Program-made: the position numbers and the translations under genes | Source of the DNA: Parasedimentitalea psychrophila | Lineage (GTDB): Bacteria; Pseudomonadota; Alphaproteobacteria; Rhodobacterales; Rhodobacteraceae | Direction of reading: 5' to 3' | Length of the DNA: 64,000 bases | Assembly (NCBI RefSeq): GCF_030285785.1 | Contig: NZ_CP127247.1 | Coordinates: forward strand, 186,001-250,000 | Shown here: positions 1 to 64,000 of the stretch, piece after piece | Position numbering within the stretch: the stretch's first letter is position 1 | Layout: each line of letters opens with the position of its first letter | Notes under the pieces: generated by a model | Seen by the model: the letters and a program-made list of their open reading frames with translations, nothing else | What the model was told of the DNA's origin: nothing | Database searches by the model: none

Positions 1-884
1 ATGCCCCGGTTGAGGCCTTGGGCGTGCTGCGCACTGACTCGCCACATTACTACAGCAACCGCAAGGGCAACGAGACCGAGGCGCAGTTTGTTGACCGCAT
101 CATCCAGTCTCTGGAAGATCAGATCCTTGCGGAAGACCCCGATACCATCGCCGCGATGATTGTTGAGCCGATCACCGGTGCCTCCGGGGTGATCGTGCCG
201 CCAGAGGGCTATTATGAAAAGCTGCAGGCAGTGCTGCGCAAATACGATATTCTGGTCTGGGCGGATGAGGTGATCACTGGCTTTGGCCGCACCGGCAACG
301 ATTTTGGCTGCACCACCATGGGCATCAAGCCCAACCTGATGACCTTCGCCAAGCAGCTCAGCTCGGCCTATTACCCGATTTCTGCGGCGGTCATTCCCGG
401 CTGGATGTATCAGGCGATGATCGAGCAGACCAATCAGGTTGGCGTCTTCGGCCACGGCTTTACCTACTCGGGTCATCCGGTCGCCTGTGCCGCCGCCCTG
501 AAAACGCTGGAAATTTACGAGCGTGACAACCTGTTTGCCCATGCGGCCGAGGTTGGCGATTATCTGCAAGCCCAGCTGCGCGAGGCCTTTACCGATCACC
601 CGCTGGTGGGCGAAGTGCGCGGCAAAGGTCTGATCGCGGCTCTGGAGCTGGTGTCGAACAAAACCACCGGTGCCAGCTTTGACAAGGGTATCGCTGGTGC
701 CACCGCGCAGAGGCTCTGTCAGGACAACGGCTTGTTGCTGCGCGCCGTCGCAGGCAATGCCATCGCGCTGTGCCCGCCGCTGATCATCACCCGCGACGAG
801 ATTGATGCGTTGATGGGCAAGCTGAAGGCGGCGATTGATGGCACCTATGCCGAGCTGCAGGACAAGGGCCTGATTGCTGGTTGA
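1..884 (+). CDS. Class III aminotransferase, 3' part (5' end outside window)
   Basis: The open frame runs in from the left edge (frame starts at base 3), so only about 293 C-terminal residues are seen; family members are usually 420-460 aa. The PLP-binding part of the fold is present: the VEPITGASG stretch, the acidic cofactor motif WADEVITGFGRTG, and a FAKQLSSAY segment holding the likely Schiff-base lysine. These mark a PLP-dependent omega-type aminotransferase, of the kind acting on putrescine, taurine, beta-alanine or similar amines with pyruvate. The substrate cannot be decided from this fragment. A palindromic repeat follows the stop codon. Family call is firm; substrate is not. Confidence 0.85.
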   Translation, partial: APVEALGVLRTDSPHYYSNRKGNETEAQFVDRIIQSLEDQILAEDPDTIAAMIVEPITGASGVIVPPEGYYEKLQAVLRKYDILVWADEVITGFGRTGNDFGCTTMGIKPNLMTFAKQLSSAYYPISAAVIPGWMYQAMIEQTNQVGVFGHGFTYSGHPVACAAALKTLEIYERDNLFAHAAEVGDYLQAQLREAFTDHPLVGEVRGKGLIAALELVSNKTTGASFDKGIAGATAQRLCQDNGLLLRAVAGNAIALCPPLIITRDEIDALMGKLKAAIDGTYAELQDKGLIAG

Positions 885-891
885 TTGAGAC

Positions 892-966
892 TGGCCCGGC
901 ACCGCCGGGCCGCGCCTGACCTTCCCGTCAAACCAAAGGTTTGCCTTTGGCAAAATGGGAATGCGC
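892..966. repeat. Palindromic repeat, GCGCCTGACCTT family, copy A
   Basis: GGGCCGCGCCTGACCTTCCC is followed by an inner hairpin in which AAACCAAAGG faces TTTGCCTTTGGC, then a decayed right arm. The left arm matches the copies at 24993, 30927, 32358 and 58859. It lies between the aminotransferase and the convergent Lrp-type gene, where it may also fold as a 3' hairpin. Confidence 0.7.
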
Positions 967-994
967 TGCCGCCACTATTGGGGCGGTTTTCTAT

Positions 995-1234
995 TCAAAA
1001 CACCTTGTAAGTCATCGTGGTCAGCGACCGCTCGATGCCTTCGACCACCAGCAGGTTGTCGTTGACATATTTGCCGACGTCCTCGCCACTGGGGACGTAT
1101 AGCTTCATCAGCAGATCAAAATCGCCGCTGGTGGAATACATTTCAGAGTGAATCTCGCGCCGGGCGATCTCTTCGGCCACCTTATAGGTGGTGCCGGGCT
1201 TGCAGCGGATCTGGATAAATAGGCAGGTGGACAT
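995..1234 (-). CDS. Lrp/AsnC ligand-binding domain protein (stand-alone RAM domain)
   Basis: This 79-residue protein holds only the effector-binding domain of Lrp/AsnC regulators (beta-alpha-beta fold, with TSGDFDLLMKLYV in the middle and GIERSLTTMTYKVF at the end). No helix-turn-helix precedes it. The ATG at 1234 was chosen because upstream codons show no family similarity. Stand-alone RAM proteins are known in the family and may bind amino acids or co-assemble with full-length Lrp proteins. It is convergent with the aminotransferase and divergent from hisB. Its ligand is unknown. Confidence 0.8.
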   Translation of the reverse strand: MSTCLFIQIRCKPGTTYKVAEEIARREIHSEMYSTSGDFDLLMKLYVPSGEDVGKYVNDNLLVVEGIERSLTTMTYKVF

Positions 1235-1405
1235 ATGGGGCCTCGGGAGTGTCAGGTTCTGTTGGCTCCAAGCTGACACGCCGCCCCGCCCGGCGCAATC
1301 CCCCGCCCCTTTTGGCAACACCTGCGCAGCAATCTCAGTCTCACCCTTGAGCCACCCTGCCCGCTGCCCCTATAAGCGCCCCGGATGTAATAAGGATTTG
1401 CCGCC

Positions 1406-1993
1406 ATGCGCACAGCCAAGATCAGCCGCTCCACCGCCGAGACCTCGATTTCTGTCGAAATCAATCTGGACGGGACCGGACTGTATGACAACCAGACCGG
1501 GGTTGGCTTTTTCGACCATATGCTGGACCAGCTGTCGCGGCACTCGCTGATCGACATGACCATCCGCGCCAAGGGCGATTACCACATCGACGACCACCAC
1601 ACGGTCGAGGACACCGGCATTGCACTGGGTCAGGCGCTGGCCGCAGCACTTGGCGACAAAAAGGGCATCCGTCGTTATGGCGAATGCCACCTGGCAATGG
1701 ACGAGGCGCAGGTGCGCTGCGCACTGGACCTGTCGGCGCGGCCGTTTCTGGTGTGGAACCTGGAGATCCCCACCCAGAAGATCGGCAGCTTTGATACCGA
1801 ACTGGTGCGCGAGTTCTTTACCGCCTTTGCGACCCACGGCGGCATCACCCTGCATGTGGACAAGATCCACGGCTTTAACAGCCACCACATCGTCGAAGCC
1901 GCGTTCAAATCGGTCGCCCGCGCCCTGCGCGTTGCAGTCGAGACCGACCCGCGCAAGGCGGATGCAATTCCATCAACCAAGGGGACGCTCTAG
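1406..1993 (+). CDS. hisB: Imidazoleglycerol-phosphate dehydratase
   Basis: This 195-residue protein catalyses the dehydration of imidazole-glycerol phosphate to imidazole-acetol phosphate in histidine synthesis. It has normal length for a monofunctional enzyme, with no fused phosphatase. The Mn-binding histidine clusters are visible: [12 protein letters not shown] near residues 36-47, DDHHTVED near 67-74, and NSHHIVEA in the C-terminal half. TAAGGATT precedes the ATG at a suitable distance. It stands as a single gene here; hisH, hisA, hisF and hisE follow on the same strand over 7 kb with unrelated genes between. Confidence 0.97.
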
Positions 1994-2013
1994 GCGCCTC
2001 CACCGCATGGTTC

Positions 2014-2631
2014 TCAGGCTGCCAGCGCCACCGACCGGCGCAGGGGCCGCCTGAGATACCACTCTGCTACTGCCACGTTTGGCACCCAGCACAGCCAGGA
2101 CACCAGCGTATACCCGGTCTCTTCGCCCAGTGTCGCAAACAGCAGTGGCAGATACAGCCGCAGCGTAACGGCGGCAAAGGTCAGCGCAGCGGACCGGATC
2201 ATCCAGCGTTGATGCTCGGCTATGCGCCCCTGCAGCGCCAGCCAGATGCCATACCCCGTGCTGCCCAGCCATAGAGCCGCCAGCGCCCCAAAGCCCCAGG
2301 CCGCCACCGGCCCCGCCGTGGTGCCAGCGGCCATCAGCAGCCCGCCAACCCCGGCCAGCAGAATGCTCACCCCATAGGCCCGCCCGATCCAGCGGTGCAC
2401 CTGCGGGCGGCGCGCCCGTAGCCCCGTCCAGAACTGAAACGGCATCAGCATCAGCGCCACCGGTGCCAGGGTGATATGGGCAAAGAACGCCAGCCGTCGC
2501 TCAATCGCGTGGTAGGCGACAAACTCCATCGACGCCTCGACCCCCAGCACCATGAACCGCCAAGAGGCCAGCGCCACCCCAAAACACAAAACCCAAACCA
2601 GAAACACCCGAAACCGCGACACATAGACCAT
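2014..2631 (-). CDS. DUF2306 family membrane protein
   Basis: This is a polytopic inner-membrane protein of about 205 residues with several hydrophobic segments (starting VFLVWVLCFGVALASW). It carries the RRLAFFAHITLAPVAL and HRWIGRAYG elements typical of DUF2306 proteins. The ATG at 2631 was preferred over upstream ATG/GTG codons because AAGGGA sits about 7 bases before it. It is transcribed divergently from a TetR gene, and the shared spacer holds two palindromic operator copies, so it is probably the regulator's target. The biochemical function of DUF2306 is not established. Confidence 0.8.
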   Translation of the reverse strand: MVYVSRFRVFLVWVLCFGVALASWRFMVLGVEASMEFVAYHAIERRLAFFAHITLAPVALMLMPFQFWTGLRARRPQVHRWIGRAYGVSILLAGVGGLLMAAGTTAGPVAAWGFGALAALWLGSTGYGIWLALQGRIAEHQRWMIRSAALTFAAVTLRLYLPLLFATLGEETGYTLVSWLCWVPNVAVAEWYLRRPLRRSVALAA

Positions 2632-2656
2632 GATCATTCCCTTAAAATCCACTGAA

Positions 2657-2696
2657 CTTGACAGTGTAAAGATCAGATCAACTTGACACTGTCAAG
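2657..2696. promoter_or_regulatory. Paired TetR-type operator
   Basis: CTTGACACTGTCAAG at 2682-2696 is a perfect 15-base palindrome with one central base. A second copy at 2657-2671 (CTTGACAGTGTAAAG) has one arm mismatch. Their centres are 25 bases apart in the spacer between the divergent DUF2306 and TetR genes. This is the expected place for autoregulation and control of the neighbour. Binding itself is inferred. Confidence 0.75.
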
Positions 2697-2717
2697 TCAG
2701 CTGGTAAATGCTACCGG

Positions 2718-3332
2718 ATGACCGATATTCCCAACCAAAAGCCGCATCACCACGGAGATCTGCGCAGCGCGCTGATCCAGGCAGGCATTGCCCTGCTGAG
2801 CGAAGGCGGTAAGGACGCGCTGACCCTGCGAAAATGCGCCGCCCGGGCGGGGGTCTCCCATGCGGCCCCGGCGCATCACTTTGACGGGCTCGACGGGCTG
2901 CGGGGCGCGATTGCCCAGGAGGGGTTCCGGCTGTTCCGCCTCTCGATGCTGGCGGCTTGTGACGACAACAGCCCCAGTGGTCTGGACCACCTCAAAGGCA
3001 TCTGCAGCGGCTATTTGAACTTCGCCATCAAAAACCCTGCGCTGTTTGAGCTGATCTTCAGTTCGGCACCGATGGCCGGACTGGACAGGGATCTGAAACA
3101 GGGCACTGCCTTTGCCTATGAGGTGCTGCGCGACGCCTGCGCCCCCTTTGTGTTGCCGGGCCAGGACCCGCAGGTGGTGGAAACTCAGGTCTGGTCGCTG
3201 ATCCACGGCTATACCCATTTGTATATGGCCAGCCGGTTTGGCCCCGTTGATCCCCTGCAGCAGGCACGTGGGCCGTTTGATGCGGTGATGGCGCTGCTCG
3301 ATAAGCTTGTGGTAACCCTACCCAAGGCTTGA
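2718..3332 (+). CDS. TetR/AcrR family transcriptional regulator
   Basis: This 204-residue protein has an N-terminal TetR helix-turn-helix (ALTLRKCAARAGVSHAAPAHHF at about residues 34-55). The C-terminal part resembles the TetR_C effector domains that follow such an HTH. It is divergent from the DUF2306 membrane gene, with a two-copy palindromic operator between them. That arrangement suggests a self-repressing regulator controlling mainly its neighbour. The ligand is unknown. The ribosome binding site is weak. Confidence 0.87.
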   Translation: MTDIPNQKPHHHGDLRSALIQAGIALLSEGGKDALTLRKCAARAGVSHAAPAHHFDGLDGLRGAIAQEGFRLFRLSMLAACDDNSPSGLDHLKGICSGYLNFAIKNPALFELIFSSAPMAGLDRDLKQGTAFAYEVLRDACAPFVLPGQDPQVVETQVWSLIHGYTHLYMASRFGPVDPLQQARGPFDAVMALLDKLVVTLPKA

Positions 3333-3387
3333 CCTTTTGCGCCATTCAAGACAGGTGATGGACACCCAAACACAGAGGCAACCGCCC

Positions 3388-4026
3388 ATGCTGACCGCCA
3401 TCATCGACTATGAATCCGGAAACCTGCACTCGGCTGCCAAGGCGTTCCAGCGCATGGCGCATGAGATGGATGCGGGCGAGGTGGTGGTGACCTCGGACGC
3501 CGATGTGGTGGCGCGTGCCGACCGGCTGGTGCTGCCCGGGGACGGTGCTTTCCCCGCCTGTGCAACAGAACTGCGCGGCCACAAAGGGCTCTATGATGCC
3601 ATGGTCGAGGCGGTCGAACAAAAAGGCCGCCCCTTTCTGGGCATTTGTGTGGGCATGCAGTTGATGGCAACCACCGGGCATGAATACGAAAAGACCGCCG
3701 GCATTGGCTGGATTGCTGGCGATGTGGTTAAGATCACCCCCTCTGACAGCGCCCTGAAGGTGCCGCACATGGGATGGAACAATCTGGTCATCGACAGTGA
3801 TCATGCAATCTTTGACGGCATTTCATCCGGCGACCACACCTACTTCGTGCACTCCTACCAGTTTCAGGTCCGCGACCCGGCCGAACGTCTGGCCCATGTG
3901 GACTACGGCGGCGAGGTCACCGCAGTGATCGGCCGCGACACTATGATCGGCATGCAGTTCCACCCAGAGAAAAGCCAGGACGTGGGGCTGCGGATGATCG
4001 GTAACTTCCTGATCTGGAAACCGTAG
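3388..4026 (+). CDS. hisH: Imidazole glycerol phosphate synthase, glutamine amidotransferase subunit
   Basis: This 212-residue class I glutamine amidotransferase supplies ammonia to HisF. The nucleophile cysteine lies in LGICVGMQLM (about residue 90), and the catalytic His-Glu pair is in MQFHPEKSQ near the C-terminus. The Y-x-S-GN-x-HS opening (IDYESGNLHS) is typical of HisH. The ATG at 3388 gives the standard N-terminus; an upstream in-frame ATG would add non-homologous residues. hisF, its partner, lies 3.5 kb downstream. Confidence 0.96.
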   Translation: MLTAIIDYESGNLHSAAKAFQRMAHEMDAGEVVVTSDADVVARADRLVLPGDGAFPACATELRGHKGLYDAMVEAVEQKGRPFLGICVGMQLMATTGHEYEKTAGIGWIAGDVVKITPSDSALKVPHMGWNNLVIDSDHAIFDGISSGDHTYFVHSYQFQVRDPAERLAHVDYGGEVTAVIGRDTMIGMQFHPEKSQDVGLRMIGNFLIWKP

Positions 4027-4051
4027 TTACATCGGCCACACACTTTGGGTT

Positions 4052-4618
4052 TCATTGCAACAGAACGGTAAAAAATTGCCATTCGAGCATGTTAATCCTT
4101 AAAAGCCGGACGGTGGTAATGGTCAGTCCTGCCCCAATCACAAAATAAACCGGCACCCGCCCCAGCGCATAACCTCGCAGGAAAAGCCCAACCATACCGA
4201 TCAAAGCAGACACAATCACGAGGAGTGCTGCAATTAGTATGCCGCCGCCTTCGGCGAGATCCGCCTTCTCCGTTTCAATAAACTGCGCAGCCGCTGACAT
4301 AAACATAACAAGCATTGCGATCATGCCAAAACTGAATCCAAGAAGCGAGAAAATCAGTTTCGCCCGGTTTGAGGTTTGGCGTACGGGCTGTTCCACGTTG
4401 GCCGAACGCTGAGGCGCGGCTGCCTGGGCCGACCCAGCCGACCATCTAAAAAATTCGCGACCCATCATGAAAATACCAAACAATAACATCAACACACCGG
4501 CGAAAACAAAACCGGATATTGCGTTGATCCCGGCATAGTCCCGGATCGTTTCGTAATTCTCATTCACGAACTTCACTGTGAGACTGCCAATTGATACGAT
4601 TACCGCAGCGAGGCCCAT
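4052..4618 (-). CDS. Hypothetical membrane protein, about four TM segments
   Basis: I do not recognise a named family. The protein is about 188 residues with hydrophobic segments near residues 5-20, 38-58, 92-110 and 126-155. A polar, Gln/Arg-rich stretch (SAQAAAPQRSANVEQPVRQ) lies between the second and third segments. An upstream TTG at 4633 is a possible start, but the ATG at 4618 is used here. It is convergent with hisH, 25 bases from its stop. It is probably real, as shown by its long hydrophobic pattern and lack of a competing frame. Confidence 0.6.
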   Translation of the reverse strand: MGLAAVIVSIGSLTVKFVNENYETIRDYAGINAISGFVFAGVLMLLFGIFMMGREFFRWSAGSAQAAAPQRSANVEQPVRQTSNRAKLIFSLLGFSFGMIAMLVMFMSAAAQFIETEKADLAEGGGILIAALLVIVSALIGMVGLFLRGYALGRVPVYFVIGAGLTITTVRLLRINMLEWQFFTVLLQ

Positions 4619-4717
4619 TTTAACTACATTCAATTTCCGCGCTCCGGTTTGCTTCGCTTGCGACGCACCTTGGCCCCATCCATGTCAGCCGCCCGAACCG
4701 TCAGGTGAAATCAGTCC

Positions 4718-4772
4718 ATCAATGTCGTCAATCTATCCATGTATTATCAATGTCGTCAATCTATCCATGTAT
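4718..4772. repeat. Two-copy tandem repeat of 27 bases
   Basis: Bases 4718-4744 and 4746-4772 are identical (each beginning ATCAATGTCGTCAATCTATC), giving a 28-base period. The repeat is AT-richer than its surroundings and lies in the 370-base spacer between the hypothetical membrane gene and a small ORF. Only two units exist. It could be tandem regulator sites or a simple duplication. Confidence 0.8.
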
Positions 4773-4855
4773 CCGGAATTTCCGTCAGATTTTTCGGGTT
4801 TTGCAAATGGTACAGCCTGTCACAACAGGGGACAAACACTTACACAGGAGCCCCC

Positions 4856-4969
4856 ATGCTGATCCCTCGCCACAATGCCACCGCCTCGACCCGATTTCCG
4901 CGTTGCAAATTCTGTCACGCCAGGATCAACAGCTACCCAGCGCGCAGCGAATACACTGGGACGGCTTAA
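4856..4969 (+). CDS. Possible small CxxC-containing protein (37 aa)
   Basis: The ATG at 4856 is preceded by ACACAGGAGCCCCC, a good ribosome binding site. The frame encodes 37 residues including RFPRCKFCHARIN, with one CxxC pair. No family is recognised. It may be a genuine small protein or the leader of the WGR gene that follows 18 bases later. Evidence is the ribosome binding site only, so confidence is low. Confidence 0.3.
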   Translation: MLIPRHNATASTRFPRCKFCHARINSYPARSEYTGTA

Positions 4970-4987
4970 CCCGATCATCAGCAAGCG

Positions 4988-5299
4988 ATGGACAGGCCCG
5001 CCGGTTACGGGCATACGGGCCGGACGCTTTCAAATCAGGTCCAGCCCGTGCATATCCGTCTCGAAAAATTTGACCATCATCAGGGTCAGCACCGCTATTG
5101 CGTGCTGAGCCTGTACCAGACCTTGTTTGGCGATTGGTGTGTAGAACGGGTGGCAGGCCCGCTTGGCGCCGCCGGCGGCCAGCAAAAACGCCTGTACCTC
5201 GGCAGCTATGCCGAGGCGCTGAGCACGGTTGAGGCCCACCGTGACCGGCAGGTCAAACGGGGCTTCGTGCCAATCCCGGTGCAATTGGGCCTGCTGTAG
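4988..5299 (+). CDS. WGR domain protein
   Basis: A protein of at most 103 residues whose last 80 residues form a WGR-type domain (YCVLSLYQTLFGDWCVERV, then a Gly-rich turn and LYLGSYAEAL). WGR domains occur in PARPs and MolR-like proteins and are linked to nucleic-acid binding; stand-alone copies are frequent in alphaproteobacteria with unknown role. The start is uncertain: GTG at 5048 gives a protein beginning VHIRLEKFD, matching the usual domain N-terminus, whereas the upstream ATG adds 20 non-conserved residues. The strand is opposite to the DUF2147 gene that ends close by. Confidence 0.65.
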   Translation: MDRPAGYGHTGRTLSNQVQPVHIRLEKFDHHQGQHRYCVLSLYQTLFGDWCVERVAGPLGAAGGQQKRLYLGSYAEALSTVEAHRDRQVKRGFVPIPVQLGLL

Positions 5300-5307
5300 A
5301 CCGCTGG

Positions 5308-5694
5308 TCAGTTAATCCGGCTCCAGGTCTGTTTCGAACAAAGCAAGCCGCCAGCGATACAGCCCTTCAAGGCCAGGGTGTCGCCTAACAGGGTGATTTT
5401 CCCGAAATAGATTTTATCGTTCGACGGACGCCAAACTTCGCCGGTGTAATAGCCATCGCCCTGCGCCATCATGTCGATCACCAGAGTTTTGCCCAGGTTT
5501 GGCGATTGATATTCACCTTCGGCGTTGAAGGTGCGGGCAATCTTGCCACAGATCGCCGCACCACAGGGCGCCATGTCGATATGGGCATAGGAGCCATCAT
5601 CAACTTCTGTCTTCCATGTGCCAGCCACCGGATCTGCCGCTGCTGCGCCTGCCAGCCCTAGCCCGAAAGCCAGCCCAAGAACCAATTTCATCAT
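5308..5694 (-). CDS. DUF2147 family periplasmic protein
   Basis: About 128 residues with a signal peptide (MKLVLGLAFGLGLAGAAAA, cut before DPVAGTWKT). The mature part is a small beta-rich domain with the DUF2147 hallmarks: DPVAGTWKTE at the start, CGAAICGKI in the middle and a C-terminal LKGCIAGGLLCSKQTWSRIN. Three consecutive ATG codons (5697, 5694, 5691) follow GGAGGAAAG; the second has the best spacing. DUF2147 proteins are secreted and of unproven function. The gene diverges from hisA. Confidence 0.82.
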   Translation of the reverse strand: MMKLVLGLAFGLGLAGAAAADPVAGTWKTEVDDGSYAHIDMAPCGAAICGKIARTFNAEGEYQSPNLGKTLVIDMMAQGDGYYTGEVWRPSNDKIYFGKITLLGDTLALKGCIAGGLLCSKQTWSRIN

Positions 5695-5825
5695 CATCTT
5701 TCCTCCCACTGATGGCGTCACTGTGACCCAGTCAGCCAATTTCAGGCAAGGTTGACTTGGGGTCGCGTTGCATTCTGGGCCTCTCTTGTGCAAAACACCG
5801 GCAAGCACTCCAGAAAGGCGCCACC

Positions 5826-6548
5826 ATGATCCTCTATCCTGCCATCGACCTCAAAGACGGCCAGGCCGTGCGCCTGCTGCATGGAGATATGGACAAGACC
5901 ACCGTGTTCAACGACAACCCCGCCGCCCAGGCGCTGGAGTTTGTCGAGGCGGGGTGTGAATGGTTGCACCTGGTTGACCTGAACGGCGCCTTTGCTGGTG
6001 AGCCGGTCAATGCGGCCCCGGTCGAAGAGATCCTGAAGCAAACCAAGGTCCCGGCCCAGCTGGGCGGCGGCATCCGCGACATGGCCACGATTGAGGCCTG
6101 GATCACCAAGGGCCTGGCGCGCGTCATCCTCGGCACTGTCGCGGTTGAAAACCCCGATCTGGTCCGCCAGGCGGCGCGCGAATTCCCCGGCAAGGTTGCC
6201 GTCGGCATTGATGCCCGCAATGGCCGCGTCGCCACCAAAGGCTGGGCCACCGAAACCGACATCATGGTCACCGATCTGGCCAAATCGTTTGAGGACGCCG
6301 GCGTCGCTGCCATCATCTACACCGACATCCTGCGAGACGGTGCGATGAAAGGCCCCAATGTGACCGCCACCGCCGATCTGGCCAATGCGGTCTCGATCCC
6401 GGTAATTGCCTCGGGTGGCGTGTCTTCGCTGGACGATCTGCGGGCGCTGAGGTCCTGCGGCGCGCCCTTGAACGGTGCCATTTCAGGCCGTGCGCTCTAT
6501 GACGGCGCGATTGACCTGAAACAGGCTCTGGCGGTTCTCAGAGACTGA
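5826..6548 (+). CDS. hisA: ProFAR isomerase (HisA)
   Basis: This 240-residue (beta/alpha)8 barrel isomerises ProFAR to PRFAR in histidine synthesis. It shows the N-terminal catalytic aspartate in [14 protein letters not shown], the phosphate-binding QLGGGIRD (about 79-86), and the second catalytic aspartate with the second phosphate site in YTDILRDGA and VIASGGVSS. The ATG at 5826 gives the canonical MILYPAIDL start. A DUF2867 gene begins two bases after its stop, so the two are cotranscribed. Confidence 0.96.
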
Positions 6549-6550
6549 AC

Positions 6551-7015
6551 ATGAGCCGCACCACCAAGACGGAGCTGCCGAAGCACTCGCTGCTGCACAG
6601 GTATGTCCAAAAGGGCGACTTTCTGGATTGCTACAAATGCGCCACGGCCCTGCCCGTGGATGACGCAGCCCAGCGAGCCATGGCTTTTCCGTCTTGGGCC
6701 AAGGGCCTGCTACGCCTGCGCAACATTCTGGTGGCCCCGTTAGGTCTGGCGCATGAATTCCCCAAAGGCGAAAAGATCGGCCCCTTCCCAATTGATCGGC
6801 GCGGCGATCACGAGATCATCCTTGGCTTCGATGATTCTCACCTGAACTTCCGCATCTCGATCCTGACAACGGGACGTGAGGCCTATTGCGCCACCTGGGT
6901 GCAGTGCAACAACAGGCTGGGCCGCCTCTATCTGACGGTGATCATGCCGTTCCACGTGCTGATCGTGCGCAACGCCGTCCGCCAGATCTGGCGCCCCGAC
7001 ATCAAGTCCCAATGA
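6551..7015 (+). CDS. DUF2867 domain protein
   Basis: This 154-residue soluble protein has the DUF2867 pattern: W-x-x-GLLRLRN, a central ILGFDDSHLNFRIS strand and a C-terminal FHVLIVRNAVRQIW helix. It starts two bases after hisA, and its stop overlaps the next start (ATGA). It is therefore the middle of a hisA-DUF2867-YqaA unit. No enzymatic role is known for the family. Its placement among histidine genes probably reflects cotranscription rather than a histidine function. Confidence 0.75.
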   Translation: MSRTTKTELPKHSLLHRYVQKGDFLDCYKCATALPVDDAAQRAMAFPSWAKGLLRLRNILVAPLGLAHEFPKGEKIGPFPIDRRGDHEIILGFDDSHLNFRISILTTGREAYCATWVQCNNRLGRLYLTVIMPFHVLIVRNAVRQIWRPDIKSQ

Positions 7016-7443
7016 TCTGGTCCCTGCCCGGCCTGTTCGCGCTGTCCTTTTCCGCAGCCACCCTGCTGCCCGGCGGCTCCGAGGCCGCCCTGCTGCTGCT
7101 CGCCGCCAAGGGCCAATACACAACCACCACCCTGCTCCTCGTCGCCAGCACCGGCAACATCCTCGGCTCGCTGGTCAACTACGCCTTGGGCCGCTACGCC
7201 CTGCGCTATCGACACCGGCGCTGGTTCCCGGTGTCGCCCGCCCAACTGACCAAGGCGCAAAACTGGTTCACCCGCTGGGGACAGTATTCGGTGCTTGCCG
7301 CCTGGCTACCGCTCATCGGCGACCCGATCACCGTTGCCGCCGGGGTGATGCGGATGAACTGGCTCCGTTTCCTGCTGCTGGTCACTCTCTCCAAGAGCCT
7401 GCGCTACGCCGCCCTGCTCGGCCTTTTCGGCGCCTTTGCCTGA
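7012..7443 (+). CDS. YqaA/DedA-like small membrane protein
   Basis: This 143-residue inner-membrane protein (SNARE-associated/DedA-related family) begins IWSLPGLFALSFSAATLLPGGSEAALLLL. It has the family features: an N-terminal re-entrant segment with the Pro-Gly-Gly-Ser-Glu turn, NILGSLVNYALGRYA, the amphipathic FTRWGQYS, and a proline-rich LIGDPITVAAG. The start codon overlaps the DUF2867 stop. YqaA-type proteins are thought to act in membrane homeostasis. hisF follows 56 bases later. Confidence 0.8.
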   Translation: MIWSLPGLFALSFSAATLLPGGSEAALLLLAAKGQYTTTTLLLVASTGNILGSLVNYALGRYALRYRHRRWFPVSPAQLTKAQNWFTRWGQYSVLAAWLPLIGDPITVAAGVMRMNWLRFLLLVTLSKSLRYAALLGLFGAFA

Positions 7444-7499
7444 GCACTGGAATTCCGCCGCCCAACCCTCTATGAAAGCGCCATAACCAGAGGCGAACC

Positions 7500-8261
7500 A
7501 TGCTAAAAACCCGTATCATCCCCTGTCTCGATGTTGCCAATGGCCGCGTTGTCAAAGGTGTCAATTTTGTCGGCCTGCGCGATGCCGGCGATCCGGTTGA
7601 ATGTGCCAGGGCCTATGACGCCGCAGGCGCAGACGAGCTCTGCTTCCTCGACATCATGGCAACCGAAGAGAATCGCGGCACCATGTTTGACATGGTGCGC
7701 CGCACCGCCGAGCAATGCTACATCCCGCTCACCGTTGGCGGTGGCGTGCGCTCGCGCGAAGACGTCCGTGCCCTGCTGCTGGCCGGTGCCGACAAGGTCT
7801 CGTTCAACTCCGCCGCCGTTGCCAACCCCGATGTCATCGCCCAGGCCGCTGAACAGTTCGGCAGCCAGTGCATCGTCTGCGCCATCGACGCCAAGACCGT
7901 ATCCCCGGGCAAGTGGGAGATCTTCACCCATGGCGGCCGTCGCGCAACCGGCATTGATGCAGTGCAATTTGCCCGCACCGTGGTGGCCAAGGGCGCCGGT
8001 GAAATCCTGCTCACCTCGATGGACCGCGACGGCACCAAATCCGGTTTCAACCTGCCGCTGACCCGTGCCATCTCGGATGCGGTCCAGGTTCCGGTGATCG
8101 CCTCCGGCGGCGTTGGCACCCTGGATCACCTGGTCGAGGGCGTCACCAAAGGCCATGCCAGCGCAGTGCTCGCCGCCTCAATCTTCCACTTCGGCGATTT
8201 CACCATTGCCGAGGCCAAGGCCCATATGCAGGCCGCAGGCATTCCAATGAGGCAGACATGA
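7500..8261 (+). CDS. hisF: Imidazole glycerol phosphate synthase, cyclase subunit
   Basis: This 253-residue (beta/alpha)8 barrel uses ammonia from HisH to convert PRFAR to imidazole-glycerol phosphate and AICAR. The catalytic aspartates sit in [18 protein letters not shown] (Asp11) and in [12 protein letters not shown] (Asp130 region). Phosphate sites are VGGGVRS and ASGGVG. Length is standard. Its stop overlaps the hisE start by four bases, so the two are translationally coupled. Confidence 0.97.
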
Positions 8262-8575
8262 ATATCCTTCACGACCTTGAAGCCACCATTCAATCCCGCA
8301 AGGGCGCCGACCCCTCCAGCAGCTGGACCGCCAAGCTGCTGTCCAAAGGCCCGGAAAAATGCGCCGAGAAATTTGGCGAGGAAGCCATCGAGGCGATCAT
8401 CGAAGCGGTCAAAGGCGACCGCGCCAAACTGGCAAGCGAAGGCGCTGACGTGCTCTACCACTTCCTGGTGATGCTGGCCGCCCGCGAGGTGTCCCTGGAC
8501 GAGGTGCTGAATGAGCTGGCCCGCCGCCAGGGCCTCAGCGGCGTCGCCGAGAAAGCCGCCCGCCCAAAACCCTGA
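8258..8575 (+). CDS. hisE: Phosphoribosyl-ATP pyrophosphatase
   Basis: This 105-residue MazG-like all-alpha hydrolase removes pyrophosphate from phosphoribosyl-ATP, the second histidine step. It shows [23 protein letters not shown] and the metal-binding E-E-A-x-E pattern with the later [11 protein letters not shown]. It is the stand-alone form, with no HisI fusion. The start overlaps the hisF stop (ATGA). Confidence 0.95.
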
Positions 8576-8576
8576 T

Positions 8577-8640
8577 CTTCTTCTTGTTTCAAATACCTTG
8601 GGGGTGAGGCCACAGGCCGAGGGGGCAAGGCCCCCTGATC
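8577..8640. repeat. Intergenic repeat, second family, copy 1
   Basis: TCTTCTTGTTTCAAATACCT is followed by a GGGGGTGAG core and the inverted pair AGGGGGCAAGGCCCCCT. Related copies lie at about 40775 (reverse), 60993 and 63421 (reverse). It sits just after the hisE stop, a typical 3' position for this kind of element. Confidence 0.6.
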
Positions 8641-8652
8641 TTATCCTGCACC

Positions 8653-9123
8653 TTATAATTTCGACGAAATTATCCCGGTGGCAAAGCCGCCCATCCGCAG
8701 CTCACCATGCAGCCGCTGATACTCAATCTTAGGGCAGCGATTCTGCACCACTCCCACCCCGCGCGCTTCTGCTTTGGCCGCCGCCTCAGCATGCTGCACT
8801 CCAATCTGCATCCAGATGGTCTGCAGATCAGGGAATGCAGCAAGTGCCTCGTCAACGATCTCTGGCACGGCTTCGGAGCGGCGGAAGATATCCACCATAT
8901 CCACCCGACCCTCAATCGCCGACAGGCTCTCCTGCACCACTTGACCAAATATCCGCTCACCAACATGGCGCGGATTGACCGGAATGACCCGGTACCCCTT
9001 TAGGGACAGATACCGCGCCACATAGTAGCTGGGGCGCACTGGGTTCATCGACATGCCAACCACCGCCACCGTCTTGGTGCGGCGCAGAATATCTCTCAAA
9101 AACGGATCGCTATATGTCGTCAT
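8653..9123 (-). CDS. CoA-binding domain protein (YccU-like)
   Basis: This 156-residue protein is a single CoA_binding_2 Rossmann domain. It has KTVAVVGMSMNPVRPSYYVARYL with the nucleotide-binding glycine turn near residues 19-26, GYRVIPVNPRHVGERI, then VDMVDIFRRSE and the terminal MGVVQNRCPKIEY-like segment (GVGVVQNRCPKIEYQRL). Family members bind CoA in vitro; their physiological role is unsettled. It is monocistronic and ends in the repeat after hisE. Confidence 0.88.
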   Translation of the reverse strand: MTTYSDPFLRDILRRTKTVAVVGMSMNPVRPSYYVARYLSLKGYRVIPVNPRHVGERIFGQVVQESLSAIEGRVDMVDIFRRSEAVPEIVDEALAAFPDLQTIWMQIGVQHAEAAAKAEARGVGVVQNRCPKIEYQRLHGELRMGGFATGIISSKL

Positions 9124-9165
9124 GTCGGCACCCTACGCGCGCCACATCCCAAAAGGGAAGCCAAT

Positions 9166-9197
9166 AAAAAATGCGCCCAGGGGAAAGCCCGGGCGCA
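9166..9197 (-). terminator. Rho-independent terminator
   Basis: On the minus strand TGCGCCCGGG, loop CTTT, CCCCTGGGCGCA is followed by TTTTTTATT. It lies 117 bases after the YHS gene stop and could end that transcript or a small RNA (see findings). A second hairpin, CCGCAGCG facing CGCTGCGG, lies at 9230-9251. Confidence 0.7.
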
Positions 9198-9313
9198 AGG
9201 TCTGGAACGAGGGACAGTGAAATTAGATCCGCAGCGGTTCCGCGCTGCGGTCCTTAGACGATATGGAGCAAAAACGCCGGATATAAAGGTCTGATCGCAG
9301 CTTTGTGAGACCA

Positions 9314-9778
9314 CTATTCATGCCCCAGCACATCCGGCCAATTGCTGCGCCCGCTGACGATCAGATCCGTCATGTCACGGCGCCAGATTTCCTGCACCGA
9401 CGCACTGTAGAGCAGATACAATTGATTATCGACGATTTGCCAGGACTGCGGAGCGCCGGACATCAGATAGCCCTGCGATACGGCATAGGCACAATAACCG
9501 CCAAACATCGGCGCATAGGCTCGCGGGTTGCTTTCAAAATGCCGCCGATTGTCTGCCGACACAAACCGCCAGACCGCCCCTTTCCACATCACCGCATGGT
9601 CCGAGTGTCCCAGAACCGCGCGCCGCTCGACAAAAAACGCCACTGTGTCATAGCCAGAAATGGCCAGGCCCGATTCGGCATAGAACATCGGCTGATCCGC
9701 CAGTGCCGGGCGCACCGGTTGAAAAAACAGGGCAACAACAGCGATTATGGCAATGCGCAGCAGCAAGATAAACTCCAT
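9314..9778 (-). CDS. YHS domain protein, secreted or membrane anchored
   Basis: About 154 residues. An N-terminal hydrophobic segment (LLLRIAIIAVVALFF) is a signal peptide or anchor ending near PALADQP. It is followed by a YHS-type domain: SGLAISGYDTVAFFVE, WKGAVWRFVSADNRRHFESNP and GGYCAYAVSQGY. YHS domains are linked to metal binding; this one keeps a single cysteine. Secreted YHS proteins are common in alphaproteobacteria, usually of unknown function. The ATG at 9778 was chosen over a TTG at 9799. Confidence 0.8.
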   Translation of the reverse strand: MEFILLLRIAIIAVVALFFQPVRPALADQPMFYAESGLAISGYDTVAFFVERRAVLGHSDHAVMWKGAVWRFVSADNRRHFESNPRAYAPMFGGYCAYAVSQGYLMSGAPQSWQIVDNQLYLLYSASVQEIWRRDMTDLIVSGRSNWPDVLGHE

Positions 9779-9875
9779 CCCAGGGTCAGACTGCTGCAAT
9801 GTGCCGGATCAGCTCTGCCCTGCCTAGGGTGGATACGAGTTTGTGAACCACCTGTGACTGCTGCGCGATCAGATG

Positions 9876-10652
9876 TTACCGCGCAATCGACGCATAGAGC
9901 GCCAGCGCTGCAGCATTCGATACATTCAGCGAGCCAAAGCCGCCAGCCGCATCAATCTTGACCAGCTGGTCCACGGTTTCCTTGGTCTTCTGCCGCAGCC
10001 CCGGACCCTCGGCCCCCAGCACCAGCGCCACCGGCCGGTCCCGGCGTCCCTCCAGCGCCGCCTCGATGGTGACCTCGGCCTCGCCGTCCAGCCCCAACAC
10101 CACAAACCCCATGTTCTGCAACTCGACGATGGCATCCGACAGATTTCGCACCCTGACATAGGGCTGACGCTCCAGCGCCCCACTGGCAGATTTGGCCAGG
10201 GCCCCGGTTTCCGGCGCCGAATGGTGACGGGTGCCAATCACCGCACTGGCCCCCAGCACTTCGGCGGTCCGCAATATGGCACCGACGTTATGCGGATCGG
10301 TCACCCGGTCCAGCAACAACACCCGAGGCACCTCGGCGCCGATGCAAGTGTCGGCCAGGCTGCCCCAATGCAGCGGCTTCACTTCCAGCACCGCGCCCTG
10401 ATGCACCGAATTGGGGTCAATCGGCGCCTTGAAGCTGCGCGAATCCACCAATTCCGGTTCGATCCCCGACTCGGCGATGGCGTCAGCCAGTTTGACCTGC
10501 GCGTTGCGCGTCACGATCAGGCGCAATTTCTGGCGCACAGGATTGAGCAGCGCATCGCGCACCGCATGCAGGCCAAACAGCCAGACCGTTTCCGCATCCG
10601 AGGCTTTCTTGGCCTGCTCTTTTTCCACGACCCATTTTGGTTTCTTAGTCAT
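9876..10652 (-). CDS. rlmB: 23S rRNA (guanosine-2'-O)-methyltransferase, TrmH/RlmB type
   Basis: This 258-residue SpoU-family methyltransferase has an N-terminal L30e-like substrate domain (WLFGLHAVRDALLNP) and a C-terminal trefoil-knot domain. The three SPOUT motifs are visible: LLLDRVTDPHNVGAILRTAE, LVLGAEGPGLR and LNVSNAAALALY. RlmB methylates the 2'-O of G2251 in 23S rRNA. GGAGAGCAAG precedes the ATG at 10652. tRNA-Tyr lies divergently upstream. Confidence 0.93.
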   Translation of the reverse strand: MTKKPKWVVEKEQAKKASDAETVWLFGLHAVRDALLNPVRQKLRLIVTRNAQVKLADAIAESGIEPELVDSRSFKAPIDPNSVHQGAVLEVKPLHWGSLADTCIGAEVPRVLLLDRVTDPHNVGAILRTAEVLGASAVIGTRHHSAPETGALAKSASGALERQPYVRVRNLSDAIVELQNMGFVVLGLDGEAEVTIEAALEGRRDRPVALVLGAEGPGLRQKTKETVDQLVKIDAAGGFGSLNVSNAAALALYASIAR

Positions 10653-10710
10653 CTTGCTCTCCGGCAAAAAAGGATTTTTGAGCCATCGAGAAAAACCTGC
10701 GATTTTCCTG

Positions 10711-10739
10711 TTGACGCTCCGTTGGTGCGCTTGTAGTCA
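10711..10739 (+). promoter_or_regulatory. Probable promoter of tRNA-Tyr
   Basis: TTGACG, a 17-base spacer and TAGTCA resemble a sigma-70 -35/-10 pair. The pair places transcription start about 25-30 bases before the tRNA. Confidence 0.5.
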
Positions 10740-10773
10740 CGCCACACATCAGGTGCAACAGCCACCTGATAGT

Positions 10774-10857
10774 GGGCGACAGGCCGCAAGGTGTGGCAGG
10801 GGACTGTAACTCCCTCGCGGAGACGCACGCCTGGTTCGATTCCAGGGTCGCCCACCA
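10774..10857 (+). tRNA. tRNA-Tyr (GTA)
   Basis: The acceptor stem GGGCGAC pairs with GTCGCCC, followed by A and an encoded CCA. The anticodon arm GGGGA-CTGTAAC-TCCCT carries GTA. A long variable arm (GCG-GAGA-CGC) makes it class II, as expected for bacterial tRNA-Tyr. The T arm is CCTGG-TTCGATT-CCAGG. Decayed insertion sequences lie downstream. Confidence 0.95.
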
Positions 10858-11204
10858 CTTCTACCTCTAGGACCGCAGTGACAGAGACGCTAATGCTGCG
10901 GTTATTGATGATTGGTGAGCCCTATTGGGCAGTCTCCGGCGTGAGAACTGCAGATCTGGAAACTCATAAATATTGCCCCCAGGGCACCGTACCTGTGGTC
11001 GCGAGGGTCAGGATCCAGGCGGGAGGGTTGAGCAGCCCCACTTGCGTGGTCCGAGTTGAAAGTTGGCCTTTGGTCCACCGGCACGATGGCCTCAGGCGCT
11101 TGTGGGCGGTCGCCCAGAGCACTGTGGAGCCCACTGCCCGGCAGGGTAACATCCGGTGATCGCACAACTGTGCGTTTGCAAGGACAAGCCGCTTTCGCAT
11201 GACC
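10858..11204. other. Non-coding spacer beside tRNA-Tyr
   Basis: No convincing gene is visible. Overlapping frames on both strands are short and unlike known proteins. The stretch probably contains end sequence of the adjacent decayed IS110 element, but no terminal repeats could be identified. Confidence 0.5.
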
Positions 11205-11600
11205 GCCGTGACGGCGACTTTTTTCTCTTTCCCAGCGGCGGCGAGCTGATCGTATTTAGCTTTCAGGTCCGCATCAAACCGGATTGCGACCAGCGCGGGC
11301 ATGAAGATGGCATGTCGCAGATTTGAGCACCCGCCCTGTATCCGCGCGTTTCCCTGCCACTTCCCAGAACTCTGTGACAATCATTGACCGGCGCCTGTTC
11401 TAATTGTCGATGATATGGCCCGGTAGCTTCACAAATGATCAGCGCTGTTGGTTGCGGTTCAATCCATCTAAACAGCTCCGCAAATCCGTCTATTCCATTG
11501 AGAACTTGCATGTGTTGTCCATCAGCCAAGCGATGAACATCAAGTGTATCTTTGGAAACCTCTCTCGGTGCAGGCCCCCTCTCATCGTTTGCCACGCAAA
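11205..11600 (-). pseudogene. Decayed IS110-family transposase
   Basis: Two frames keep opposite ends of an IS110-type transposase. The N-terminal piece (about 11397-11562) reads VSKDTLDVHRLADGQH and later ICEATGPYHRQLE, matching the DEDD domain start. The C-terminal piece (about 11210-11380) reads IQGGCSNLRHAIFMPALVA and then LKAKYDQLAAAGKEKKVAV, the conserved Transposase_20 end. The roughly 200 residues normally between them are missing and the frames differ, so the element is dead. Confidence 0.75.
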
Positions 11601-11659
11601 CGACTGCCGGGCAGCAGGTCGGCGCGAGGGCTCAGGGGCTCCGCCCGTTCAGGCCTGAA

Positions 11660-12005
11660 CGCGGTCCACTGGAGCCTTTCCAAGACGGTCATCACTCCCG
11701 TTGCGGCCTCCCTCAAGATCAATTTGCCAGGGTCAGGTCAGAATCCGCACGCCGCAGCCGCTCGTTCTCTTTCTGAAGCCGCTATAGCTCCTTGAGCTGT
11801 TCCGTTCCCATTCCGCATTCGCCGTTGGGCTCGAACCAATGGCACCTTCGACGGCTCATTTCTTCTTCCAGCGGTAATAGGTTTGTTCAGTCACACTGAT
11901 CTGTCTGATTGCATCTATTCGAGGCATACCTCGCCCCATCAGCACTTCAACCTGCCGTAACGTCACGACAATCTCTTCGGGCTTGGGTCTCTTGATGGCA
12001 TATAT
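11660..12005 (-). pseudogene. Decayed IS3-family OrfA fragment
   Basis: Reading the minus strand from about 12000, the frame gives RPKPEEIVVTLRQVEVL, then RIDAIRQISVTEQTYYRWKK and a stop. This matches the helix-turn-helix N-terminus of IS3-type OrfA. After a frame change the sequence still resembles the leucine-zipper part (ELQKENERLRR-like). OrfB is absent. Together with the IS110 remnant it forms an insertion-sequence graveyard after tRNA-Tyr. Confidence 0.65.
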
Positions 12006-12095
12006 GATCCTCCGGCTTCCTAATCATTGGCGCGGGCCAATTCGAAGGGGGGAGGCTCAGGGCGGTGCCGGAATTTTCAGGCCGTTGACCACAGC

Positions 12096-12668
12096 TCAGT
12101 CAGAAGGCCCCCACTGCCGGGCAATGGGGTTGGTAATATTCAGCATGTCGATGGCGCGGGCTGAAATCTGATCGACAATCTCTGCCACATTTTTGGGCCT
12201 CAGATAAAAGGCCGGCACCGGCGGCAGGATAATGGCGCCCAATTCGGTTGCGGCGGTCATGTTTCGCAGATGCGCCAGGGTCAGCGGCGCCTCGCGGGTC
12301 AGCAGAATCAGACGGCGCCGCTCTTTCAGTTGAACGCCAGCCGAACGGGTCAGCAGATTATCATCCAACCCATGGGCAATCGCGGCCAGCGAGCGCATTG
12401 AACAAGGGGCGACGATCATCCCCGCAACCGGAACCGAACCCGAGGCAATACTGGCGCCGATATCGCCGAGCGGGTGCACCCGTGTTGCCAGCGCCTTCAG
12501 GGTCTCAAAGGCCTCCGGGCCGCATTCTTCGGCTAGGGTACGTTCGGCAGCGGTGCTGGTGACCAGATCAATTTCTGCGCCCATGGCACAGAGTTGCCGG
12601 GCAACCGACAGCCCCAGCGCCGCCCCCGAGGCGCCGGCCACCCCCAGCACAACACGCGGCGCACTCAT
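12096..12668 (-). CDS. ubiX: Flavin prenyltransferase UbiX
   Basis: This 190-residue flavoprotein makes prenylated FMN, the cofactor of UbiD decarboxylases. It has the FMN-binding start VVLGVAGASGAALGL, the central MIVAPCSMRSLAAIAHG, and LTREAPLTLAHLRNM with PPVPAFY. Its ATG overlaps the ubiD stop, so the pair is translationally coupled with ubiD first. Both are divergent from ubiTUV. Confidence 0.95.
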   Translation of the reverse strand: MSAPRVVLGVAGASGAALGLSVARQLCAMGAEIDLVTSTAAERTLAEECGPEAFETLKALATRVHPLGDIGASIASGSVPVAGMIVAPCSMRSLAAIAHGLDDNLLTRSAGVQLKERRRLILLTREAPLTLAHLRNMTAATELGAIILPPVPAFYLRPKNVAEIVDQISARAIDMLNITNPIARQWGPSD

Positions 12669-14164
12669 GATCCGGTGCCCGACATCAGGCGCGCCACCAG
12701 ATCGGCGGCAAAATCCGCGTCCTTGTCGGATGTTTTCATAACCTCACCCCAGTCTCTGGATGTTTCGCTGTCGATTTTTATCGTGGCATCTATGCCCATT
12801 TTACCGGCCAGACCGGGCTGAGGCGAGGCGAAGTCGAGATAGTCCATCGGCGTGTTCTCGATCAACATCACATCGCGCACCGGGTCCATCCGGGTGGCCA
12901 GCGCCCAGGCGATGTCCTCCCAGTTTTTTGGGTCGATATCTGTGTCTACAACCACAATCATCTTGGTGTAACTGAATTGCGGCAGCATCCCCCACAGCGC
13001 CATCATGACACGACGCGCCTGCCCCGGATAGCGTTTGTTAATGGCGACCACGGCCATGCGGTACGAACAGGCAGCAGGCGGCAGCCACAGATCGTGAACC
13101 TCTGGGATCTGCGCCCGGATCGTCGGCAGCGCCAGCCGGTTGAACACCTCACCAATGATCGCCGGTTCATCCGGTGGGCGACCGGTATAGGTGGACAGAT
13201 ACAGCGGATCTTTGCGGTGGGTGATTGCGCTCACCTCCATCACCGGGAACGGTTCAGCCCGGTTGTAATATCCCGTGTGATCGCCAAACGGCCCTTCCGG
13301 CGCGGTCTCGTTGGGCGACACCCAGCCCTCCAGCACGATCTCCGCATCGGCGGGCACCATCAGCGGAACCGTTTTGGCCGGTACCAGACGTGGGCGCGCA
13401 TTGTTCAACGCACCGGCAAAAGTCAGCTCGGACACTGATTCAGGCAATGGCAGCGCAGATGAAAGCAGCGTCGCCGGGTCAGCGCCCAGGATTATGGCCA
13501 CCGGGGTCTTTTCACCCTGTTTTGCCCAGCTTTGGTGATGTGCAGCGCCACCGCGATGGGGTAGCCAGCGCATGATCAATCGGTTGTGGTCCAGAACCTG
13601 CGCCCGGTAGACACCGGCATTGTAACGGCTGACATCTGCGGCCTCGGAGTCAAAGGGGCGGGTCACCACCACCGGCCAGGTGATCAGCGGCCCCGCATCG
13701 CCGGGCCAATGGGTCTGGATCGGCAGCGCGCAAAGATCCACGTCGTCGCTTTCCAGCACAACACTTTGGACCGGGGCGGATCGAAGGATCTTGGGACGTG
13801 TCGCCAGCGCTGCCTTTAACATCGGCCAGCGCGACAGCGCGTCGCGCATGCCGTCAGGTGGCGTCGGCGATCTGAGCGCCGCCAGAAACGCCCCCAGATC
13901 ATCCAGACCCTCCAGCGTTACCCCCAACCCGGCCGCCACGCGGGCCGTGGTGCCAAACAGATTGACCACCACCGGCACGTCCGACGGCGCGCCGCCCGGC
14001 AGCAGCGGCTGGTCAAACTGCAACACCGGCCCCTGTCGCTCCAAGACGTTGCGGTGCACGGCAGTCATCTGGTGGATCACCGACACCGGATCCGCCACCC
14101 GCTGAAACTGATCCGTCTCGGCGCACCACTCAAGAAAGCTGCGAAGACTGGGAAATGAGGGCAA
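12665..14164 (-). CDS. ubiD: UbiD-family decarboxylase
   Basis: This 499-residue prenyl-FMN-dependent decarboxylase of UbiD type removes the carboxyl group of 4-hydroxy-3-polyprenylbenzoate in ubiquinone synthesis. Visible features are VVVNLFGT, NAGVYRAQVLDHN and RWLPHRGGAAHH around the cofactor, the E-G-P-F-GDHTGYY active-site segment, and KRYPGQARRVMMALWG. Length is standard. The start is TTG at 14164, with no better ATG in frame. The coupled ubiX and nearby ubiTUV favour a ubiquinone role over aromatic acid catabolism. Confidence 0.92.
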   Translation of the reverse strand: MPSFPSLRSFLEWCAETDQFQRVADPVSVIHQMTAVHRNVLERQGPVLQFDQPLLPGGAPSDVPVVVNLFGTTARVAAGLGVTLEGLDDLGAFLAALRSPTPPDGMRDALSRWPMLKAALATRPKILRSAPVQSVVLESDDVDLCALPIQTHWPGDAGPLITWPVVVTRPFDSEAADVSRYNAGVYRAQVLDHNRLIMRWLPHRGGAAHHQSWAKQGEKTPVAIILGADPATLLSSALPLPESVSELTFAGALNNARPRLVPAKTVPLMVPADAEIVLEGWVSPNETAPEGPFGDHTGYYNRAEPFPVMEVSAITHRKDPLYLSTYTGRPPDEPAIIGEVFNRLALPTIRAQIPEVHDLWLPPAACSYRMAVVAINKRYPGQARRVMMALWGMLPQFSYTKMIVVVDTDIDPKNWEDIAWALATRMDPVRDVMLIENTPMDYLDFASPQPGLAGKMGIDATIKIDSETSRDWGEVMKTSDKDADFAADLVARLMSGTGS

Positions 14165-14228
14165 ACTGCGAATGGGACTGCTCCAGATTGACGTTTACAG
14201 CCCCTACCATTTAAAATGTTTCAGGATA

Positions 14229-14242
14229 TTGACACACATCAA
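14229..14242. promoter_or_regulatory. FNR/FnrL-like box
   Basis: TTGACACACATCAA differs by one base from the FNR consensus TTGAT-N4-ATCAA. It lies in the 138-base spacer between the divergent ubiD and ubiT genes, about 61 bases before the ubiT start. It therefore could control both sides under low oxygen. Confidence 0.7.
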
Positions 14243-14302
14243 TTTCTTGAAACATCTAAACCCATAAAAGATCCCAAACAACCGAGACAACAGGAGTCTC
14301 AC

Positions 14303-14845
14303 TTGCCCCAACCTCAGGCCTCGATCCCGCTGTTTCCGCCAGTTCTTGCGCGCGCCCTCAAGGTGATGCCGCTGGCACCGCTGTCTCTGTCGCTGACCGC
14401 CTATAGTCGGAAAATCGCCAAGACCCACCCCGGGTTGTTCCGTCGCCTGGGGGAGTTTGACCACACACGGTTTATTCTGGACCCGACTGACCTGCCCTTT
14501 GTGATCTGTCTTGACCCCAACGGCGGTGTGCCGCGTGTCACCTTGCTGCGTGGCAGGGGCGAAGGCGCGGCGCGGATATCCGGGCCGTTTGCCGCGCTGA
14601 TCGGGCTGGTTCACGGTGCCTATGATGGCGACGCGCTGTTCTTTTCCCGTGATCTGGTGGTCGAGGGCGACACCGGCGCGGCGCTGGCCCTGCGCAACGC
14701 TGTCGATGACGCGGAACTGGACCTGGCACAGGAAATCGCCTCGATCACCGGCCCTCTGGCGCGGCCGCTGCAACACTTAATCGCATTTGCAGAGCGACGC
14801 ACCGGCGTCTGCCTGACACGACCAGACGAGGCCGAAGCATGGTAA
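14303..14845 (+). CDS. ubiT: Anaerobic ubiquinone biosynthesis factor UbiT (SCP2 domain)
   Basis: About 180 residues with an SCP2-type lipid-binding domain: FDHTRFILDPTDLPFVICL, then GDALFFSRDLVVEGDTGAALALRNA. UbiT is a lipid-binding partner in O2-independent ubiquinone synthesis, proposed to hold the hydrophobic intermediates. The TTG at 14303 was chosen because CAGGAG lies six bases upstream; the longer frame from 14216 would run through the FNR-like box. Its stop overlaps the ubiU start. It is the first gene of ubiTUV-nnrS-DUF2478. Confidence 0.88.
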   Translation: MPQPQASIPLFPPVLARALKVMPLAPLSLSLTAYSRKIAKTHPGLFRRLGEFDHTRFILDPTDLPFVICLDPNGGVPRVTLLRGRGEGAARISGPFAALIGLVHGAYDGDALFFSRDLVVEGDTGAALALRNAVDDAELDLAQEIASITGPLARPLQHLIAFAERRTGVCLTRPDEAEAW

Positions 14846-15822
14846 TGGAAATTGTTTGCCCAGCGGGCACCCCGGCCTCGCTGCGGGCCGCCGTCAAGGC
14901 GGGGGCCCATACGATTTATTGTGGCTTCAACGACGAAACAAACGCCCGCAACTTTCCCGGTTTGAACTTTGACCGGGGTGAGATGCGCGACGGCATTGCC
15001 TTTGCCCATGAGCGCGGCTCGCAGGTGCTGATTGCGATCAACACCTTCCCCCGTGCGGGCGATGAGGCCCTGTGGCATCGCGCCGTGGCGGATGCCGAAT
15101 CCTGCGGCGCCGATGCGGTGATCCTGGCGGATCCGGGGCTGCTGGACTATGCGGCGCGCAACCATCCGGGGCTACGCCGCCACCTGTCGGTTCAGGCGGC
15201 CGCCGCCAATGCCGATATCATCAACTATTACGCAAAAACTTTTGACGTGAAACGCGTGGTGCTGCCTCGGGTTCTGTCGGTTCCCGAAATCGCCGCGATC
15301 AATGCCGAAACCGAGGTGGAAACCGAGGTGTTCGTCTTTGGCGGCCTCTGTGTCATGGCCGAGGGTCGCTGTTCGCTGTCCTCATACGCCACCGGATTGT
15401 CGCCCAATATGAACGGCGTCTGCTCGCCCGCCAGCCATGTGGAATACCTTGATGACAACGGCGTGCTGGATGCCCGTCTGGGTGGTTACACCATCCACCG
15501 CGTTGAAAAAGACGAGCCCGCCCCCTACCCAACCCTGTGCAAGGGCTGCTTTAGCGCCCAGGACCAGACCGGGCACCTGTTTGAGGATCCGGTCAGCCTG
15601 AATGCCGAGCAGTTGATCCCTCAGTTGCAAAAGGCCGGTGTCACCGCGCTCAAGATCGAGGGCCGCCAGCGGTCCCGGTCCTATGTGGCGCAGGTCGTGC
15701 GCAACTTTCGCGCCGCAGTGGATGCGCTAGAGGCAGGCCAGCCGATGCCCGAAGGTATGCTGGCGCGCCTGTCCGAAGGCCAGGCGATGACAACCGGCGC
15801 TTATAAAAAGACGTGGAGATAA
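14839..15822 (+). CDS. ubiU: Anaerobic ubiquinone hydroxylation subunit UbiU (U32 family)
   Basis: This 327-residue U32-peptidase-family protein binds [4Fe-4S] and, with UbiV, performs O2-independent ubiquinone hydroxylation. Candidate cluster cysteines are in GGLCVMAEGRC, GVCSPASH and LCKGCFS. It starts with the U32 signature EIVCPAGTPASLRAAVKAGA. GAGG precedes the ATG at 14839. It overlaps ubiT and is followed four bases later by ubiV. No protease activity is expected. Confidence 0.93.
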   Translation: MVMEIVCPAGTPASLRAAVKAGAHTIYCGFNDETNARNFPGLNFDRGEMRDGIAFAHERGSQVLIAINTFPRAGDEALWHRAVADAESCGADAVILADPGLLDYAARNHPGLRRHLSVQAAAANADIINYYAKTFDVKRVVLPRVLSVPEIAAINAETEVETEVFVFGGLCVMAEGRCSLSSYATGLSPNMNGVCSPASHVEYLDDNGVLDARLGGYTIHRVEKDEPAPYPTLCKGCFSAQDQTGHLFEDPVSLNAEQLIPQLQKAGVTALKIEGRQRSRSYVAQVVRNFRAAVDALEAGQPMPEGMLARLSEGQAMTTGAYKKTWR

Positions 15823-15826
15823 CCAA

Positions 15827-16744
15827 ATGGATCTGACAGTCGGACCAAATCAGTTCTTTTGGTCAGCCGATCGCTGGACTGAGTTTTATGACGATCTGGC
15901 CGCATCAAAGGTGGATCGTGTGGTGCTGGGAGAGCTGGTCTGTTCCAAACGCCTGCCGTTCTTTCAGGAGCGCATTCCCGATGCCATCTCAACCCTGATT
16001 GACGCGGGCAAGGAGGTTGCCCTGACCAGTCTGGCACTGGTGACGCTGAAGCGCGAGCGCAAGCAAACCGCTGCACTGGCCGAAATGGGCGTCGAGATCG
16101 AGGTCAACGACCTGACCGCCCTGCCCCATTTGCCCGAAGGCACTCCGATCTCCGTTGGTCCGCTGGTCAATACCTACAACGAAGGCACCCTGGCATGGCT
16201 GGCCTCCAAGGGCGCGACCCGCATCTGTCTGCCGCCGGAACTGCCGCTGACCTCGGTTGCGACTCTGGCAAAGGTCGGCGCCGATCTGGGCGTCGCGATC
16301 GAGGTCTGGGGCCACGGTCGGCTGCCGCTGGCGATCTCGGGGCGGTGTTATCACGCCCGCTTGCACAAACGCACCAAGGACAATTGCCAATTCGCCTGCG
16401 AGGATGACCCCGACGGTCTGGATGTCCGCACCCTAGAGGGCCAACCGTTTCTGGCGATGAACGGGGTGCAAACCCTGTCCGACACCTATGCCAGTGCGGC
16501 CCACCAGATTGACGCTCTGACCCGCGCCGGGGTTTCAGCGCTGCGCCTGTCACCGCAATCCAAGGGGTTCACGCAGATTTGCGATCAATACCACCAGTTG
16601 CTGGACGGCAAACTCAGCGGCGCGGAGGTCGCCGATGCAATCTGCGGCATCGACAGCAATATCCGCCTGTCCGACGGTTTCCTGTCCGGAAAACGGGGCG
16701 TCGATTGGTCCGGAAAACAACCGCCTGCCTACCAGGGGTCATGA
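15827..16744 (+). CDS. ubiV: Anaerobic ubiquinone hydroxylation subunit UbiV (U32 family)
   Basis: This 305-residue protein is paralogous to UbiU and forms the UbiUV complex. Four likely [4Fe-4S] cysteines are visible: one in LVCSKRLPF near residue 39 and the cluster SGRCYHARLHKRTKDNCQFAC after residue 170. GTGGAGATAACC precedes the ATG. The stop overlaps the nnrS start (ATGA), so nitrogen-oxide and ubiquinone genes share one transcript. Confidence 0.93.
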   Translation: MDLTVGPNQFFWSADRWTEFYDDLAASKVDRVVLGELVCSKRLPFFQERIPDAISTLIDAGKEVALTSLALVTLKRERKQTAALAEMGVEIEVNDLTALPHLPEGTPISVGPLVNTYNEGTLAWLASKGATRICLPPELPLTSVATLAKVGADLGVAIEVWGHGRLPLAISGRCYHARLHKRTKDNCQFACEDDPDGLDVRTLEGQPFLAMNGVQTLSDTYASAAHQIDALTRAGVSALRLSPQSKGFTQICDQYHQLLDGKLSGAEVADAICGIDSNIRLSDGFLSGKRGVDWSGKQPPAYQGS

Positions 16745-18006
16745 CGCAGCCGCCGGGAAAGACGCCAAGACTGACAGCGGCCTTTGCCCATTTCTGGCAG
16801 GCCCCGCACCGGCCCTTGTTTCTGGCCTCTTTCCTCTGCGCGTTTACAACCGTGGCCTGGTGGCCCCTGGGTGTGGCATTTGGATTGCCCGCGCCGGGGT
16901 TTGAACCTGTGGTGCTGTGGCACGCCCACGAGCTGATCTTTGGCTTTGCCGGTGCCGCAGTTGGTGGCTACCTGCTGACCGCCCTGCCCAGCTGGACCGG
17001 CCTGCCGCCAATACAGGGGGCACCGCTAAAACTCTTGCTGGGCTGTTGGCTGCTGGCCCGGCTGACCAGTGGTTTGGCCGATCACATACCAGTTGCCCTG
17101 CAGCTTTGCCTCAATCTCAGCTATCCCCTGTGGCTTGCCGCGATGCTGCTCTATCAGACCCTGTCTTGCGGCGACTACCAAAAGGCCGGCTTTGGCCTAG
17201 CGGTCCTGCTTCTGGGCGGCGCGGATGCGCTGTTTATGACGGCGGCCTTAAGTGGCCAGCCCGAGGCCGCCCTGACCATCCTCCGCACCGTGGTGCTGGG
17301 CTTTGCCCTGGGGATGACGATCATTGGCAGCCGGGCCATTGCCGCCTTCACCAACAACTGGCTGGATCGCACCAATCCCCGCGACCCAAGGATCAACGCC
17401 CCCCAGCTGCCCCGCCAGATCGCACAGGGCGCGCTGGCGCTGGCTCTCATCGCCATGCTGGCCGGACTGCGGGGCGTCGCCAGTGTTGCAATGATTTGCG
17501 CCGCCATTGCCATGTTGTGGATGATGTACGGCTGGAGAACGATACCGGCGCTGACCAACCCGCTGCTGGCGGCGCAGCATCTGGCCTTTGCCTGGTTGCC
17601 TATCGGCTTGGCCTCAATCGGAGCCCTGTGGTTTGCGCCGCAGCTCTATCCCATGGCAGATGCAATTCATATTCTGACAATCGGCGCGATGTCCGGGTTG
17701 ATCATGGCCATCGCCGGTCGTGCTGCCTGTCATCACATCAGCGGCGACATGCGGGCCAGCGCCGGTTTTGTGCTGGGTTCCTTACTGGTTTGGGCTGCCA
17801 CATGGGTCCGGCTGGCGGCACCGGTGTTTGCGCAACAGAACTCCTCCATCTTGCTGGGCGCCGCCGGGCTCTGGTGCCTTGGATGGGCGGTCTTTATTGC
17901 CGGGTTTCGCCCTGCCCTGACTGGTCCCGTCATCCGGCCAGTGCTGAGCGGCAAAAAGCACCCGCCCGCTGATCCCCCTCACCTTCTGACAGAAAAGAGT
18001 ATTTGA
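16741..18006 (+). CDS. nnrS: NnrS family heme-copper membrane protein
   Basis: This 421-residue protein has about 12 hydrophobic segments. NnrS proteins carry heme and copper and are linked to nitric oxide stress in denitrifiers. The family signature H-A-H-E-L-x-F-G (WHAHELIFGFAGAAVGG) lies near residue 60, with IHILTIGAM and GRAACHHIS later giving further histidines. The start overlaps the ubiV stop and its stop overlaps the next gene. The operon context ties it to anaerobic respiration. Confidence 0.93.
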   Translation: MTQPPGKTPRLTAAFAHFWQAPHRPLFLASFLCAFTTVAWWPLGVAFGLPAPGFEPVVLWHAHELIFGFAGAAVGGYLLTALPSWTGLPPIQGAPLKLLLGCWLLARLTSGLADHIPVALQLCLNLSYPLWLAAMLLYQTLSCGDYQKAGFGLAVLLLGGADALFMTAALSGQPEAALTILRTVVLGFALGMTIIGSRAIAAFTNNWLDRTNPRDPRINAPQLPRQIAQGALALALIAMLAGLRGVASVAMICAAIAMLWMMYGWRTIPALTNPLLAAQHLAFAWLPIGLASIGALWFAPQLYPMADAIHILTIGAMSGLIMAIAGRAACHHISGDMRASAGFVLGSLLVWAATWVRLAAPVFAQQNSSILLGAAGLWCLGWAVFIAGFRPALTGPVIRPVLSGKKHPPADPPHLLTEKSI

Positions 18007-18545
18007 TGCAGATCGCATATGTAACATCGCAGACACGGGGCGAAACCGATCGCCTGCTGTCGGAAATCGCCGCCCAACTACAGGCGCAGGGCAAGTCCCT
18101 TGCCGGCATCGTCAAGGTCTCAAACTACCAAAGCAGCTTTGAAAATGGCTGCGACATGAAGGTCCGGGTGCTGCCCGAGGGCCCGGAAATCAAGATCACG
18201 CAGAATCTGGGGGCGGGGTCTGATGCCTGCCGACTGGACCCTTCGGCAATAACCGAGGCGGTGACACGGGTTGAAACCGGGTCGATGGATGGCCCTGATC
18301 TGTTTATGCTCAACAAATTTGGCCCCGAAGAGGCCGCAGGGCGTGGCTTTTGCAATGTGATTGGCAGCGCGCTGGAGGCTGGCGTGCCGGTTCTGGTCGG
18401 CGTAGGCGGCGCCAGTATCGAGGCGTTTGAAAGCTTTGCAGGTGGTCTTGCGGTGCCGCTGGCGGACAATGAGCAGGCGATCCTAGACTGGGTGTTGTCC
18501 GCGATCTCGGGACACCAGACCAGATCACCCGCCGCCACCGGGTAA
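18006..18545 (+). CDS. DUF2478 family protein, copy 1
   Basis: This 179-residue protein reads QIAYVTSQTRGETDRLLSEI and then LQAQGKSLAGIV, a P-loop-like fold without an obvious Walker A lysine. It continues to CRLDPSAITEAV, LFMLNKFGPEEAAGRGF and GVPVLVGV. DUF2478 proteins resemble nucleotide-triphosphatases and often accompany molybdenum or nitrogen-oxide genes. A paralogue with the same order of motifs lies at 23640 beyond the nap operon. It is translationally coupled to nnrS (TGATG). Its function is not known. Confidence 0.85.
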   Translation: MQIAYVTSQTRGETDRLLSEIAAQLQAQGKSLAGIVKVSNYQSSFENGCDMKVRVLPEGPEIKITQNLGAGSDACRLDPSAITEAVTRVETGSMDGPDLFMLNKFGPEEAAGRGFCNVIGSALEAGVPVLVGVGGASIEAFESFAGGLAVPLADNEQAILDWVLSAISGHQTRSPAATG

Positions 18546-18558
18546 GGCGGGACAAAAA

Positions 18559-18588
18559 ATAAGGGCCGCCCTGTCAGGCCGCCCTTAT
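18559..18588. terminator. Bidirectional hairpin terminator
   Basis: ATAAGGGC pairs with GCCCTTAT around a GC-rich loop, flanked by AAAAAA on the left. It lies between the convergent DUF2478 and napC genes and could end both transcripts. Confidence 0.65.
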
Positions 18589-18610
18589 CAATATCATTCT
18601 GGTCGCCAGT

Positions 18611-19246
18611 TTAATCTGGTGCCAGATATTCGGTCAGAGCCTGCGGCGAGGAGTGACCGCCTGTCAGGCTCGCCTGGCCCATATTTGGCAGTTCATGGGC
18701 GATGCCCTTGTGGCAATTGATACAGGTCTTCTCGCCGGTGAACAGGAACCGTTCATGCGCCTCTGCGGCCCGCGTGCTTTGCCGGGTAATGTCCATCGAT
18801 TCTTCCGAGTGACAGTTGCGGCATTCCAACGAGTTGTTTGCCTCCAGCCGGGTCCATTCGTTTTGCGCCAGCCGCAGACGGTGATCGAGAAATTTCTCCC
18901 GCGTGTTGATGGTTCCGAACAGCGCACCCCAGACCTCTTTCGAGGCCTGCATCTTGCGCGCCACCTTACTGGTCCACTCATGCGGCACGTGACAGTCGGG
19001 ACAGGTTGCCCGCACCCCCGACCGGTTCGAGTAGTGGATCGTCGGTTTCAGCTCTTCATACACGTTGTCGCTCATTTCATGGCAACTGGTGCAAAAGGCT
19101 TCGGTGTTGGTGACCTCTAGGGCGGTGTTGAATCCGCCCCAGAAAATGATCCCCATGACAAAACCGCCCATGGTCAGAAAGCCAAGGCTGTAGTGGACGC
19201 TTGGTCGGCGAATGGCCGATAAAATCCGTTTGGCAAAGCCCAGCAT
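18611..19246 (-). CDS. napC: NapC tetraheme quinol dehydrogenase
   Basis: This 211-residue NapC/NirT-family cytochrome passes electrons from ubiquinol to NapB. An N-terminal membrane anchor ([19 protein letters not shown]) is followed by four c-heme motifs: CTSCH, CPDCH, CRNCH and CINCH. Its ATG overlaps the napB stop (TGATG). It is the last gene of the nap operon, ahead of the hairpin shared with the ubi-nnrS operon. Confidence 0.97.
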
Positions 19247-19716
19247 CAGTTATCCCCCGACTTGGCGCCGGCCACATAGTCAAGAACCTGATCCACATCG
19301 ACAAATGTGTTCTCGACCAGATCCGGTGCATCAGACCGAGGCACGTGGCACTGGGTACAGAAATACCGGCGCGGCGTGACCGATGCCAGGAACTGGTTGT
19401 CCCGGTTCATAAAGTGGGTGATCGACACCATCGGTGCCTGACTGTCACCAACCGCCGCACGGCTGTGGCACTGCAGGCATTTGTTGACGTTGATATCAAT
19501 CTGATAGCCGTCAATCTTATGCGGGATCAGCGGCGGTTGCTCGGGGTAGTTACGAACCTGACGCAGGTCAGTATTCAACCTCTTTGCAATCTGCGGCAGG
19601 TCTCCCTGCTCTGCCAAAGGCGTGCCCGCGCGCAGTGTTGCGACGGTCTCCTGTGCAAATGCAGCCCCTGCAAGGGCAAAGACCAAGGCGGTGGCTATAG
19701 CATGTATCTTGATCAT
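19246..19716 (-). CDS. napB: NapB diheme cytochrome c, electron-transfer subunit
   Basis: This 156-residue periplasmic protein has a signal peptide ([16 protein letters not shown]) and two c-heme motifs, CLQCH and CTQCH, with the conserved [13 protein letters not shown] segment between. It relays electrons from NapC to NapA. It starts three bases after the napA stop. Confidence 0.96.
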
Positions 19717-19719
19717 GGC

Positions 19720-22224
19720 TCACGCTCCCATCGGTACGATTTTAACCGCACATTTCTTATAGTCGGTTTGTTTGGAAATCGGGTCGGTGGCGTCAAGCGT
19801 GACCTTGTTGATCAGCTTGGCAGCATCGAACCAAGGCACAAAGACCAGTCCTTTTGGCGGCTTGTTGCGACCCCGTGTTTCGATCCGAAGGTTGATCTCA
19901 CCGCGGCGCGAAATGACCCGCACCGCACTGCCGCGACGCAGGCCTTTTGCCTTGGCGTCATCCGGGTGCATGTAGCACAGCGCATCTGGCACAGCCGAGT
20001 GCAGCTCGGGCACCCGTTGGGTCATCGAGCCCGAGTGCCAATGCTCCAGCACCCGACCAGTCGACAGCCAGAACGGATATTCCTCATCCGGGCTTTCTGC
20101 TGCGGGTTCGAACGGCAGCGCAAAGATCACGGCTTTGCCATCCGGCTTGCCATAGAACTCATAATCCGCCCCGGGTGTCACATAGGGGTCAGACCCCTCT
20201 TTGAACCGCCAGCGGGTTTCTTTGCCGTCCACAACAGGCCAGCGCAAACCACGTTCTTCGTGATAGCGATCAAACGGTGCCAGATCGTGGCCGTGACCCC
20301 GTCCAAAGGCCGCATATTCCTCAAACAGGCCCTTCTGGATGTAGAAGCCGAAATCTTTCGACTCGTGGTTCTCATACTCGTCCGAGGTCTGCTCCAGCGG
20401 ATAGGCATCAACCTGACCGTTGGCATAGAGAACGTCATACATGGTCTTGCCCTTGTACTCTGGATTTGCATCCAGAAGTTCGGCGTCCCAAACGTCTTCG
20501 ATCTTAAAGCGTTTCGAGAATTCAACCAGTTGCCACAGGTCGGATTTCGATTCACCCGGGGCATCTACCAGCTGGTGCCAGAACTGAGTGCGGCGTTCGG
20601 CGTTGCCATAGGCGCCTTCTTTTTCCACCCACATTGCAGTTGGCAGGATCAGATCCGCAGCTTCGCAAGTGACAGTTGGGTAGGCATCGGAGACCACGAT
20701 AAAGTTGTCCGGGTTGCGATAGCCCGGAAGGGTCTCTTCCATCATGTTGGGCGCGGCCTGCATGTTGTTGTTCACCTGCACCCAGTAGCAGTTGATCTTG
20801 CCATCTTTCAGGTGACGGTTCTGCAGGACGGCATGGGCACCGGGTTTCGCCGGAATGGTGCCGTCAGGCAGTTTCCAGATCTTTTCGGCAAAGGCGCGGT
20901 GTTTTGGGTTAGCCACAACCAGGTCGGCTGGCAGGCGGTGCGAGAAGGTGCCGACCTCACGGGCAGTGCCACAGGCCGACGGCTGACCGGTCAGCGAGAA
21001 CGGCGAGTTGCCGGGGGTCGAGATCTTTCCGGTCAACAGGTGCACGTTATACAGCATGTTGTTGACCCAGACACCGCGGGTGTGCTGGTTCACGCCCATG
21101 GTCCACAGCGACATGATCTTGATGTCGGGGTCGGCATACATCTGAGCCATTTCCAACAGACGGTTTTCTGGAACACCGGACATTTCCGACGCGTATTCCA
21201 CCGTATAAGGTTTGACGAATTCCGCGAATTCCTCAAACGTCATAGGAGTAGAGCCACCGGCTTTGTCGTTGTTCTCAGCCGCCTGCTCCAGCGGGTGCTC
21301 GGGACGCAGGCCATAACCGATGTCCTGATTGCCGCGCCTGAAGTTGACGTGCTTGGACACGAAATCCTGGTTCACCGCGCCATTTTCGATGATGTAATTG
21401 GCGATAAAGTTCAACATCACCAGATCGGTCTGGGGGGTGAAGATCATCGGAATGTCGGCCAGGTCAAAGCTGCGATGCTTGTAGGTCGACAGCACACCAA
21501 CTTTTACATGCGGGTTCGAGAACTTGCGGTCTGCAATCCGGGTCCACAGGATCGGGTGCATTTCTGCCATGTTCGAGCCCCAGAGGAAGAAGGCATCAGC
21601 ATGTTCAAAATCATCATAGCAGCCCATCGGCTCGTCGATGCCAAATGTGCGCATGAAACCACCCACAGCGGATGCCATGCAGTGACGGGCGTTGGGGTCC
21701 AGATTGTTCGAGCGAAAGCCCGCCTTCATCAGTTTGGAGGCCGCATAGCCCTCCCAGACGGTCCACTGACCAGAGCCGAACATGCCGATGCCGGTCGGGC
21801 CCTTTTCCTTCAGCGTGGCTTTCCACTTTTCCGCCATGATATCAAAGGCTTCATCCCATGAGACAGGGGTGAAATCGCCTTCTTTGTCATAAACGCCATC
21901 TGTCTTGCGCAGCAATGGCTGGGTCAGGCGGTCTTTGCCATACATGATTTTCGACAGGAAATAGCCTTTGACGCAGTTCAGACCGCGGTTCACTTCGGCC
22001 TCGGCATCGCCATGCGTTGCCACGACCCGGCCCGCCTTGGTGGCAACCATGATCGAACAGCCGGTGCCGCAGAAACGACAGGCCGCCTTGGACCATTTCA
22101 GGTCAGTGATGGATGAATCTGTCACTAAGTTCTGCGCCTCGGCAGATAAGGGCAACCCAGCCGCAGCCGCCGCAGCAGCAACGGCCTGCGCCTTAATGAC
22201 GTCCCGTCTTGTCAGTTTGGTCAT
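19720..22224 (-). CDS. napA: Periplasmic nitrate reductase catalytic subunit NapA
   Basis: This 834-residue Mo-bisMGD enzyme reduces nitrate to nitrite in the periplasm. A Tat signal opens it ([12 protein letters not shown], twin arginine at residues 6-7). Four [4Fe-4S] cysteines are in CRFCGTGC and LNCVKGYF, and the molybdenum-ligating cysteine is in [14 protein letters not shown]. It ends with the MopB C-terminal domain ([17 protein letters not shown]). GGAGAG precedes the ATG at 22224. The length matches NapA. Energy-conserving denitrification or redox balancing are both possible roles. Confidence 0.98.
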
Positions 22225-22271
22225 TTTACTCTCCAATTAGTCTGCCACGGGCCGAAACCCGGATCGGCATA

Positions 22272-22511
22272 TCAATCTGTTTGGTGGTAAACGAGAGACG
22301 CGCTAACGACTCCGTCCAATAGCTGTAGTTGGGTCAGTGCCTCAACTATGTTGCTTTGATTTTCGGTCTCCAACGTAACGATGATTTTGCCGCTGGGATC
22401 GGTCATTGGCACCTCGGCCAGTTCGATCTTCGCGATCTCCGCCAGAATCTGCTCAAATTTCTGCGGATCGGCCCTCAGCAATAGGCTGGAAATATGTACA
22501 ACTTCAGTCAT
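22272..22511 (-). CDS. napD: NapD chaperone
   Basis: This 79-residue ferredoxin-fold chaperone binds the NapA Tat signal. It opens VVHISSLLLRADP and contains EIAKIELAEVPMTDPSGKI-type strands, as in the family. The ATG at 22511 overlaps the napF stop. A longer frame upstream lacks similarity. Confidence 0.92.
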   Translation of the reverse strand: MTEVVHISSLLLRADPQKFEQILAEIAKIELAEVPMTDPSGKIIVTLETENQSNIVEALTQLQLLDGVVSASLVYHQTD

Positions 22512-22995
22512 GTTGAGGCTCCGTGATCGATATCGCTGAGAATGTGCAAGCCGCCACGCAGGCGCCACATCCGTTGCATAATTCTTGATTTACAGAGACA
22601 GCTCCAACCGGGCGTTGAGATAGATCAAAAACCAATGCTTCGGTTTCACAAATATCAGTGCAAAGTCGGCAACTTATCCCCAGTTTCAAGATACAGGAGT
22701 CTGAAATTTCAGCCCGAATAGTCCAGGCCGGTTCGCCAAGGTCAAAGACCGGCTCTGTGCAGGCTTCAACGCAGGCTTTGCAAAAGGTGCATTCGCCATT
22801 TTCAAACGACACAACCGGCGTGTTGGCCGGACCGCTGAATAAGATGGCTTCGGGACAGGCTACGACACAGTCGCCACATCCGGTACATGCATTTCGAATA
22901 GATATTTCAGACGTCCAAGGTGGGCGGATCAGCGCGCCATGCTTACCTGAGAACAGCGCGCGCCTGGATAACATTTGTGATCCTGACCTGCCCAT
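22504..22995 (-). CDS. napF: NapF ferredoxin-type protein
   Basis: This 163-residue cytoplasmic iron-sulfur protein has ferredoxin-type cysteine motifs CTGCGDCVVACP, CTFCKACVEAC, CRLCTDIC and CNGCGACVAAC. NapF assists maturation of NapA before export. It starts five bases after the napE stop and overlaps napD. Confidence 0.93.
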   Translation of the reverse strand: MGRSGSQMLSRRALFSGKHGALIRPPWTSEISIRNACTGCGDCVVACPEAILFSGPANTPVVSFENGECTFCKACVEACTEPVFDLGEPAWTIRAEISDSCILKLGISCRLCTDICETEALVFDLSQRPVGAVSVNQELCNGCGACVAACTFSAISITEPQHD

Positions 22996-23000
22996 GAGTC

Positions 23001-23174
23001 TCAGCCCGTTGGTGGGCCAAAGACCAGCTGGAGCATCCAGACACTAAAGCCAAATCCTCCAACGAGTATACCCGCCAAAACGGGGGCTAGAAATACAGCC
23101 AGAACAAGGAAAGCCCAACGCTCATCGGATTTCGAGACAATCCCTACTTTGGCTTCGATGGTATCGGTCACCAT
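23001..23174 (-). CDS. napE: NapE small membrane protein
   Basis: This 57-residue protein starts at ATG 23174. Its cytoplasmic N-terminus contains SKSDERWAFLVLAVFLAP, and one transmembrane helix runs to GGFGFSVWMLQLVFGPP. This matches the NapE family, whose members are usually 55-65 aa and sit at the head of nap operons. It begins the order napE-F-D-A-B-C. Its exact role in nitrate reduction is unresolved. It is too short for most ORF cut-offs. Confidence 0.88.
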   Translation of the reverse strand: MVTDTIEAKVGIVSKSDERWAFLVLAVFLAPVLAGILVGGFGFSVWMLQLVFGPPTG

Positions 23175-23639
23175 GGCAATCTCCCAATCAAGATTAATGG
23201 TATTTACTTCTGAGCGGATCGCTCCTTTTGAGTATATTCCAAATCAATTCTGTGTGAAAGCGCCATTCCGGCCCTGCGCTAAAATGCCCGCACTGATCTC
23301 GGCTATGCCTCCGAAAATGCTCATGGAAATGCTCTAGACCTGATATTCCCATCCGTCATCCAGCATTTACCTGGCGTTCCAGCGTGGCAATTTTCACGAT
23401 ATCTAAACATGCCTTCACGCCACACCCCGAAACCTGCCGCCCGCCGCCGCCGCCGCCCGCGTTTCATCCGGGTCGGGCATCGACGAATCGCACCACGACC
23501 TAGGTAATCTGTGCCGGTCTGGTGGCGGTCCAAGCGAATCGAAATATGAAGATTTCAACTCTTAGCCAAGAGCCTTACCGGTCCTGGCCGCGGCAAGAAG
23601 GCGCTGCAACAGCGCGCCTCAGCTCGGGTCAGACTGCAC
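23175..23639. promoter_or_regulatory. Spacer upstream of nap operon, promoter region
   Basis: These 465 bases between napE and the second DUF2478 gene hold no convincing gene. The nap promoter must lie in the part next to 23175. I found no good TTGAT-N4-ATCAA box. AAGGCGC and GCGCGCCT near 23599-23622 form a short hairpin downstream of the DUF2478 gene. Confidence 0.45.
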
Positions 23640-24149
23640 TTACTGCCGCGCCTGTGTCAGCCAGTCCAGCATTGCCTCGACTCGGGGCTCGACAGCCACG
23701 GCCAGCCCGCCGGCAAATTCCTGAAACGCCTCGACATTCAGCGTGTTGACGCCCGAGATCACCGGGACTCCCAAGGCCATCGCCTCGCCGATAACCGGAC
23801 GCATGCCGCGCCCTTCCGCCTCATGTTTGCCAAATTTATTGACGATTAGCACCTCGGGCAGGCTCTCGCCCTGCAACGAGCGACTCACCTGAGCCACCGC
23901 CAGCTCTAGCGCCGAGGGGTCGAGCCGGCAGCCGCGTGCCTGCGCGCCCAGCGACTGGGAAATCCGGATCGTCTCGCCCTGGGGCAGCACCCGCACGTCC
24001 ATGTCGCACAGCGCAGAATCATGGCATTCGGTGTTGGTCTGCACGATCCCGGCCAAAGCGGTGCCCTGCGCCTGCAGTCGATCGGCCAGTTCACTCAGAA
24101 GCCGATCCGTTGCGCCGCGGTCCGGGGTCATCACATAGGCAAGCAGCAT
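23640..24149 (-). CDS. DUF2478 family protein, copy 2
   Basis: About 169 residues and paralogous to the gene at 18006: LLAYVMTPDRGATDRLLSEL, LQAQGTALAGIVQ, CRLDPSALELAV, LIVNKFGKHEAEGRG and GVPVISGVN follow in the same order. Again there is no Walker A motif. It sits between nap and nnrU on the same strand as both. With copy 1 it brackets the nap operon. The function is unknown; involvement in nitrogen-oxide respiration or molybdenum handling is inferred only from position. Confidence 0.85.
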   Translation of the reverse strand: MLLAYVMTPDRGATDRLLSELADRLQAQGTALAGIVQTNTECHDSALCDMDVRVLPQGETIRISQSLGAQARGCRLDPSALELAVAQVSRSLQGESLPEVLIVNKFGKHEAEGRGMRPVIGEAMALGVPVISGVNTLNVEAFQEFAGGLAVAVEPRVEAMLDWLTQARQ

Positions 24150-24242
24150 CACATATCTCTTTTTCTTTTAACCAGTTCCGCAATGGTAATCCTCATCGCC
24201 CGGCAATGCCAGCGGTCGCAGCAATCCGTGACATTTTGCACC

Positions 24243-24908
24243 TTACCAGGGCAGCGGCACATAGCCGATGACTGGTTCATGCAGCAGGATCAGCGCCACA
24301 AAGATAATCAGAGCAAGGCCAATTGGCAGCGGCGACAGTGGCAATCGCAGCAGGTTCAGCCGCGCGGTGCCCTGCGCCAGCCGCTGCCACTCGCCCAGCC
24401 CCAGCAGTCGCTGCTTGCGCCGGTCGATCAGGGTCATGCCAAGCACCGCAAAGCCGCCGAACAGACCAAACAGGATCACATGCGCCAGATCGCCATTGGC
24501 CAGCAAATGCGCGCCCGCCCATAGTGCCATCGCCACCAGCAGCGGATGACGGCTGGCGGCCAGCATACCGGGGGTCTCTGGGTCGAACGGTTTTGACCCC
24601 AAGCCGCCAAAGCTGAGCGGGTTCTGCCCCATCATGCCGCCCACCGCGATCAGGCAGGCCAGCGGCATCACCAGCAGCGGCGCCCAGCGAAGGATCTCCC
24701 ACTGTGGCAGCACAGCGACATAAGGTGCGCGCGCCGCCGCGACGAACAGCCAAGCCAGCACCAGCAGCGACAGCACACTATAAGATATGAAATAGCCCCT
24801 TAGCCCCAGTCGCGCGATCAGCCAGGGTCGCATCGGCGGTCGCACCGGGAACATGTGGCTGAGCATGAACAGAGTCAGGGCTGCAATGAATTCAAACCAA
24901 TCGGCCAT
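24243..24908 (-). CDS. nnrU: NnrU family membrane protein
   Basis: This 221-residue membrane protein of the NnrU/isoprenylcysteine-methyltransferase-like fold has about six TM segments. Signatures include FMLSHMFPVRPPMRPWLIARLG, GFSYSVLSLL-like (YFISYSVLSLLVLAW), and the MLAASRHPLLVAMALWAGAHLLANG block. NnrU genes cluster with nitrite and nitric oxide reductase genes in rhodobacteria. The window shows no nir or nor genes, so these may lie elsewhere. Confidence 0.88.
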   Translation of the reverse strand: MADWFEFIAALTLFMLSHMFPVRPPMRPWLIARLGLRGYFISYSVLSLLVLAWLFVAAARAPYVAVLPQWEILRWAPLLVMPLACLIAVGGMMGQNPLSFGGLGSKPFDPETPGMLAASRHPLLVAMALWAGAHLLANGDLAHVILFGLFGGFAVLGMTLIDRRKQRLLGLGEWQRLAQGTARLNLLRLPLSPLPIGLALIIFVALILLHEPVIGYVPLPW

Positions 24909-24992
24909 ACTTTACCCCTGCTCAAATTAATGGTCAGGAAGGATTTATCGAACCACAGCCACAAAGACCACCACTTGCCCGGACGATAGGCT

Positions 24993-25055
24993 GGGCCGCG
25001 CCTGACCTTCCCCCCGGGAAGGCGCTTTACGCCTCCCCAAGGTCAGGCGCGGCCC
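24993..25055. repeat. Palindromic repeat, GCGCCTGACCTT family, copy B
   Basis: The 17-base termini GGGCCGCGCCTGACCTT and AAGGTCAGGCGCGGCCC are perfect inverted repeats around a 29-base centre that itself contains GGAAGGCG/CGCCTCC pairing. It sits just after the permease stop at 25063 and may serve as its 3' hairpin. Confidence 0.85.
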
Positions 25056-25062
25056 TTTGCTC

Positions 25063-27102
25063 TTACAGGCCCAGCACCCGGCGGCGCTCTTCGGCAAAGC
25101 CCTGCACCATGCGGTCGGCAATCAGCGCCAGGATCGCCATCGCAGCCCCCGCCGAAATACCTAGCCCCACATCCGCCTGCCCCAGTGCCAGATAGATCAG
25201 CTGGCCCAGACCGGTGGTGCCGATCAGCGCCGCAATCACCAGCATGGCAAAAGCATAGAGGATGGTTTGGTTCAGCCCCAACAGGATGGTCGGCGCCGCA
25301 TAGGGTCCGCGCACATCGCGCAGGATCTGCCAGGTGGTGGCACCCGAGGCAATCGCTGCCTCGATCATCTCGTCCGGGGTTTCCGTCAGCCCGTGACGGC
25401 TGTAGCGAATCATCGGCACGATGGCATAGGCGATGATCGCCAAAAACGCCGAGAACTCGCCGATCTGAAACACCATCAACACCGGGATCAGGAACACGAA
25501 CAGCGGAATGGTCTGCAACATGTCGCAGATCGGCCGGGTGATCTTCCAGGCCAGCGGCGACACCGCACAGAGCAGCCCGATGCCGCCACCAGCCAGCGCA
25601 CAGGCAAACACCGCCGCGCCGCTAAGGTACAGCGACAACATGGCGCGGTCCCACAGACCGGACAGCAGGATGGTCAACAGCAACCCCACCGACAGGATCG
25701 CCAGCCCGCGCCCCGATGACACCCAGCCCAGGGCGGCAGCTCCGACCAGCACAAAGGGCCAGGGCAGATTGGTGATGCCGGTTTCCAGCATGCCGACAAG
25801 GATCAAGGTCATGATGCCCCATGTCACCTGCCCGCGCAGCGCCAGTAGCAGACCCACCACCGCACCAGCTGCAAACAGTCCCAGGCTCATCTGCGTGGTC
25901 CACTGAAAGCCCCAGGTGAACGGCAACACCGCCTGATCCAGACCGATGCGCAGCGGCAGCAGCCCATAGAACAGCGCGTTGTTCTTGACGGCGGCCAGCC
26001 ATTGCCAATTGGCGGTGGTAAAGGCGCTCAGCCCCGCGTCCACCGCATCCACCGCGCCGTCAAACATCGCATAGCCTGACGGGTCCGGCAGGCTGTTCCA
26101 TGTCAAAGCACTGGCAACAATGCCAAAACCCAGAATGCCCCAGGCAACACGCGGGTCAAAGCGACGGCGACTATCCTGCGCCAGGGTGCCGCTCATCCGG
26201 TCGATGATCACCGCAAACACCACGATGACCAGACCCGCCAGCAACGCCGGGCCAAACTGCGCCTTGCGCATGGTCAGCAGTACTTCCCAGCCGATGTCAT
26301 CAAAGCCACCGATCACTGCCGCGATGATCACCATCGACAGCGCCGCCATCAGGCATTGATTGACCCCCACCAGGATCTGCGTCGCGGCCGAGGGGATCTC
26401 GACCTGAAACAGCTGCTGCAACCGGGTGCCCCCAGCCATGATTGCGGCCTCTTTGATGTCAGGTTCAACCCGTTCCAGCCCCAGCAGCACATTGCGTGCC
26501 ATCGGCGGAGCGGCATAGATCGCACTGGCAATCAGCCCCACCACCGGGCCAAAGCCAAACAGCACCAGCAGCGGTGTCAGGTAGGCAAAGGTGGGCACTG
26601 TCTGCATCACATCCAGCAGCGCCTGCACCGGCTTGCGAAAGCGCGGGTATTCATTGGCGAACACCCCAATGCCGCCGCCAATAATCAGCGCCAGCGGCAC
26701 CGAAACCGCGACCAGCGACAGGGTGTTCATGCTCTCAACCCAATAGCCCGAGGCCAGCACAAAGCCCAGGCCAACGACCGCCATCAGCGCCATTGATGTG
26801 CCGCCCAGTATCCAGCCAATGGCCGTCACCACCGCGATCACCAAAATCCAAGGAGACCCGCCCAACACCAGATTGGTGGCCTCCATCGGATAATACATCA
26901 GCGCCGAAAACATTCGTGCTGTTGGCTTTATCAGCTGCAACAGCCAGTCCATGACAGTGCCAACCCATTCGGTTGCGGGCAGCACCAGTGCTTCGGGGAA
27001 GATCACCAACCAGGGCAGCGTGGTTTCAAGCAGCAGGCACACCGCACCCACAATCAACGCCACCAGTGCTGCCTGGCTTCCCTTGCTCAGAGCCGCCATC
27101 AC
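25063..27102 (-). CDS. ABC transporter permease, fused double ProW-type domain
   Basis: This 679-residue protein has two tandem binding-protein-dependent permease domains. Each has an EAA-type loop: EAAIMAGGTRLQQLFQVEIPSA around residue 215 and EAAIASGATTWQILRDV around residue 580. Most ProW proteins have one domain and work as homodimers; the fused form presumably supplies both halves of the channel. It imports a quaternary amine such as glycine betaine, choline or carnitine with the ATPase and binding protein upstream. Its start overlaps the ATPase stop. Confidence 0.9.
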   Translation of the reverse strand: MMAALSKGSQAALVALIVGAVCLLLETTLPWLVIFPEALVLPATEWVGTVMDWLLQLIKPTARMFSALMYYPMEATNLVLGGSPWILVIAVVTAIGWILGGTSMALMAVVGLGFVLASGYWVESMNTLSLVAVSVPLALIIGGGIGVFANEYPRFRKPVQALLDVMQTVPTFAYLTPLLVLFGFGPVVGLIASAIYAAPPMARNVLLGLERVEPDIKEAAIMAGGTRLQQLFQVEIPSAATQILVGVNQCLMAALSMVIIAAVIGGFDDIGWEVLLTMRKAQFGPALLAGLVIVVFAVIIDRMSGTLAQDSRRRFDPRVAWGILGFGIVASALTWNSLPDPSGYAMFDGAVDAVDAGLSAFTTANWQWLAAVKNNALFYGLLPLRIGLDQAVLPFTWGFQWTTQMSLGLFAAGAVVGLLLALRGQVTWGIMTLILVGMLETGITNLPWPFVLVGAAALGWVSSGRGLAILSVGLLLTILLSGLWDRAMLSLYLSGAAVFACALAGGGIGLLCAVSPLAWKITRPICDMLQTIPLFVFLIPVLMVFQIGEFSAFLAIIAYAIVPMIRYSRHGLTETPDEMIEAAIASGATTWQILRDVRGPYAAPTILLGLNQTILYAFAMLVIAALIGTTGLGQLIYLALGQADVGLGISAGAAMAILALIADRMVQGFAEERRRVLGL

Positions 27103-28151
27103 CCGGCTTCCACGTGCAAGGCTGCTGCCAGATCTGCCGGGTTCACAACCCCCAGCAGCGTGCCGTCGTTGGCCCGCACCGGCACCGGTTCATATAGATC
27201 CATGCAACGCGCCAGCGCCGCATCCAGTGTCATATCAATCCGCAATCCGGGATCATCGGCGCCGTAAACCAGCCCCTCGCCGGTCTGCATGACTGAGGTC
27301 AAACGGGCGTGCTGCCCCTTGGCCACATCTTTTGAGAACTCGCGCACATAGTCGTCCACCGGGTTCAGCACGATATCCGAAGGGGTGCCGATCTGCACAA
27401 TCTTGCCGTCGCGCATGATGGCAATGCGGTCGGCCAGTTTCAGCGCCTCGTTGATATCATGGGTGATGAAGACGATTGTGGTCTTCAGCTCGGCCTGAAT
27501 TTGCAGGAACTCGTCCTGCAACTGCCGCCGGATCAGCGGATCGAGCGCCGAGAAAGGTTCGTCGAGGAACCAGACCGAACAATCGGTCACCAAGGAGCGG
27601 GCAATGCCAACGCGCTGACGCTGACCACCGGACAATTCGCGCGGGTAGTGTTTTTCACGCCCGCCCAGACCGACCAGTTCGATCACTTTCTGGGCCTTTT
27701 CCAGCCGCGCCTTGCGCTTCATCCCCTGCACCCGCAGCGGATAGGCCACATTGTCGGCAACGCTCATATGCGGGAACAGACCAAAATGCTGGAACACCAT
27801 GCCCAGCTTGTTGCGTCGCAGCTCGATCAGCCGCGCCGGGGTGGCCTCGACAATGTTTTCACCGTCAATGCGGATCTCGCCGTGGGTGGCATGCAACAGA
27901 TGCGAGATACAGCGGATCAGGGTGGATTTGCCCGAACCGGAAAGCCCCATGATGACAAAGAGCTCGCCCTCGGTGACCTCAAAATTGACGTCCTGTACCG
28001 CGGGGATCAGCCCTTTTTCACGCAGCGCGGCTGCGGCGGCTTCGGGTTCAGAATGTACCGACAGCGCCTCGGGTAAGGCGCTGTCGGCGTTGGGACCAAA
28101 CACCTGCCAGACATTCTGGCAGGTGATGGCGGCCTGTGGCTTATCGCTCAC
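27099..28151 (-). CDS. proV: Glycine betaine/choline-type ABC transporter ATP-binding protein
   Basis: This 350-residue ATPase has Walker A GLSGSGKST, the ABC signature LSGGQRQRVGIAR, Walker B CSVWFLDEPFSALD and the H-loop VFITHDINEA. A C-terminal CBS-like regulatory segment (ARCMDLYEPVPVRANDGTLLGVV) resembles ProV/OpuAA. The GTG at 28151 follows the binding-protein stop by 11 bases. The substrate is inferred from family, not proven. Confidence 0.92.
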   Translation of the reverse strand: MSDKPQAAITCQNVWQVFGPNADSALPEALSVHSEPEAAAAALREKGLIPAVQDVNFEVTEGELFVIMGLSGSGKSTLIRCISHLLHATHGEIRIDGENIVEATPARLIELRRNKLGMVFQHFGLFPHMSVADNVAYPLRVQGMKRKARLEKAQKVIELVGLGGREKHYPRELSGGQRQRVGIARSLVTDCSVWFLDEPFSALDPLIRRQLQDEFLQIQAELKTTIVFITHDINEALKLADRIAIMRDGKIVQIGTPSDIVLNPVDDYVREFSKDVAKGQHARLTSVMQTGEGLVYGADDPGLRIDMTLDAALARCMDLYEPVPVRANDGTLLGVVNPADLAAALHVEAG

Positions 28152-28162
28152 GGTTCGTCAGC

Positions 28163-29128
28163 TTATTTGGTGGCTGCGTCGACAACCGAGCGCCATTTGC
28201 TCTCGTTGTCGGCCATCCAGGCTGCAACCACTTCTTCGACCTTGCCACCGTCCACATCGACGGCACCCATCATTGGCTGCTGATCTTCAACGGCCAGGGT
28301 ATAGTTCGACAGGATTTCGCTGGCGGCGGGCCATGTTTCAGCCAGACCGGACCAACCCGCCTTGAAGATGCGCGATGGGGCAAAGTCACAGTCGTTGATC
28401 GCATTGGGGTTCGGGCCCCAGGCCGGATCGGTGAAACAAGCATCTTCACCGGCAGGCAGATCGACGAATTTCACGTCATAGGCCGACATCGCCCAATGGG
28501 GCTGCCAGAAGGTGACCAGTAGCGGTGTCTTGCGCTCGGACGAGGCGCGCAGTTCAACAATCAAAGCGGCTTCGGAGCCGGCAGGCACAGCTTTGAACGG
28601 CAGGTCCAGACCGGTGATACGGTCGGCACCCGGAGTGCCCCAATCGGCGGGGTAGTCGACCAGACGGCCAGCGGGCAGGGTTTCAGCCGAGGCAAACAGC
28701 GGCGCGCAGTCCTTCAGCGCTTCCCATGCGGGCAGGCCCGGGCACAATTCACCCACGTGCGCCGGATAGGCAATGCCTTCGCGCGCATTCAGTTCCAGAT
28801 CACCCAGTTCAACAATGGTGCCCTCGGAGATCTTTTTGGCGTAGTCATCCGACACGTTCGAAGACCAGATTTCCAGCGTCGCGTGGATGTCACCATCAGC
28901 AATCGCCTGGAACTGGTTCATCATGCCAGCCGAGACAAACTCAACTTTATAACCCGCTGCCCGCAGCATCTCACCGGCAATATGCGTGGTGACGTGCTGG
29001 CCGGTCCATTCGTTCACAGCCAGGCGGATTGGCTTGTCCACCGCCCCCATGTCAGCGGCGCTGGCCATGCCAGCCGTGACCGCAAATGAAACGGCGCCAA
29101 GTGCTGCGGCATATCCTTTAATCGTCAT
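28163..29128 (-). CDS. proX: Glycine betaine/choline-type ABC substrate-binding protein
   Basis: This 321-residue OpuAC-family periplasmic protein has a signal peptide (GAVSFAVTAGMASAADMG) and the mature start KPIRLAVNEWTGQHVTTHIAG. Aromatic residues for a quaternary-ammonium cage are likely among WSSNV, FWQPHWAMSAYDVKFVDLP and the tryptophan in DPAWGPN. It is first in a binding protein-ATPase-permease operon. The carnitine catabolic genes at 56-60 kb make carnitine or betaine plausible ligands. Confidence 0.9.
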   Translation of the reverse strand: MTIKGYAAALGAVSFAVTAGMASAADMGAVDKPIRLAVNEWTGQHVTTHIAGEMLRAAGYKVEFVSAGMMNQFQAIADGDIHATLEIWSSNVSDDYAKKISEGTIVELGDLELNAREGIAYPAHVGELCPGLPAWEALKDCAPLFASAETLPAGRLVDYPADWGTPGADRITGLDLPFKAVPAGSEAALIVELRASSERKTPLLVTFWQPHWAMSAYDVKFVDLPAGEDACFTDPAWGPNPNAINDCDFAPSRIFKAGWSGLAETWPAASEILSNYTLAVEDQQPMMGAVDVDGGKVEEVVAAWMADNESKWRSVVDAATK

Positions 29129-29535
29129 AAATCTACTCCCTGTTTTTATGTTAAGCGCCCCTTTTTTGAAAAAGGGCGGCGTCTTTATTGGACCATCCGC
29201 TGCCGGTCGCCAATGCGCGCCCCGGACGGGTGTCTCTCTCCCTTAGCCCGGTCCATCCGAGCCTCCAAGTATTAGAGTGACCGATCTTGCTTCAATATTT
29301 GCCCCGATAACGACAGTTTGTCGAGCATCTGCGGCTTGTAATGGCATTTTTTGTTTGGCCATTCAACTTTTAATGCAGTAATTCAAGTTTCATCAGAACA
29401 TTCAGTGGCCGCTCTTGGGGCTGCAGAACCGGTATAGCGGGGGCCCGGACAGCTCCGGCACTCAATACCCGCTGCGGGCCATACAGCCACCCAAGGCCAT
29501 CGAATTGTTTCAAAAATCCGGGCGGGACTTGCCGC
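29129..29535. promoter_or_regulatory. Leader/promoter region of the ABC operon and spacer before bioC end
   Basis: These 407 bases contain no gene. The 130 bases next to proX are rich in inverted pairs. CCCTTTTT faces AAAAAGGG at about 29158-29176 close to the start codon, and GGACCATCC faces GGATGGACC-like arms at about 29189 and 29240. This suggests a structured leader. The outer part near bioC is AT-rich and featureless. Confidence 0.4.
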
Positions 29536-30327
29536 TTAGCCGCATTTACGGGCGATCATCCAGACCGGATCATAGGTCAGCGGCAGCTTTCCGTCGTGGC
29601 CAAATTGGCTGCGATAGCTGTCTTCAAATTCCATCAGCCGGCCCCGGCTCCAGCGTTGCTCGGCCTGTGCATTGACGCCAGTGTTGCGCAGGTGGCGCAA
29701 CAGATCTATCGCACCATCAAACAGCATCACTATGGGGGTTTGCGCCACATGCAGCAGCTCCACATCGCGCGGCAGCAAGGCGGACCAGTCCGGCGCATCC
29801 ACATAGCTTGGCGCCGCAGCCGAAGATCCCAGACGGCGCAGCTGGTGAAACTGGGCGCTGCCAAACCCCGACAGTGCCAACCAGCCACCGGGGCTGAGCC
29901 GCGCCGACAGACGCGCCATCAACGCAGGCATATCGCTGATCCATTGCACGGTCGAGGCCGAGGTGATCAGGTCCAGCTCTGACGGCAGCGGCACCGTCTC
30001 AATTGGCCCAAAGGTAAAATGAGTGCGGTCGGTGCGGGTCTTGGTCAGGGCCCCCAAACCGGGGGCGGCTTCGGCCACAAGATCATTCAGAGTCAGGTGG
30101 TGAATGTCGAAACTCTGCAGCAAAGGTCGGGTCAGGTGGCCGGTGCCACAGCCGAACTCCAGCACATTATCGAACCGCTCAGGCGCGCCCTGCGCCCGCA
30201 GGACCTGCACCAGACCAGCGGCAATATCGGCCTGAGCACGCGCATGTTGGTGATAGCTGGCCAGCCCGCGGCGAAAGCTTTGCCGCACCCGGTTCTGGTT
30301 CAGATCGGACGACACGGCGTCTCTCAT
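29536..30327 (-). CDS. bioC: Malonyl-ACP O-methyltransferase
   Basis: This 263-residue SAM-dependent methyltransferase has motif I VLEFGCGTGHLTRPLL and LITSASTVQWISDMPA. BioC methylates malonyl-ACP so it can enter fatty-acid elongation toward pimelate. The ATG at 30327 overlaps the bioG stop, which fixes the start. It is the last gene of bioBFDAGC. The partner esterase BioG lies directly upstream, completing pimeloyl-ACP formation. Confidence 0.92.
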   Translation of the reverse strand: MRDAVSSDLNQNRVRQSFRRGLASYHQHARAQADIAAGLVQVLRAQGAPERFDNVLEFGCGTGHLTRPLLQSFDIHHLTLNDLVAEAAPGLGALTKTRTDRTHFTFGPIETVPLPSELDLITSASTVQWISDMPALMARLSARLSPGGWLALSGFGSAQFHQLRRLGSSAAAPSYVDAPDWSALLPRDVELLHVAQTPIVMLFDGAIDLLRHLRNTGVNAQAEQRWSRGRLMEFEDSYRSQFGHDGKLPLTYDPVWMIARKCG

Positions 30328-30965
30328 GACAGGATCTCCTGCCAGCTTGCAAAATCCGCAAAGGGGGCGTGGGGGGCGGCGATCTGACGTATCGCGTTTT
30401 CCGGCCAAGCGCGGGTCTGATTGGCCGGCGGAAAGATCTTGTCAGCGGTGCTGATCCAGACCCTGTCAAACGCCGTATCTGGCGCATCGCCGCGTGCCTC
30501 AATCGCCCGCAGTTCATCCCTGCGCGCCACCACGTCGATCTCCCCCCTTGGCTGACAGGTATTGAAGACCCGCGACAGAAACAATTGATAGGCGTCCGGG
30601 CTAAGGGTTTCTATGGTTTTTGACAGGGTCACAGGAGGTATTCCGGTGGCGCGGTTCACCGGGGTCAGAGTGCCATTTATCGCCACTTTGCGCCCGAAAG
30701 GATCGCTGCGCCCCTGTTGCCAATGGGCATAAGAGGCAACGCCAAAGGACCAGGCCACAAGGCTGATCCGTTCATAGGCCGACAGATCCGGCAGATCAGC
30801 GTCCAGATCGCGGTAATCGCTGGCAAAAAGCACGTCATAGGGGCCAGTCAGGTGGCCAAACAGATCCGCACCAACCGCCCAGCCGCCAAATACCACGATA
30901 GCACTCGAATTCCGCCCGCCGTCACCGGGCCGCGCCTGACCTTTATGCAGCCAGCGGAAGTCCAT
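30324..30965 (-). CDS. bioG: Pimeloyl-ACP methyl ester esterase BioG
   Basis: This 213-residue alpha/beta hydrolase (DUF452) demethylates pimeloyl-ACP methyl ester. It has IVVFGGWAVGADLF, the nucleophile elbow AWSFGVASY (serine near residue 73), and a C-terminal PHAPF with the likely catalytic histidine. The N-terminus (residues 7-18) is translated from a half copy of the palindromic repeat found elsewhere in the window and looks longer than usual before the first strand. It starts at the bioA stop (TAATG) and overlaps bioC. Confidence 0.88.
   Translation of the reverse strand: MDFRWLHKGQARPGDGGRNSSAIVVFGGWAVGADLFGHLTGPYDVLFASDYRDLDADLPDLSAYERISLVAWSFGVASYAHWQQGRSDPFGRKVAINGTLTPVNRATGIPPVTLSKTIETLSPDAYQLFLSRVFNTCQPRGEIDVVARRDELRAIEARGDAPDTAFDRVWISTADKIFPPANQTRAWPENAIRQIAAPHAPFADFASWQEILS
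30927..30943. repeat. Half copy of the palindromic repeat inside bioG, copy C
   Basis: GGGCCGCGCCTGACCTT is identical to the left arm of copies A and B, with upstream CCGTCACC matching the longer edge of copy D. It lies within the bioG frame and encodes KGQARP on the gene strand. No right arm is present. Confidence 0.75.
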
Positions 30966-32263
30966 TACAGCTCTCGCGCCAGTCGCAGCATGCCCTCGGT
31001 GATCTGGGTCAGCTGCTCTGGCGTGGTGATAAAGGGCGGCATGGTGTAGATATTATTGCCAAAGGGGCGCAGGAACACCCCCATCTCGCGGGCCAGCCCA
31101 TGCGCTTGATCGGCTGACACCTGGTGCTTCATCTCGATCACCCCAATGGCGCCCAGAATGCGCACATCGGCCACGTTTGGCAGGCTGCGGGCGGGCTCCA
31201 GTTCAACACGCATCTGCGCCGCGATCCGGCTAACATTACTGTGCCAATCACCCTCCTCCAGCAGTTCCATCGAGGCCAGCGCCGCAACGCAGGCCAGCGG
31301 ATTGGCCATATAGGTGGGACCATGCATAAAGATACCGGGATTGCCGCCGCCGATGCCTTCTGCCACGCGGTCATTGGTCATGGTGCAGGCAAACGAGATA
31401 TGGCCGCCAGTCAGCCCCTTGCCCAGACAGATGATATCCGGCTCGACTGTGCAGAGATCAGTGGCAAACAGCGCTCCGGTGCGGCCAAAGCCGGTGGCGA
31501 TCTCGTCAAATATCAACAGGATGCCCAGCTCGTCACACAGCGCGCGGGCCTGATTGAGGTATTCCGGGTGGTAGAAATACATACCGCCAGTGCCCTGCAC
31601 CACCGGTTCCAGAATAAAGCCGGCGATCTGATCCTGGTGGGCCTCAAGCAGTGCGCGCAGCTCGCCCAGACCATTGCGGGCCGGATCGTCGATCCAGTCT
31701 TCGGTGATGCGGATCGGCGGGCGCGACACAAAATGCTGCACGCTGAGCGCGCCCTGAAACAGGTGATGCATGCCGGTGTCGGGGTCACAGACGCTCATCG
31801 CTTTCCAGGTGTCGCCATGATAGCCGGAGCGCACGGTGGCGAACTGCGAGCGGCCCTCGAACCCCATAGCGTGTTGATATTGCACCGCCATTTTCAACGC
31901 CACTTCAACCGAGACCGAGCCGCTATCGCAATAGAAGATGCGGCTCAGGCTGTCTGGGGTGATCGCCAGCAGCTTGCGGCCCAGATTGATTGCCGGGTCG
32001 TGGGTCAACCCGCCGAACATCACATGTGGCAACCGGTCAAGCTGGTCGTGCATCGCCTGGGTGATCCGTGGGTTACGGTGCCCGTGCATCATGCACCACC
32101 AGGACGACATCGCGTCGATCAACTGGCAGCCATCATCCAGTGTCAGGTGAACACCTTGAGATTCCCTTACCACAAAGGTCGGTCCCGGTTGGGTGACATT
32201 GGTATAGGGATGCCAGAGGTGTTGCTGGTCGAATTCCAGCTGGGTCAGACTGTCTTCACTCAT
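30965..32263 (-). CDS. bioA: Adenosylmethionine-8-amino-7-oxononanoate aminotransferase
   Basis: This 432-residue PLP enzyme makes DAPA from KAPA, using SAM as amino donor. Features: HPYTNVTQPGPTFVV at the N-terminus, MSSWWCMMHGH (substrate pocket Trp-Trp), the cofactor aspartate in LIFDEIATGFGRTG and the Schiff-base lysine in CLGKGLTGGHISF. The start overlaps the bioD stop. Confidence 0.96.
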   Translation of the reverse strand: MSEDSLTQLEFDQQHLWHPYTNVTQPGPTFVVRESQGVHLTLDDGCQLIDAMSSWWCMMHGHRNPRITQAMHDQLDRLPHVMFGGLTHDPAINLGRKLLAITPDSLSRIFYCDSGSVSVEVALKMAVQYQHAMGFEGRSQFATVRSGYHGDTWKAMSVCDPDTGMHHLFQGALSVQHFVSRPPIRITEDWIDDPARNGLGELRALLEAHQDQIAGFILEPVVQGTGGMYFYHPEYLNQARALCDELGILLIFDEIATGFGRTGALFATDLCTVEPDIICLGKGLTGGHISFACTMTNDRVAEGIGGGNPGIFMHGPTYMANPLACVAALASMELLEEGDWHSNVSRIAAQMRVELEPARSLPNVADVRILGAIGVIEMKHQVSADQAHGLAREMGVFLRPFGNNIYTMPPFITTPEQLTQITEGMLRLAREL

Positions 32264-33012
32264 GGCTGTAACGCCTTTTTGATGGTGTCGGTATCGATAT
32301 GGGCGGCGAAGGCCTCTGCGAGCGCTTCGTTTCCCTCCTTGGACCGGCCGTCAGCTCGGTCCGCGCCTGACCTTCCGTCAAACCGAAGGTTTGCCTCCGG
32401 CAAAACGGGGAAGGCGCTTCGCACCTCCCCAAGGTCAGGCGCTACGGTCTCGTTTTCCAATCCGTCAATCCTAGGCAGCCTGCCCAAATGCACAGCCTTG
32501 CCAAACTGACAGATTGTCTGCTCCACTTCTGTTTCAGCCTCGCCAATAAACACCACACCAACCACATCACAGCCGGCGCCGCGCAGGGCTTGCAGAGATA
32601 ACAGCGTGTGATTGATAGTGCCGAGCTGAGTGCGGGCACAGAGGATCACCGGCGCGCCCCAGCGGGCAAACAGGTCCAGAAACAACGCCTCGCGGTTCAG
32701 CGGCACCATGACGCCGCCGGCGCCCTCGGCCACCAGCACGCCGTCAACCTGTGGCAGCGATAGCGCATCGAGATCAATCGTCACCGCCTCGGCCTCGGCT
32801 GACAGATGTGGCGAGGCGGGCAGTTGCAGCAGATAGCCCTCGGGCAGCACCGGGCGGCCCGAGAGACGCGCAACGATCTGGCTGTCGGTTTCGTCCTCCA
32901 GCCCCGATTGCACCGGCTTCCAATAGCTGGCGCGCAGGGCCTGCACCAACCCAGCCGAGACCACGGTTTTGCCGATGCCGGTATCGGTGCCGGTAACGAT
33001 GATGGCGCTCAT
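32260..33012 (-). CDS. bioD: Dethiobiotin synthetase with in-frame repeat insertion
   Basis: This 250-residue ATP-dependent carboxylase closes the ureido ring of dethiobiotin. The P-loop GTDTGIGKTVVSAG (residues 8-21) and the second motif LVAEGAGGVMVPLNR (93-107) are intact, as is LCARTQLGTINHTLLSL. Typical BioD is about 205-225 aa. After LGRLPRIDGL (residue 185) about 43 unusual residues follow before ALAEAFAAHID resumes a normal C-terminus. Residues 190-218 are translated from the palindromic repeat at 32358-32447. The catalytic core lies upstream, so activity may survive. Confidence 0.92.
   Translation of the reverse strand: MSAIIVTGTDTGIGKTVVSAGLVQALRASYWKPVQSGLEDETDSQIVARLSGRPVLPEGYLLQLPASPHLSAEAEAVTIDLDALSLPQVDGVLVAEGAGGVMVPLNREALFLDLFARWGAPVILCARTQLGTINHTLLSLQALRGAGCDVVGVVFIGEAETEVEQTICQFGKAVHLGRLPRIDGLENETVAPDLGEVRSAFPVLPEANLRFDGRSGADRADGRSKEGNEALAEAFAAHIDTDTIKKALQP
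32358..32447. repeat. Palindromic repeat inside bioD, copy D
   Basis: The left arm GGTCCGCGCCTGACCTTCC and right arm AAGGTCAGGCGCTACGGTC frame a 90-base element. Its centre repeats copy A (GTCAAACCGAAGGTTTGCC) and copy B (GGGGAAGGCGCTTCGCACCT). Ninety bases is a multiple of three and no stop is introduced in the bioD frame. The flanks at 32341-32357 look like a further edge of the same element. Confidence 0.85.
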
Positions 33013-34151
33013 GCCGGGGTCTCCAGTAGGTTGGCCAGATCAGCGAACAGCTCCGAAATCACCTGCGGTGAGCTGTTCAGTGTCACCGAGATCCGCAACC
33101 GCGAGCTGCCGCGTGGCACGGTGGGCGGGCGGATGCCGCGAATGTCATAGCCCTTGGCCTGTAGCGCCTGTGCGATAGCCATGGTGCGTTTGTCGTCACC
33201 GATAATCACCGGCATGATCTGGCTTTGGAACCCGGTCAGATCACAGTGCTTTTCGGCCTCTGCTTGGGCGTGGCGAATTAGATCCCATGCCCGGTTTTGC
33301 CGATCCGGGTTCGCGGCCAGCTCCGCCAGTGCGGCCCGCACCAGTGCGGCATTCAGCGGTGGCGGTGCGGTGGCAAAGATAAAGGCGCGGGCCTTGTTGA
33401 TCAGGGTCTCGATCAGGGCAGAGGCGCCGCAGATCAACGCGCCAGAGACGCCCAGCGCCTTGCCGCAGGTGTGCAGCGACAGCACATTTGGCTGGTGCGC
33501 AACCGCGTGGCCCAGCCCGCGACCCTGATCGCCAAACACCCCGGTTGAATGGGCCTCGTCCAGCACCAGCACCGCCTTTTCGCGGGTGGCCAGTTCGGAC
33601 AGGGCCGCCACCGGGGCACAGTCACCATCCATCGAATAGACCGCCTCAACCGCGATCCAGATCTGGCCGCTGCCGCCCTGCGCGCGCCAATCGGTGATGG
33701 CGGCCTGCGCCGCCCTGACATCGTTATGGGCAAAGCTTTGGCACTGGGCCCGACCCAGCCGCATGCCGTCATGGGTGCTGGCGTGGATCAGCGCGTCGTA
33801 CAGCACCAGATCGCCGTGCCGAGGTAGCGCCGAGAATATCGCCATATTGCCGGTAAAGCCGCCATTGATAAACAAGGCGGCCTGGGTGCCAAAGAAATCG
33901 GCGGCCTCAGCTTCGAGCAAGACATGCTCGGCGTCATTGCCGCGCAGCAGGCGCGAGCCGCCTGCCCCAACCGGCACGCCGCGTGCCAGCGCCGCTGACG
34001 CCGCATCGCGCAGCAGCTCGGACCCGGCCAGCCCGAGGTAATCGTTTGAGGCAAAGTCATGCCCGGCGCGGGGCATCAGGCTGCGATAGCGGCCCCGCGA
34101 CCTGAGCATTTCCAGCGCCTTTTCATGGCGCGGGAAGGTGCCCGTGCTCAT
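33009..34151 (-). CDS. bioF: 8-amino-7-oxononanoate synthase
   Basis: This 380-residue alpha-oxoamine synthase condenses pimeloyl-ACP with alanine. Signatures: [26 protein letters not shown], the cofactor aspartate in [17 protein letters not shown], and the PLP lysine in [15 protein letters not shown]. It overlaps bioB and bioD by four bases at each side, so the operon is fully coupled. Confidence 0.96.
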
Positions 34152-35125
34152 TTTGAGCCGTCGCAGCCCACGGCCATGGGCGTGATGCCAAGACGGGCGA
34201 ACAGGGCGCTGTCTTTGTCTTCTCCGGGGTTATCAGCGGTCAGCAGGGTGTCACCGACAAAGATCGAATTGGCACCGGCAAAGAAACACATCGCCTGCAT
34301 CTCATCGCTCATATCGGTGCGGCCTGCGGACAGGCGCACATGGGTTTTGGGCATCAGGATACGCGCCAGCGCCACGGTGCGGACAAATTCAATCGGGTCC
34401 AGCTTTTCCACATCCGCCAGCGGAGTATCGGGGATCGGGATCAGCATGTTGACCGGCACCGAATCCGGGTGCTCCTCTAGGGTGGCAAGGGCCAGCATCA
34501 TGTCGATGCGGTCCATCTGCTGCTCACCCATGCCAACAATGCCGCCGGCACAGACCTTGATGCCCGCCTCGCGCACCCGGTTCAGAGTGTCGATACGGTC
34601 GGCAAAGGTGCGGGTGGTGATGATCTCGGAATAATACCGCTCAGAGGTGTCGATGTTGTGGTTGTAGTAATCCAGACCGGAATCGCGCAGGCGGAACACC
34701 TGCTTCTCGTCCAGCATCCCCAGGGTCATGCAGGTTTCCATGCCCAAGTCTTTGACGCCCTTCACCATGGCCTCAAGTGCGACCATGTCGCGATCCTTGG
34801 GCGAGCGCCAGGCTGCGCCCATGCAATAGCGGGTGGCGCCGCCTTCCTTGGCCTTTTTCGCCTCGTTGATCACCTTGGCGACTTCGATCAGTTTACTGGC
34901 CGACAATTGCGCCCCGTTGCGCGCCGACTGCGAACAATAGGCGCAATCTTCGGCACAGCCGCCGGTCTTGATGCTGAGGAGCTTGGATTTCTGCACCTGA
35001 TTGGGATCAAAATACTGCCGGTGCACGGTCTGTGCCTGAAACAGCAGATCCATGAAGGGCAGATTGTAAATCGCTTCGGCTTGCTCACGCGTCCAGTCGT
35101 TGCGGATAGGGCTGGCGTCCAACAT
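34148..35125 (-). CDS. bioB: Biotin synthase
   Basis: This 325-residue radical-SAM enzyme inserts sulfur into dethiobiotin. The SAM cluster cysteines are C57, C61 and C64 in [14 protein letters not shown]. Other family motifs are [37 protein letters not shown] and [22 protein letters not shown] precedes the ATG at 35125. It is the first gene of the biotin operon, and two BioR-like boxes lie 20-70 bases upstream. Confidence 0.97.
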
Positions 35126-35144
35126 GTGATCTCCTACGAGGAAA

Positions 35145-35154
35145 TTATAGATAA
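35145..35154. promoter_or_regulatory. BioR-like operator 1
   Basis: TTATAGATAA matches the alphaproteobacterial BioR (GntR-family) site TTATMTATAA on the opposite strand (TTATCTATAA). It lies 20 bases before the bioB start, a position suited to repression when biotinoyl-AMP is high. No bioR gene is in this window. Confidence 0.8.
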
Positions 35155-35186
35155 TTTTCACGCCAGACCATCCCGGCACGCTCAGT

Positions 35187-35196
35187 TAATAGATAA
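35187..35196. promoter_or_regulatory. BioR-like operator 2
   Basis: TAATAGATAA differs by one base from operator 1 and lies 42 bases further from bioB. Two spaced sites suggest cooperative or dual binding around the promoter. Confidence 0.6.
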
Positions 35197-35372
35197 TTTC
35201 TAATGTTGGTTTCAAGCCCCATCTCGCAACTGCCGCAATTGGTCGCGACTCTCACCGCCTATCACCCGCGTTACTGCGCATTTTCGCACAGGTTCCGTTT
35301 CTCGACGCCAATTGCACTGCACCACCGCACGACTATCTTTGTTGCAACCAAGCATGAACCGGAGGCAATCAC

Positions 35373-36284
35373 ATGTCGCTTAGACCCGTACTCGAAACCC
35401 GCAATGCAGTGCCCACACTGGAGGGTGCCGGTGTCAGACTGCACCGCGCCTTTGGCTTTCAGGACCCCAGCGAGTTGGACCCGTTCCTGTTGTTCGACGA
35501 TTTCCGCAACGAACGCCCCGAGGATTTCCAGAAAGGGTTCCCCTGGCACCCCCATCGCGGCATTGAGACCATCACCTATGTGCTGTCCGGCACCGTCGAG
35601 CACAAAGATTCGCTGGGCAATACCGGCACTTTGGGTGCGGGAGACGTGCAATGGATGACCGCCGGATCGGGAATCATGCACCAGGAAATGCCCACTGGAA
35701 ATGCCACGGGCCAAATGCATGGGTTTCAGCTCTGGGGCAATCTGCCCAGCGACCAGAAAATGACAGCGCCGCGCTATCAGGATGTTGGCAGCCGGGACAT
35801 TCCCGAGATCATCGACGACGACGGCACCCGGGTGCGGGTGATCGTGGGCAATTTCTGGGGCAAGCGCGGACCGGTGGACGGCATCGCGGCGGACCCGCAG
35901 TATCTGGATATCTTTGTTCCAGCCGGGGTCAAGAAGACCTTCAAGATCGACACCTACCGCCGCGCCTTTGCCTATGTGTTTGAAGGGCAAGGTGCTTTTT
36001 GTGATGCCTCGGCGCCGCAGGGGGTGCTGTTGGAAAAAGAGGTCAGCGGCGAAGAACTGCATATTCGCGATATGTCGGGGGACCGGACCCTGGTGCGGTT
36101 TGGCAGCGGCGATGAGATCACGGTGATGGCGGGCCCGGATGGTGTGCGGTTCCTGCTGGTTTCGGGTGCGCCGATAGACGAGCCGGTGGCCTGGCACGGT
36201 CCCATCGTGATGAACACCCAAGCGGAACTGCGACAGGCCTTTGCCGAACTGCGCAACGGTCGCTTCATCCGCCCGGCGCATTAG
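35373..36284 (+). CDS. Pirin family bicupin protein
   Basis: This 303-residue protein has two cupin domains. The N-terminal metal site is visible as FPWHPHRGIETITYV and later GSGIMHQEMP (three histidines and a glutamate). Pirins bind iron; some show quercetinase activity and others act as redox-sensitive cofactors. ACCGGAGG precedes the ATG. It is monocistronic, divergent from bioB with 193 bases between. The physiological substrate cannot be predicted. Confidence 0.92.
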   Translation: MSLRPVLETRNAVPTLEGAGVRLHRAFGFQDPSELDPFLLFDDFRNERPEDFQKGFPWHPHRGIETITYVLSGTVEHKDSLGNTGTLGAGDVQWMTAGSGIMHQEMPTGNATGQMHGFQLWGNLPSDQKMTAPRYQDVGSRDIPEIIDDDGTRVRVIVGNFWGKRGPVDGIAADPQYLDIFVPAGVKKTFKIDTYRRAFAYVFEGQGAFCDASAPQGVLLEKEVSGEELHIRDMSGDRTLVRFGSGDEITVMAGPDGVRFLLVSGAPIDEPVAWHGPIVMNTQAELRQAFAELRNGRFIRPAH

Positions 36285-36457
36285 CTTTCGCCGCAGACGA
36301 AAGGCCGCCCCCAATGGGCTATTACAGAGACTGGGCGGCCAGTATGATGTGCTCTGGGCACCGGAGCTGCCGGCCGGAACAGATCCCGCCACCCTAAAAC
36401 AGACCGCCGAGGGGCTGGTGCCGGGGCTGTATCAATCTTAAGCGGCCCCGCTTGCCC

Positions 36458-36940
36458 TCAATGCCCGGCGCCAGACCAGAAATACACAACCTCGTCGCCA
36501 ACATCGCGACCCTGAAAACCCGCCCGCTGCAGCAGTCGCGCCGAGGCAGTGTTGCCCTGCATGACGCCTCCGCAGAGGGGGATGTCCGTCCCGCGATACA
36601 GATCCTGTAGCGCCGCAATCAGCCCAGTCGCCAGCCCCTGCCCCCAAACCCGCTGCGCCAATAGATATCCAAGATGGCACTCTGCTCTGTCTGGGTCAGC
36701 GTCTGGGTCAGCATGGGATAGAAACACCAAACCGACCCCCGCTCCGGATCCCTCAAACAAGGCCAGGACCTCGGCCTGCTGTGACAGACCAGTCAAAAAA
36801 TTTCGCTGCTCGAGCTCGGTCGTGAGCTTCTGGAAGCCAGGCGGCAGGAATTCCACGACCTCAGGCTTAAACAGCGCTGCAAGATCATCCGGGGAAAGCT
36901 GACGCCAGTCACCACTTACTAAGCGGTCAGTAGAAATCAC
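36458..36940 (-). CDS. GNAT family N-acetyltransferase
   Basis: About 160 residues with the RimJ/RimL-like GNAT layout: STDRLVSGDWRQLSPDD opens it, HLGYLLAQRVWGQGLATGLI is motif A binding acetyl-CoA, and NTASARLLQRAGFQGRD is motif B. The GTG at 36940 was chosen because GGAGGG precedes it by six bases. It begins 20 bases after the TetR stop and is probably cotranscribed with that regulator. Substrate unknown. Confidence 0.82.
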   Translation of the reverse strand: MISTDRLVSGDWRQLSPDDLAALFKPEVVEFLPPGFQKLTTELEQRNFLTGLSQQAEVLALFEGSGAGVGLVFLSHADPDADPDRAECHLGYLLAQRVWGQGLATGLIAALQDLYRGTDIPLCGGVMQGNTASARLLQRAGFQGRDVGDEVVYFWSGAGH

Positions 36941-36960
36941 TGCGGACCCTCCAGCCAGGG

Positions 36961-37548
36961 TCACGTCACCATTGTCCGGCGCACCATCTCCCAATAGCTG
37001 GTTTCCACCTGATCCAGCGACAATCGCCCGCCAGCCCGATACCAAGTATTGACGCCATTCAGCATCGCAATGACAGCCAGTGTCGCGATCTTGGTATCAG
37101 GCACCGCAAACACCCCCTCACAGACACCCTGCTTCAGCACCGTCTCAAGGGTGTTTTCATATTCGCGGCGCAGCGCCTCGATCACCGTGAAGTTTTCCGC
37201 CGAGAGATTGCGCAGTTCCATATAGGCAATAAAAACCGCATCCGGGTGCTCAATGTTGAAACGGATATGAAAGCGGGTAAAACTCTCGAGCTGCGACAGC
37301 GCATCCCCGGCGGCAGGCTGATCCTGCCACGCGGTCAGCAGCTCGGTCATATGACTTTCCATCAGCCGAAACAGCAGGCTCTGCTTGTCTGGGGTGTAAT
37401 TATACAAGGCCCCGGCCTGCACCCCGACCGCGCCGGCGATCTGGCGCATCGAAACAGCAGCAAAGCCGTGCTGCGCAAACAGCCTTAGCGCCGCATCCTG
37501 AATGCGTGGGCCGGTGATGCCGGAGTGAGATCCCTGTGTGCGCGCCAT
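36961..37548 (-). CDS. TetR/AcrR family transcriptional regulator
   Basis: This 195-residue protein has an N-terminal HTH (AALRLFAQHGFAAVSMRQIA, then GALYNYTPDKQSLLFRLME). The C-terminal TetR_C domain contains FNIEHPDAVFIAYMELRNL. A palindromic site lies 13 bases upstream of its start. Similar roseobacter regulators sit near acyl-CoA catabolic genes, but none is next to it here. Target genes probably include itself, the GNAT gene and perhaps the divergent lipoprotein gene. Confidence 0.88.
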   Translation of the reverse strand: MARTQGSHSGITGPRIQDAALRLFAQHGFAAVSMRQIAGAVGVQAGALYNYTPDKQSLLFRLMESHMTELLTAWQDQPAAGDALSQLESFTRFHIRFNIEHPDAVFIAYMELRNLSAENFTVIEALRREYENTLETVLKQGVCEGVFAVPDTKIATLAVIAMLNGVNTWYRAGGRLSLDQVETSYWEMVRRTMVT

Positions 37549-37560
37549 GTGGTCAGGCTA

Positions 37561-37578
37561 TCTGAACAGATGTTCAGA
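37561..37578. promoter_or_regulatory. Palindromic TetR-type operator
   Basis: TCTGAACA-GA-TGTTCAGA is a perfect 8-base inverted repeat, 13 bases before the TetR start and 65 bases before the divergent lipoprotein gene. Autoregulation is inferred. Confidence 0.75.
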
Positions 37579-37643
37579 AAAAACCCCTGCTTGCGACTTT
37601 TCCTACAAACAGGCATCAAAGACATGGACAAAGGACCGCTGCC

Positions 37644-37904
37644 ATGACCCGCTCACTGCCCCTGACAACCTGCGCCTGCATACTCTTGCTGGCCACCACA
37701 GCCTGTACCAGGGTGCCCGAGCTGGAGGATCAGCTGACGGTGGATTTGAAGTCTGCCGATTATCCGGCGCTGATCGCCTTGGAACAGGCCATCGCGCCCT
37801 TGCCGCTGCCCGACAGCCAAAGCACCGCGCTGGAACAGCAACTGCTTGCCCGCAGCGCCCGCTTGCAGCAGCGCGCCAGGGCTTTGAACTCCGCTTCAAA
37901 CTGA
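37644..37904 (+). CDS. Small putative lipoprotein
   Basis: This 86-residue protein has a signal sequence ending at a lipobox-like LLATTAC (cysteine near residue 21). The mature part is helical and charged (VPELEDQLTVDLKSADYPAL and LEQQLLARSARLQQRARAL), possibly a short coiled coil. No family name is assigned. It is divergent from the TetR gene, sharing the operator region. Confidence 0.65.
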   Translation: MTRSLPLTTCACILLLATTACTRVPELEDQLTVDLKSADYPALIALEQAIAPLPLPDSQSTALEQQLLARSARLQQRARALNSASN

Positions 37905-38341
37905 CCGGATACGGGATTGGGTCGCAATCCACTGGTGGGTCACGCATGTCGCCATTTTACGCACCTCGCCATATCGGACAAACAGCGCCGTAGCGGAGTG
38001 TGAGGCCGTCGCGAGCTTGGATCCGCCAGTCGACATTAGTGAGACCACATGGATTGGGGCTGCAAACAGACCCCAAACGGGCTACTCCCGCCCGTCGTCA
38101 GGCATCTATGATACCCTCCTCCCGTTGGGCGTGGCGCCGCGCAAGCGCGCCACGCCCAAACCAGCCTGCTGTGTCGGCCTTGCCGATGGAGCAGGCTGGT
38201 GCGGGAGATCTCCGTTCCCCGTAAATGCAAATCAAATGCGGGGGGCGGACTATCGATTCCCCGCTTAGACCGTCCCCCGTTGCGCCCTTGGGCAGAGCCG
38301 GCTAATGCGAGGGTCAGATAGAAAACAAGGGATCACCAGCT
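37905..38341. other. Non-coding spacer before hom, with a strong hairpin
   Basis: No gene is seen in 437 bases. A 13-base perfect stem lies at 38125-38159 (TTGGGCGTGGCGC facing GCGCCACGCCCAA, 9-base loop) without a T run, so it is not a classical terminator. The hom promoter must lie toward 38341. Confidence 0.5.
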
Positions 38342-39628
38342 ATGACAAAGCCGCTTCGTCTTGGGATTGCAGGTTTGGGCACCGTCGGCATGGGCGTGGT
38401 GAAAATCATCCGTCGCCAGGCCGCTCTGCTGGAGGCTCGCACCGGTCGCCCGGTTGTCATCACCGCCGTCTCGGCCCGTGATGCCAGCAAGGACCGCGGC
38501 ATTTCGCTGAGCAGCTATGCCTGGGAAACGGACCCGGTGGCGCTGGCAGTGCGCGACGATGTCGATGTCTTTGTCGAATTGATGGGCGGCCATGAGGGCG
38601 CGGCCAAGGCCGCAACCGAGGCGGCCCTGGCTGCAGGCAAGGACGTGGTCACCGCCAACAAGGCTCTGCTGGCGATTCACGGCCAGGCACTGGCGGAACA
38701 AGCCGAGGCAAAAGGCCAGGTGATCCGCTTTGAAGCGGCGGTTGCCGGTGGTATCCCGGTGATCAAATCGCTAACCGAAGGTCTGGCCGGCAATGAGATC
38801 ACCCGCATCATGGGGGTGATGAACGGCACCTGCAATTACATCCTGACCCAGATGCAGGCCACCGGTCAGGGCTATAACGCCTTGTTCGAGGAATGTGGCA
38901 AACTTGGCTATCTGGAAGCTGATCCCAATCTGGATGTGGGCGGCATTGATGCGGGTCACAAACTGGCCCTGCTGGCGGCCATTGCCTTTGGCACCAAGCC
39001 CGATTTTGCCAGTGTGCAGCTGGAGGGCATCCAGCGCATCACCCTGGAAGACATCCACCAGGCCGCCGACATGGGCTTTCGCATCAAACTGCTGGGGGTG
39101 GCGCAACGCACGGCCCGCGGGTTGGAACAGCGCATGTCCCCCTGTCTGGTTCCCGCCAGCTCGCCTCTGGGCCAGCTGGAAGGCGGCACCAATATGGTGG
39201 TGATCGAGGGCGACGCGGTTGAACAAATCGTGCTGCGCGGCCCCGGAGCAGGCGAAGGCCCCACCGCCAGTGCGGTGCTGGGCGATATTTGCGATCTGGC
39301 GCGCGGTTTTCGGATTGCCACCTTTGGCCAGCCCGCAACCAGCCTGCAGGATATTCCAGCCGCCCAGACCGGCCTGCCCGCCCCCTATTACCTGCGCCTG
39401 GCGCTGCAGGACAAGCCCGGCGCTCTGGCCAAGGTCGCCGCGGCGCTGGGGGATGCAGCGGTGTCGATTGACCGAATGCGCCAATACGGACATTCTGAGC
39501 CCACAGCGCCGGTGCTGATTGTCACCCACAAATGCACCCGCGCCACCCTGGACGTGGCCCTGGAGGCGCTGGCGGCCAGCGATGTGGTGGATGGCGCCCC
39601 GGTTGCCCTGCGCATCGAAGAGCTCTGA
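38342..39628 (+). CDS. hom: Homoserine dehydrogenase
   Basis: This 428-residue enzyme reduces aspartate semialdehyde to homoserine for threonine and methionine. It has an NAD(P)-binding Rossmann start (LGIAGLGTVGMGVVKII), VVTANKALLA, the catalytic region GVMNGTCNYILTQM and GYLEADPNLDVGGIDAGHKLA. A C-terminal ACT domain from about residue 345 (YYLRLALQDKPGALAKVAA) implies allosteric control by threonine. No aspartokinase fusion. glpX follows after 145 bases. Confidence 0.95.
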   Translation: MTKPLRLGIAGLGTVGMGVVKIIRRQAALLEARTGRPVVITAVSARDASKDRGISLSSYAWETDPVALAVRDDVDVFVELMGGHEGAAKAATEAALAAGKDVVTANKALLAIHGQALAEQAEAKGQVIRFEAAVAGGIPVIKSLTEGLAGNEITRIMGVMNGTCNYILTQMQATGQGYNALFEECGKLGYLEADPNLDVGGIDAGHKLALLAAIAFGTKPDFASVQLEGIQRITLEDIHQAADMGFRIKLLGVAQRTARGLEQRMSPCLVPASSPLGQLEGGTNMVVIEGDAVEQIVLRGPGAGEGPTASAVLGDICDLARGFRIATFGQPATSLQDIPAAQTGLPAPYYLRLALQDKPGALAKVAAALGDAAVSIDRMRQYGHSEPTAPVLIVTHKCTRATLDVALEALAASDVVDGAPVALRIEEL

Positions 39629-39773
39629 TCGCCGCCACCACCGGCGGGAAAACGAGAATTACCGACAGTGGCAGCCGCAAGCTGCCGCTGTGACCGCTAA
39701 CGGCCCTTGCCCGCCCTGCCCTGCGCAGGGTATGCGACGGGAAACCCGCTCTGATTGACACAGGATATTTAGC

Positions 39774-40745
39774 ATGACCTCATCCCCCTCTGACGCTGCT
39801 TATAATGATCGTATGTTGTCGCTGGGCCTGGCCCGCGTTGCGGAGCAGGCCGCACTGGCCTCGGCCTCTCTGGTTGGACGTGGCGACGAAAAAGCCGCCG
39901 ATCAGGCCGCTGTCAACGCCATGCGCGAACAGTTGAACCTGCTGGATATCGCCGGCGTTGTCGTCATCGGTGAAGGCGAGCGCGACGAAGCGCCAATGCT
40001 GTTCATCGGCGAAGAAGTTGGCACCGGCAACGGCCCCGGCGTTGATATCGCACTGGATCCGCTGGAAGGCACCACGCTGACCGCCAAGGATATGCCCAAC
40101 GCCCTGACCGTAATTGCTATGGGCCCTCGCGGATCCATGCTGCATGCACCGGATGTCTATATGGAAAAACTGGCGGTGGGCCCCGGCCTGCCAACGGGTG
40201 TTGTCACCCTGGACATGAGCCCTGCCGAGCGGGTGATTGCGCTGGCAGCGGCCAAGGGCTGTGCGGCGTCAGATATCACGGTCTGCATTCTGGAGCGCCC
40301 CCGTCACGAGGCAATGATTGCCGAGGTGCGCGGCACTGGCGCGGCAATCCGCCTGATCACCGATGGCGATGTGGCCGGTGTGATGCATTGTGCCGAAAGC
40401 GAAATCACCGGCATCGACATGTATATGGGCGACGGTGGCGCCCCAGAGGGCGTGTTGGCTGCGGCAGCGTTGAAATGCATGGGCGGACAGATCTATGGCC
40501 GTTTGCTGTTCCGCAATGATGACGAACGCGGCCGTGCTGCCAAGGCCGGCATCACCGACCTTAACCGGATCTATTCGCGCGATGACATGGTCACCAAAGA
40601 CGTGATCTTTGCCGCCACTGGCGTCACCGGCGGCACTCTGCTGCCCGCCATCAAGCGCGAACCCGGTTGGGTCGAGACCACCACTCTGCTGATGCGGTCG
40701 AAATCCGGCTCGGTGCGGCGGATGTCTTATCGCACCCCGGTGTGA
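39774..40745 (+). CDS. glpX: Class II fructose-1,6-bisphosphatase
   Basis: This 323-residue Mg/Mn-dependent phosphatase of gluconeogenesis has the GlpX motifs GEGERDEAPMLFIGEEVG and the metal-binding DPLEGTTLTA, followed by YMEKLAVGP and GDGGAPEGVLAAAALKCMGG. Length is standard. In roseobacters hom-glpX-recJ is a recurrent gene order. A repeat and terminator hairpin follow the gene. Confidence 0.95.
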   Translation: MTSSPSDAAYNDRMLSLGLARVAEQAALASASLVGRGDEKAADQAAVNAMREQLNLLDIAGVVVIGEGERDEAPMLFIGEEVGTGNGPGVDIALDPLEGTTLTAKDMPNALTVIAMGPRGSMLHAPDVYMEKLAVGPGLPTGVVTLDMSPAERVIALAAAKGCAASDITVCILERPRHEAMIAEVRGTGAAIRLITDGDVAGVMHCAESEITGIDMYMGDGGAPEGVLAAAALKCMGGQIYGRLLFRNDDERGRAAKAGITDLNRIYSRDDMVTKDVIFAATGVTGGTLLPAIKREPGWVETTTLLMRSKSGSVRRMSYRTPV

Positions 40746-40774
40746 TCTTTCATGGGGCCTGGGCCTTGCTGTCA

Positions 40775-40845
40775 CCGTCGGATGCCTCCGGCGGAGGTAT
40801 TTTAAACAAGAAGAAAGGCCGGACCTGCGCAGGGTTCGGCCTTTT
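40775..40845 (+). terminator. Repeat copy (second family, reversed) followed by terminator hairpin
   Basis: Read in reverse, 40778-40812 gives CTTCTTGTTTAAAATACCTC, matching the repeat at 8577. At 40814-40844 AAAGGCCG pairs with CGGCCTTT and a TTGG tail follows; this is a likely glpX terminator. recJ begins 25 bases later. Confidence 0.65.
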
Positions 40846-40870
40846 GGTATATTAACTGGAGGATTGCGCT

Positions 40871-42613
40871 GTGGCGTTTTTGAATGTTGAGCAATCGCTG
40901 ACGGGGCGCAGCTGGCAGGGGCCGGGCCTTGAACTGGAGCGCGCCGCCGAGATGATGGCGCAGCAGAGCGAGATCCCGGCGCCGGTCTGTCAGGTGCTGG
41001 CACGGCGCGGTGTGCCACTGCATGAGGCGAAAGGGTTTTTGACGCCACAACTGAAGGATCTACTGCCCGACCCGCGCCGCCTGAAAGATATGGAGGTGGC
41101 TGCACAGCGGTTCCTGCTGGCGGTGCAACAGCGCCAACGCATTGCTGTGTTTGCCGATTATGACGTCGATGGCGGTGGCTCGGCGGCACTGCTGCTGGTC
41201 TGGTTGCGGCAGATGGGACAGGTGGCGACACTTTACGTGCCGGACCGGATCGACGAGGGCTATGGCCCCAACGACGCGGCGATGGCGGCCCTGGCGCGCG
41301 ATCATGATCTGATCATCTGCGTCGATTGCGGCACCCTGAGCCATGCCCCGATTGCAGCAGCCAAGGGCGCCGATGTGGTGGTACTGGACCACCACCTGGG
41401 TGGCGAGACCCTGCCTGACTGCGTTGCGGTAGTGAACCCGAACCGGCAGGATGAAGATGGCGAGCTGGGCTATTTCTGTGCCGCTGGCGTGGTGTTTTTG
41501 ATGCTGGTCGAAGCGCGCAGGCAATTGCGCGAGGGTGGCCATGGCACCGGACCGGACCTGATGGCGCTGCTGGATCTGGTGGCGCTGGCGACGGTGGCCG
41601 ATGTGGCGCCGCTGATTGGTGCCAACCGCGCCCTGGTGCGCCAGGGGTTGAAGGTGATGGCCGCACGGCAACGTCCCGGCCTGGTGGCGCTGGCGGATGT
41701 CTCGCGGATGGATTCGGCGCCGTCGACCTATAGTCTGGGGTTCATGCTGGGGCCACGGGTCAATGCGGGCGGACGGATTGGCAAGGCGGATCTGGGCGCA
41801 CGGCTGCTGTCGACCGACGATCCCCATGAAGCGGCCTCCATTGCGGAACGGCTGGACCAATTGAACAGCGAGCGGCGCGAGATTGAAAATGCGGTGCGGG
41901 CGGCGGCGATGGAACAGGCCGAGGCCCGCGGTTTTGATGCGCCGCTGGTCTGGGCTGCCGGTGAGGGCTGGCATCCCGGCGTGGTGGGCATTGTGGCCTC
42001 GCGGCTGAAGGAAGCCGCCGGGCGACCGGCCGTGGTAATCGGGCTGGACGGCGATGAGGGCAAGGGCTCGGGGCGGTCGGTCAGCGGCATCGATCTGGGC
42101 GCGGCGATCCAGCGTCTGGCCAGCGACGGCTTGCTGATCAAGGGCGGTGGCCACAAGATGGCTGCGGGGCTGAGTGTAAAGCGCGACCAGCTGGAACCGG
42201 CAATGGCGCGGTTGTCGGAGCTGCTGGAGAAGCAAGGTGCTGGAGACCTCGGCCCTGCGGATCTGAAACTGGACGGCGTGTTGATGCCCGGTGCCGCGAC
42301 AGTGGAGATGATCGAACAGATCGAACAGGCCGGACCGTTTGGGGCGGGTGCCCCGGCCCCGCGTTATGCCTTTCCCGATCTGCAGATACGGTTTGCCAAA
42401 CGGGTTGGCGAAACCCATTTAAAACTGTCGCTGAGCGATGGCATGGGCGGCGGTATTGACGCGATCTGTTTTGGTGCCTTTGACACCCCGATGGGGCAGT
42501 GTTTGCTGGATCATGGTGGTGCGCGGTTCCATTTTGCCGGACGCTTGGAGATCAACCTGTGGCGCGGACGACAAAGCCCCCAGTTGCGTCTGGAAGACGC
42601 CGCACCAGCCTAA
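40871..42613 (+). CDS. recJ: Single-stranded-DNA exonuclease RecJ
   Basis: This 580-residue 5'-3' exonuclease works in recombination and repair. DHH-family motifs: ADYDVDG (D96, D98, D100), VDCGT (D152), VVLDHH (D173-H175) and LATVADVAPL. The DHHA1 domain contains GEGWHPGVVGIVASRLKE and GGGHKMAAGLS. A C-terminal OB-type domain follows. GTG at 40871 is preceded by CTGGAGG. All catalytic residues are present. Confidence 0.96.
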   Translation: MAFLNVEQSLTGRSWQGPGLELERAAEMMAQQSEIPAPVCQVLARRGVPLHEAKGFLTPQLKDLLPDPRRLKDMEVAAQRFLLAVQQRQRIAVFADYDVDGGGSAALLLVWLRQMGQVATLYVPDRIDEGYGPNDAAMAALARDHDLIICVDCGTLSHAPIAAAKGADVVVLDHHLGGETLPDCVAVVNPNRQDEDGELGYFCAAGVVFLMLVEARRQLREGGHGTGPDLMALLDLVALATVADVAPLIGANRALVRQGLKVMAARQRPGLVALADVSRMDSAPSTYSLGFMLGPRVNAGGRIGKADLGARLLSTDDPHEAASIAERLDQLNSERREIENAVRAAAMEQAEARGFDAPLVWAAGEGWHPGVVGIVASRLKEAAGRPAVVIGLDGDEGKGSGRSVSGIDLGAAIQRLASDGLLIKGGGHKMAAGLSVKRDQLEPAMARLSELLEKQGAGDLGPADLKLDGVLMPGAATVEMIEQIEQAGPFGAGAPAPRYAFPDLQIRFAKRVGETHLKLSLSDGMGGGIDAICFGAFDTPMGQCLLDHGGARFHFAGRLEINLWRGRQSPQLRLEDAAPA

Positions 42614-42669
42614 CATAAATGCCGCCGGACGCCGGTGTAAAAAAAACGCGACGCAGGGCATTTTTTCTC

Positions 42670-42698
42670 TTGCGATGTGCAGCGGGAATTACTACTAC
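42670..42698 (+). promoter_or_regulatory. Probable promoter of first tRNA-Glu
   Basis: TTGCGA and TACTAC are separated by 17 bases, about 16 bases before the tRNA start. The second tRNA-Glu has a similar pair, TTGCGT and TAAATA with 17 bases between, at 42973-43001. Confidence 0.45.
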
Positions 42699-42713
42699 CC
42701 GCTGACACCAAGT

Positions 42714-42788
42714 GGCCCGTTCGTCTATCGGTTAGGACGCCAGGTTTTCAACCTGGAAAGACGAGTTCGATTCTCGTACGGGCTGCCA
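42714..42788 (+). tRNA. tRNA-Glu (TTC), copy 1
   Basis: Acceptor GGCCCGT pairs with ACGGGCT; the anticodon arm CCAGG-TTTTCAA-CCTGG carries TTC. The T arm is CGAG-TTCGATT-CTCG, and CCA is encoded. It is identical to the copy at 43020. Confidence 0.96.
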
Positions 42789-43019
42789 TGGTGTACTGGC
42801 TGCAAATTCGGACCTTACTTTGGTCGGCTTTTGCGGCGTAAATCCCCCGCTTCAGTATAATATATGCGACCCCAGCACAGGGATGATACTGGCGTATCTG
42901 ATCGCGCCACCGCCCTTTTGCACCCCCTAAGACCGGCGAACAAAATGATTGTCACTTTCTCAAAATACCCTCTTGCGTCCCGGGGGCGGGTTATCTAAAT
43001 ACCGGCTCAAGCACTAAGT

Positions 43020-43094
43020 GGCCCGTTCGTCTATCGGTTAGGACGCCAGGTTTTCAACCTGGAAAGACGAGTTCGATTCTCGTACGGGCTGCCA
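43020..43094 (+). tRNA. tRNA-Glu (TTC), copy 2
   Basis: Identical over 75 bases to copy 1, 306 bases downstream, with its own promoter-like pair. The spacer between the copies differs from the sequence before copy 1, so this is gene duplication rather than a simple long tandem repeat. A C12A12 tract follows three bases later. Confidence 0.96.
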
Positions 43095-43096
43095 CT

Positions 43097-43120
43097 CCCC
43101 CCCCCCCCAAAAAAAAAAAA
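43097..43120. repeat. Homopolymer C12-A12 tract
   Basis: Twelve C are followed directly by twelve A, three bases after tRNA-Glu copy 2. Such adjoining homopolymers are length-unstable and error-prone in sequencing. The minus-strand frame that crosses them runs into the tRNA and is not a credible gene. Confidence 0.9.
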
Positions 43121-43312
43121 TGACAGAGCCAACCCAGCGCAGCAGAGCTGCGCGCAGAATCATCGACTGGCCCAGTATCCTTCCCAGTATCCATCCCAGT
43201 CTCCATCGCAGCATCGCTGGCTTGCAGCTCGCTCATCCTGGCATCCCTGTTTGGTGATCGGACCTGTGTTAAGGGCGCCTGCTAGCGGCAGGGGCACGGG
43301 GCGGCATCAGCT

Positions 43313-44386
43313 TCAGGCATCGCCAGAGGTCTGGCTGCCGTTGCTTTCCACAGCCACCGGCGCCGCAATCGATGGATCATCAGCCTCTTCGTTCAGATCC
43401 ACACTCTCCATTCCCGATTCGTAAAAGAAATGGCAGGCCCGTCCGGCCCGTTTGGCCGCATACAGAGCCATATCAGCCTCTTTCAGCAGTTGAGCCGCAT
43501 TTTTCTGGCCACCTGTCGCCGAAAGAGCGGTGCCGATGCTGCCCGAGATCCGGCACAGTTGGCCGGCATATGGGATTGGCTCTTCCAATTGGCCAATCAA
43601 ACGCTTGGCGATGTCCCCCAGCTTGTCTCGATCAACCAGGTTATCGATAATCAACACAAATTCATCGCCGCCAACCCGGGCCACCGTATCGATGGAGCGG
43701 GTGCATTCAACCATGATGCTTGCCACCTTTTGCAAGACCGTATCCCCGGCGGCGTGACCCAGGCTGTCATTGACCGCCTTAAAAAAATCCAGATCCACCT
43801 GCATCACCGAAAAATTTCGGCCAGTACTGATCATCCGTTCCAGAATATGATCCATCGCCCGGCGATTCTTAAGCCCGGTCAGAGTATCGGTATACGCCTG
43901 TTCCTCAGCCGCGATTTTTGCCCCCTGCAGGCGCAGGTTCAATTGCCGCGACGCCTCCATTGCGGCCGATTTGGCCTCCACCAGATACAGCATCTCGATG
44001 GTGAGATCCGTGGCCGAAAAATCAGCGCTGGTCAGGTCATAGTCGCGCACAGCATCGAGAACCGAAATCCCGAAGGACAGGTTGACAAAAGCACCCAAGT
44101 CGCCCGGCAACGGGGCCAGGACCCCCTTAAGCCCGGTCTGAGGGTCATCGCGAAACTTCAAATGCAATTTTGCCCCTGAGGTTCGCAGCAGGTCATCCAA
44201 GTTTTGAATGTAACGGGGACGCAGCAGATCAAACACCTCCAGAAACGGGCGCCCAATCCAGTCTTGGTCGGCACGCAGTTTCTGCAGGGTCGGCCCGACA
44301 CGACTAATGCGCCCTTCGAGGTCCAGCAACACATGCATTGGTGCAATTTTGGCTGCCATGTCGGCCAGCTGGTTAAGGCAGATCAT
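43313..44386 (-). CDS. HNOBA-GGDEF diguanylate cyclase
   Basis: This 357-residue protein has an N-terminal HNOBA/PAS-like domain (APMHVLLDLEGRISRVGPTL and RPFLEVFDLLRPRYI), a coiled coil near 131-162, and a GGDEF domain from about 165. The active motif GGDEF is at 239-243, DLDFFKAVND at 198-207, and an inhibitory RxxD site (R230-D233) lies five residues before it. It should make c-di-GMP with product inhibition. Its start overlaps the stop of the H-NOX-like gene, implying a sensor-cyclase pair. Confidence 0.9.
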   Translation of the reverse strand: MICLNQLADMAAKIAPMHVLLDLEGRISRVGPTLQKLRADQDWIGRPFLEVFDLLRPRYIQNLDDLLRTSGAKLHLKFRDDPQTGLKGVLAPLPGDLGAFVNLSFGISVLDAVRDYDLTSADFSATDLTIEMLYLVEAKSAAMEASRQLNLRLQGAKIAAEEQAYTDTLTGLKNRRAMDHILERMISTGRNFSVMQVDLDFFKAVNDSLGHAAGDTVLQKVASIMVECTRSIDTVARVGGDEFVLIIDNLVDRDKLGDIAKRLIGQLEEPIPYAGQLCRISGSIGTALSATGGQKNAAQLLKEADMALYAAKRAGRACHFFYESGMESVDLNEEADDPSIAAPVAVESNGSQTSGDA

Positions 44387-44970
44387 GGCAATTTTACCCC
44401 CAGATCAAATGTCCGGCCCTCGGAGAATTCGGTTTCGACCAGCATCACAGAAATTACCTCTGCTCCGTCCTGGGCTCCTGAATGTTCCAGAATAACCAGA
44501 TCGCCATAGTCATCAGCCATGGCGCGCAGCACCCCCATCATGACATTGGCATATCCCGGCAAGCCGCTTTGGCACAGCAGTTTGAACTGGCCTGGCGCCG
44601 TTTCGAGAAGCTCCAGCCCCGGCAGGTGCAGATCCGCCACCGCCAGTCGAGCCCGGTCCGGCAAATCATCCAGAGAGTGCAGGAATTCCACATAGTTTAC
44701 GCCGCCAAAGCGGAGCAATCGGCGCAGCGCCTCGACCTGCGGATTGGAGACCAGAAAAGTCCCCATATCCTCAAGCATTTCGGGCAGAGGACGCTCTAAT
44801 ACCTGTTCCATGGCCACCAGAAGATTTTGAGACTGCTCATCGGTATAAATCAACATTGCCTCAAACTCGGAAAACCCGAGACCGGCAGAATCTGTCACAT
44901 CGCGCCAACGTGACACGCCATAAGTGCTGCAGACAAAGGCCTGAATTGCCCTGTTAATCAGCCCATGCAT
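44383..44970 (-). CDS. H-NOX-like (HNOB) sensor, non-canonical heme site
   Basis: This 195-residue protein begins MHGLINRAIQAFVCSTYG, the H-NOX N-terminus, with FSEFEAMLIYTDEQ and VEALRRLLRFGGVNYVEFL as in the family. Canonical H-NOX has the proximal heme histidine in an L-D-x-L-H pattern; here it reads L100-D-D-L-P104. The YxSxR heme-propionate motif is replaced by C133-Q-S135-G-L137. GAGGGG precedes the ATG at 44970. It overlaps the HNOBA-GGDEF gene. Heme binding may be lost or use another ligand. Confidence 0.85.
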   Translation of the reverse strand: MHGLINRAIQAFVCSTYGVSRWRDVTDSAGLGFSEFEAMLIYTDEQSQNLLVAMEQVLERPLPEMLEDMGTFLVSNPQVEALRRLLRFGGVNYVEFLHSLDDLPDRARLAVADLHLPGLELLETAPGQFKLLCQSGLPGYANVMMGVLRAMADDYGDLVILEHSGAQDGAEVISVMLVETEFSEGRTFDLGVKLP

Positions 44971-45300
44971 AAGAAGGCCCCTCGCTCTAAACTGCCCTAG
45001 ACATGACCTGTGAACCTTAAGAAAGGCCCAACAAATAGGATGTCTGATGTAATTCCTGTCCAATCACATTGATTTTACTGTGTTGGAGTGAGGCCTCAAC
45101 CGCTGATATGCGGCAGCCTGAGGCACTTGACGCAACGGCAGCACAACAGGATGCGGTGCGGAACAATTTGCAGGGCAGTGCTGGACGGCATTGGAGTCTC
45201 CCGGAGACCAGTCAAGTCAGCCGCACCCTAATGCCATCAAGGGTGCGGCTGCAATGCGATGCAATGGCCGGACCGGCGTCAAGCCGCTCAGGGCCACCGC
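44971..45300. other. Intergenic region between H-NOX-like gene and mttB end
   Basis: No gene is seen. GCCGCACCCT pairs with AGGGTGCGGC across ten bases at 45219-45250. This may mark the 3' end of the minus-strand methyltransferase gene, read from the wrong side, or an independent hairpin. The H-NOX promoter lies next to 44971. Confidence 0.5.
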
Positions 45301-46860
45301 TTAGAAATCGGTTGGCGCGCCGCCTTCCTCTTTGCGGCGGGCCACAAAGTCCTGCAACGCCCCCCGGATCGCGTCCTCCATCGGTGGTTCTTCGAAATCG
45401 GCGGTGATCTGCTTGAACAATTTATGCGCCCGCTGCGCGGTCCATTCGCCGCCAGCACCCTCCCAGGCCTCATAGTTGCGCCAGTCGCTCAGGAACGGCT
45501 GATAGAAGGCATCGGCGTATCGGTCCTGGGTGTGCTGGGTGCCAAAGAAGTGGCCGTCATTGCCGACCTCCTTGATCGCGTCAAAGGCAATATCGTCTGC
45601 TGTGGTGGCAAAGATCGCAGGCTGCATATAGCGCTGGATATGCTGCAAGACCTCGCAGTCCATGATGAATTTTTCAGGGCTGGCGATCAGCCCGCCTTCC
45701 AGCCAGCCCGCCGCATGATAGACCATATGGGTGCCCGATTGCACCGCCGCCCAGAGCGAGTTCGAGGTCTCCCACATGGCCTGGCCATCCGGCACATTGG
45801 CGGCACAGACACCGCTAGAGCGCATCGGCAAACCATAGAACCGTGCCATCTGGCCGGTCATCTGGGTCGAGCGCATGTATTCCGGTGTGCCAAAGGCAGG
45901 CGCGCCGCTTTTCATGTCGACGTTTGAGGTAAAGGTGCCGATCACGCAGGGCGTTCCGGGGGCCACATACTGAAACAGCGCAATCGCACAGAGCGCCTCG
46001 GCGATCGACTGCGCCACCGCGCCCGCCATGGTCACCGGCGCCATGGCCCCCGCCAGAGTGAACGGCGTCACCACAATCGCCTGGCCGCGGCGCGCCAGCC
46101 GCAAACAACCGTCAATCATCGGGTAATCGTGTTTCAGCGGCGAGGTCGAGTTGATGTTGGTATACATCCGCGGCTTGGCCTGGAACTCTTCCTCGCTCAG
46201 CCCGCCGGCAATCTTGACCATCTCCATCACGTCTTCCACCCGCTCTTTGCCCAGCGAGTAAGCGTGCATCACCTTGTCGGTGATCGTCAATTTGTCATAC
46301 AGCACATCCAGGTGCCGCACCGATGCGTGGATATCGACCGGTTCAACCGGATAGCCGCCGGCAAAGTGGATGCAGTTGAAATACTGGGTCAGTTTCAGCA
46401 GGTCCTGGCACTGCGCCCGGGTGCCGGACACCTTCTTGCCCAGCTCCAGATCCCAGTAACTTGGCGGCGACGACACATTGCCAAACAGCAGATGATTGCC
46501 GCCAATGGGCAGCGTACGATCGGTGTTGCGCGGGGTGATGGTAAAGGTACTGGGCGCCTTGCCCACCATCTCCATCACAAAATCACGGTCCATGCGGACC
46601 AGATCGCCCTCGACCCGGCACCCTGCCTGCTTGAAGATCGCCAGCGCCTCGGGGTTCAGAAACACCACGCCGATGTCTTCGAGGATACGCATGGCGCCCT
46701 CGTGGATCGCCTGCACGCCTTCGGGGGGCAACGGTTCGGTGGGGCGGTCGATATTGACCGGGATCTGCCAGGGCATCTGTTCGATGATGGCCGCACCCCG
46801 CCGTGTGGCTGCCCCTGCCCTACCGCCACTGCGCCGCCTGCGTCCTGAGCTCTCAGCCAT
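45301..46860 (-). CDS. MttB-family methyltransferase, non-pyrrolysine type
   Basis: This 519-residue protein belongs to the trimethylamine methyltransferase (MttB) superfamily: EGAMRILEDIGVVFLNPEAL, TLPIGGNHLLFGNVSSPP and GGYPVEPVDI mark the TIM barrel. The frame is full length without an internal amber codon, so it is not a pyrrolysine enzyme. Such homologues include glycine betaine:corrinoid methyltransferases. No corrinoid protein gene is adjacent, so the acceptor is unknown. AGGAGG precedes tandem ATGs; the second (46860) has better spacing. The Arg-rich N-terminus is unusual. Confidence 0.88.
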   Translation of the reverse strand: MAESSGRRRRSGGRAGAATRRGAAIIEQMPWQIPVNIDRPTEPLPPEGVQAIHEGAMRILEDIGVVFLNPEALAIFKQAGCRVEGDLVRMDRDFVMEMVGKAPSTFTITPRNTDRTLPIGGNHLLFGNVSSPPSYWDLELGKKVSGTRAQCQDLLKLTQYFNCIHFAGGYPVEPVDIHASVRHLDVLYDKLTITDKVMHAYSLGKERVEDVMEMVKIAGGLSEEEFQAKPRMYTNINSTSPLKHDYPMIDGCLRLARRGQAIVVTPFTLAGAMAPVTMAGAVAQSIAEALCAIALFQYVAPGTPCVIGTFTSNVDMKSGAPAFGTPEYMRSTQMTGQMARFYGLPMRSSGVCAANVPDGQAMWETSNSLWAAVQSGTHMVYHAAGWLEGGLIASPEKFIMDCEVLQHIQRYMQPAIFATTADDIAFDAIKEVGNDGHFFGTQHTQDRYADAFYQPFLSDWRNYEAWEGAGGEWTAQRAHKLFKQITADFEEPPMEDAIRGALQDFVARRKEEGGAPTDF

Positions 46861-47011
46861 CATCGCCTCCTGGATCTTCTGCTGTTACTGACCAGCAGGC
46901 CCAATTCCCGACGCCGTCGCCGCTTCAATCACGACATTTAGTGTCGTTTTTTCAGCTCAATGGGACGCAGAGGGCATTTTCTGTACAGAAGTGCCCAGTA
47001 GGTGCGGATTG

Positions 47012-47701
47012 TCAGCCGTCCAGCCAGGCCGGGATGTGGCCGATATCCGGCAGCACAACATCCGCAAGCGGTGCAAGATCACCCCGTTGCGCAAGCCCGG
47101 TCAGCACGCCAATTCGGCGCATACCGGCGGCGCGGCCCGCTTCCAGGTCATGGCAGCTGTCCCCAACCATGGCGGTGCGGGCGGGATCGACGCCAACAGC
47201 CTTGCAAAAGGCCAGCAACGGGTCCGGGTCCGGTTTGGCGCCGTGGCCACTGTCATAGCCTGCGACAAAAGCAAAATGGCCCAGCACCCCAGTGCGCTGC
47301 AACTGGCTGCGCGCCGAAAACTCGGCATCATTGGTCATCACTCCCAGCACTTTGCCACGGGCCAGCAGATCATCAAGGAACGCGGCCAGAGGCACCGCCT
47401 CGGCCAACGGCGCAGTGGCGGCGCTGAGTGCCAGATGCTGCTCAATCGCAGCCTGATCCATGTGATCGATGAGAGGGGCTATGGCGGCGGCAATTTCCGT
47501 ATTGGCGCAGGCAATGGCGATGCTGTCGGGATAGAAAGATCCCGCATCCAGATCGTAGCCCAGCACCTTGGCCAACGCCTGTGCGGTCTCCTCCTGCCCC
47601 TGCGACAGGTCGCGAATCAGGGTCTCGGTCCAGACATTCCAGGTGGCTGCAAAATCGAACAGGGTTCCGTCCTTGTCGAACAAAAGTGCATCAACGGGCA
47701 T
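47012..47701 (-). CDS. HAD family phosphatase (phosphoglycolate phosphatase-like)
   Basis: This 229-residue HAD hydrolase has motif I ALLFDKDGTLFDF (nucleophile aspartate), motif II GVMTNDA, the motif III lysine in HGAKPDPDPLLAF and motif IV MVGDSCHDLEAGRAAG. It most resembles phosphoglycolate phosphatases, but its substrate is not determined. It is monocistronic between the MttB-type gene and DUF3572, on the same strand. Confidence 0.88.
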   Translation of the reverse strand: MPVDALLFDKDGTLFDFAATWNVWTETLIRDLSQGQEETAQALAKVLGYDLDAGSFYPDSIAIACANTEIAAAIAPLIDHMDQAAIEQHLALSAATAPLAEAVPLAAFLDDLLARGKVLGVMTNDAEFSARSQLQRTGVLGHFAFVAGYDSGHGAKPDPDPLLAFCKAVGVDPARTAMVGDSCHDLEAGRAAGMRRIGVLTGLAQRGDLAPLADVVLPDIGHIPAWLDG

Positions 47702-47740
47702 GGGGGCTCCTAATGGGTCACGGCGGTTATCGCCTCCCTA

Positions 47741-48025
47741 TCAGGTCCAGTTGACCTGCGCACCACCCGGCAGCGACATCCGGGCCTGCATCGGTGACTC
47801 ATAGGAGAATCCCTGCGCATCGCAAAAACTGATCACCCAGGCGTCATCCATCATCAGAAAGTCGAGAACCGAGCCTAGGAATTCTGGATCTGCCGCCCGC
47901 GACCGTAAATCGGCCTCGCTGGCCCCCGAAGCCCCGAGAAAGACAGGCAACAAGTCTTCGTTCCCCACCAGCCAGCCCAGTGCCTGCAGCGCTAAAGTTT
48001 CGGCGGCGAGAGAGATTTTTGGCAT
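47741..48025 (-). CDS. DUF3572 family protein
   Basis: This 94-residue protein with the DUF3572 pattern (AETLALQALGWLVGNEDLLPVFL and FLMMDDAWVISFCDAQG) is common next to PleD-type genes in alphaproteobacteria. It is divergent from the PleD-like cyclase with a 93-base spacer. No function is known. Confidence 0.85.
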   Translation of the reverse strand: MPKISLAAETLALQALGWLVGNEDLLPVFLGASGASEADLRSRAADPEFLGSVLDFLMMDDAWVISFCDAQGFSYESPMQARMSLPGGAQVNWT

Positions 48026-48118
48026 TTAACGACACTTTTACGGGAATGGGAAAGGGTTTGTTAACCCAAGTCATAAAGACTCTGGGCAAGTCGAATTGTA
48101 AGGGCGAAAGGGAACCGC

Positions 48119-49531
48119 GTGCAAGGCACAATCCTGATCATAGACGGCGTGGCCACCAACCGCATTATGCTAAAGGTGCAGCTCTCGGCGGCCTACTACC
48201 GCGTGGTGCAGACCGACAGCGTTGCCAGCGCCCTGTCGGTGGCGCAACGCTGTTGTCCTGATCTGGTGTTAACGGCGATGACATTACCCGATGGCGGTGC
48301 CGTCGATGTGGCCGCCGCCCTGGCGAGTGACGCGGCACTGGCAAACGTCCCGGTCATCGCGGTTTCAGCCCAAAACGACAACGCCAGCCGGATCGAGGCT
48401 TTGTCCGCAGGCATTGACGACGTGCTGCACCAGCCACTGGACGATGTGATCCTGCAGGCCCGCATTCGCAGCCTGATCCGCAGCCGCAGCAGTCGCGACG
48501 ACCTGACCCTGCAGCACGAGGCGGCGCAGACCTTTGGGCAACCGCTGTCCGAGGGGGAATGCCTGGCCAAAATCCGCAATTCCAAGGTGGCACTGGTAGC
48601 GCAAGACGCCCCCACCGCGGCGCAATGGGCCGCCAGATTGCAGTCACTGGTGCCCTATCACCTGCATCCGCATCAGATTGGTGACATCCAGCAGCTGATG
48701 ACCGACCCGGTGCCCGACGTGATTGTGGTTGAGCTGACCAAGACCGCCACCGGCCTCGGCCTGCGGTTGCTGGCCGATCTGCGGGCCCGCGCCGCAACCC
48801 GCAACTCGGTGGTGATTGCCATCCCCAGCCCGGCGGACGCCCATGTGGCGGCTGAAGCGCTGGATCGTGGCGCACATGATGTTTTGCAGTCCGGCTTTAA
48901 TGTGCAGGAATTGGCCCTGCGCCTGTCGACCCAACTGCAGCACAAAGCCCGCAACGACCGGCTGCGCGCCACCGTCCGCAATGGGCTGCGCGCTGCGGTC
49001 GAGGATCCGATGACCGGCCTGTACAACCGCCGCTATGCCAGACCGTTCCTGGACCGAGTCGCGCGAAATGCGGTTGATTGCGATGAACATTTTGCCCTGA
49101 TGCTGATCGATCTTGATCACTTTAAGCAGGTCAATGACCGCTACGGTCATCCGGCAGGCGACGCAGTGCTGGTCGAGGCCTCGAACCGGTTGCTGAAACA
49201 GCTACGCCCTGTCGATCTGCTGGCCCGGGTTGGCGGCGAGGAATTCATGATCGTCATGCCCGGACTTGGCGCCGCTCAGGCTAGCGAAATCGCTGAACGC
49301 CTGTGCCGCCAGATCAACGCCACTCCGTTTCAGGTTGCCGGTATCGACGAGCCGATCCACGTCACCACCAGCATTGGCCTGGCCATCGGTGGCGGCGACC
49401 CCTGCGCGGGCCCGACCCGCAAATCCCGCCCCACCAGCGTTACCGATCTGATCGCCGATGCCGACCGGGCGCTATATGGCGCAAAAGATGCTGGCCGCAA
49501 TCAGGTCACCCTCAGCTCGGTTGCGGCCTGA
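48119..49531 (+). CDS. pleD: PleD-like diguanylate cyclase with degenerate receiver domains
   Basis: This 470-residue protein has a REC-REC-GGDEF layout. The GGEEF motif is at 372-376 with LMLIDLDHFKQVNDRYGH before it, and an RxxD I-site at 363-366, so cyclase activity is likely. The first receiver lacks the phosphorylation chemistry: alanine A53 stands where PleD has Asp53, Gln105 replaces the conserved lysine, and the acidic pair is D9-G10. The second receiver is also degenerate. GTG at 48119. It may act constitutively or be controlled by protein binding rather than phosphorylation. Confidence 0.92.
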   Translation: MQGTILIIDGVATNRIMLKVQLSAAYYRVVQTDSVASALSVAQRCCPDLVLTAMTLPDGGAVDVAAALASDAALANVPVIAVSAQNDNASRIEALSAGIDDVLHQPLDDVILQARIRSLIRSRSSRDDLTLQHEAAQTFGQPLSEGECLAKIRNSKVALVAQDAPTAAQWAARLQSLVPYHLHPHQIGDIQQLMTDPVPDVIVVELTKTATGLGLRLLADLRARAATRNSVVIAIPSPADAHVAAEALDRGAHDVLQSGFNVQELALRLSTQLQHKARNDRLRATVRNGLRAAVEDPMTGLYNRRYARPFLDRVARNAVDCDEHFALMLIDLDHFKQVNDRYGHPAGDAVLVEASNRLLKQLRPVDLLARVGGEEFMIVMPGLGAAQASEIAERLCRQINATPFQVAGIDEPIHVTTSIGLAIGGGDPCAGPTRKSRPTSVTDLIADADRALYGAKDAGRNQVTLSSVAA

Positions 49532-50104
49532 AGGAAAGCTGAACGCTGCGCCCAGCCAGGTCGCATCCGAAATTCAGATGAGCAACCCGATGACTGATGT
49601 GGTCCTGCCTTTGTAGACAGGCTGTCGGCTCAGCTAAGATGCATCTTTGTAAGGTTTGATACCGGCTGTTTCACTCGCGCTTGTACCAAAACATGCAGGG
49701 TCTCGCGTTCCTTTTTAAAGGGCAGTGTGCGGCCACTCTGCGGTGTAAAATCCCCACCCGTTTTCGATAACGGGTTTGACCTGAAACCCGACCATCCATT
49801 CACTCCCCGACAGCGGATGTTTGCATGGCTGAGAGGGAAGGTTTTGATCTTGGCTACATTGCTCTCGGCTTTCTCTACCTTGTCAGAAAACACGCCGGTC
49901 AGGTCATCAATCGCCCGGCGTCTACCAGGGCTGATGTAGCCTTAAATTTGTCCGAAAATCGGCGTCCCATCGTCCTTTGCATATCCAGTTTCAAGGGGGG
50001 GACACAGCTGAGCAGACTGGATACTTTTGCCGGATCACCTCAGCCCGGTCAGGGCCGCCAGATGGCACTGGCAAAGGCCGTTGGACTCTGCCAGCCAAAG
50101 CCCA
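49532..50104. other. Long spacer with an unassigned ORF and hairpin
   Basis: These 573 bases separate pleD from the ECF sigma cluster. A minus-strand frame of 87 codons (49630-49893) reads GWSGFRSNPLSKTGGDFTPQ in its middle but matches no family I can name. Within it CCCGTT and AACGGG form a hairpin at 49759-49776. The stretch may be a decayed mobile sequence. Confidence 0.35.
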
Positions 50105-50587
50105 TCAATGTGGCGACCGCGCTCCGGACTTTCGGCGCATTCTGCCCTGCAATTCATCCGCATAGCTGGCACGCTCGCCAGCGGTCATGGTCTCAACCTT
50201 GTTCACCCAGGCCCGTTGCACCGATGTCTGAAACTGATGACCGGTGGCGGCCTGCGCCTCGATAAACTGGGCCAGAGCATCCGGTTCAAACGGGTCCGCC
50301 CGCAACAGGGTCAATATTGCCTCGCCTTCTGCACGCAGCCGGTCGTGGAAACTGCCATGTTCACCGCCGGCCTTTTGCCGCAGAGAGCGCCGCGCATCGC
50401 GGTCCAACTCGCGAAACAACATCACGCCAAACATTGGTCCGGGCCGCATCTGTGGCCCGTCGCGAAAGCGCACCGCGGCGCCGACGGCCAGACCGGCGAC
50501 GGCCAGGTTCAACCCCAGCGATCCCGCCAGCACGATTCGCAGCCAGAGCTTCATCTTTGCCGGATTTGCCGGTTTTTCTGTGCTCAT
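50105..50587 (-). CDS. Periplasmic Spy/CpxP-like heavy-metal resistance protein
   Basis: This 160-residue protein has one N-terminal membrane anchor (LWLRIVLAGSLGLNLAVAGLA) and a periplasmic helical domain with FRELDRDARRSLRQK and the long amphipathic ALAQFIEAQAATGHQFQ. It resembles periplasmic heavy-metal sensor proteins (CnrX/ZraP/Spy-like). It overlaps the one-pass membrane gene before it and is third in an ECF sigma operon. A stress-sensing or chaperone role is inferred. Confidence 0.75.
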   Translation of the reverse strand: MSTEKPANPAKMKLWLRIVLAGSLGLNLAVAGLAVGAAVRFRDGPQMRPGPMFGVMLFRELDRDARRSLRQKAGGEHGSFHDRLRAEGEAILTLLRADPFEPDALAQFIEAQAATGHQFQTSVQRAWVNKVETMTAGERASYADELQGRMRRKSGARSPH

Positions 50588-50973
50588 TGCACCTCCTCAC
50601 CCAGCACTACCGCCAGGTCATAACTTGTATAGGGCACCGAGGTGCTGTTGGAATACCCGACCAATTGCGCCGGATCCGGCAGGAAGGAAGGTGGCGCCAG
50701 ACCGACCCAGACCCCAACGGCACAGGCCGCAGCCAATCCGCCAAGCGCAGGTAAGCCGCCGATGGCAATCATCAATTGCCGCCAGGCCCCGGCCCGCAGC
50801 CGCGTTCGGCTTTGCCTGTTCTGTTTCGGCGCCGGCACCAGATTTTCAGCGCGCGCCACCAATGCGTCGTTCATAATTGCTGTCGCCAGATGCTTCGGCA
50901 GTGGCACCGGGGTTTCCCGTGCTGCAGCAAACAGGTCATCAAGCGCTTGATTTGCTTTTTCCGTATCAGCCAT
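50584..50973 (-). CDS. One-pass membrane protein, possible anti-sigma factor
   Basis: This 129-residue protein has a cytoplasmic helical N-terminus (ANQALDDLFAAARETPVPLP), one transmembrane segment (LMIAIGGLPALGGLAAACAVGVWVG region, about 67-92) and a short periplasmic tail. It overlaps the ECF sigma gene by eight bases, the usual place for a membrane anti-sigma. No zinc-binding anti-sigma motif is visible, so the role is inferred from size, topology and position. Confidence 0.7.
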   Translation of the reverse strand: MADTEKANQALDDLFAAARETPVPLPKHLATAIMNDALVARAENLVPAPKQNRQSRTRLRAGAWRQLMIAIGGLPALGGLAAACAVGVWVGLAPPSFLPDPAQLVGYSNSTSVPYTSYDLAVVLGEEVQ

Positions 50974-51550
50974 CAGTATACCCCAACTCTTCGCGTCGGT
51001 CGGCCAGAATGGCCGCCAATGCCCGTTTTCCCCGCGCGGTCAGACTCTCCACCGCCTCGACGCCAATGTCCATGATCCCCGCGATTTCGGGGTTGGGTAA
51101 CTCTTCGATATGGCGCAGCACCACCGCTTGTCGTTGCCGCTCGGGCAATTGCATCAGCGCCAGTTGCAAGGCATCTTGCCGCGCCCCATCCTGCATCTGC
51201 TCGGCGGCGCTGCGACTGGTATCGGCCGGTTCCGGCACCGCATCCAGATCAACATATCCGCCACGTTGCCGTCGCTTCAGATCAATACACAGGTTCATCG
51301 CCACCCGGTACAGCCAGGTGGACAGCTGCGCCTGCCCCGGCTGCCAGTTCGGGGCCATGCGCCACAGACGCATCATCGCCTCTTGGGTGACATCCTCGGC
51401 CTCGGCCCGATTGCCCAGCACCCGCATTGCCACCCCAAAACACCGAGGGCTCAGCCGCATGGTCAGCTCCTGCACCGCGCGTCCGTCGCCATTGGCATAG
51501 AGCACCAGCAAGGCGTCGTCGCTCAACTTGGAACCCGGCTCACCCACCAT
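50966..51550 (-). CDS. ECF-type RNA polymerase sigma factor
   Basis: About 194 residues with region 2 (ALLVLYANGDGRAVQELTMR, RVLGNRAEAEDVTQEAMMRLW, STWLYRVAMNLCIDLKRR) and region 4 (LPERQRQAVVLRHIEELPNPEIAGIM). It is first in a sigma-membrane protein-Spy-like operon. The ATG at 51550 is preferred; an upstream ATG at 51637 would overlap the EF-hand gene. Target promoters are unknown. Confidence 0.9.
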   Translation of the reverse strand: MVGEPGSKLSDDALLVLYANGDGRAVQELTMRLSPRCFGVAMRVLGNRAEAEDVTQEAMMRLWRMAPNWQPGQAQLSTWLYRVAMNLCIDLKRRQRGGYVDLDAVPEPADTSRSAAEQMQDGARQDALQLALMQLPERQRQAVVLRHIEELPNPEIAGIMDIGVEAVESLTARGKRALAAILADRREELGYTDG

Positions 51551-51614
51551 CAGCGCCCCCGTTCCCGGGGGCCACTGTTTTGATATTTCAGCGTTATAAT
51601 ACACGTCCGGCTGA

Positions 51615-52115
51615 TCAGTTCTGCTCCGTTTCTGCATCGGGCTGCTGCCCTGGGCGATGATGACCCTTACCGCGCTGGCGCATATGCTTGCCAGCCTCTT
51701 CGAACTCTTCTTTCGAAATGGAGCCGTTTCCGTCGGCGTCAAAGCGATCGAACATCTGGCCCGCACGGCGCGGTTTGCTCAGCTCCTCCTGGCTCAGCAC
51801 CCCATCGCCATTGGCATCACGCATCTTCAGCATTTTCTCCGCACGCGCGGCGACGTTCTTGACGCCCTGAGCTGTCAGTTCCTCAAGCGACACCACACCG
51901 TCGCCATTGGTATCTGTCTTGGCAAAACGGGCGCCTTTCATGGCATCCATTTCCGCCTGGCTGATCTCGCCATTGCCGTCGGTGTCAATTTCCTCAAAAG
52001 ACATGCGCATTCCCGGTCCACCTGGGCCATCAGGGCCACCCTTTGCCAGCACTGATCCTGCCGCGATGATACTGGCTGTGCCTACGATAACCGCGATGAA
52101 AGCTGCTTTCTTCAT
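51615..52115 (-). CDS. Secreted four-EF-hand calcium-binding protein
   Basis: This 166-residue protein has a signal peptide (AAFIAVIVGTASIIAAGSVLA) and four EF-hand loops: DTDGNGEISQAE, DTNGDGVVSLEE, DANGDGVLSQEE and DADGNGSISKEE. Each loop has the usual acidic ligands. The tail is His/Gln-rich. AAGGAAATTGAC precedes the ATG at 52115. It ends 65 bases before the ECF sigma start and may be cotranscribed, placing calcium or metal sensing in the same envelope-stress unit. Confidence 0.9.
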   Translation of the reverse strand: MKKAAFIAVIVGTASIIAAGSVLAKGGPDGPGGPGMRMSFEEIDTDGNGEISQAEMDAMKGARFAKTDTNGDGVVSLEELTAQGVKNVAARAEKMLKMRDANGDGVLSQEELSKPRRAGQMFDRFDADGNGSISKEEFEEAGKHMRQRGKGHHRPGQQPDAETEQN

Positions 52116-52354
52116 GTCAATTTCCTTCGTTTGTGGCGACCCCGTGTCGCCGATCATGCAAGTCAAACGGCTCATCAACGGGTTTCCGTCGCCCCCTGAG
52201 CAAAAAAATGTCTAAAAAAGGTTCGCGCCAAAAATAGCCGGACATCGCAGCGGAATTTGCGACATTACACCGCAAAGCTGCCGCGCCCCCTTTCGGTCCG
52301 GCCAGAATTCAGCCAGGAAGAGCGCAAAGATGGGTCAAACATATAGGATTTATC

Positions 52355-52759
52355 ATGACCGAGACTCAGACTGTGCTGGCCACAGACCTCGAAAACGATC
52401 GCCCAACCCTGCCGGCCCTGTTGAAGGGCTGGCGCCGCACATGCCCCAGCTGTGGCAAAGGTGCCGTGCTGCACTCCTATCTCAAGGTCAAAGCGCGCTG
52501 CGACAATTGTGATCTGGACCTGTCACAGGCCCGCGCCGATGACGGCCCGGCCTATTTGACCATCCTGGTTGTTGGTCACCTGCTGGCGCCACTGATCCAC
52601 CTCGTCTTTGTCACCTGGCGCCCTGAACCCCTGGTCTTATTCACAATTTTTACGATTGGCTGCGTCTCTCTGTCCCTCTATCTTCTGCCCAGACTAAAGG
52701 GCGGTATAATTGCTTACCAATGGGCAAAACGCATGTATGGGTTTGAAAAGAACTCCTGA
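52355..52759 (+). CDS. DUF983 family membrane protein
   Basis: This 134-residue protein has a zinc-ribbon-like N-terminus (CPSCGKGAVLHSYLKVKARCDNCDLDLS, two CxxC pairs) and two transmembrane helices (YLTILVVGHLLAPLIHLVF and FTIFTIGCVSLSLYLLPRL). DUF983 proteins are often near cytochrome oxidase genes; none is here. It is followed by the NUDIX gene after 26 bases, probably in one transcript. Confidence 0.86.
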   Translation: MTETQTVLATDLENDRPTLPALLKGWRRTCPSCGKGAVLHSYLKVKARCDNCDLDLSQARADDGPAYLTILVVGHLLAPLIHLVFVTWRPEPLVLFTIFTIGCVSLSLYLLPRLKGGIIAYQWAKRMYGFEKNS

Positions 52760-52785
52760 ACAGCCAACGACAGAATGAGGATCTC

Positions 52786-53511
52786 ATGACGGCAGGCCAA
52801 GATAACCCGGTTGTTGACAAGACCGCTGTGCGCAACGCGGCCACTGTGATTGTGGTGCGCGACCGGCTGGGCGCGGACCCCGCCATTCTGATGGGCCAGC
52901 GCGGCGCCAGGGCCGCGTTCATGCCCAACAAATTTGTCTTTCCCGGCGGCGCGGTTGATGCAACGGATGCGGATGTGCCGCTGGCCTCTGCCATTTCCGA
53001 GACCTGTCACACACGGCTTGCCGATCAGGCGCCGGGTGATTTGCAAACCGCGCTGACGGTCGCTGCCATTCGCGAGCTATGGGAGGAAACCGGGTTGGTG
53101 CTGGGGAGCTTGGGCAACTGGCCGGGTGCGGTCCCAGCTGATTGGCAAGAGTTTGCATCGGCAGGCTACCTGCCCACTGCCAGCGGCTTGCAATACGTCT
53201 TCCGCGCCCTCACCCCACCGGGTCGCCCGCGCCGGTTTGACGCCCGTTTCTTCCTTGTCGACGCGGAGGAGATTGCCACCGATCTCGATGATTTCTCCCG
53301 CGCCTCGGACGAGCTGTCCCATTTGCAATGGGTCAGGCTTTCCCAGGCCCGCCAGTTTGACCTGCCGTTCATAACCGAGGTGGTACTGGCCGAAGTCGCC
53401 GCCCGGATCACCGATCTGACGCCGCCCGGTTCGGTGCCCTATTTCCGCAATACCGACGAGGCCAGTCTGTTCCTGCGTCTCTACGGCAAAGAAATGCCCG
53501 CTGCCGACTGA
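52786..53511 (+). CDS. NUDIX hydrolase
   Basis: This 241-residue protein has a Nudix signature split by an insertion: FVFPGGAVD, then AAIRELWEETGLVLG with the catalytic R-E-x-x-E-E. It resembles NUDT19-like/CoA or nucleotide-diphosphate hydrolases of proteobacteria. GAATGAGGATCTC precedes the ATG. Substrate is not determined. It is convergent with the EamA transporter gene. Confidence 0.86.
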   Translation: MTAGQDNPVVDKTAVRNAATVIVVRDRLGADPAILMGQRGARAAFMPNKFVFPGGAVDATDADVPLASAISETCHTRLADQAPGDLQTALTVAAIRELWEETGLVLGSLGNWPGAVPADWQEFASAGYLPTASGLQYVFRALTPPGRPRRFDARFFLVDAEEIATDLDDFSRASDELSHLQWVRLSQARQFDLPFITEVVLAEVAARITDLTPPGSVPYFRNTDEASLFLRLYGKEMPAAD

Positions 53512-53529
53512 ACGACAAAACCTCCCAAG

Positions 53530-54432
53530 TTATAGCGCCAGCACCAAAGCCAGGATCGACAGCACTAGCAAAGCCATCCCCATGATCTCGCGCTTGGTGA
53601 TTTTTTCCTTGAAAAACAATACTGTTGCCAGAATTGACAGCAGCAGCTCGACCTGCCCCAGCGCCTTGACATAAGCCGCATTCTGCATCGAAAAGGCCCA
53701 GAACCAGCAGAACGAACCGCCCATGCTGGTTAGGCCAACCCAGATCGCCATCCGTCGCGCGGCCCAGACCCGGGCGATCTCATCCCGGTCACGCCAGCCC
53801 AGCCAGATCAGCATCATCAGGCATTGCAGGCTGACCACCACCGCCAGGGTCACGCCTGCGCGAAAGGCAGGCTGCAGATCGCCCAGTTGCAACGACGCAC
53901 CGCGATAGCTGACGGCGGAAAAGGCAAACAGCACCCCAGACCCCAGCCCCAGCTTTGCCGCCTTATTGGTCAGATGCTGCCACCAGGGCCCACTGCTTCC
54001 CGGCGTCTTTGACAGCACCAGCACCGCGCTCAACCCCAAGGCAATCGCCACCCAGCCCCAGTTGCTGATCTGATCGCCCAGCACCAGCAGGCCGACAATT
54101 GCAGTCTGGATAACTTCGGTTTTCTTAAAGGTGATTCCCACGGCAAAATTGCGTTGCTTGAACAGGGCCACCACGCAGATCGTCGCCAGGATCTGCGACA
54201 GCCCGCCAATGGTGGCAAACAACCAAAACCCCGGTGTCAGCGCCGGAAACGCCCGGCCTGAGACGTAAAGATAGGTCGCCAGCCCGATCAGGATAAACGG
54301 TGCCGAGTAGGCAAAGCGCGAAAAGGTCGCCCCGGCCGCAGACAGGGTGACACTGGCCAGAACCTTTTGCAGCATGAACCGAACGGTTTGAAATGTAGCG
54401 GCCGCAATCGCGACTGGAATCCATAAACTCAT
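53530..54432 (-). CDS. EamA/DMT family transporter
   Basis: This 300-residue protein has ten predicted transmembrane helices arranged as two EamA repeats. The N-terminal repeat ends around GLSAVLVLSKTPG, and the second has RRMAIWVGLTSMGGSFCWFW and QVELLLSILATVLFFKEKIT with the typical VEL/F-x-E signature. Drug/metabolite transporters move amino acids, sugars or metabolites; the substrate is unknown. Confidence 0.87.
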   Translation of the reverse strand: MSLWIPVAIAAATFQTVRFMLQKVLASVTLSAAGATFSRFAYSAPFILIGLATYLYVSGRAFPALTPGFWLFATIGGLSQILATICVVALFKQRNFAVGITFKKTEVIQTAIVGLLVLGDQISNWGWVAIALGLSAVLVLSKTPGSSGPWWQHLTNKAAKLGLGSGVLFAFSAVSYRGASLQLGDLQPAFRAGVTLAVVVSLQCLMMLIWLGWRDRDEIARVWAARRMAIWVGLTSMGGSFCWFWAFSMQNAAYVKALGQVELLLSILATVLFFKEKITKREIMGMALLVLSILALVLAL

Positions 54433-54449
54433 GCCGGCGTTATGGCGGT

Positions 54450-55352
54450 TTACGCATCCGGATGCCAGAGAGGATGCGGCACCGGATCCTTGCTACGCAG
54501 GAAATAGCGACGGAACACCTGCCCATAGCAGGTATAGGTATAATGCCCATTGGCATCCCTGAACGCGTCCCGGCGGTCCCGGTACAGGCGCGGCAGCGCA
54601 TACCAGGGCACGCCGGGGTGCAGATGGTGCACCACATGCAGGTTATTGTTGAGAAACAGAAAGCCCAGCGGACCACTGTCTTCGACCAGAACGGTGCGCG
54701 CATGCATCTGGTCATGGGCCCGGTGCTCCAGGAAGGTGCGGATTTTGACCAGTCCCAGCCCCAGGTAGGCGGCGATGGCATAGGCCCAAAATGGCATCGG
54801 CGTCAGACTGACCGCCCACAGCACCAGCGCCAGTCCCGGCAGATGCAGCAGCCAGGCCCAGATTACCGCCCACTCACCTCGCCCGGCAGCGCGGGCATCT
54901 CCGGCCAGGAAACAGACCTGACCAATCAGTGGCCCCAACAGGATGCGCCCCAACAGGGTGTTGTTGGCCCGGTACATCCAACGCATCCCCCGCGACATCC
55001 GCTGCCACACCTCTGGGTCCAGAAAATTGCTTTCCGGGTCGTCATAGGGATCGGTCAGGTTTTCATCGCGGTGATGCTCCAGATGGGTATCGCGAAACCT
55101 GTTATAGGGGATCGCCATGTTCAGCTGAGGCGCCATCAGGGTCTCGTTCAACCACCGCAGCCGAAAAGGATGCCCATGCAGCGCCTCATGGGTCAGCGAA
55201 GAGTGAAAGGCGACCAGAATGGCACTGACCGAAATCGCCAGTACCAGACTGATTTCGGGCAGCAGCAACAGGGTTGCAAACCACAGCCCATAGCAGGCCA
55301 CGATCAGCAATAGGGTGCGCCATTCCGGGCCTTTGGGCAGATGTTCAGACAT
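54450..55352 (-). CDS. Fatty acid desaturase family protein
   Basis: This 300-residue membrane di-iron protein has three histidine clusters: HEALHGHPF, HLEHHRDENL and NNNLHVVHHLHPGVPW. It has four hydrophobic segments in the expected places. Related proteins include acyl-lipid desaturases and beta-carotene hydroxylases; the exact substrate is uncertain. It overlaps the DUF2061 gene (ATG within its stop) and lies divergent from an XRE regulator, which may control both. Confidence 0.9.
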   Translation of the reverse strand: MSEHLPKGPEWRTLLLIVACYGLWFATLLLLPEISLVLAISVSAILVAFHSSLTHEALHGHPFRLRWLNETLMAPQLNMAIPYNRFRDTHLEHHRDENLTDPYDDPESNFLDPEVWQRMSRGMRWMYRANNTLLGRILLGPLIGQVCFLAGDARAAGRGEWAVIWAWLLHLPGLALVLWAVSLTPMPFWAYAIAAYLGLGLVKIRTFLEHRAHDQMHARTVLVEDSGPLGFLFLNNNLHVVHHLHPGVPWYALPRLYRDRRDAFRDANGHYTYTCYGQVFRRYFLRSKDPVPHPLWHPDA

Positions 55353-55551
55353 GGTCTCGGCCCCAGCCAATACGCGACCAAATCCGCTCGTACAGAAGAT
55401 ACAGGGTGAACCCGATCGCGGTGTTGATCAGCGCGATCACCCCACCCACGGCAATCGATCCGGTGGCCAGAAATCCAACCAGCGCCATCGACCCCAAGCC
55501 GATGATATTCCAAATAAGCGCCTTGACCAGCGACCGTACCCGCGTTTCCAT
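55345..55551 (-). CDS. DUF2061 small membrane protein
   Basis: This 68-residue protein has two transmembrane helices (SLVKALIWNIIGLGSMALVG and VGGVIALINTAIGFTLYLLYERIW). It matches DUF2061, a family of predicted membrane proteins. It is first in a two-gene unit with the desaturase. No function is known. Confidence 0.82.
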   Translation of the reverse strand: METRVRSLVKALIWNIIGLGSMALVGFLATGSIAVGGVIALINTAIGFTLYLLYERIWSRIGWGRDHV

Positions 55552-55655
55552 TCTACCTCCTGACGATAAGTTGCCTCAGGAGTACCGTAAAGCGACGCTG
55601 TGCAGAATTCCGTATATGATTAACAAATCAAAACAACTGTGATTTAAGTGAACAC

Positions 55656-56519
55656 ATGAGTATAAAAATCGACAAACGCACCCGAGCTGAGCAATTCCGC
55701 CTACGGTTGATTCGAGCCCTGCGCGACAGCGGCCTCAGCCAAAGCGCCCTGGCGCGACAAATCAGCGTCGATCGCTCCACCATTTCGCAACTGGTGGGCG
55801 GCGATGGCGCCCGGCTTCCCAACGCCCATGTGGTTGGCGCCTGTGCCAGCGCTCTGGGGGTCTCGGCCGACTGGCTGCTCAGCCTGTCTGATCGCCCCGA
55901 AAGTGCGGCCGAACTGCTGGCGGGCGCCCTGTCCCTGTCCGAGGCCCCGCGGGCGCTGGTGGATGCCCGCATCTTTGACTGGCACCGCGAGGCGGCGGGC
56001 TACAAGATCCGCCATGTGCCCGCCACCCTGCCCGATATGATGAAGACCCGCGCCCTGCTGGAATGGGAATATACCCCGCATCTGGGGCGCACCGCCGGCC
56101 AGGCCATTGGCGCCTCCGAGGACCGGCTGGCCTGGATGCGGCAGTCACAGTCGGACTATGAAATCGCCATGCCCATTTATGAGCTGCACAGCTTTGCCCA
56201 TGGCACTGGCTATTATCAGGACTTGCCACTGCAGACCCGCATTGAACAGCTCGATAACTTTGAGCGCCTCTGCACCCAGCTCTATCCCCGGCTGCGAGTC
56301 TATCTGTTTGATGCCAAACGGCTGTACTCGTCGCCGCTGACCATCTTTGGACCATTGCTCTGCGTCTTCTATGCCGGCTCGCACTATATGGCCTTTCGCG
56401 ACAGCGACCGGATCGAGACCTTCACCCAGCATTTTGACACACTGATCCGCGAGGCCGATCTGACCGCAAGGCAATTACCCGACCACCTGCGCGCACTTAA
56501 AGCAAGCCTCACCGGCTAG
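55656..56519 (+). CDS. XRE-family transcriptional regulator
   Basis: This 287-residue protein has an N-terminal helix-turn-helix (SGLSQSALARQISVDRSTISQLVGG, about residues 25-49) and a long C-terminal region resembling a sensor domain (YYQDLPLQTRIEQLDNFERL). Divergent from DUF2061-desaturase with a 104-base spacer, it is a likely regulator of membrane-lipid desaturation. The ligand is unknown. Confidence 0.85.
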   Translation: MSIKIDKRTRAEQFRLRLIRALRDSGLSQSALARQISVDRSTISQLVGGDGARLPNAHVVGACASALGVSADWLLSLSDRPESAAELLAGALSLSEAPRALVDARIFDWHREAAGYKIRHVPATLPDMMKTRALLEWEYTPHLGRTAGQAIGASEDRLAWMRQSQSDYEIAMPIYELHSFAHGTGYYQDLPLQTRIEQLDNFERLCTQLYPRLRVYLFDAKRLYSSPLTIFGPLLCVFYAGSHYMAFRDSDRIETFTQHFDTLIREADLTARQLPDHLRALKASLTG

Positions 56520-56586
56520 GCCCCACGGCGCCGACACGGCGGCGTTCAGGCTCAAGTCGCGACAGCGACTTGAGCCACCGGCACCG

Positions 56587-57345
56587 CTAGACTTTTGGGT
56601 CCGGGTTCACGGTGTGGCCATCCACCGCGATCACCTGCCCCGACACCAGACGGGCCGCATCCGAGGCCAGAAAGACCGCCATATTGGCAATATCACTGGC
56701 TTCGACAAAACTCCCCATCGAGGTGCCAGCAGCATAGCCGTCATAGACCTCATCCCGGGTCATCCCCTTGGCCGCCGCTTCGCGCTCCAGCACCCCCTCG
56801 ATCCGGGGGCCTTCGACGGCGCCCGGACAGATCACATTGGCGCGAATGCCGTGTGGGCCCAGCTCCATCGCCAGCGTTTTGGTCAGCCCGATCACCGCCC
56901 ATTTCGCCGCCGAATAGGGCGCCCGGTTGGGATAGCCGTATTGCCCTGCGGTTGAGGAGGTCACGATGATCGACCCCGCCCCCGCAGCCTTCATCATCGG
57001 TGTTGCGTATTTCGCCGCCAGAAACGCGCCTTCCAAATTGACGCTAACGCAGGCCTGCCAGTCCGCCAGCGCCACATCCTCAATCTTGGCGGTTGGCCCG
57101 GCGACGCCTGCATTGGCACAGAGCACATCCAGCCCGCCGCCCGCCGCAGCCACAGCCGCAAACACCACCCGCATATCGTCTTCGCTGGCGGCATTGGCGC
57201 GGTGGGTGATCCAGCTGGATGGCAGCGCCGCCAATCCGGCCTCATTCACATCGGTAACCCAGACCTCGTAGCCCGCTGCGGCAAATCCCTCGCCCATGGC
57301 GCGGCCAATACCGGAGGCACCTGCGGTGATCAGAACCCGCGCCAT
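56587..57345 (-). CDS. SDR family oxidoreductase of the carnitine cluster
   Basis: This 252-residue short-chain dehydrogenase has the cofactor motif TAGASGIGRAMGEGF, NAG (LCANAGVAG), catalytic S-Y-K (IIVTSSTAGQYG, YSAAKW) and the C-terminal VSGQVIAVDGHTV. It starts at the stop of the carnitine dehydrogenase gene and is the third gene of the unit. Its substrate is probably a hydroxyacyl intermediate of carnitine catabolism; this is inferred from position. Confidence 0.88.
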   Translation of the reverse strand: MARVLITAGASGIGRAMGEGFAAAGYEVWVTDVNEAGLAALPSSWITHRANAASEDDMRVVFAAVAAAGGGLDVLCANAGVAGPTAKIEDVALADWQACVSVNLEGAFLAAKYATPMMKAAGAGSIIVTSSTAGQYGYPNRAPYSAAKWAVIGLTKTLAMELGPHGIRANVICPGAVEGPRIEGVLEREAAAKGMTRDEVYDGYAAGTSMGSFVEASDIANMAVFLASDAARLVSGQVIAVDGHTVNPDPKV

Positions 57346-58817
57346 TATCGTGGTGCCCCAATAGCGCGGCCTAAACCATCAGGCGCCGATAGCGCGGCAT
57401 GCGCCTGCGCCAGCTTCACCAGCGCCGCCTCCACATGAGGGGCTGGCGGTGCGGATCGACGGGTCGCCAGATCCACATGCAGCAACATGTGCTCACCGGT
57501 GGCCAGCAACCGGTCACCCTCATACATTTCATGCCACAGATGCATCTTCTTGCCCGCCCCCATGATCACCTGGGTTCTGACCTGAATGGCATGGCCCGCG
57601 TGGATCTCGTCAATGTGGCGGATATGGGTTTCGGCGGTAAAATAGCTGCCGCCCGAGGCGATATAGTCGGCGTCACAACCGATCATTATCATCAGCCGGT
57701 CGGTGGACTGGGCAAAGGCATCCAAGTAACGACTTTCGGTCATGTGACCGTTGTAGTCGGTCCAGTCCAGCGGCACCGTGCGGTTCAAGGTCAGCACCGG
57801 CTGCGACAGATCCGTCATCTGGTCCACATGGCTCAGCAGTCCTGCCTCGCCTTCGCGCGCCTTGTCCTGCGCATTCTGCAACGCGCCGGCACCCCAGTCA
57901 TTGGCCGACATCGCCCGCATCATACCGACAAGGTTATCATCGCGAATGCGCTCCAACTGGCGGATCGAATGCATGCCGGATTGCTCATCCGACTGATCGG
58001 CGATCAGATCCACCAGCTCGTCGGTGAACTCGGGCACATCCATCAGTTTGGTCCAGGGTTCCGTCAGGCAGGGGCCAAACTGCGCCATGAAATGTTTCAT
58101 TCCGGCCTCACCGCCCGCCACGCGGTAAGTTTCAAACAGCCCCATCTGCGCCCAGCGAATGCCAAAGCCATAACGGATCGCGTTGTCGATTTCCTCGGTC
58201 GAGGCGATGCCGTCCTTGACCAGCCACAGCGCCTCACGCCAGACCGCCTCGAGGAAGCGATCAGCGATATGCGCATCAATTTCTTTGCGCAAGTGCAGCG
58301 GGTACATGCCAATGCTAGTGATGATCTCTTTGGCGCGGGCGATCAATTCGGGCGGATTTACTTCGGTGCCGACCAGTTCGATCAGCGGCAGCAGGTAGAC
58401 CGGGTTGAACGGATGCGCGACGACGATCTGCCCGGCATTTGCGTGGCCTTCCTGCAATTGCGACGGTTTAAAACCGCTGGTGGAGGAACCAATCACCACG
58501 TTAGCAGCACAGTGTTGTTGCAGCTCGCCGTAGACTTTCTGCTTCAGATCCAACCGCTCGGGCACGCTTTCCTGCACCCAGGTCGCGCCAGACACCGCCT
58601 CGGCAATGCTCGGGTGAAAGCTCAGGCTTCCCTCAGACGGCAATGCCACATTGCCCAAGCCCGGCAGACTGCGGCGCGCATTGTCCAGCACCTCGCCAAT
58701 TTTGCGCTCGGCCTCAGGGTCCGGGTCAAACACCCGCACGTCCCAGCCGTTCAGCAGGAACCGCGCGGCCCAGCCACCACCGATTACACCGCCGCCAATA
58801 ATTGCTGCTGTTGTCAT
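57345..58817 (-). CDS. Carnitine 3-dehydrogenase fused to betainyl-CoA thioesterase
   Basis: This 490-residue bifunctional protein has residues 1-320 as a 3-hydroxyacyl-CoA dehydrogenase-type domain (IIGGGVIGGGWAARFLLNGW, VQESVPERLDLKQKV, HPFNPVYLLPLIELVG). Residues 340-490 are a hot-dog thioesterase (NRTVPLDWTDYNGHMTESRYL). This fusion is known in carnitine-degrading bacteria, where the first part oxidises L-carnitine to 3-dehydrocarnitine and the second hydrolyses betainyl-CoA. It follows the BKACE gene, completing conversion to glycine betaine. Confidence 0.9.
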   Translation of the reverse strand: MTTAAIIGGGVIGGGWAARFLLNGWDVRVFDPDPEAERKIGEVLDNARRSLPGLGNVALPSEGSLSFHPSIAEAVSGATWVQESVPERLDLKQKVYGELQQHCAANVVIGSSTSGFKPSQLQEGHANAGQIVVAHPFNPVYLLPLIELVGTEVNPPELIARAKEIITSIGMYPLHLRKEIDAHIADRFLEAVWREALWLVKDGIASTEEIDNAIRYGFGIRWAQMGLFETYRVAGGEAGMKHFMAQFGPCLTEPWTKLMDVPEFTDELVDLIADQSDEQSGMHSIRQLERIRDDNLVGMMRAMSANDWGAGALQNAQDKAREGEAGLLSHVDQMTDLSQPVLTLNRTVPLDWTDYNGHMTESRYLDAFAQSTDRLMIMIGCDADYIASGGSYFTAETHIRHIDEIHAGHAIQVRTQVIMGAGKKMHLWHEMYEGDRLLATGEHMLLHVDLATRRSAPPAPHVEAALVKLAQAHAALSAPDGLGRAIGAPR

Positions 58818-58858
58818 GTTGCTTCCTTCTCAGATCCTAATTGGCTCGTGCGCAGCAC

Positions 58859-58901
58859 GGGTCGCGCCTGACCTTCCCCACGGGAAGGTCAGGCGCGACC
58901 C
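58859..58901. repeat. Palindromic repeat, GCGCCTGACCTT family, copy E
   Basis: GGGTCGCGCCTGACCTTCCC and its exact inverse flank a three-base loop (CAC), a perfect 20-base stem. It lies between the BKACE and carnitine dehydrogenase genes on the same strand, so it may tune expression between them. It is a minimal version of the family without the inner part. Confidence 0.9.
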
Positions 58902-58911
58902 TTGTTGGTCT

Positions 58912-59829
58912 TTACTTCGCCAGTGGCGCCCGCTTCACCAGACCCAGCTTCTCACGCACTGCTTCTGGACCCATCACCCGCGCACCCATGTTTTCAATGA
59001 TGGTGCCCGCGCGCTCGACCAGCTGCCAGTTCTCGGCCAGCTGACCCTTGCCCAACCACAGATTGTCCTCCAGCCCAACGCGCACATTGCCGCCCGCCAG
59101 GATTGAGGCCGCCACATAGGCCATCTGATCACGGCCAAGCGAGAACGCCGACCAGTTCCAGCTCTCCGGCACATTATTGACCATCGCCATGAAGGTGTTC
59201 AGATCATTCGGCGCGCCCCATGGCACCCCCATGCACAGCTGCACCAGCGCCGGACCGTCCAGCACGCCCTCTTTCACCAGCTCTTTGGCAAACCAAAGAT
59301 GGCCGGTGTCAAAGGCCTCAATCTCGGGCTTTACACCCAGATCGGTCATCATCTGACCCATGCTGCGCAACATGCCGGGCGTGTTGGTCATCACGTAATC
59401 GGCTTCGGCGAAATTCATGGTGCCGCAGTCCAGCGTGCAGATCTCCGGCAGGCATTCCGCCACATGCGCCATCCGCGCGGTGGCGCCGATCATATCGGTG
59501 CCCGCGGCATTCACTGGCAGCGGGTTCTCGACATCGCCAAACACCATATCACCGCCCATGCCAGCGGTCAGGTTCAGAACCATGTCCACCTCGGACTCGC
59601 GGATGCGATCGGTGAGTTCACGGTACAGGCCCAGATCACGGCTCGGAGCGCCGGTTTCGGGATCACGCACATGGCAGTGCACAATGGCAGCACCGGCTTT
59701 GGCCGCCGCAATGGCGCTTTCGGCAATTTGCGCTGGCGAGCGCGGCACATGTGGGCTGCGATCCTGGCTGCTTCCCGAGCCGGTCACCGCACAGGTGATA
59801 AAGACGTCTTTGGTCATATTCAGAGGCAT
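58912..59829 (-). CDS. BKACE enzyme, probable dehydrocarnitine cleavage
   Basis: This 305-residue protein is of the beta-keto acid cleavage (BKACE) family, a TIM barrel with metal-binding histidines in IVHCHVRDPETG. The AAGAA-type segment (SAIAAAKAGAAIVH) and GVPWGAPNDLNTFMAMV are also present. In carnitine pathways it converts 3-dehydrocarnitine plus acetyl-CoA to acetoacetate and betainyl-CoA. The GGGGAAAAGCAAA site precedes ATG 59829. It is first in the carnitine unit and divergent from the GlxA-type regulator. Confidence 0.9.
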   Translation of the reverse strand: MPLNMTKDVFITCAVTGSGSSQDRSPHVPRSPAQIAESAIAAAKAGAAIVHCHVRDPETGAPSRDLGLYRELTDRIRESEVDMVLNLTAGMGGDMVFGDVENPLPVNAAGTDMIGATARMAHVAECLPEICTLDCGTMNFAEADYVMTNTPGMLRSMGQMMTDLGVKPEIEAFDTGHLWFAKELVKEGVLDGPALVQLCMGVPWGAPNDLNTFMAMVNNVPESWNWSAFSLGRDQMAYVAASILAGGNVRVGLEDNLWLGKGQLAENWQLVERAGTIIENMGARVMGPEAVREKLGLVKRAPLAK

Positions 59830-59962
59830 TTTGCTTTTCCCCGCAATGTACAGAGTTTTGCCTGTAGTTATCCACAGGCTCTTCCCCAGTTTCCTATTTG
59901 CACTGATCTGCACTCTGCCCCAGCCTTGGGGCCTGAACTTTACAGAATGCGAATCCTACTTG

Positions 59963-60946
59963 ATGAAATCCGCAAAAAACATACTTCAACCAGAACACCG
60001 TCCGCTGAAAACAGCGGTGCTGGTGCTGGACGAATGCAACACCCTCTCTTTTGCCGCCGTGGTCGATCCGATGCGCGCCGCTAACCGGCTGGCTGGGCGT
60101 CACGCCTTTGACTGGGATTATGTCACCGCCACCGACGAGCCCGCAATGCTGACCAGCGGCTTGACAGTGCCGGGCATCCCACTGGCCCGGCTGCAGGGCT
60201 GCGAGCTGCTGATTGTGGTGGCCGGCTTCCAACTGGCCCGCCACGCCACCCCCAGCCTGCTGGCAGGTCTGCGCCGCATCGCTGCCACCGGTGCGACGAT
60301 AGCGGGCATCGACGGCGGCCCCTGGCTGCTGGCCGAGGCCGGCTTGCTAGATGGCCATGCCGCCACCACCCACTGGGAGGATCTGGACAATTTCGCCAAC
60401 CGCTTCCCCGAGGTTGACACCCGCCAGGACCGCTTCACCCTGTCCGAAGGCCGCCTGACCTCGGGCGGTGCCACCCCTGCGATCGAGATGATGTTGCATA
60501 TCATTGGTGCGCGCCACGGCATCGGCTTTGCCTCCCGCGTCGCCGGGCTGTTCCTCTATGATGGCCCCAGCGCCCCAACCCGGCCGCAAAGCCGCCTGGG
60601 CAGCCAGAAGCACAACGCACTCACCGCCAAGGCCAATGCACTGATGGAATCCTCGTTGGACGAACCGCTGCCGCTCAGCCACATCGCCGAGAACCTGGGC
60701 ACCAGCCCGCGCAGCCTGCAGCAACAGTTCCGCCTGCGCCTGAACACCACCCCGCAAGACCACTACCTGCAGCTGCGCCTGGCCGAGGCCCGCCGCCTGG
60801 TGACAGACACCGATCTGCCGCTAATGGATGTGGCCGTTGCCACCGGCTTCACCTCGCAATCCAGCTTTGCCCGCGCCTTTCGCACCGCCCATGGCAGCAC
60901 CGCCCGCGATCTGCGTCAGGACGCCACCCTGCCCCTGCGGCACTAG
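59963..60946 (+). CDS. GlxA/CdhR-type transcriptional regulator
   Basis: This 327-residue regulator has an N-terminal DJ-1/PfpI-like domain (AVLVLDECNTLSFAAVVDPMRAANRLAG, GATIAGIDGGPWLLAEAGLL) and a C-terminal AraC double HTH (LSHIAENLGTSPRSLQQQFR, MDVAVATGFTSQSSFARAFR). This architecture matches regulators of choline, glycine betaine and carnitine catabolism such as CdhR and GbdR. Divergent from the carnitine genes, it probably activates them. The ATG at 59963 gives the domain's usual start. Confidence 0.9.
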   Translation: MKSAKNILQPEHRPLKTAVLVLDECNTLSFAAVVDPMRAANRLAGRHAFDWDYVTATDEPAMLTSGLTVPGIPLARLQGCELLIVVAGFQLARHATPSLLAGLRRIAATGATIAGIDGGPWLLAEAGLLDGHAATTHWEDLDNFANRFPEVDTRQDRFTLSEGRLTSGGATPAIEMMLHIIGARHGIGFASRVAGLFLYDGPSAPTRPQSRLGSQKHNALTAKANALMESSLDEPLPLSHIAENLGTSPRSLQQQFRLRLNTTPQDHYLQLRLAEARRLVTDTDLPLMDVAVATGFTSQSSFARAFRTAHGSTARDLRQDATLPLRH

Positions 60947-60992
60947 CCAGCCATTCCCAAGCCATGGTGCGGCGCCCGTTCCACCAAGACGG

Positions 60993-61070
60993 ATCTCGCT
61001 TCATCTGGCCAAAAATATCCCGGGGGTGAATGGGCCAACAGGCCCAGAGGGGGCAGCGCCCCCTCCCCTT
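60993..61070. repeat. Intergenic repeat, second family, copy 3
   Basis: CTTCATCTGGCCAAAAATAT is followed by a CCCGGGGG core, the inverted TGGGCC/GGCCCA pair and AGGGGGCAGCGCCCCCT. This is the common rhodobacterial form. It lies between convergent GlxA-type and aldo-keto reductase genes. Confidence 0.7.
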
Positions 61071-61104
61071 GCCTTTTTAACACTGCCCTTGTTGAGACCG
61101 CCCT

Positions 61105-62148
61105 TCAATACGGCATCGGATGGGCCCGATGCGCCTGATCGATCTCCTTCAGAACCTCATCACTCAACTGAACATCCACCGCGCCCAACAGATGCTCCAG
61201 CTGCGCCTGCGTGGTGGCTCCGAATATCGCCGAGGCGATGAAGGGCCTTGTCCGGCACCAGGCCAGCGCCATGTGAACCACGTCCAACCCATGCCGTGCT
61301 GCAATGTCCAGATAGGCCGCCACCGCATCATAGACCCGGGGCACGTCCCGCCCGCCCAGCCCAGGGACCAGCGATTTGCGCGATCCAGCAGGCACCGCGC
61401 CATCCTGATACTTGCCACTCAACAACCCGGCAGCCAGCGGTGAAAACGCCAGCAGCCCGACATCTTCGTTGACGCTCAGCTCAGCCAGATCAGTGTCATA
61501 CAACCGGCACAGCAGCGAGTATTCATTCTGGATCGAGGCCACCCGAGGCGCCCCGGCCTCCGCCGCCAGCCGCAGCCATTGCGCGGTACCCCAGGCGCTC
61601 TCATTGGACAGGCCAAAGGCGCGGATATTGCCCTTGTCGACCTGGGCTTGCAGCGCCTCCAGACAATCGACCATATTGGCCAGGGTCTCTTCGCGGTTCT
61701 GCGTTGAGGGATCATAGCTCCAGTTTTTACGGAACATATAGCTGCCGCGATTGGGCCAGTGAAACTGATACAGATCGATGTAATCCGTCTGCAACCGCTT
61801 CAACGAGCCCTCGATTGTTGCGGCAATGGTCTGGCTTGAAATCGGTGCACCGTCCCGCACGATGCCCAGCCCCTCGCCCGAGTGTTTGGTGGCCAGAATA
61901 TAATCGCCCCGGCGGCCAGTCCTGGCATTCCACGCGCCAATGATCTCTTCACTGCGACCGGTGGTGTCCTTGCGCACCGGATTGACCGGATACATTTCGG
62001 CAGTGTCGACAAAATTCACCCCCGCCGCCAGCGCATAATCGATCTGCGCATGGGCCTCTTGCTGCGAGGTCTGGGTACCGTAGGTCATTGTGCCGAGACA
62101 CAGTTCCGAGACCTGCAGGCCGGTGCGGCCTAGCGGATTCATTTTCAT
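61105..62148 (-). CDS. NADP-dependent aldo/keto reductase (Tas-like)
   Basis: This 347-residue TIM-barrel oxidoreductase has the family start LGRTGLQVSELCLGTMTYG, the catalytic tyrosine region NFVDTAEMYP, the lysine in ILATKH and histidine in YQFHWPNRG. SIQNEYSLLCR and NADP loops follow. ATG 62148 was chosen from a longer frame because AAGGAACG precedes it. Substrate unknown. Confidence 0.9.
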   Translation of the reverse strand: MKMNPLGRTGLQVSELCLGTMTYGTQTSQQEAHAQIDYALAAGVNFVDTAEMYPVNPVRKDTTGRSEEIIGAWNARTGRRGDYILATKHSGEGLGIVRDGAPISSQTIAATIEGSLKRLQTDYIDLYQFHWPNRGSYMFRKNWSYDPSTQNREETLANMVDCLEALQAQVDKGNIRAFGLSNESAWGTAQWLRLAAEAGAPRVASIQNEYSLLCRLYDTDLAELSVNEDVGLLAFSPLAAGLLSGKYQDGAVPAGSRKSLVPGLGGRDVPRVYDAVAAYLDIAARHGLDVVHMALAWCRTRPFIASAIFGATTQAQLEHLLGAVDVQLSDEVLKEIDQAHRAHPMPY

Positions 62149-62293
62149 GGTGCGCGTTCCTTCTTGCTGTCGGGCGCACTTTAATGGTCCAGTGCCCGGG
62201 CGCAACCACCTCACGTCATGGCTTGAGATCCCCCGAATAATCCGCCAGCCTGTCGCCAGTATCCAACCCCTCTTCACCATAAAGGACTGCCCC

Positions 62294-62695
62294 ATGCCGC
62301 AGATCATCACCAAGGGCATCAAGGCGCTACTGGCCGAAGCCAATGATGTTGTCACCAGACTGCCGGTGGCCGAGGCCAAGAAGCTGGTAGCCAGCGACGA
62401 TTATGTCTTCATCGACCTGCGCGACATCCGCGAGTTGCGCCGCGCAGGCCTGATCCCGGGGGCGTTTTCCTGCCCGCGCGGTATGCTGGAGTTCTGGATC
62501 GACCCCGACAGCCCCTACCACAAACCGGTGTTCAATCAGGACAAAACTTATGTGTTCTACTGCGCCAGCGCCTGGCGCTCGGCGCTCAGTGCCAAAGTGG
62601 CAATGGAGATGGGGCTAAAGCCGGTGATGCATCTTGAGGGTGGCTTTGGCGAATGGCTCAAACAGGGCGGCCCTGTGGTGCCCCAGGAGAGCTGA
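62294..62695 (+). CDS. Rhodanese-like domain protein
   Basis: This 133-residue single rhodanese domain has YVFIDLRDIRELRRAGLIPGA, LEFWIDPDSPYHKP and the active-site cysteine loop VFYCASAWRSALSA, then LEGGFGEWLKQGGPV. It transfers or senses sulfane sulfur. It is divergent from the aldo-keto reductase. Physiological partner unknown. Confidence 0.9.
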   Translation: MPQIITKGIKALLAEANDVVTRLPVAEAKKLVASDDYVFIDLRDIRELRRAGLIPGAFSCPRGMLEFWIDPDSPYHKPVFNQDKTYVFYCASAWRSALSAKVAMEMGLKPVMHLEGGFGEWLKQGGPVVPQES

Positions 62696-62756
62696 AGGAC
62701 AAATCGACCCGCAATAGATCGATTGAGAACAAAAGTGGAACATGATAGGGATCTGC

Positions 62757-63386
62757 ATGTCGTCTCACATGCTGCACCCCCCGTCTCACCACCCCCCGTC
62801 TCACCACCGCCCGCAGGTCTCGATCTGTGACGGTATAGCCCTGGATTATGGCCGCACCCATGAGGTCTGCGGCCCTGCCCGGCGCAGCTTTGCCCTATGG
62901 CTGGCGGCAGCCATGACAGGGCCGGTGCTGTGGATCTCACCCGCCTGGGAGGCGGATCAACTGAACCCGGACGGGATGATGGATTTTACCTGCCCCAGCC
63001 GTTTTTTGTTTCTGCGCGCCACCCGTCAGGACGATCTGCTCTGGGCCACCGAAGAGGCCCTGCGCGCAGGTCAGCTGCCGCTGGTGGTGACGGACCTGTC
63101 GGCGCCGCCAGCCCTGAAACCGGTGCGGCGCCTGCATCTGGCGGCGCAAAACGGCGGCCGTCATGGGCCACAGCCGCTGGGATTGCTGCTGACACCGGGC
63201 TGCGGCGGCGCCGCTGGCATCGAGAGCCGCTGGCATCTGGCCCCTGACCACCGGGAGCAGCACCGCCAGTGGCTGTTGCAACGGCTGCGCGCCCGCACCC
63301 TGCCACCCTGCAGCTGGCGATTGCGCCAGTCCGCCCCCCGCGCCGGGCTGGAGGAGGTGCAGGAGCCGCTGACGGTTTTGTCCTGA
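62757..63386 (+). CDS. ImuA-like protein
   Basis: About 209 residues similar in layout to rhodobacterial ImuA/SulA-like proteins: THEVCGPARRSFALWLAAAM replaces a RecA-type P-loop, with GPVLWISPAW, NPDGMMDF and LLWATEEALRAGQLPLVV, then RRLHLAAQNGG and ESRWHL. ImuA normally sits before imuB and dnaE2 in a mutagenesis cassette; neither follows here. ATG 62757 has AGGG seven bases before; 62742 is possible. The N-terminus repeats HPPSHHPPSHHRP. The assignment is moderate. Confidence 0.65.
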   Translation: MSSHMLHPPSHHPPSHHRPQVSICDGIALDYGRTHEVCGPARRSFALWLAAAMTGPVLWISPAWEADQLNPDGMMDFTCPSRFLFLRATRQDDLLWATEEALRAGQLPLVVTDLSAPPALKPVRRLHLAAQNGGRHGPQPLGLLLTPGCGGAAGIESRWHLAPDHREQHRQWLLQRLRARTLPPCSWRLRQSAPRAGLEEVQEPLTVLS

Positions 63387-63705
63387 GGCGCCGGCAGACC
63401 TGTTGCCCAGACAGACTTGGGGGCCAGACAGACTTGGGGCTCTGCCCCAAACCCCGGGATATTTTTAGCCAGATGAAGTGAGATCCGCCAGGATCGAACG
63501 GGCGGAGCTCCAAGCCCGTCTTGGAAATAATCCGAGGGAGTGAAGACTGTCTTGGAAACCATCTGGGGGACGGTTTCAAGTCTGAACCGGCGGCGCCGTC
63601 AGATTTGAGCGGCGGTGCCCCAAGCGCTTTGGTCAGATCAGGGACCTGCGGGAAAGCAGGTGCAATTTGCAGCCATCCCCCTTAAAATACCGGCCTGGAG
63701 GATGT
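63387..63705. repeat. Repeat-rich spacer, second family copy 4 (reversed)
   Basis: CCAGACAGACTTGGGG occurs twice in tandem at about 63407 and 63424. Then comes GGGGCTCTGCCCC and, on the reverse strand, CTTCATCTGGCTAAAAATAT, matching copy 3. Degenerate related arms follow to about 63600. No gene is seen. Confidence 0.7.
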
Positions 63706-64000
63706 ATGTTTCAAAGACGCCACGCCCTGATCCTGCTTGCAAGCGCCTGGGTCCTGCCCTCGGTCGCCTTGGGCGCGCCGGTCCGCTACCAGCTGGATCC
63801 GGCCAAGTCGCATGTTGGCTTTAAGTTCAAACTGAACGGCGTCACCCAAAATGGTTCGATGCCGATTGAGCGGGCCGATATCACCATTGACCCGCAACGC
63901 CTGTCCAGGTCACGGATTGATGTGACCGTGACTGCCGCGCAGTCGCGCACCGGACTGATCTTTATCACCCGGGCGATGACCGGCCCTGACGTTCTGAACA
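63706..64000 (+). CDS. YceI family protein, 5' part (continues beyond window)
   Basis: The ATG at 63706 follows CTGGAGG. The frame has a signal peptide (LILLASAWVLPSVALGA) and the YceI lipocalin-like start VRYQLDPAKSHVGFKFKLNG, then MPIERADITIDPQ. About 98 residues are seen of an expected 180-200. YceI proteins are periplasmic and bind polyisoprenoids. Confidence 0.85.
   Translation, partial: MFQRRHALILLASAWVLPSVALGAPVRYQLDPAKSHVGFKFKLNGVTQNGSMPIERADITIDPQRLSRSRIDVTVTAAQSRTGLIFITRAMTGPDVLN

Follow-up and report, generated by a model that had tools for sequence, protein, structure and literature searches.

The window, the whole stretch of 64,000 nucleotides analysed here, carries a biotin operon of Parasedimentitalea psychrophila that comprises bioB, bioF, bioD, bioA, bioG and a methyltransferase gene, the last assigned to BioC by position only. 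The bioD product scores above the cut-off of NCBIfam TIGR00347 and matches Pfam AAA_26, and its structural model resembles solved dethiobiotin synthetases (best Foldseek E 2.9e-14). It is the single BioD match in the genome (E <= 1e-10); given this and the gene content of the operon, loss of the protein would presumably be costly. Because the bioD stop codon overlaps the start of bioA, the two genes are probably translationally coupled. The features discussed below are collected in Table 1.

Table 1. Genes and repeat copies at the biotin locus, elsewhere in the window and in Leisingera. Positions are those of the window unless a locus is named.
Feature	Position	Strand	Remarks
bioD, dethiobiotin synthetase	32260..33012	minus	250 aa, insert in frame
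Core palindrome, long form, in bioD frame (…APDLGEVRSAFPVLPEANLRFDGRSGA…)	32363..32442	minus	80 bp, exact 12-bp arms
Mini-hairpin GGACCGGCCGTCAGCTCGGTCC (plus-strand letters), in bioD frame	32341..32362	minus	22 bp, part of composite element
Nested inner hairpin module, long form	32377..32406	minus	relative to bioD of G001, G002, G004 and G005
bioA	30965..32263	minus	TIGR00508; its ATG overlaps the bioD stop (ATGA)
bioG, pimeloyl-ACP methyl esterase	30324..30965	minus	213 aa; Pfam PF04301, 80.9 bits
Half copy (one arm) in bioG, read ..GQARPG..	30932..30943	minus	remnant of second insertion, near N-terminus
Half copy, intergenic, between convergent genes	912..967 (end approximate)	plus	left arm 912-923 and inner module; right arm absent
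53-bp intergenic copy	24998..25050	plus	adjoins gene 3' end
33-bp intergenic copy	58864..58896	plus	between two minus-strand genes
Leisingera plasmid xdhC with element	L338:1809-2816; L339:1809-2810		RefSeq-annotated

Within bioD lies a palindrome with exact 12-bp arms, GCGCCTGACCTT at 32363-32374 and AAGGTCAGGCGC at 32431-32442. A first-pass annotation had placed a palindromic repeat of 90 bases at 32358-32447, read through by bioD. The repeat is real and the bioD frame does cross it without a stop, but the core measures 80 bp, the proposed span being 5 bp too wide on either side. The focal copy is a long form, in which a 30-bp nested hairpin stands where the 53-bp form has 3 bp; the additional 27 bp amount to nine codons. 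The inner module nested in it is found again in L011 and L012, both intergenic, as well as in the half copy at 912, and a mini-hairpin corresponding to the one beside the bioD core adjoins most intergenic copies. Three further copies had been proposed, at 892, 24993 and 58859. All are related to the bioD palindrome, though not at full length, since they represent a half copy, a 53-bp and a 33-bp copy, respectively, and the half copy in the bioG frame had been overlooked.

How common is the repeat beyond bioD? With up to two mismatches, the window contains the arm 12-mer 19 times, whereas 100 shuffles average 8.36 occurrences and never exceed 16. The exact 12-mer is found 36 times in the genome (19 forward, 17 reverse), and a 130-bp query around the bioD palindrome yields 25 matches. 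The genome-wide count of copies that had been recommended thus gives 36 exact arms, with coding copies confined to few genes. The 12-mer hits L056, L060, L064 and L167 fall in predicted genes of the focal genome without a surrounding palindrome and were discarded as chance or codon matches. L060 and L167 (G000:C1:2431717 and 4550828) appear to be duplicates of one 195-codon predicted gene. A search of positions 30000-34000 of the window against Rfam gave 0 matches at gathering score. The probability that we are dealing with an assembly error or a chance similarity is practically nil: both are ruled out by the same insertion in independently assembled congeners and by the dispersed copies, with 0 occurrences in a reversed-pattern control.

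Alignment with outgroup proteins read from the same start shows about 43 extra residues in the focal BioD, after the strand that ends in LGRLP and before the C-terminal helix. All 16 outgroups examined (the 13 loci L067-L079 plus L087, L093 and L094) lack the segment, and further BioDs from 78 loci, two congener duplicates set aside, are at most 220 aa long and therefore without insert by length. AlphaFold (81 rows) gives residues 189-221 a pLDDT below 50, while 186 of the 250 residues reach at least 90, and depicts the insert as a loop near the C-terminus beside an intact core. The expectations voiced earlier are borne out in this respect: an extra segment at residues 186-229 corresponding to the repeat, close to the low-confidence stretch; a gap at this place in the alignment; a predicted loop near the C-terminus; and an intact catalytic P-loop. 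In the same loop, small insertions of about 11-13 residues, unrelated to the repeat and in one case a tandem duplication, are present in two Pseudophaeobacter outgroup sequences, L071 and L074, which indicates that this loop tolerates changes in length.

Is BioD impaired by its insert? The insert is long relative to a protein of some 207 residues, and a decaying gene could still be open by chance. We give this explanation hardly any credence. The P-loop and the other invariant columns are kept, the family score lies above the TIGR00347 cut-off and the frame is maintained in 8/8 species of the genus despite several length changes, on which grounds a BioD pseudogene was rejected; in addition, there is no second BioD match, and the remaining operon is present. 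BioD is probably made and working, and the insert would have little effect on it. A splicing signal is not needed to account for the BioD data.

BioD is present in all eight genus genomes (G000, the focal one, and G001-G007), each with the homologous C-terminus in frame. In bioD of G001, G002, G004 and G005, the 53-bp form and its mini-hairpin occupy the same site and the same frame, bioD of G003 and G006 contains in-frame remnants, and the insert of G007 is a different sequence, matching a second palindrome family (GCGGGCGGGAAACGAAGTGCCCGC core) that occurs in 6/8 congeners at E <= 0.01. Across the congeners the insert adds 15-43 residues over the outgroups. In a tree built from bioA and part of bioD, the genus forms a clade with a support of 100; G000 and G007 are each other's nearest relatives (support 100) with unlike inserts, while the position of G005 has a support of 47 and that of G006 one of 72. 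Since elements of the first family are found on both sides of the tree, one was most likely present in the common ancestor. The insertion is therefore not peculiar to bioD of a single genome, as it had been presented, but genus-wide, with remnants and substitutes and a second one in bioG. Relatives share the BioD segment, yet 8/8 congeners also carry the repeat elsewhere, and the objection foreseen in the first-pass annotation, a shared segment without matching repeats, falls away.

The insert has diverged less than the remainder of bioD, fourfold sites included. Between G002 and G004, 1/16 of these sites changed in the bioD insert versus 45/108 elsewhere; for G005 and G001 the figures are 1/16 and 48/101. 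A plain neutral passenger is insufficient to explain this low divergence, and gene conversion or structural constraint must be added.

The insertion in bioG is separate from that in bioD. G001 and G003 have a full element near the BioG N-terminus, read in a frame unlike that of bioD (…RPTLGRREAPSRGEGQARPG…), whereas G000, G005, G006 and G007 have a remnant (weakest in G006) and G002 and G004 have none; 12 aligned outgroup BioGs lack the insert. A related element occurs in xdhC of Leisingera, where it is translated from the opposite strand and contributes 36-38 extra residues in the two records read. It lies under annotated xdhC in at least five Leisingera records, among the 20 listed of 27 plasmid-search records, and its residues are absent from 16/16 aligned XdhCs of other genera (an alignment from which locus L358 was left out, as it gave no usable ORF). 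Hence one sense frame is used in bioD, another in bioG and the opposite strand in xdhC. At least three of the six frames are open in 110/147 copies. The translated segments abound in G, R, A and P, with no selection for a common peptide across bioD, bioG and xdhC.

Could the insert still have been selected as a peptide that endows BioD with a new function in interaction, regulation or stability? Some form of it is kept in all eight congeners, but the segment is of low confidence and rich in G, R, P and A, its length varies from 15 to 43 residues, its sequence differs by lineage, G007 has another palindrome in its place, and three host genes use three different frames. A new peptide function is therefore highly improbable.

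Exact palindromes occur in 8/8 congeners and in 0/53 other genomes, 29 of which are Rhodobacteraceae. A covariance model, built from 46 congener copies and giving rough E-values, finds at least 38-77 matches per congener and at least 395 in total in the eight genus genomes (E <= 0.01). At E <= 0.001 it matches 71/149 Rhodobacteraceae genomes, G000 included, with up to 25 matches in another genus. Among 115 class genomes sampled, matches at 1e-6 were confined to G000 and one other member of the Rhodobacteraceae (G180).

Where do these copies reside? Gene positions were taken from codon-usage predictions, not from an annotation. Among the best 150 of the 395 matches, 142 are intergenic, 2 overlap a predicted gene at its edge (by 6 and 36 bp, probably through wrong gene starts or ends), and 6 lie wholly in genes, namely bioD of G001, G002, G004 and G005 and bioG of G001 and G003; neither the focal long form nor the bioD inserts of G003, G006 and G007 are included in these 150. 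Their flanking genes are tandem in 83 cases, convergent in 46 and divergent in 2, compared with 14, 6 and 12 for control gaps of at least 80 bp, all taken from the window (Fisher p 3e-8). The distance from an upstream stop codon to the copy has a median of 33.5 bp (n=180), again for the best 150 of 395. For exact copies of G001-G007, 41/42 are intergenic and the remaining one is in bioD. In other genera, 0/48 usable copies (of 49, L249 being left out because of its coordinates) lie wholly in predicted genes and one has a 12-bp edge overlap, as judged with a gene finder trained on this window. Small hypothetical proteins annotated over a copy between rfbB and rfbD in Phaeobacter (L340:2068-2253 and L341:1505-1741) look like over-annotation and were not counted.

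The element folds into a conserved structure. A cross-genus alignment of 40 sequences was assembled from 2 congener copies and 38 of 49 fetched from other genera, 11 copies having been left out on account of length, coordinates or to limit the share of one genome. Because its rows come from a search with a structured model, the alignment is biased towards pairing; with this bias, 93.9% of cells pair versus 85.7% in shuffles, 11 pairs changed on both sides (reached by 4/500 shuffles), and two-sided changes fill 99 cells against a shuffle mean of 28.6 (0/500). Slid-alignment controls gave 2-11 cells with two-sided changes. One of the five covariation measures, further pair types, stayed within the shuffle range (43/500). 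Within the genus, covariation is weak (2 pairs) because the copies had been chosen for exact arms. The outer stem varies in sequence from site to site and keeps its pairing. T runs are a weak signal, following 19/50 copies on one strand and 9/50 on the other, compared with 7.5% of intergenic positions; copies between genes might conceivably act like terminators, and the bioD copy requires no T run.

These structures raise the question whether the bioD and bioG palindromes are kept as mRNA hairpins that set processing, stability or translation of the operon, with the peptide as a by-product. The focal bioD mRNA (RNA fold of 32338-32450, minus strand) is very stable at -71.5 kcal/mol (z -7.4), 5/7 congeners fold at z -2.3 to -4.2 relative to shuffled codons or have a replacement hairpin, and both coding copies are located near gene junctions of one operon. 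The sparing of fourfold sites in the insert also agrees with such a role. However, the bioD hairpin is lost in G006 (z -1.3), G002 and G004 manage without a copy in bioG, and only half of the copy remains in most others. Orthologous intergenic copies, moreover, are also conserved, at 87.4% identity versus 85.0% in their flanks (53 same-orientation pairs), and conservation would accordingly belong to the family rather than to bioD. We regard an RNA role as unlikely.

Both orientations of the element are found in 9/24 orthologous intergenic groups, one of which is ambiguous as it has two copies. At such sites, for instance L004 and L166, L001-L008 and L153-L333, the whole element is inverted between species together with its mini-hairpin, as if it had been inverted in place or re-inserted. 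Taken together, the conservation and the orientation of intergenic copies point to slow divergence and in-place turnover as traits of the whole family. Both would follow from constraint on the stem or from gene conversion between copies. The palindrome in bioD and bioG might also have a dual use: the hairpin, conserved in structure throughout the family, would continue to be exchanged and homogenised inside the gene with the frame kept, the loop of an essential enzyme serving as a landing pad for palindrome families (the short form, the nested long form and, in G007, the second family), and it would possibly be retained because the mRNA hairpin tunes the operon. We consider this rather doubtful, if worth a minority vote. 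As to movement, PF01797 (Y1 transposase, RAYT-like) has no match in G000, and 4/8 congeners have matches, several of them fragments; a REPIN driven by a RAYT was rejected on the ground that the focal genome is without a Y1 transposase.

In our judgement the likely explanation is a REP-like composite palindrome that was inserted ancestrally in bioD and bioG, is tolerated there and is translated as loop residues of enzymes that remain functional. The element consists of a stem of 12-bp arms extended by an outer stem specific to each site, with a hairpin inside and a mini-hairpin on one side; it usually sits just downstream of genes and forms a conserved hairpin. In an ancestor of the genus, one copy probably entered bioD and another bioG, both landing in loops tolerant of length change; these insertions are readable because the element is free of stops in several frames. 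The ribosome would then translate the hairpin into about 25-43 extra residues, probably disordered. Afterwards the bioD copy probably went on evolving as an element, with internal in-frame deletions, conversion of the short into the nested long form (G000) and a palindrome swap (G007). What speaks against this explanation is that both coding insertions of the genus would have been placed in one operon by chance, which is unlikely; the low divergence of the insert at fourfold sites and the lack of a Y1 transposase match in G000 count against it as well.

How does the element compare with known palindromic repeats? The first-pass annotation had likened it to the protein-coding palindromic elements of Rickettsia (RPEs), and the resemblance holds for the way of working: both are dispersed palindromes, common to related species, that add in-frame residues to ordinary enzymes. 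Membership among the RPEs does not hold, considering host, length, frames and the few host genes. As characterised in the pertinent part of the review PMC10969869, RPEs measure about 150 bp, encode a conserved peptide and occur in many genes, with about half of 44 R. conorii copies in ORFs. The element described here, in contrast, mostly spans 53-112 bp (core 53-80), uses three frames on two strands with no conserved peptide or single preferred frame, and is almost wholly intergenic. Instead of being frequent in many unrelated genes, it lies wholly inside genes in 6 of the best 150 of 395 matches, in bioD and bioG only.

REPs, including the GTAG and CGTC families, offer another parallel. Like them, the element is a multi-copy palindrome with a shared motif and stem-loop, mostly extragenic at the 3' side of genes and seldom between divergent genes. 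Unlike them, it is longer and composite, with a core, a mini-hairpin and a site-specific outer stem: REPs of E. coli have a length of about 14-40 nt in the section of PMC12306157 that deals with them, whereas the core here is mostly 53 bp and the whole element about 80-90 bp. Intragenic ERIC and RU elements are reportedly also small repeats that can be fused in frame to genes. Such fusion is ascribed to small non-autonomous repeats (MITEs) in an excerpt of PMC10969869. In contrast to MITEs, the whole element is palindrome, and terminal inverted repeats of known insertion sequences were not recognised in it; no target-site duplication is evident by eye at bioD.

Outside Rickettsia, REPs inside genes and in frame, some being the sole coding copy of a species, are on record in part of PMC3733652, as are different REPs near the same recB site in two Xanthomonas species; the text of that paper does not mention Rhodobacter, Roseobacter or Ruegeria. 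Since intragenic REPs are already in print, the kind is known and the family new. The family itself seems previously undescribed, as searches of the open-licence literature gave no recognised description of it and no recognised report of coding palindromes in these hosts.

Free-living marine bacteria thereby join the hosts in which palindromic repeats make protein segments, and related species display every stage, from the insert-free ancestral state through the insertion itself to the forms that followed. The series of bioD genes without insert or with a short, long, replaced or deleted one renders the harmlessness of coding palindromes testable. Beyond bioD, a locus with no match in Rfam, the analysis reveals a palindrome family with clear covariation across roughly half the Rhodobacteraceae genera sampled, possibly with a function at the 3' ends of genes.

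The family looks modular. Several copies (L011-L014, L388 and L196) contain nested inner hairpins that are interchangeable, of the AAACCGAAGGTTTGCC.. or CACGCC..GTGCTTTCAGCAC types. The second family (GCGGGCGGGAAACGAAGTGCCCGC core; L151, L198-L215 and L027, the last at G000:C1:137400-137468) has the mini-hairpin and inner modules of the first.
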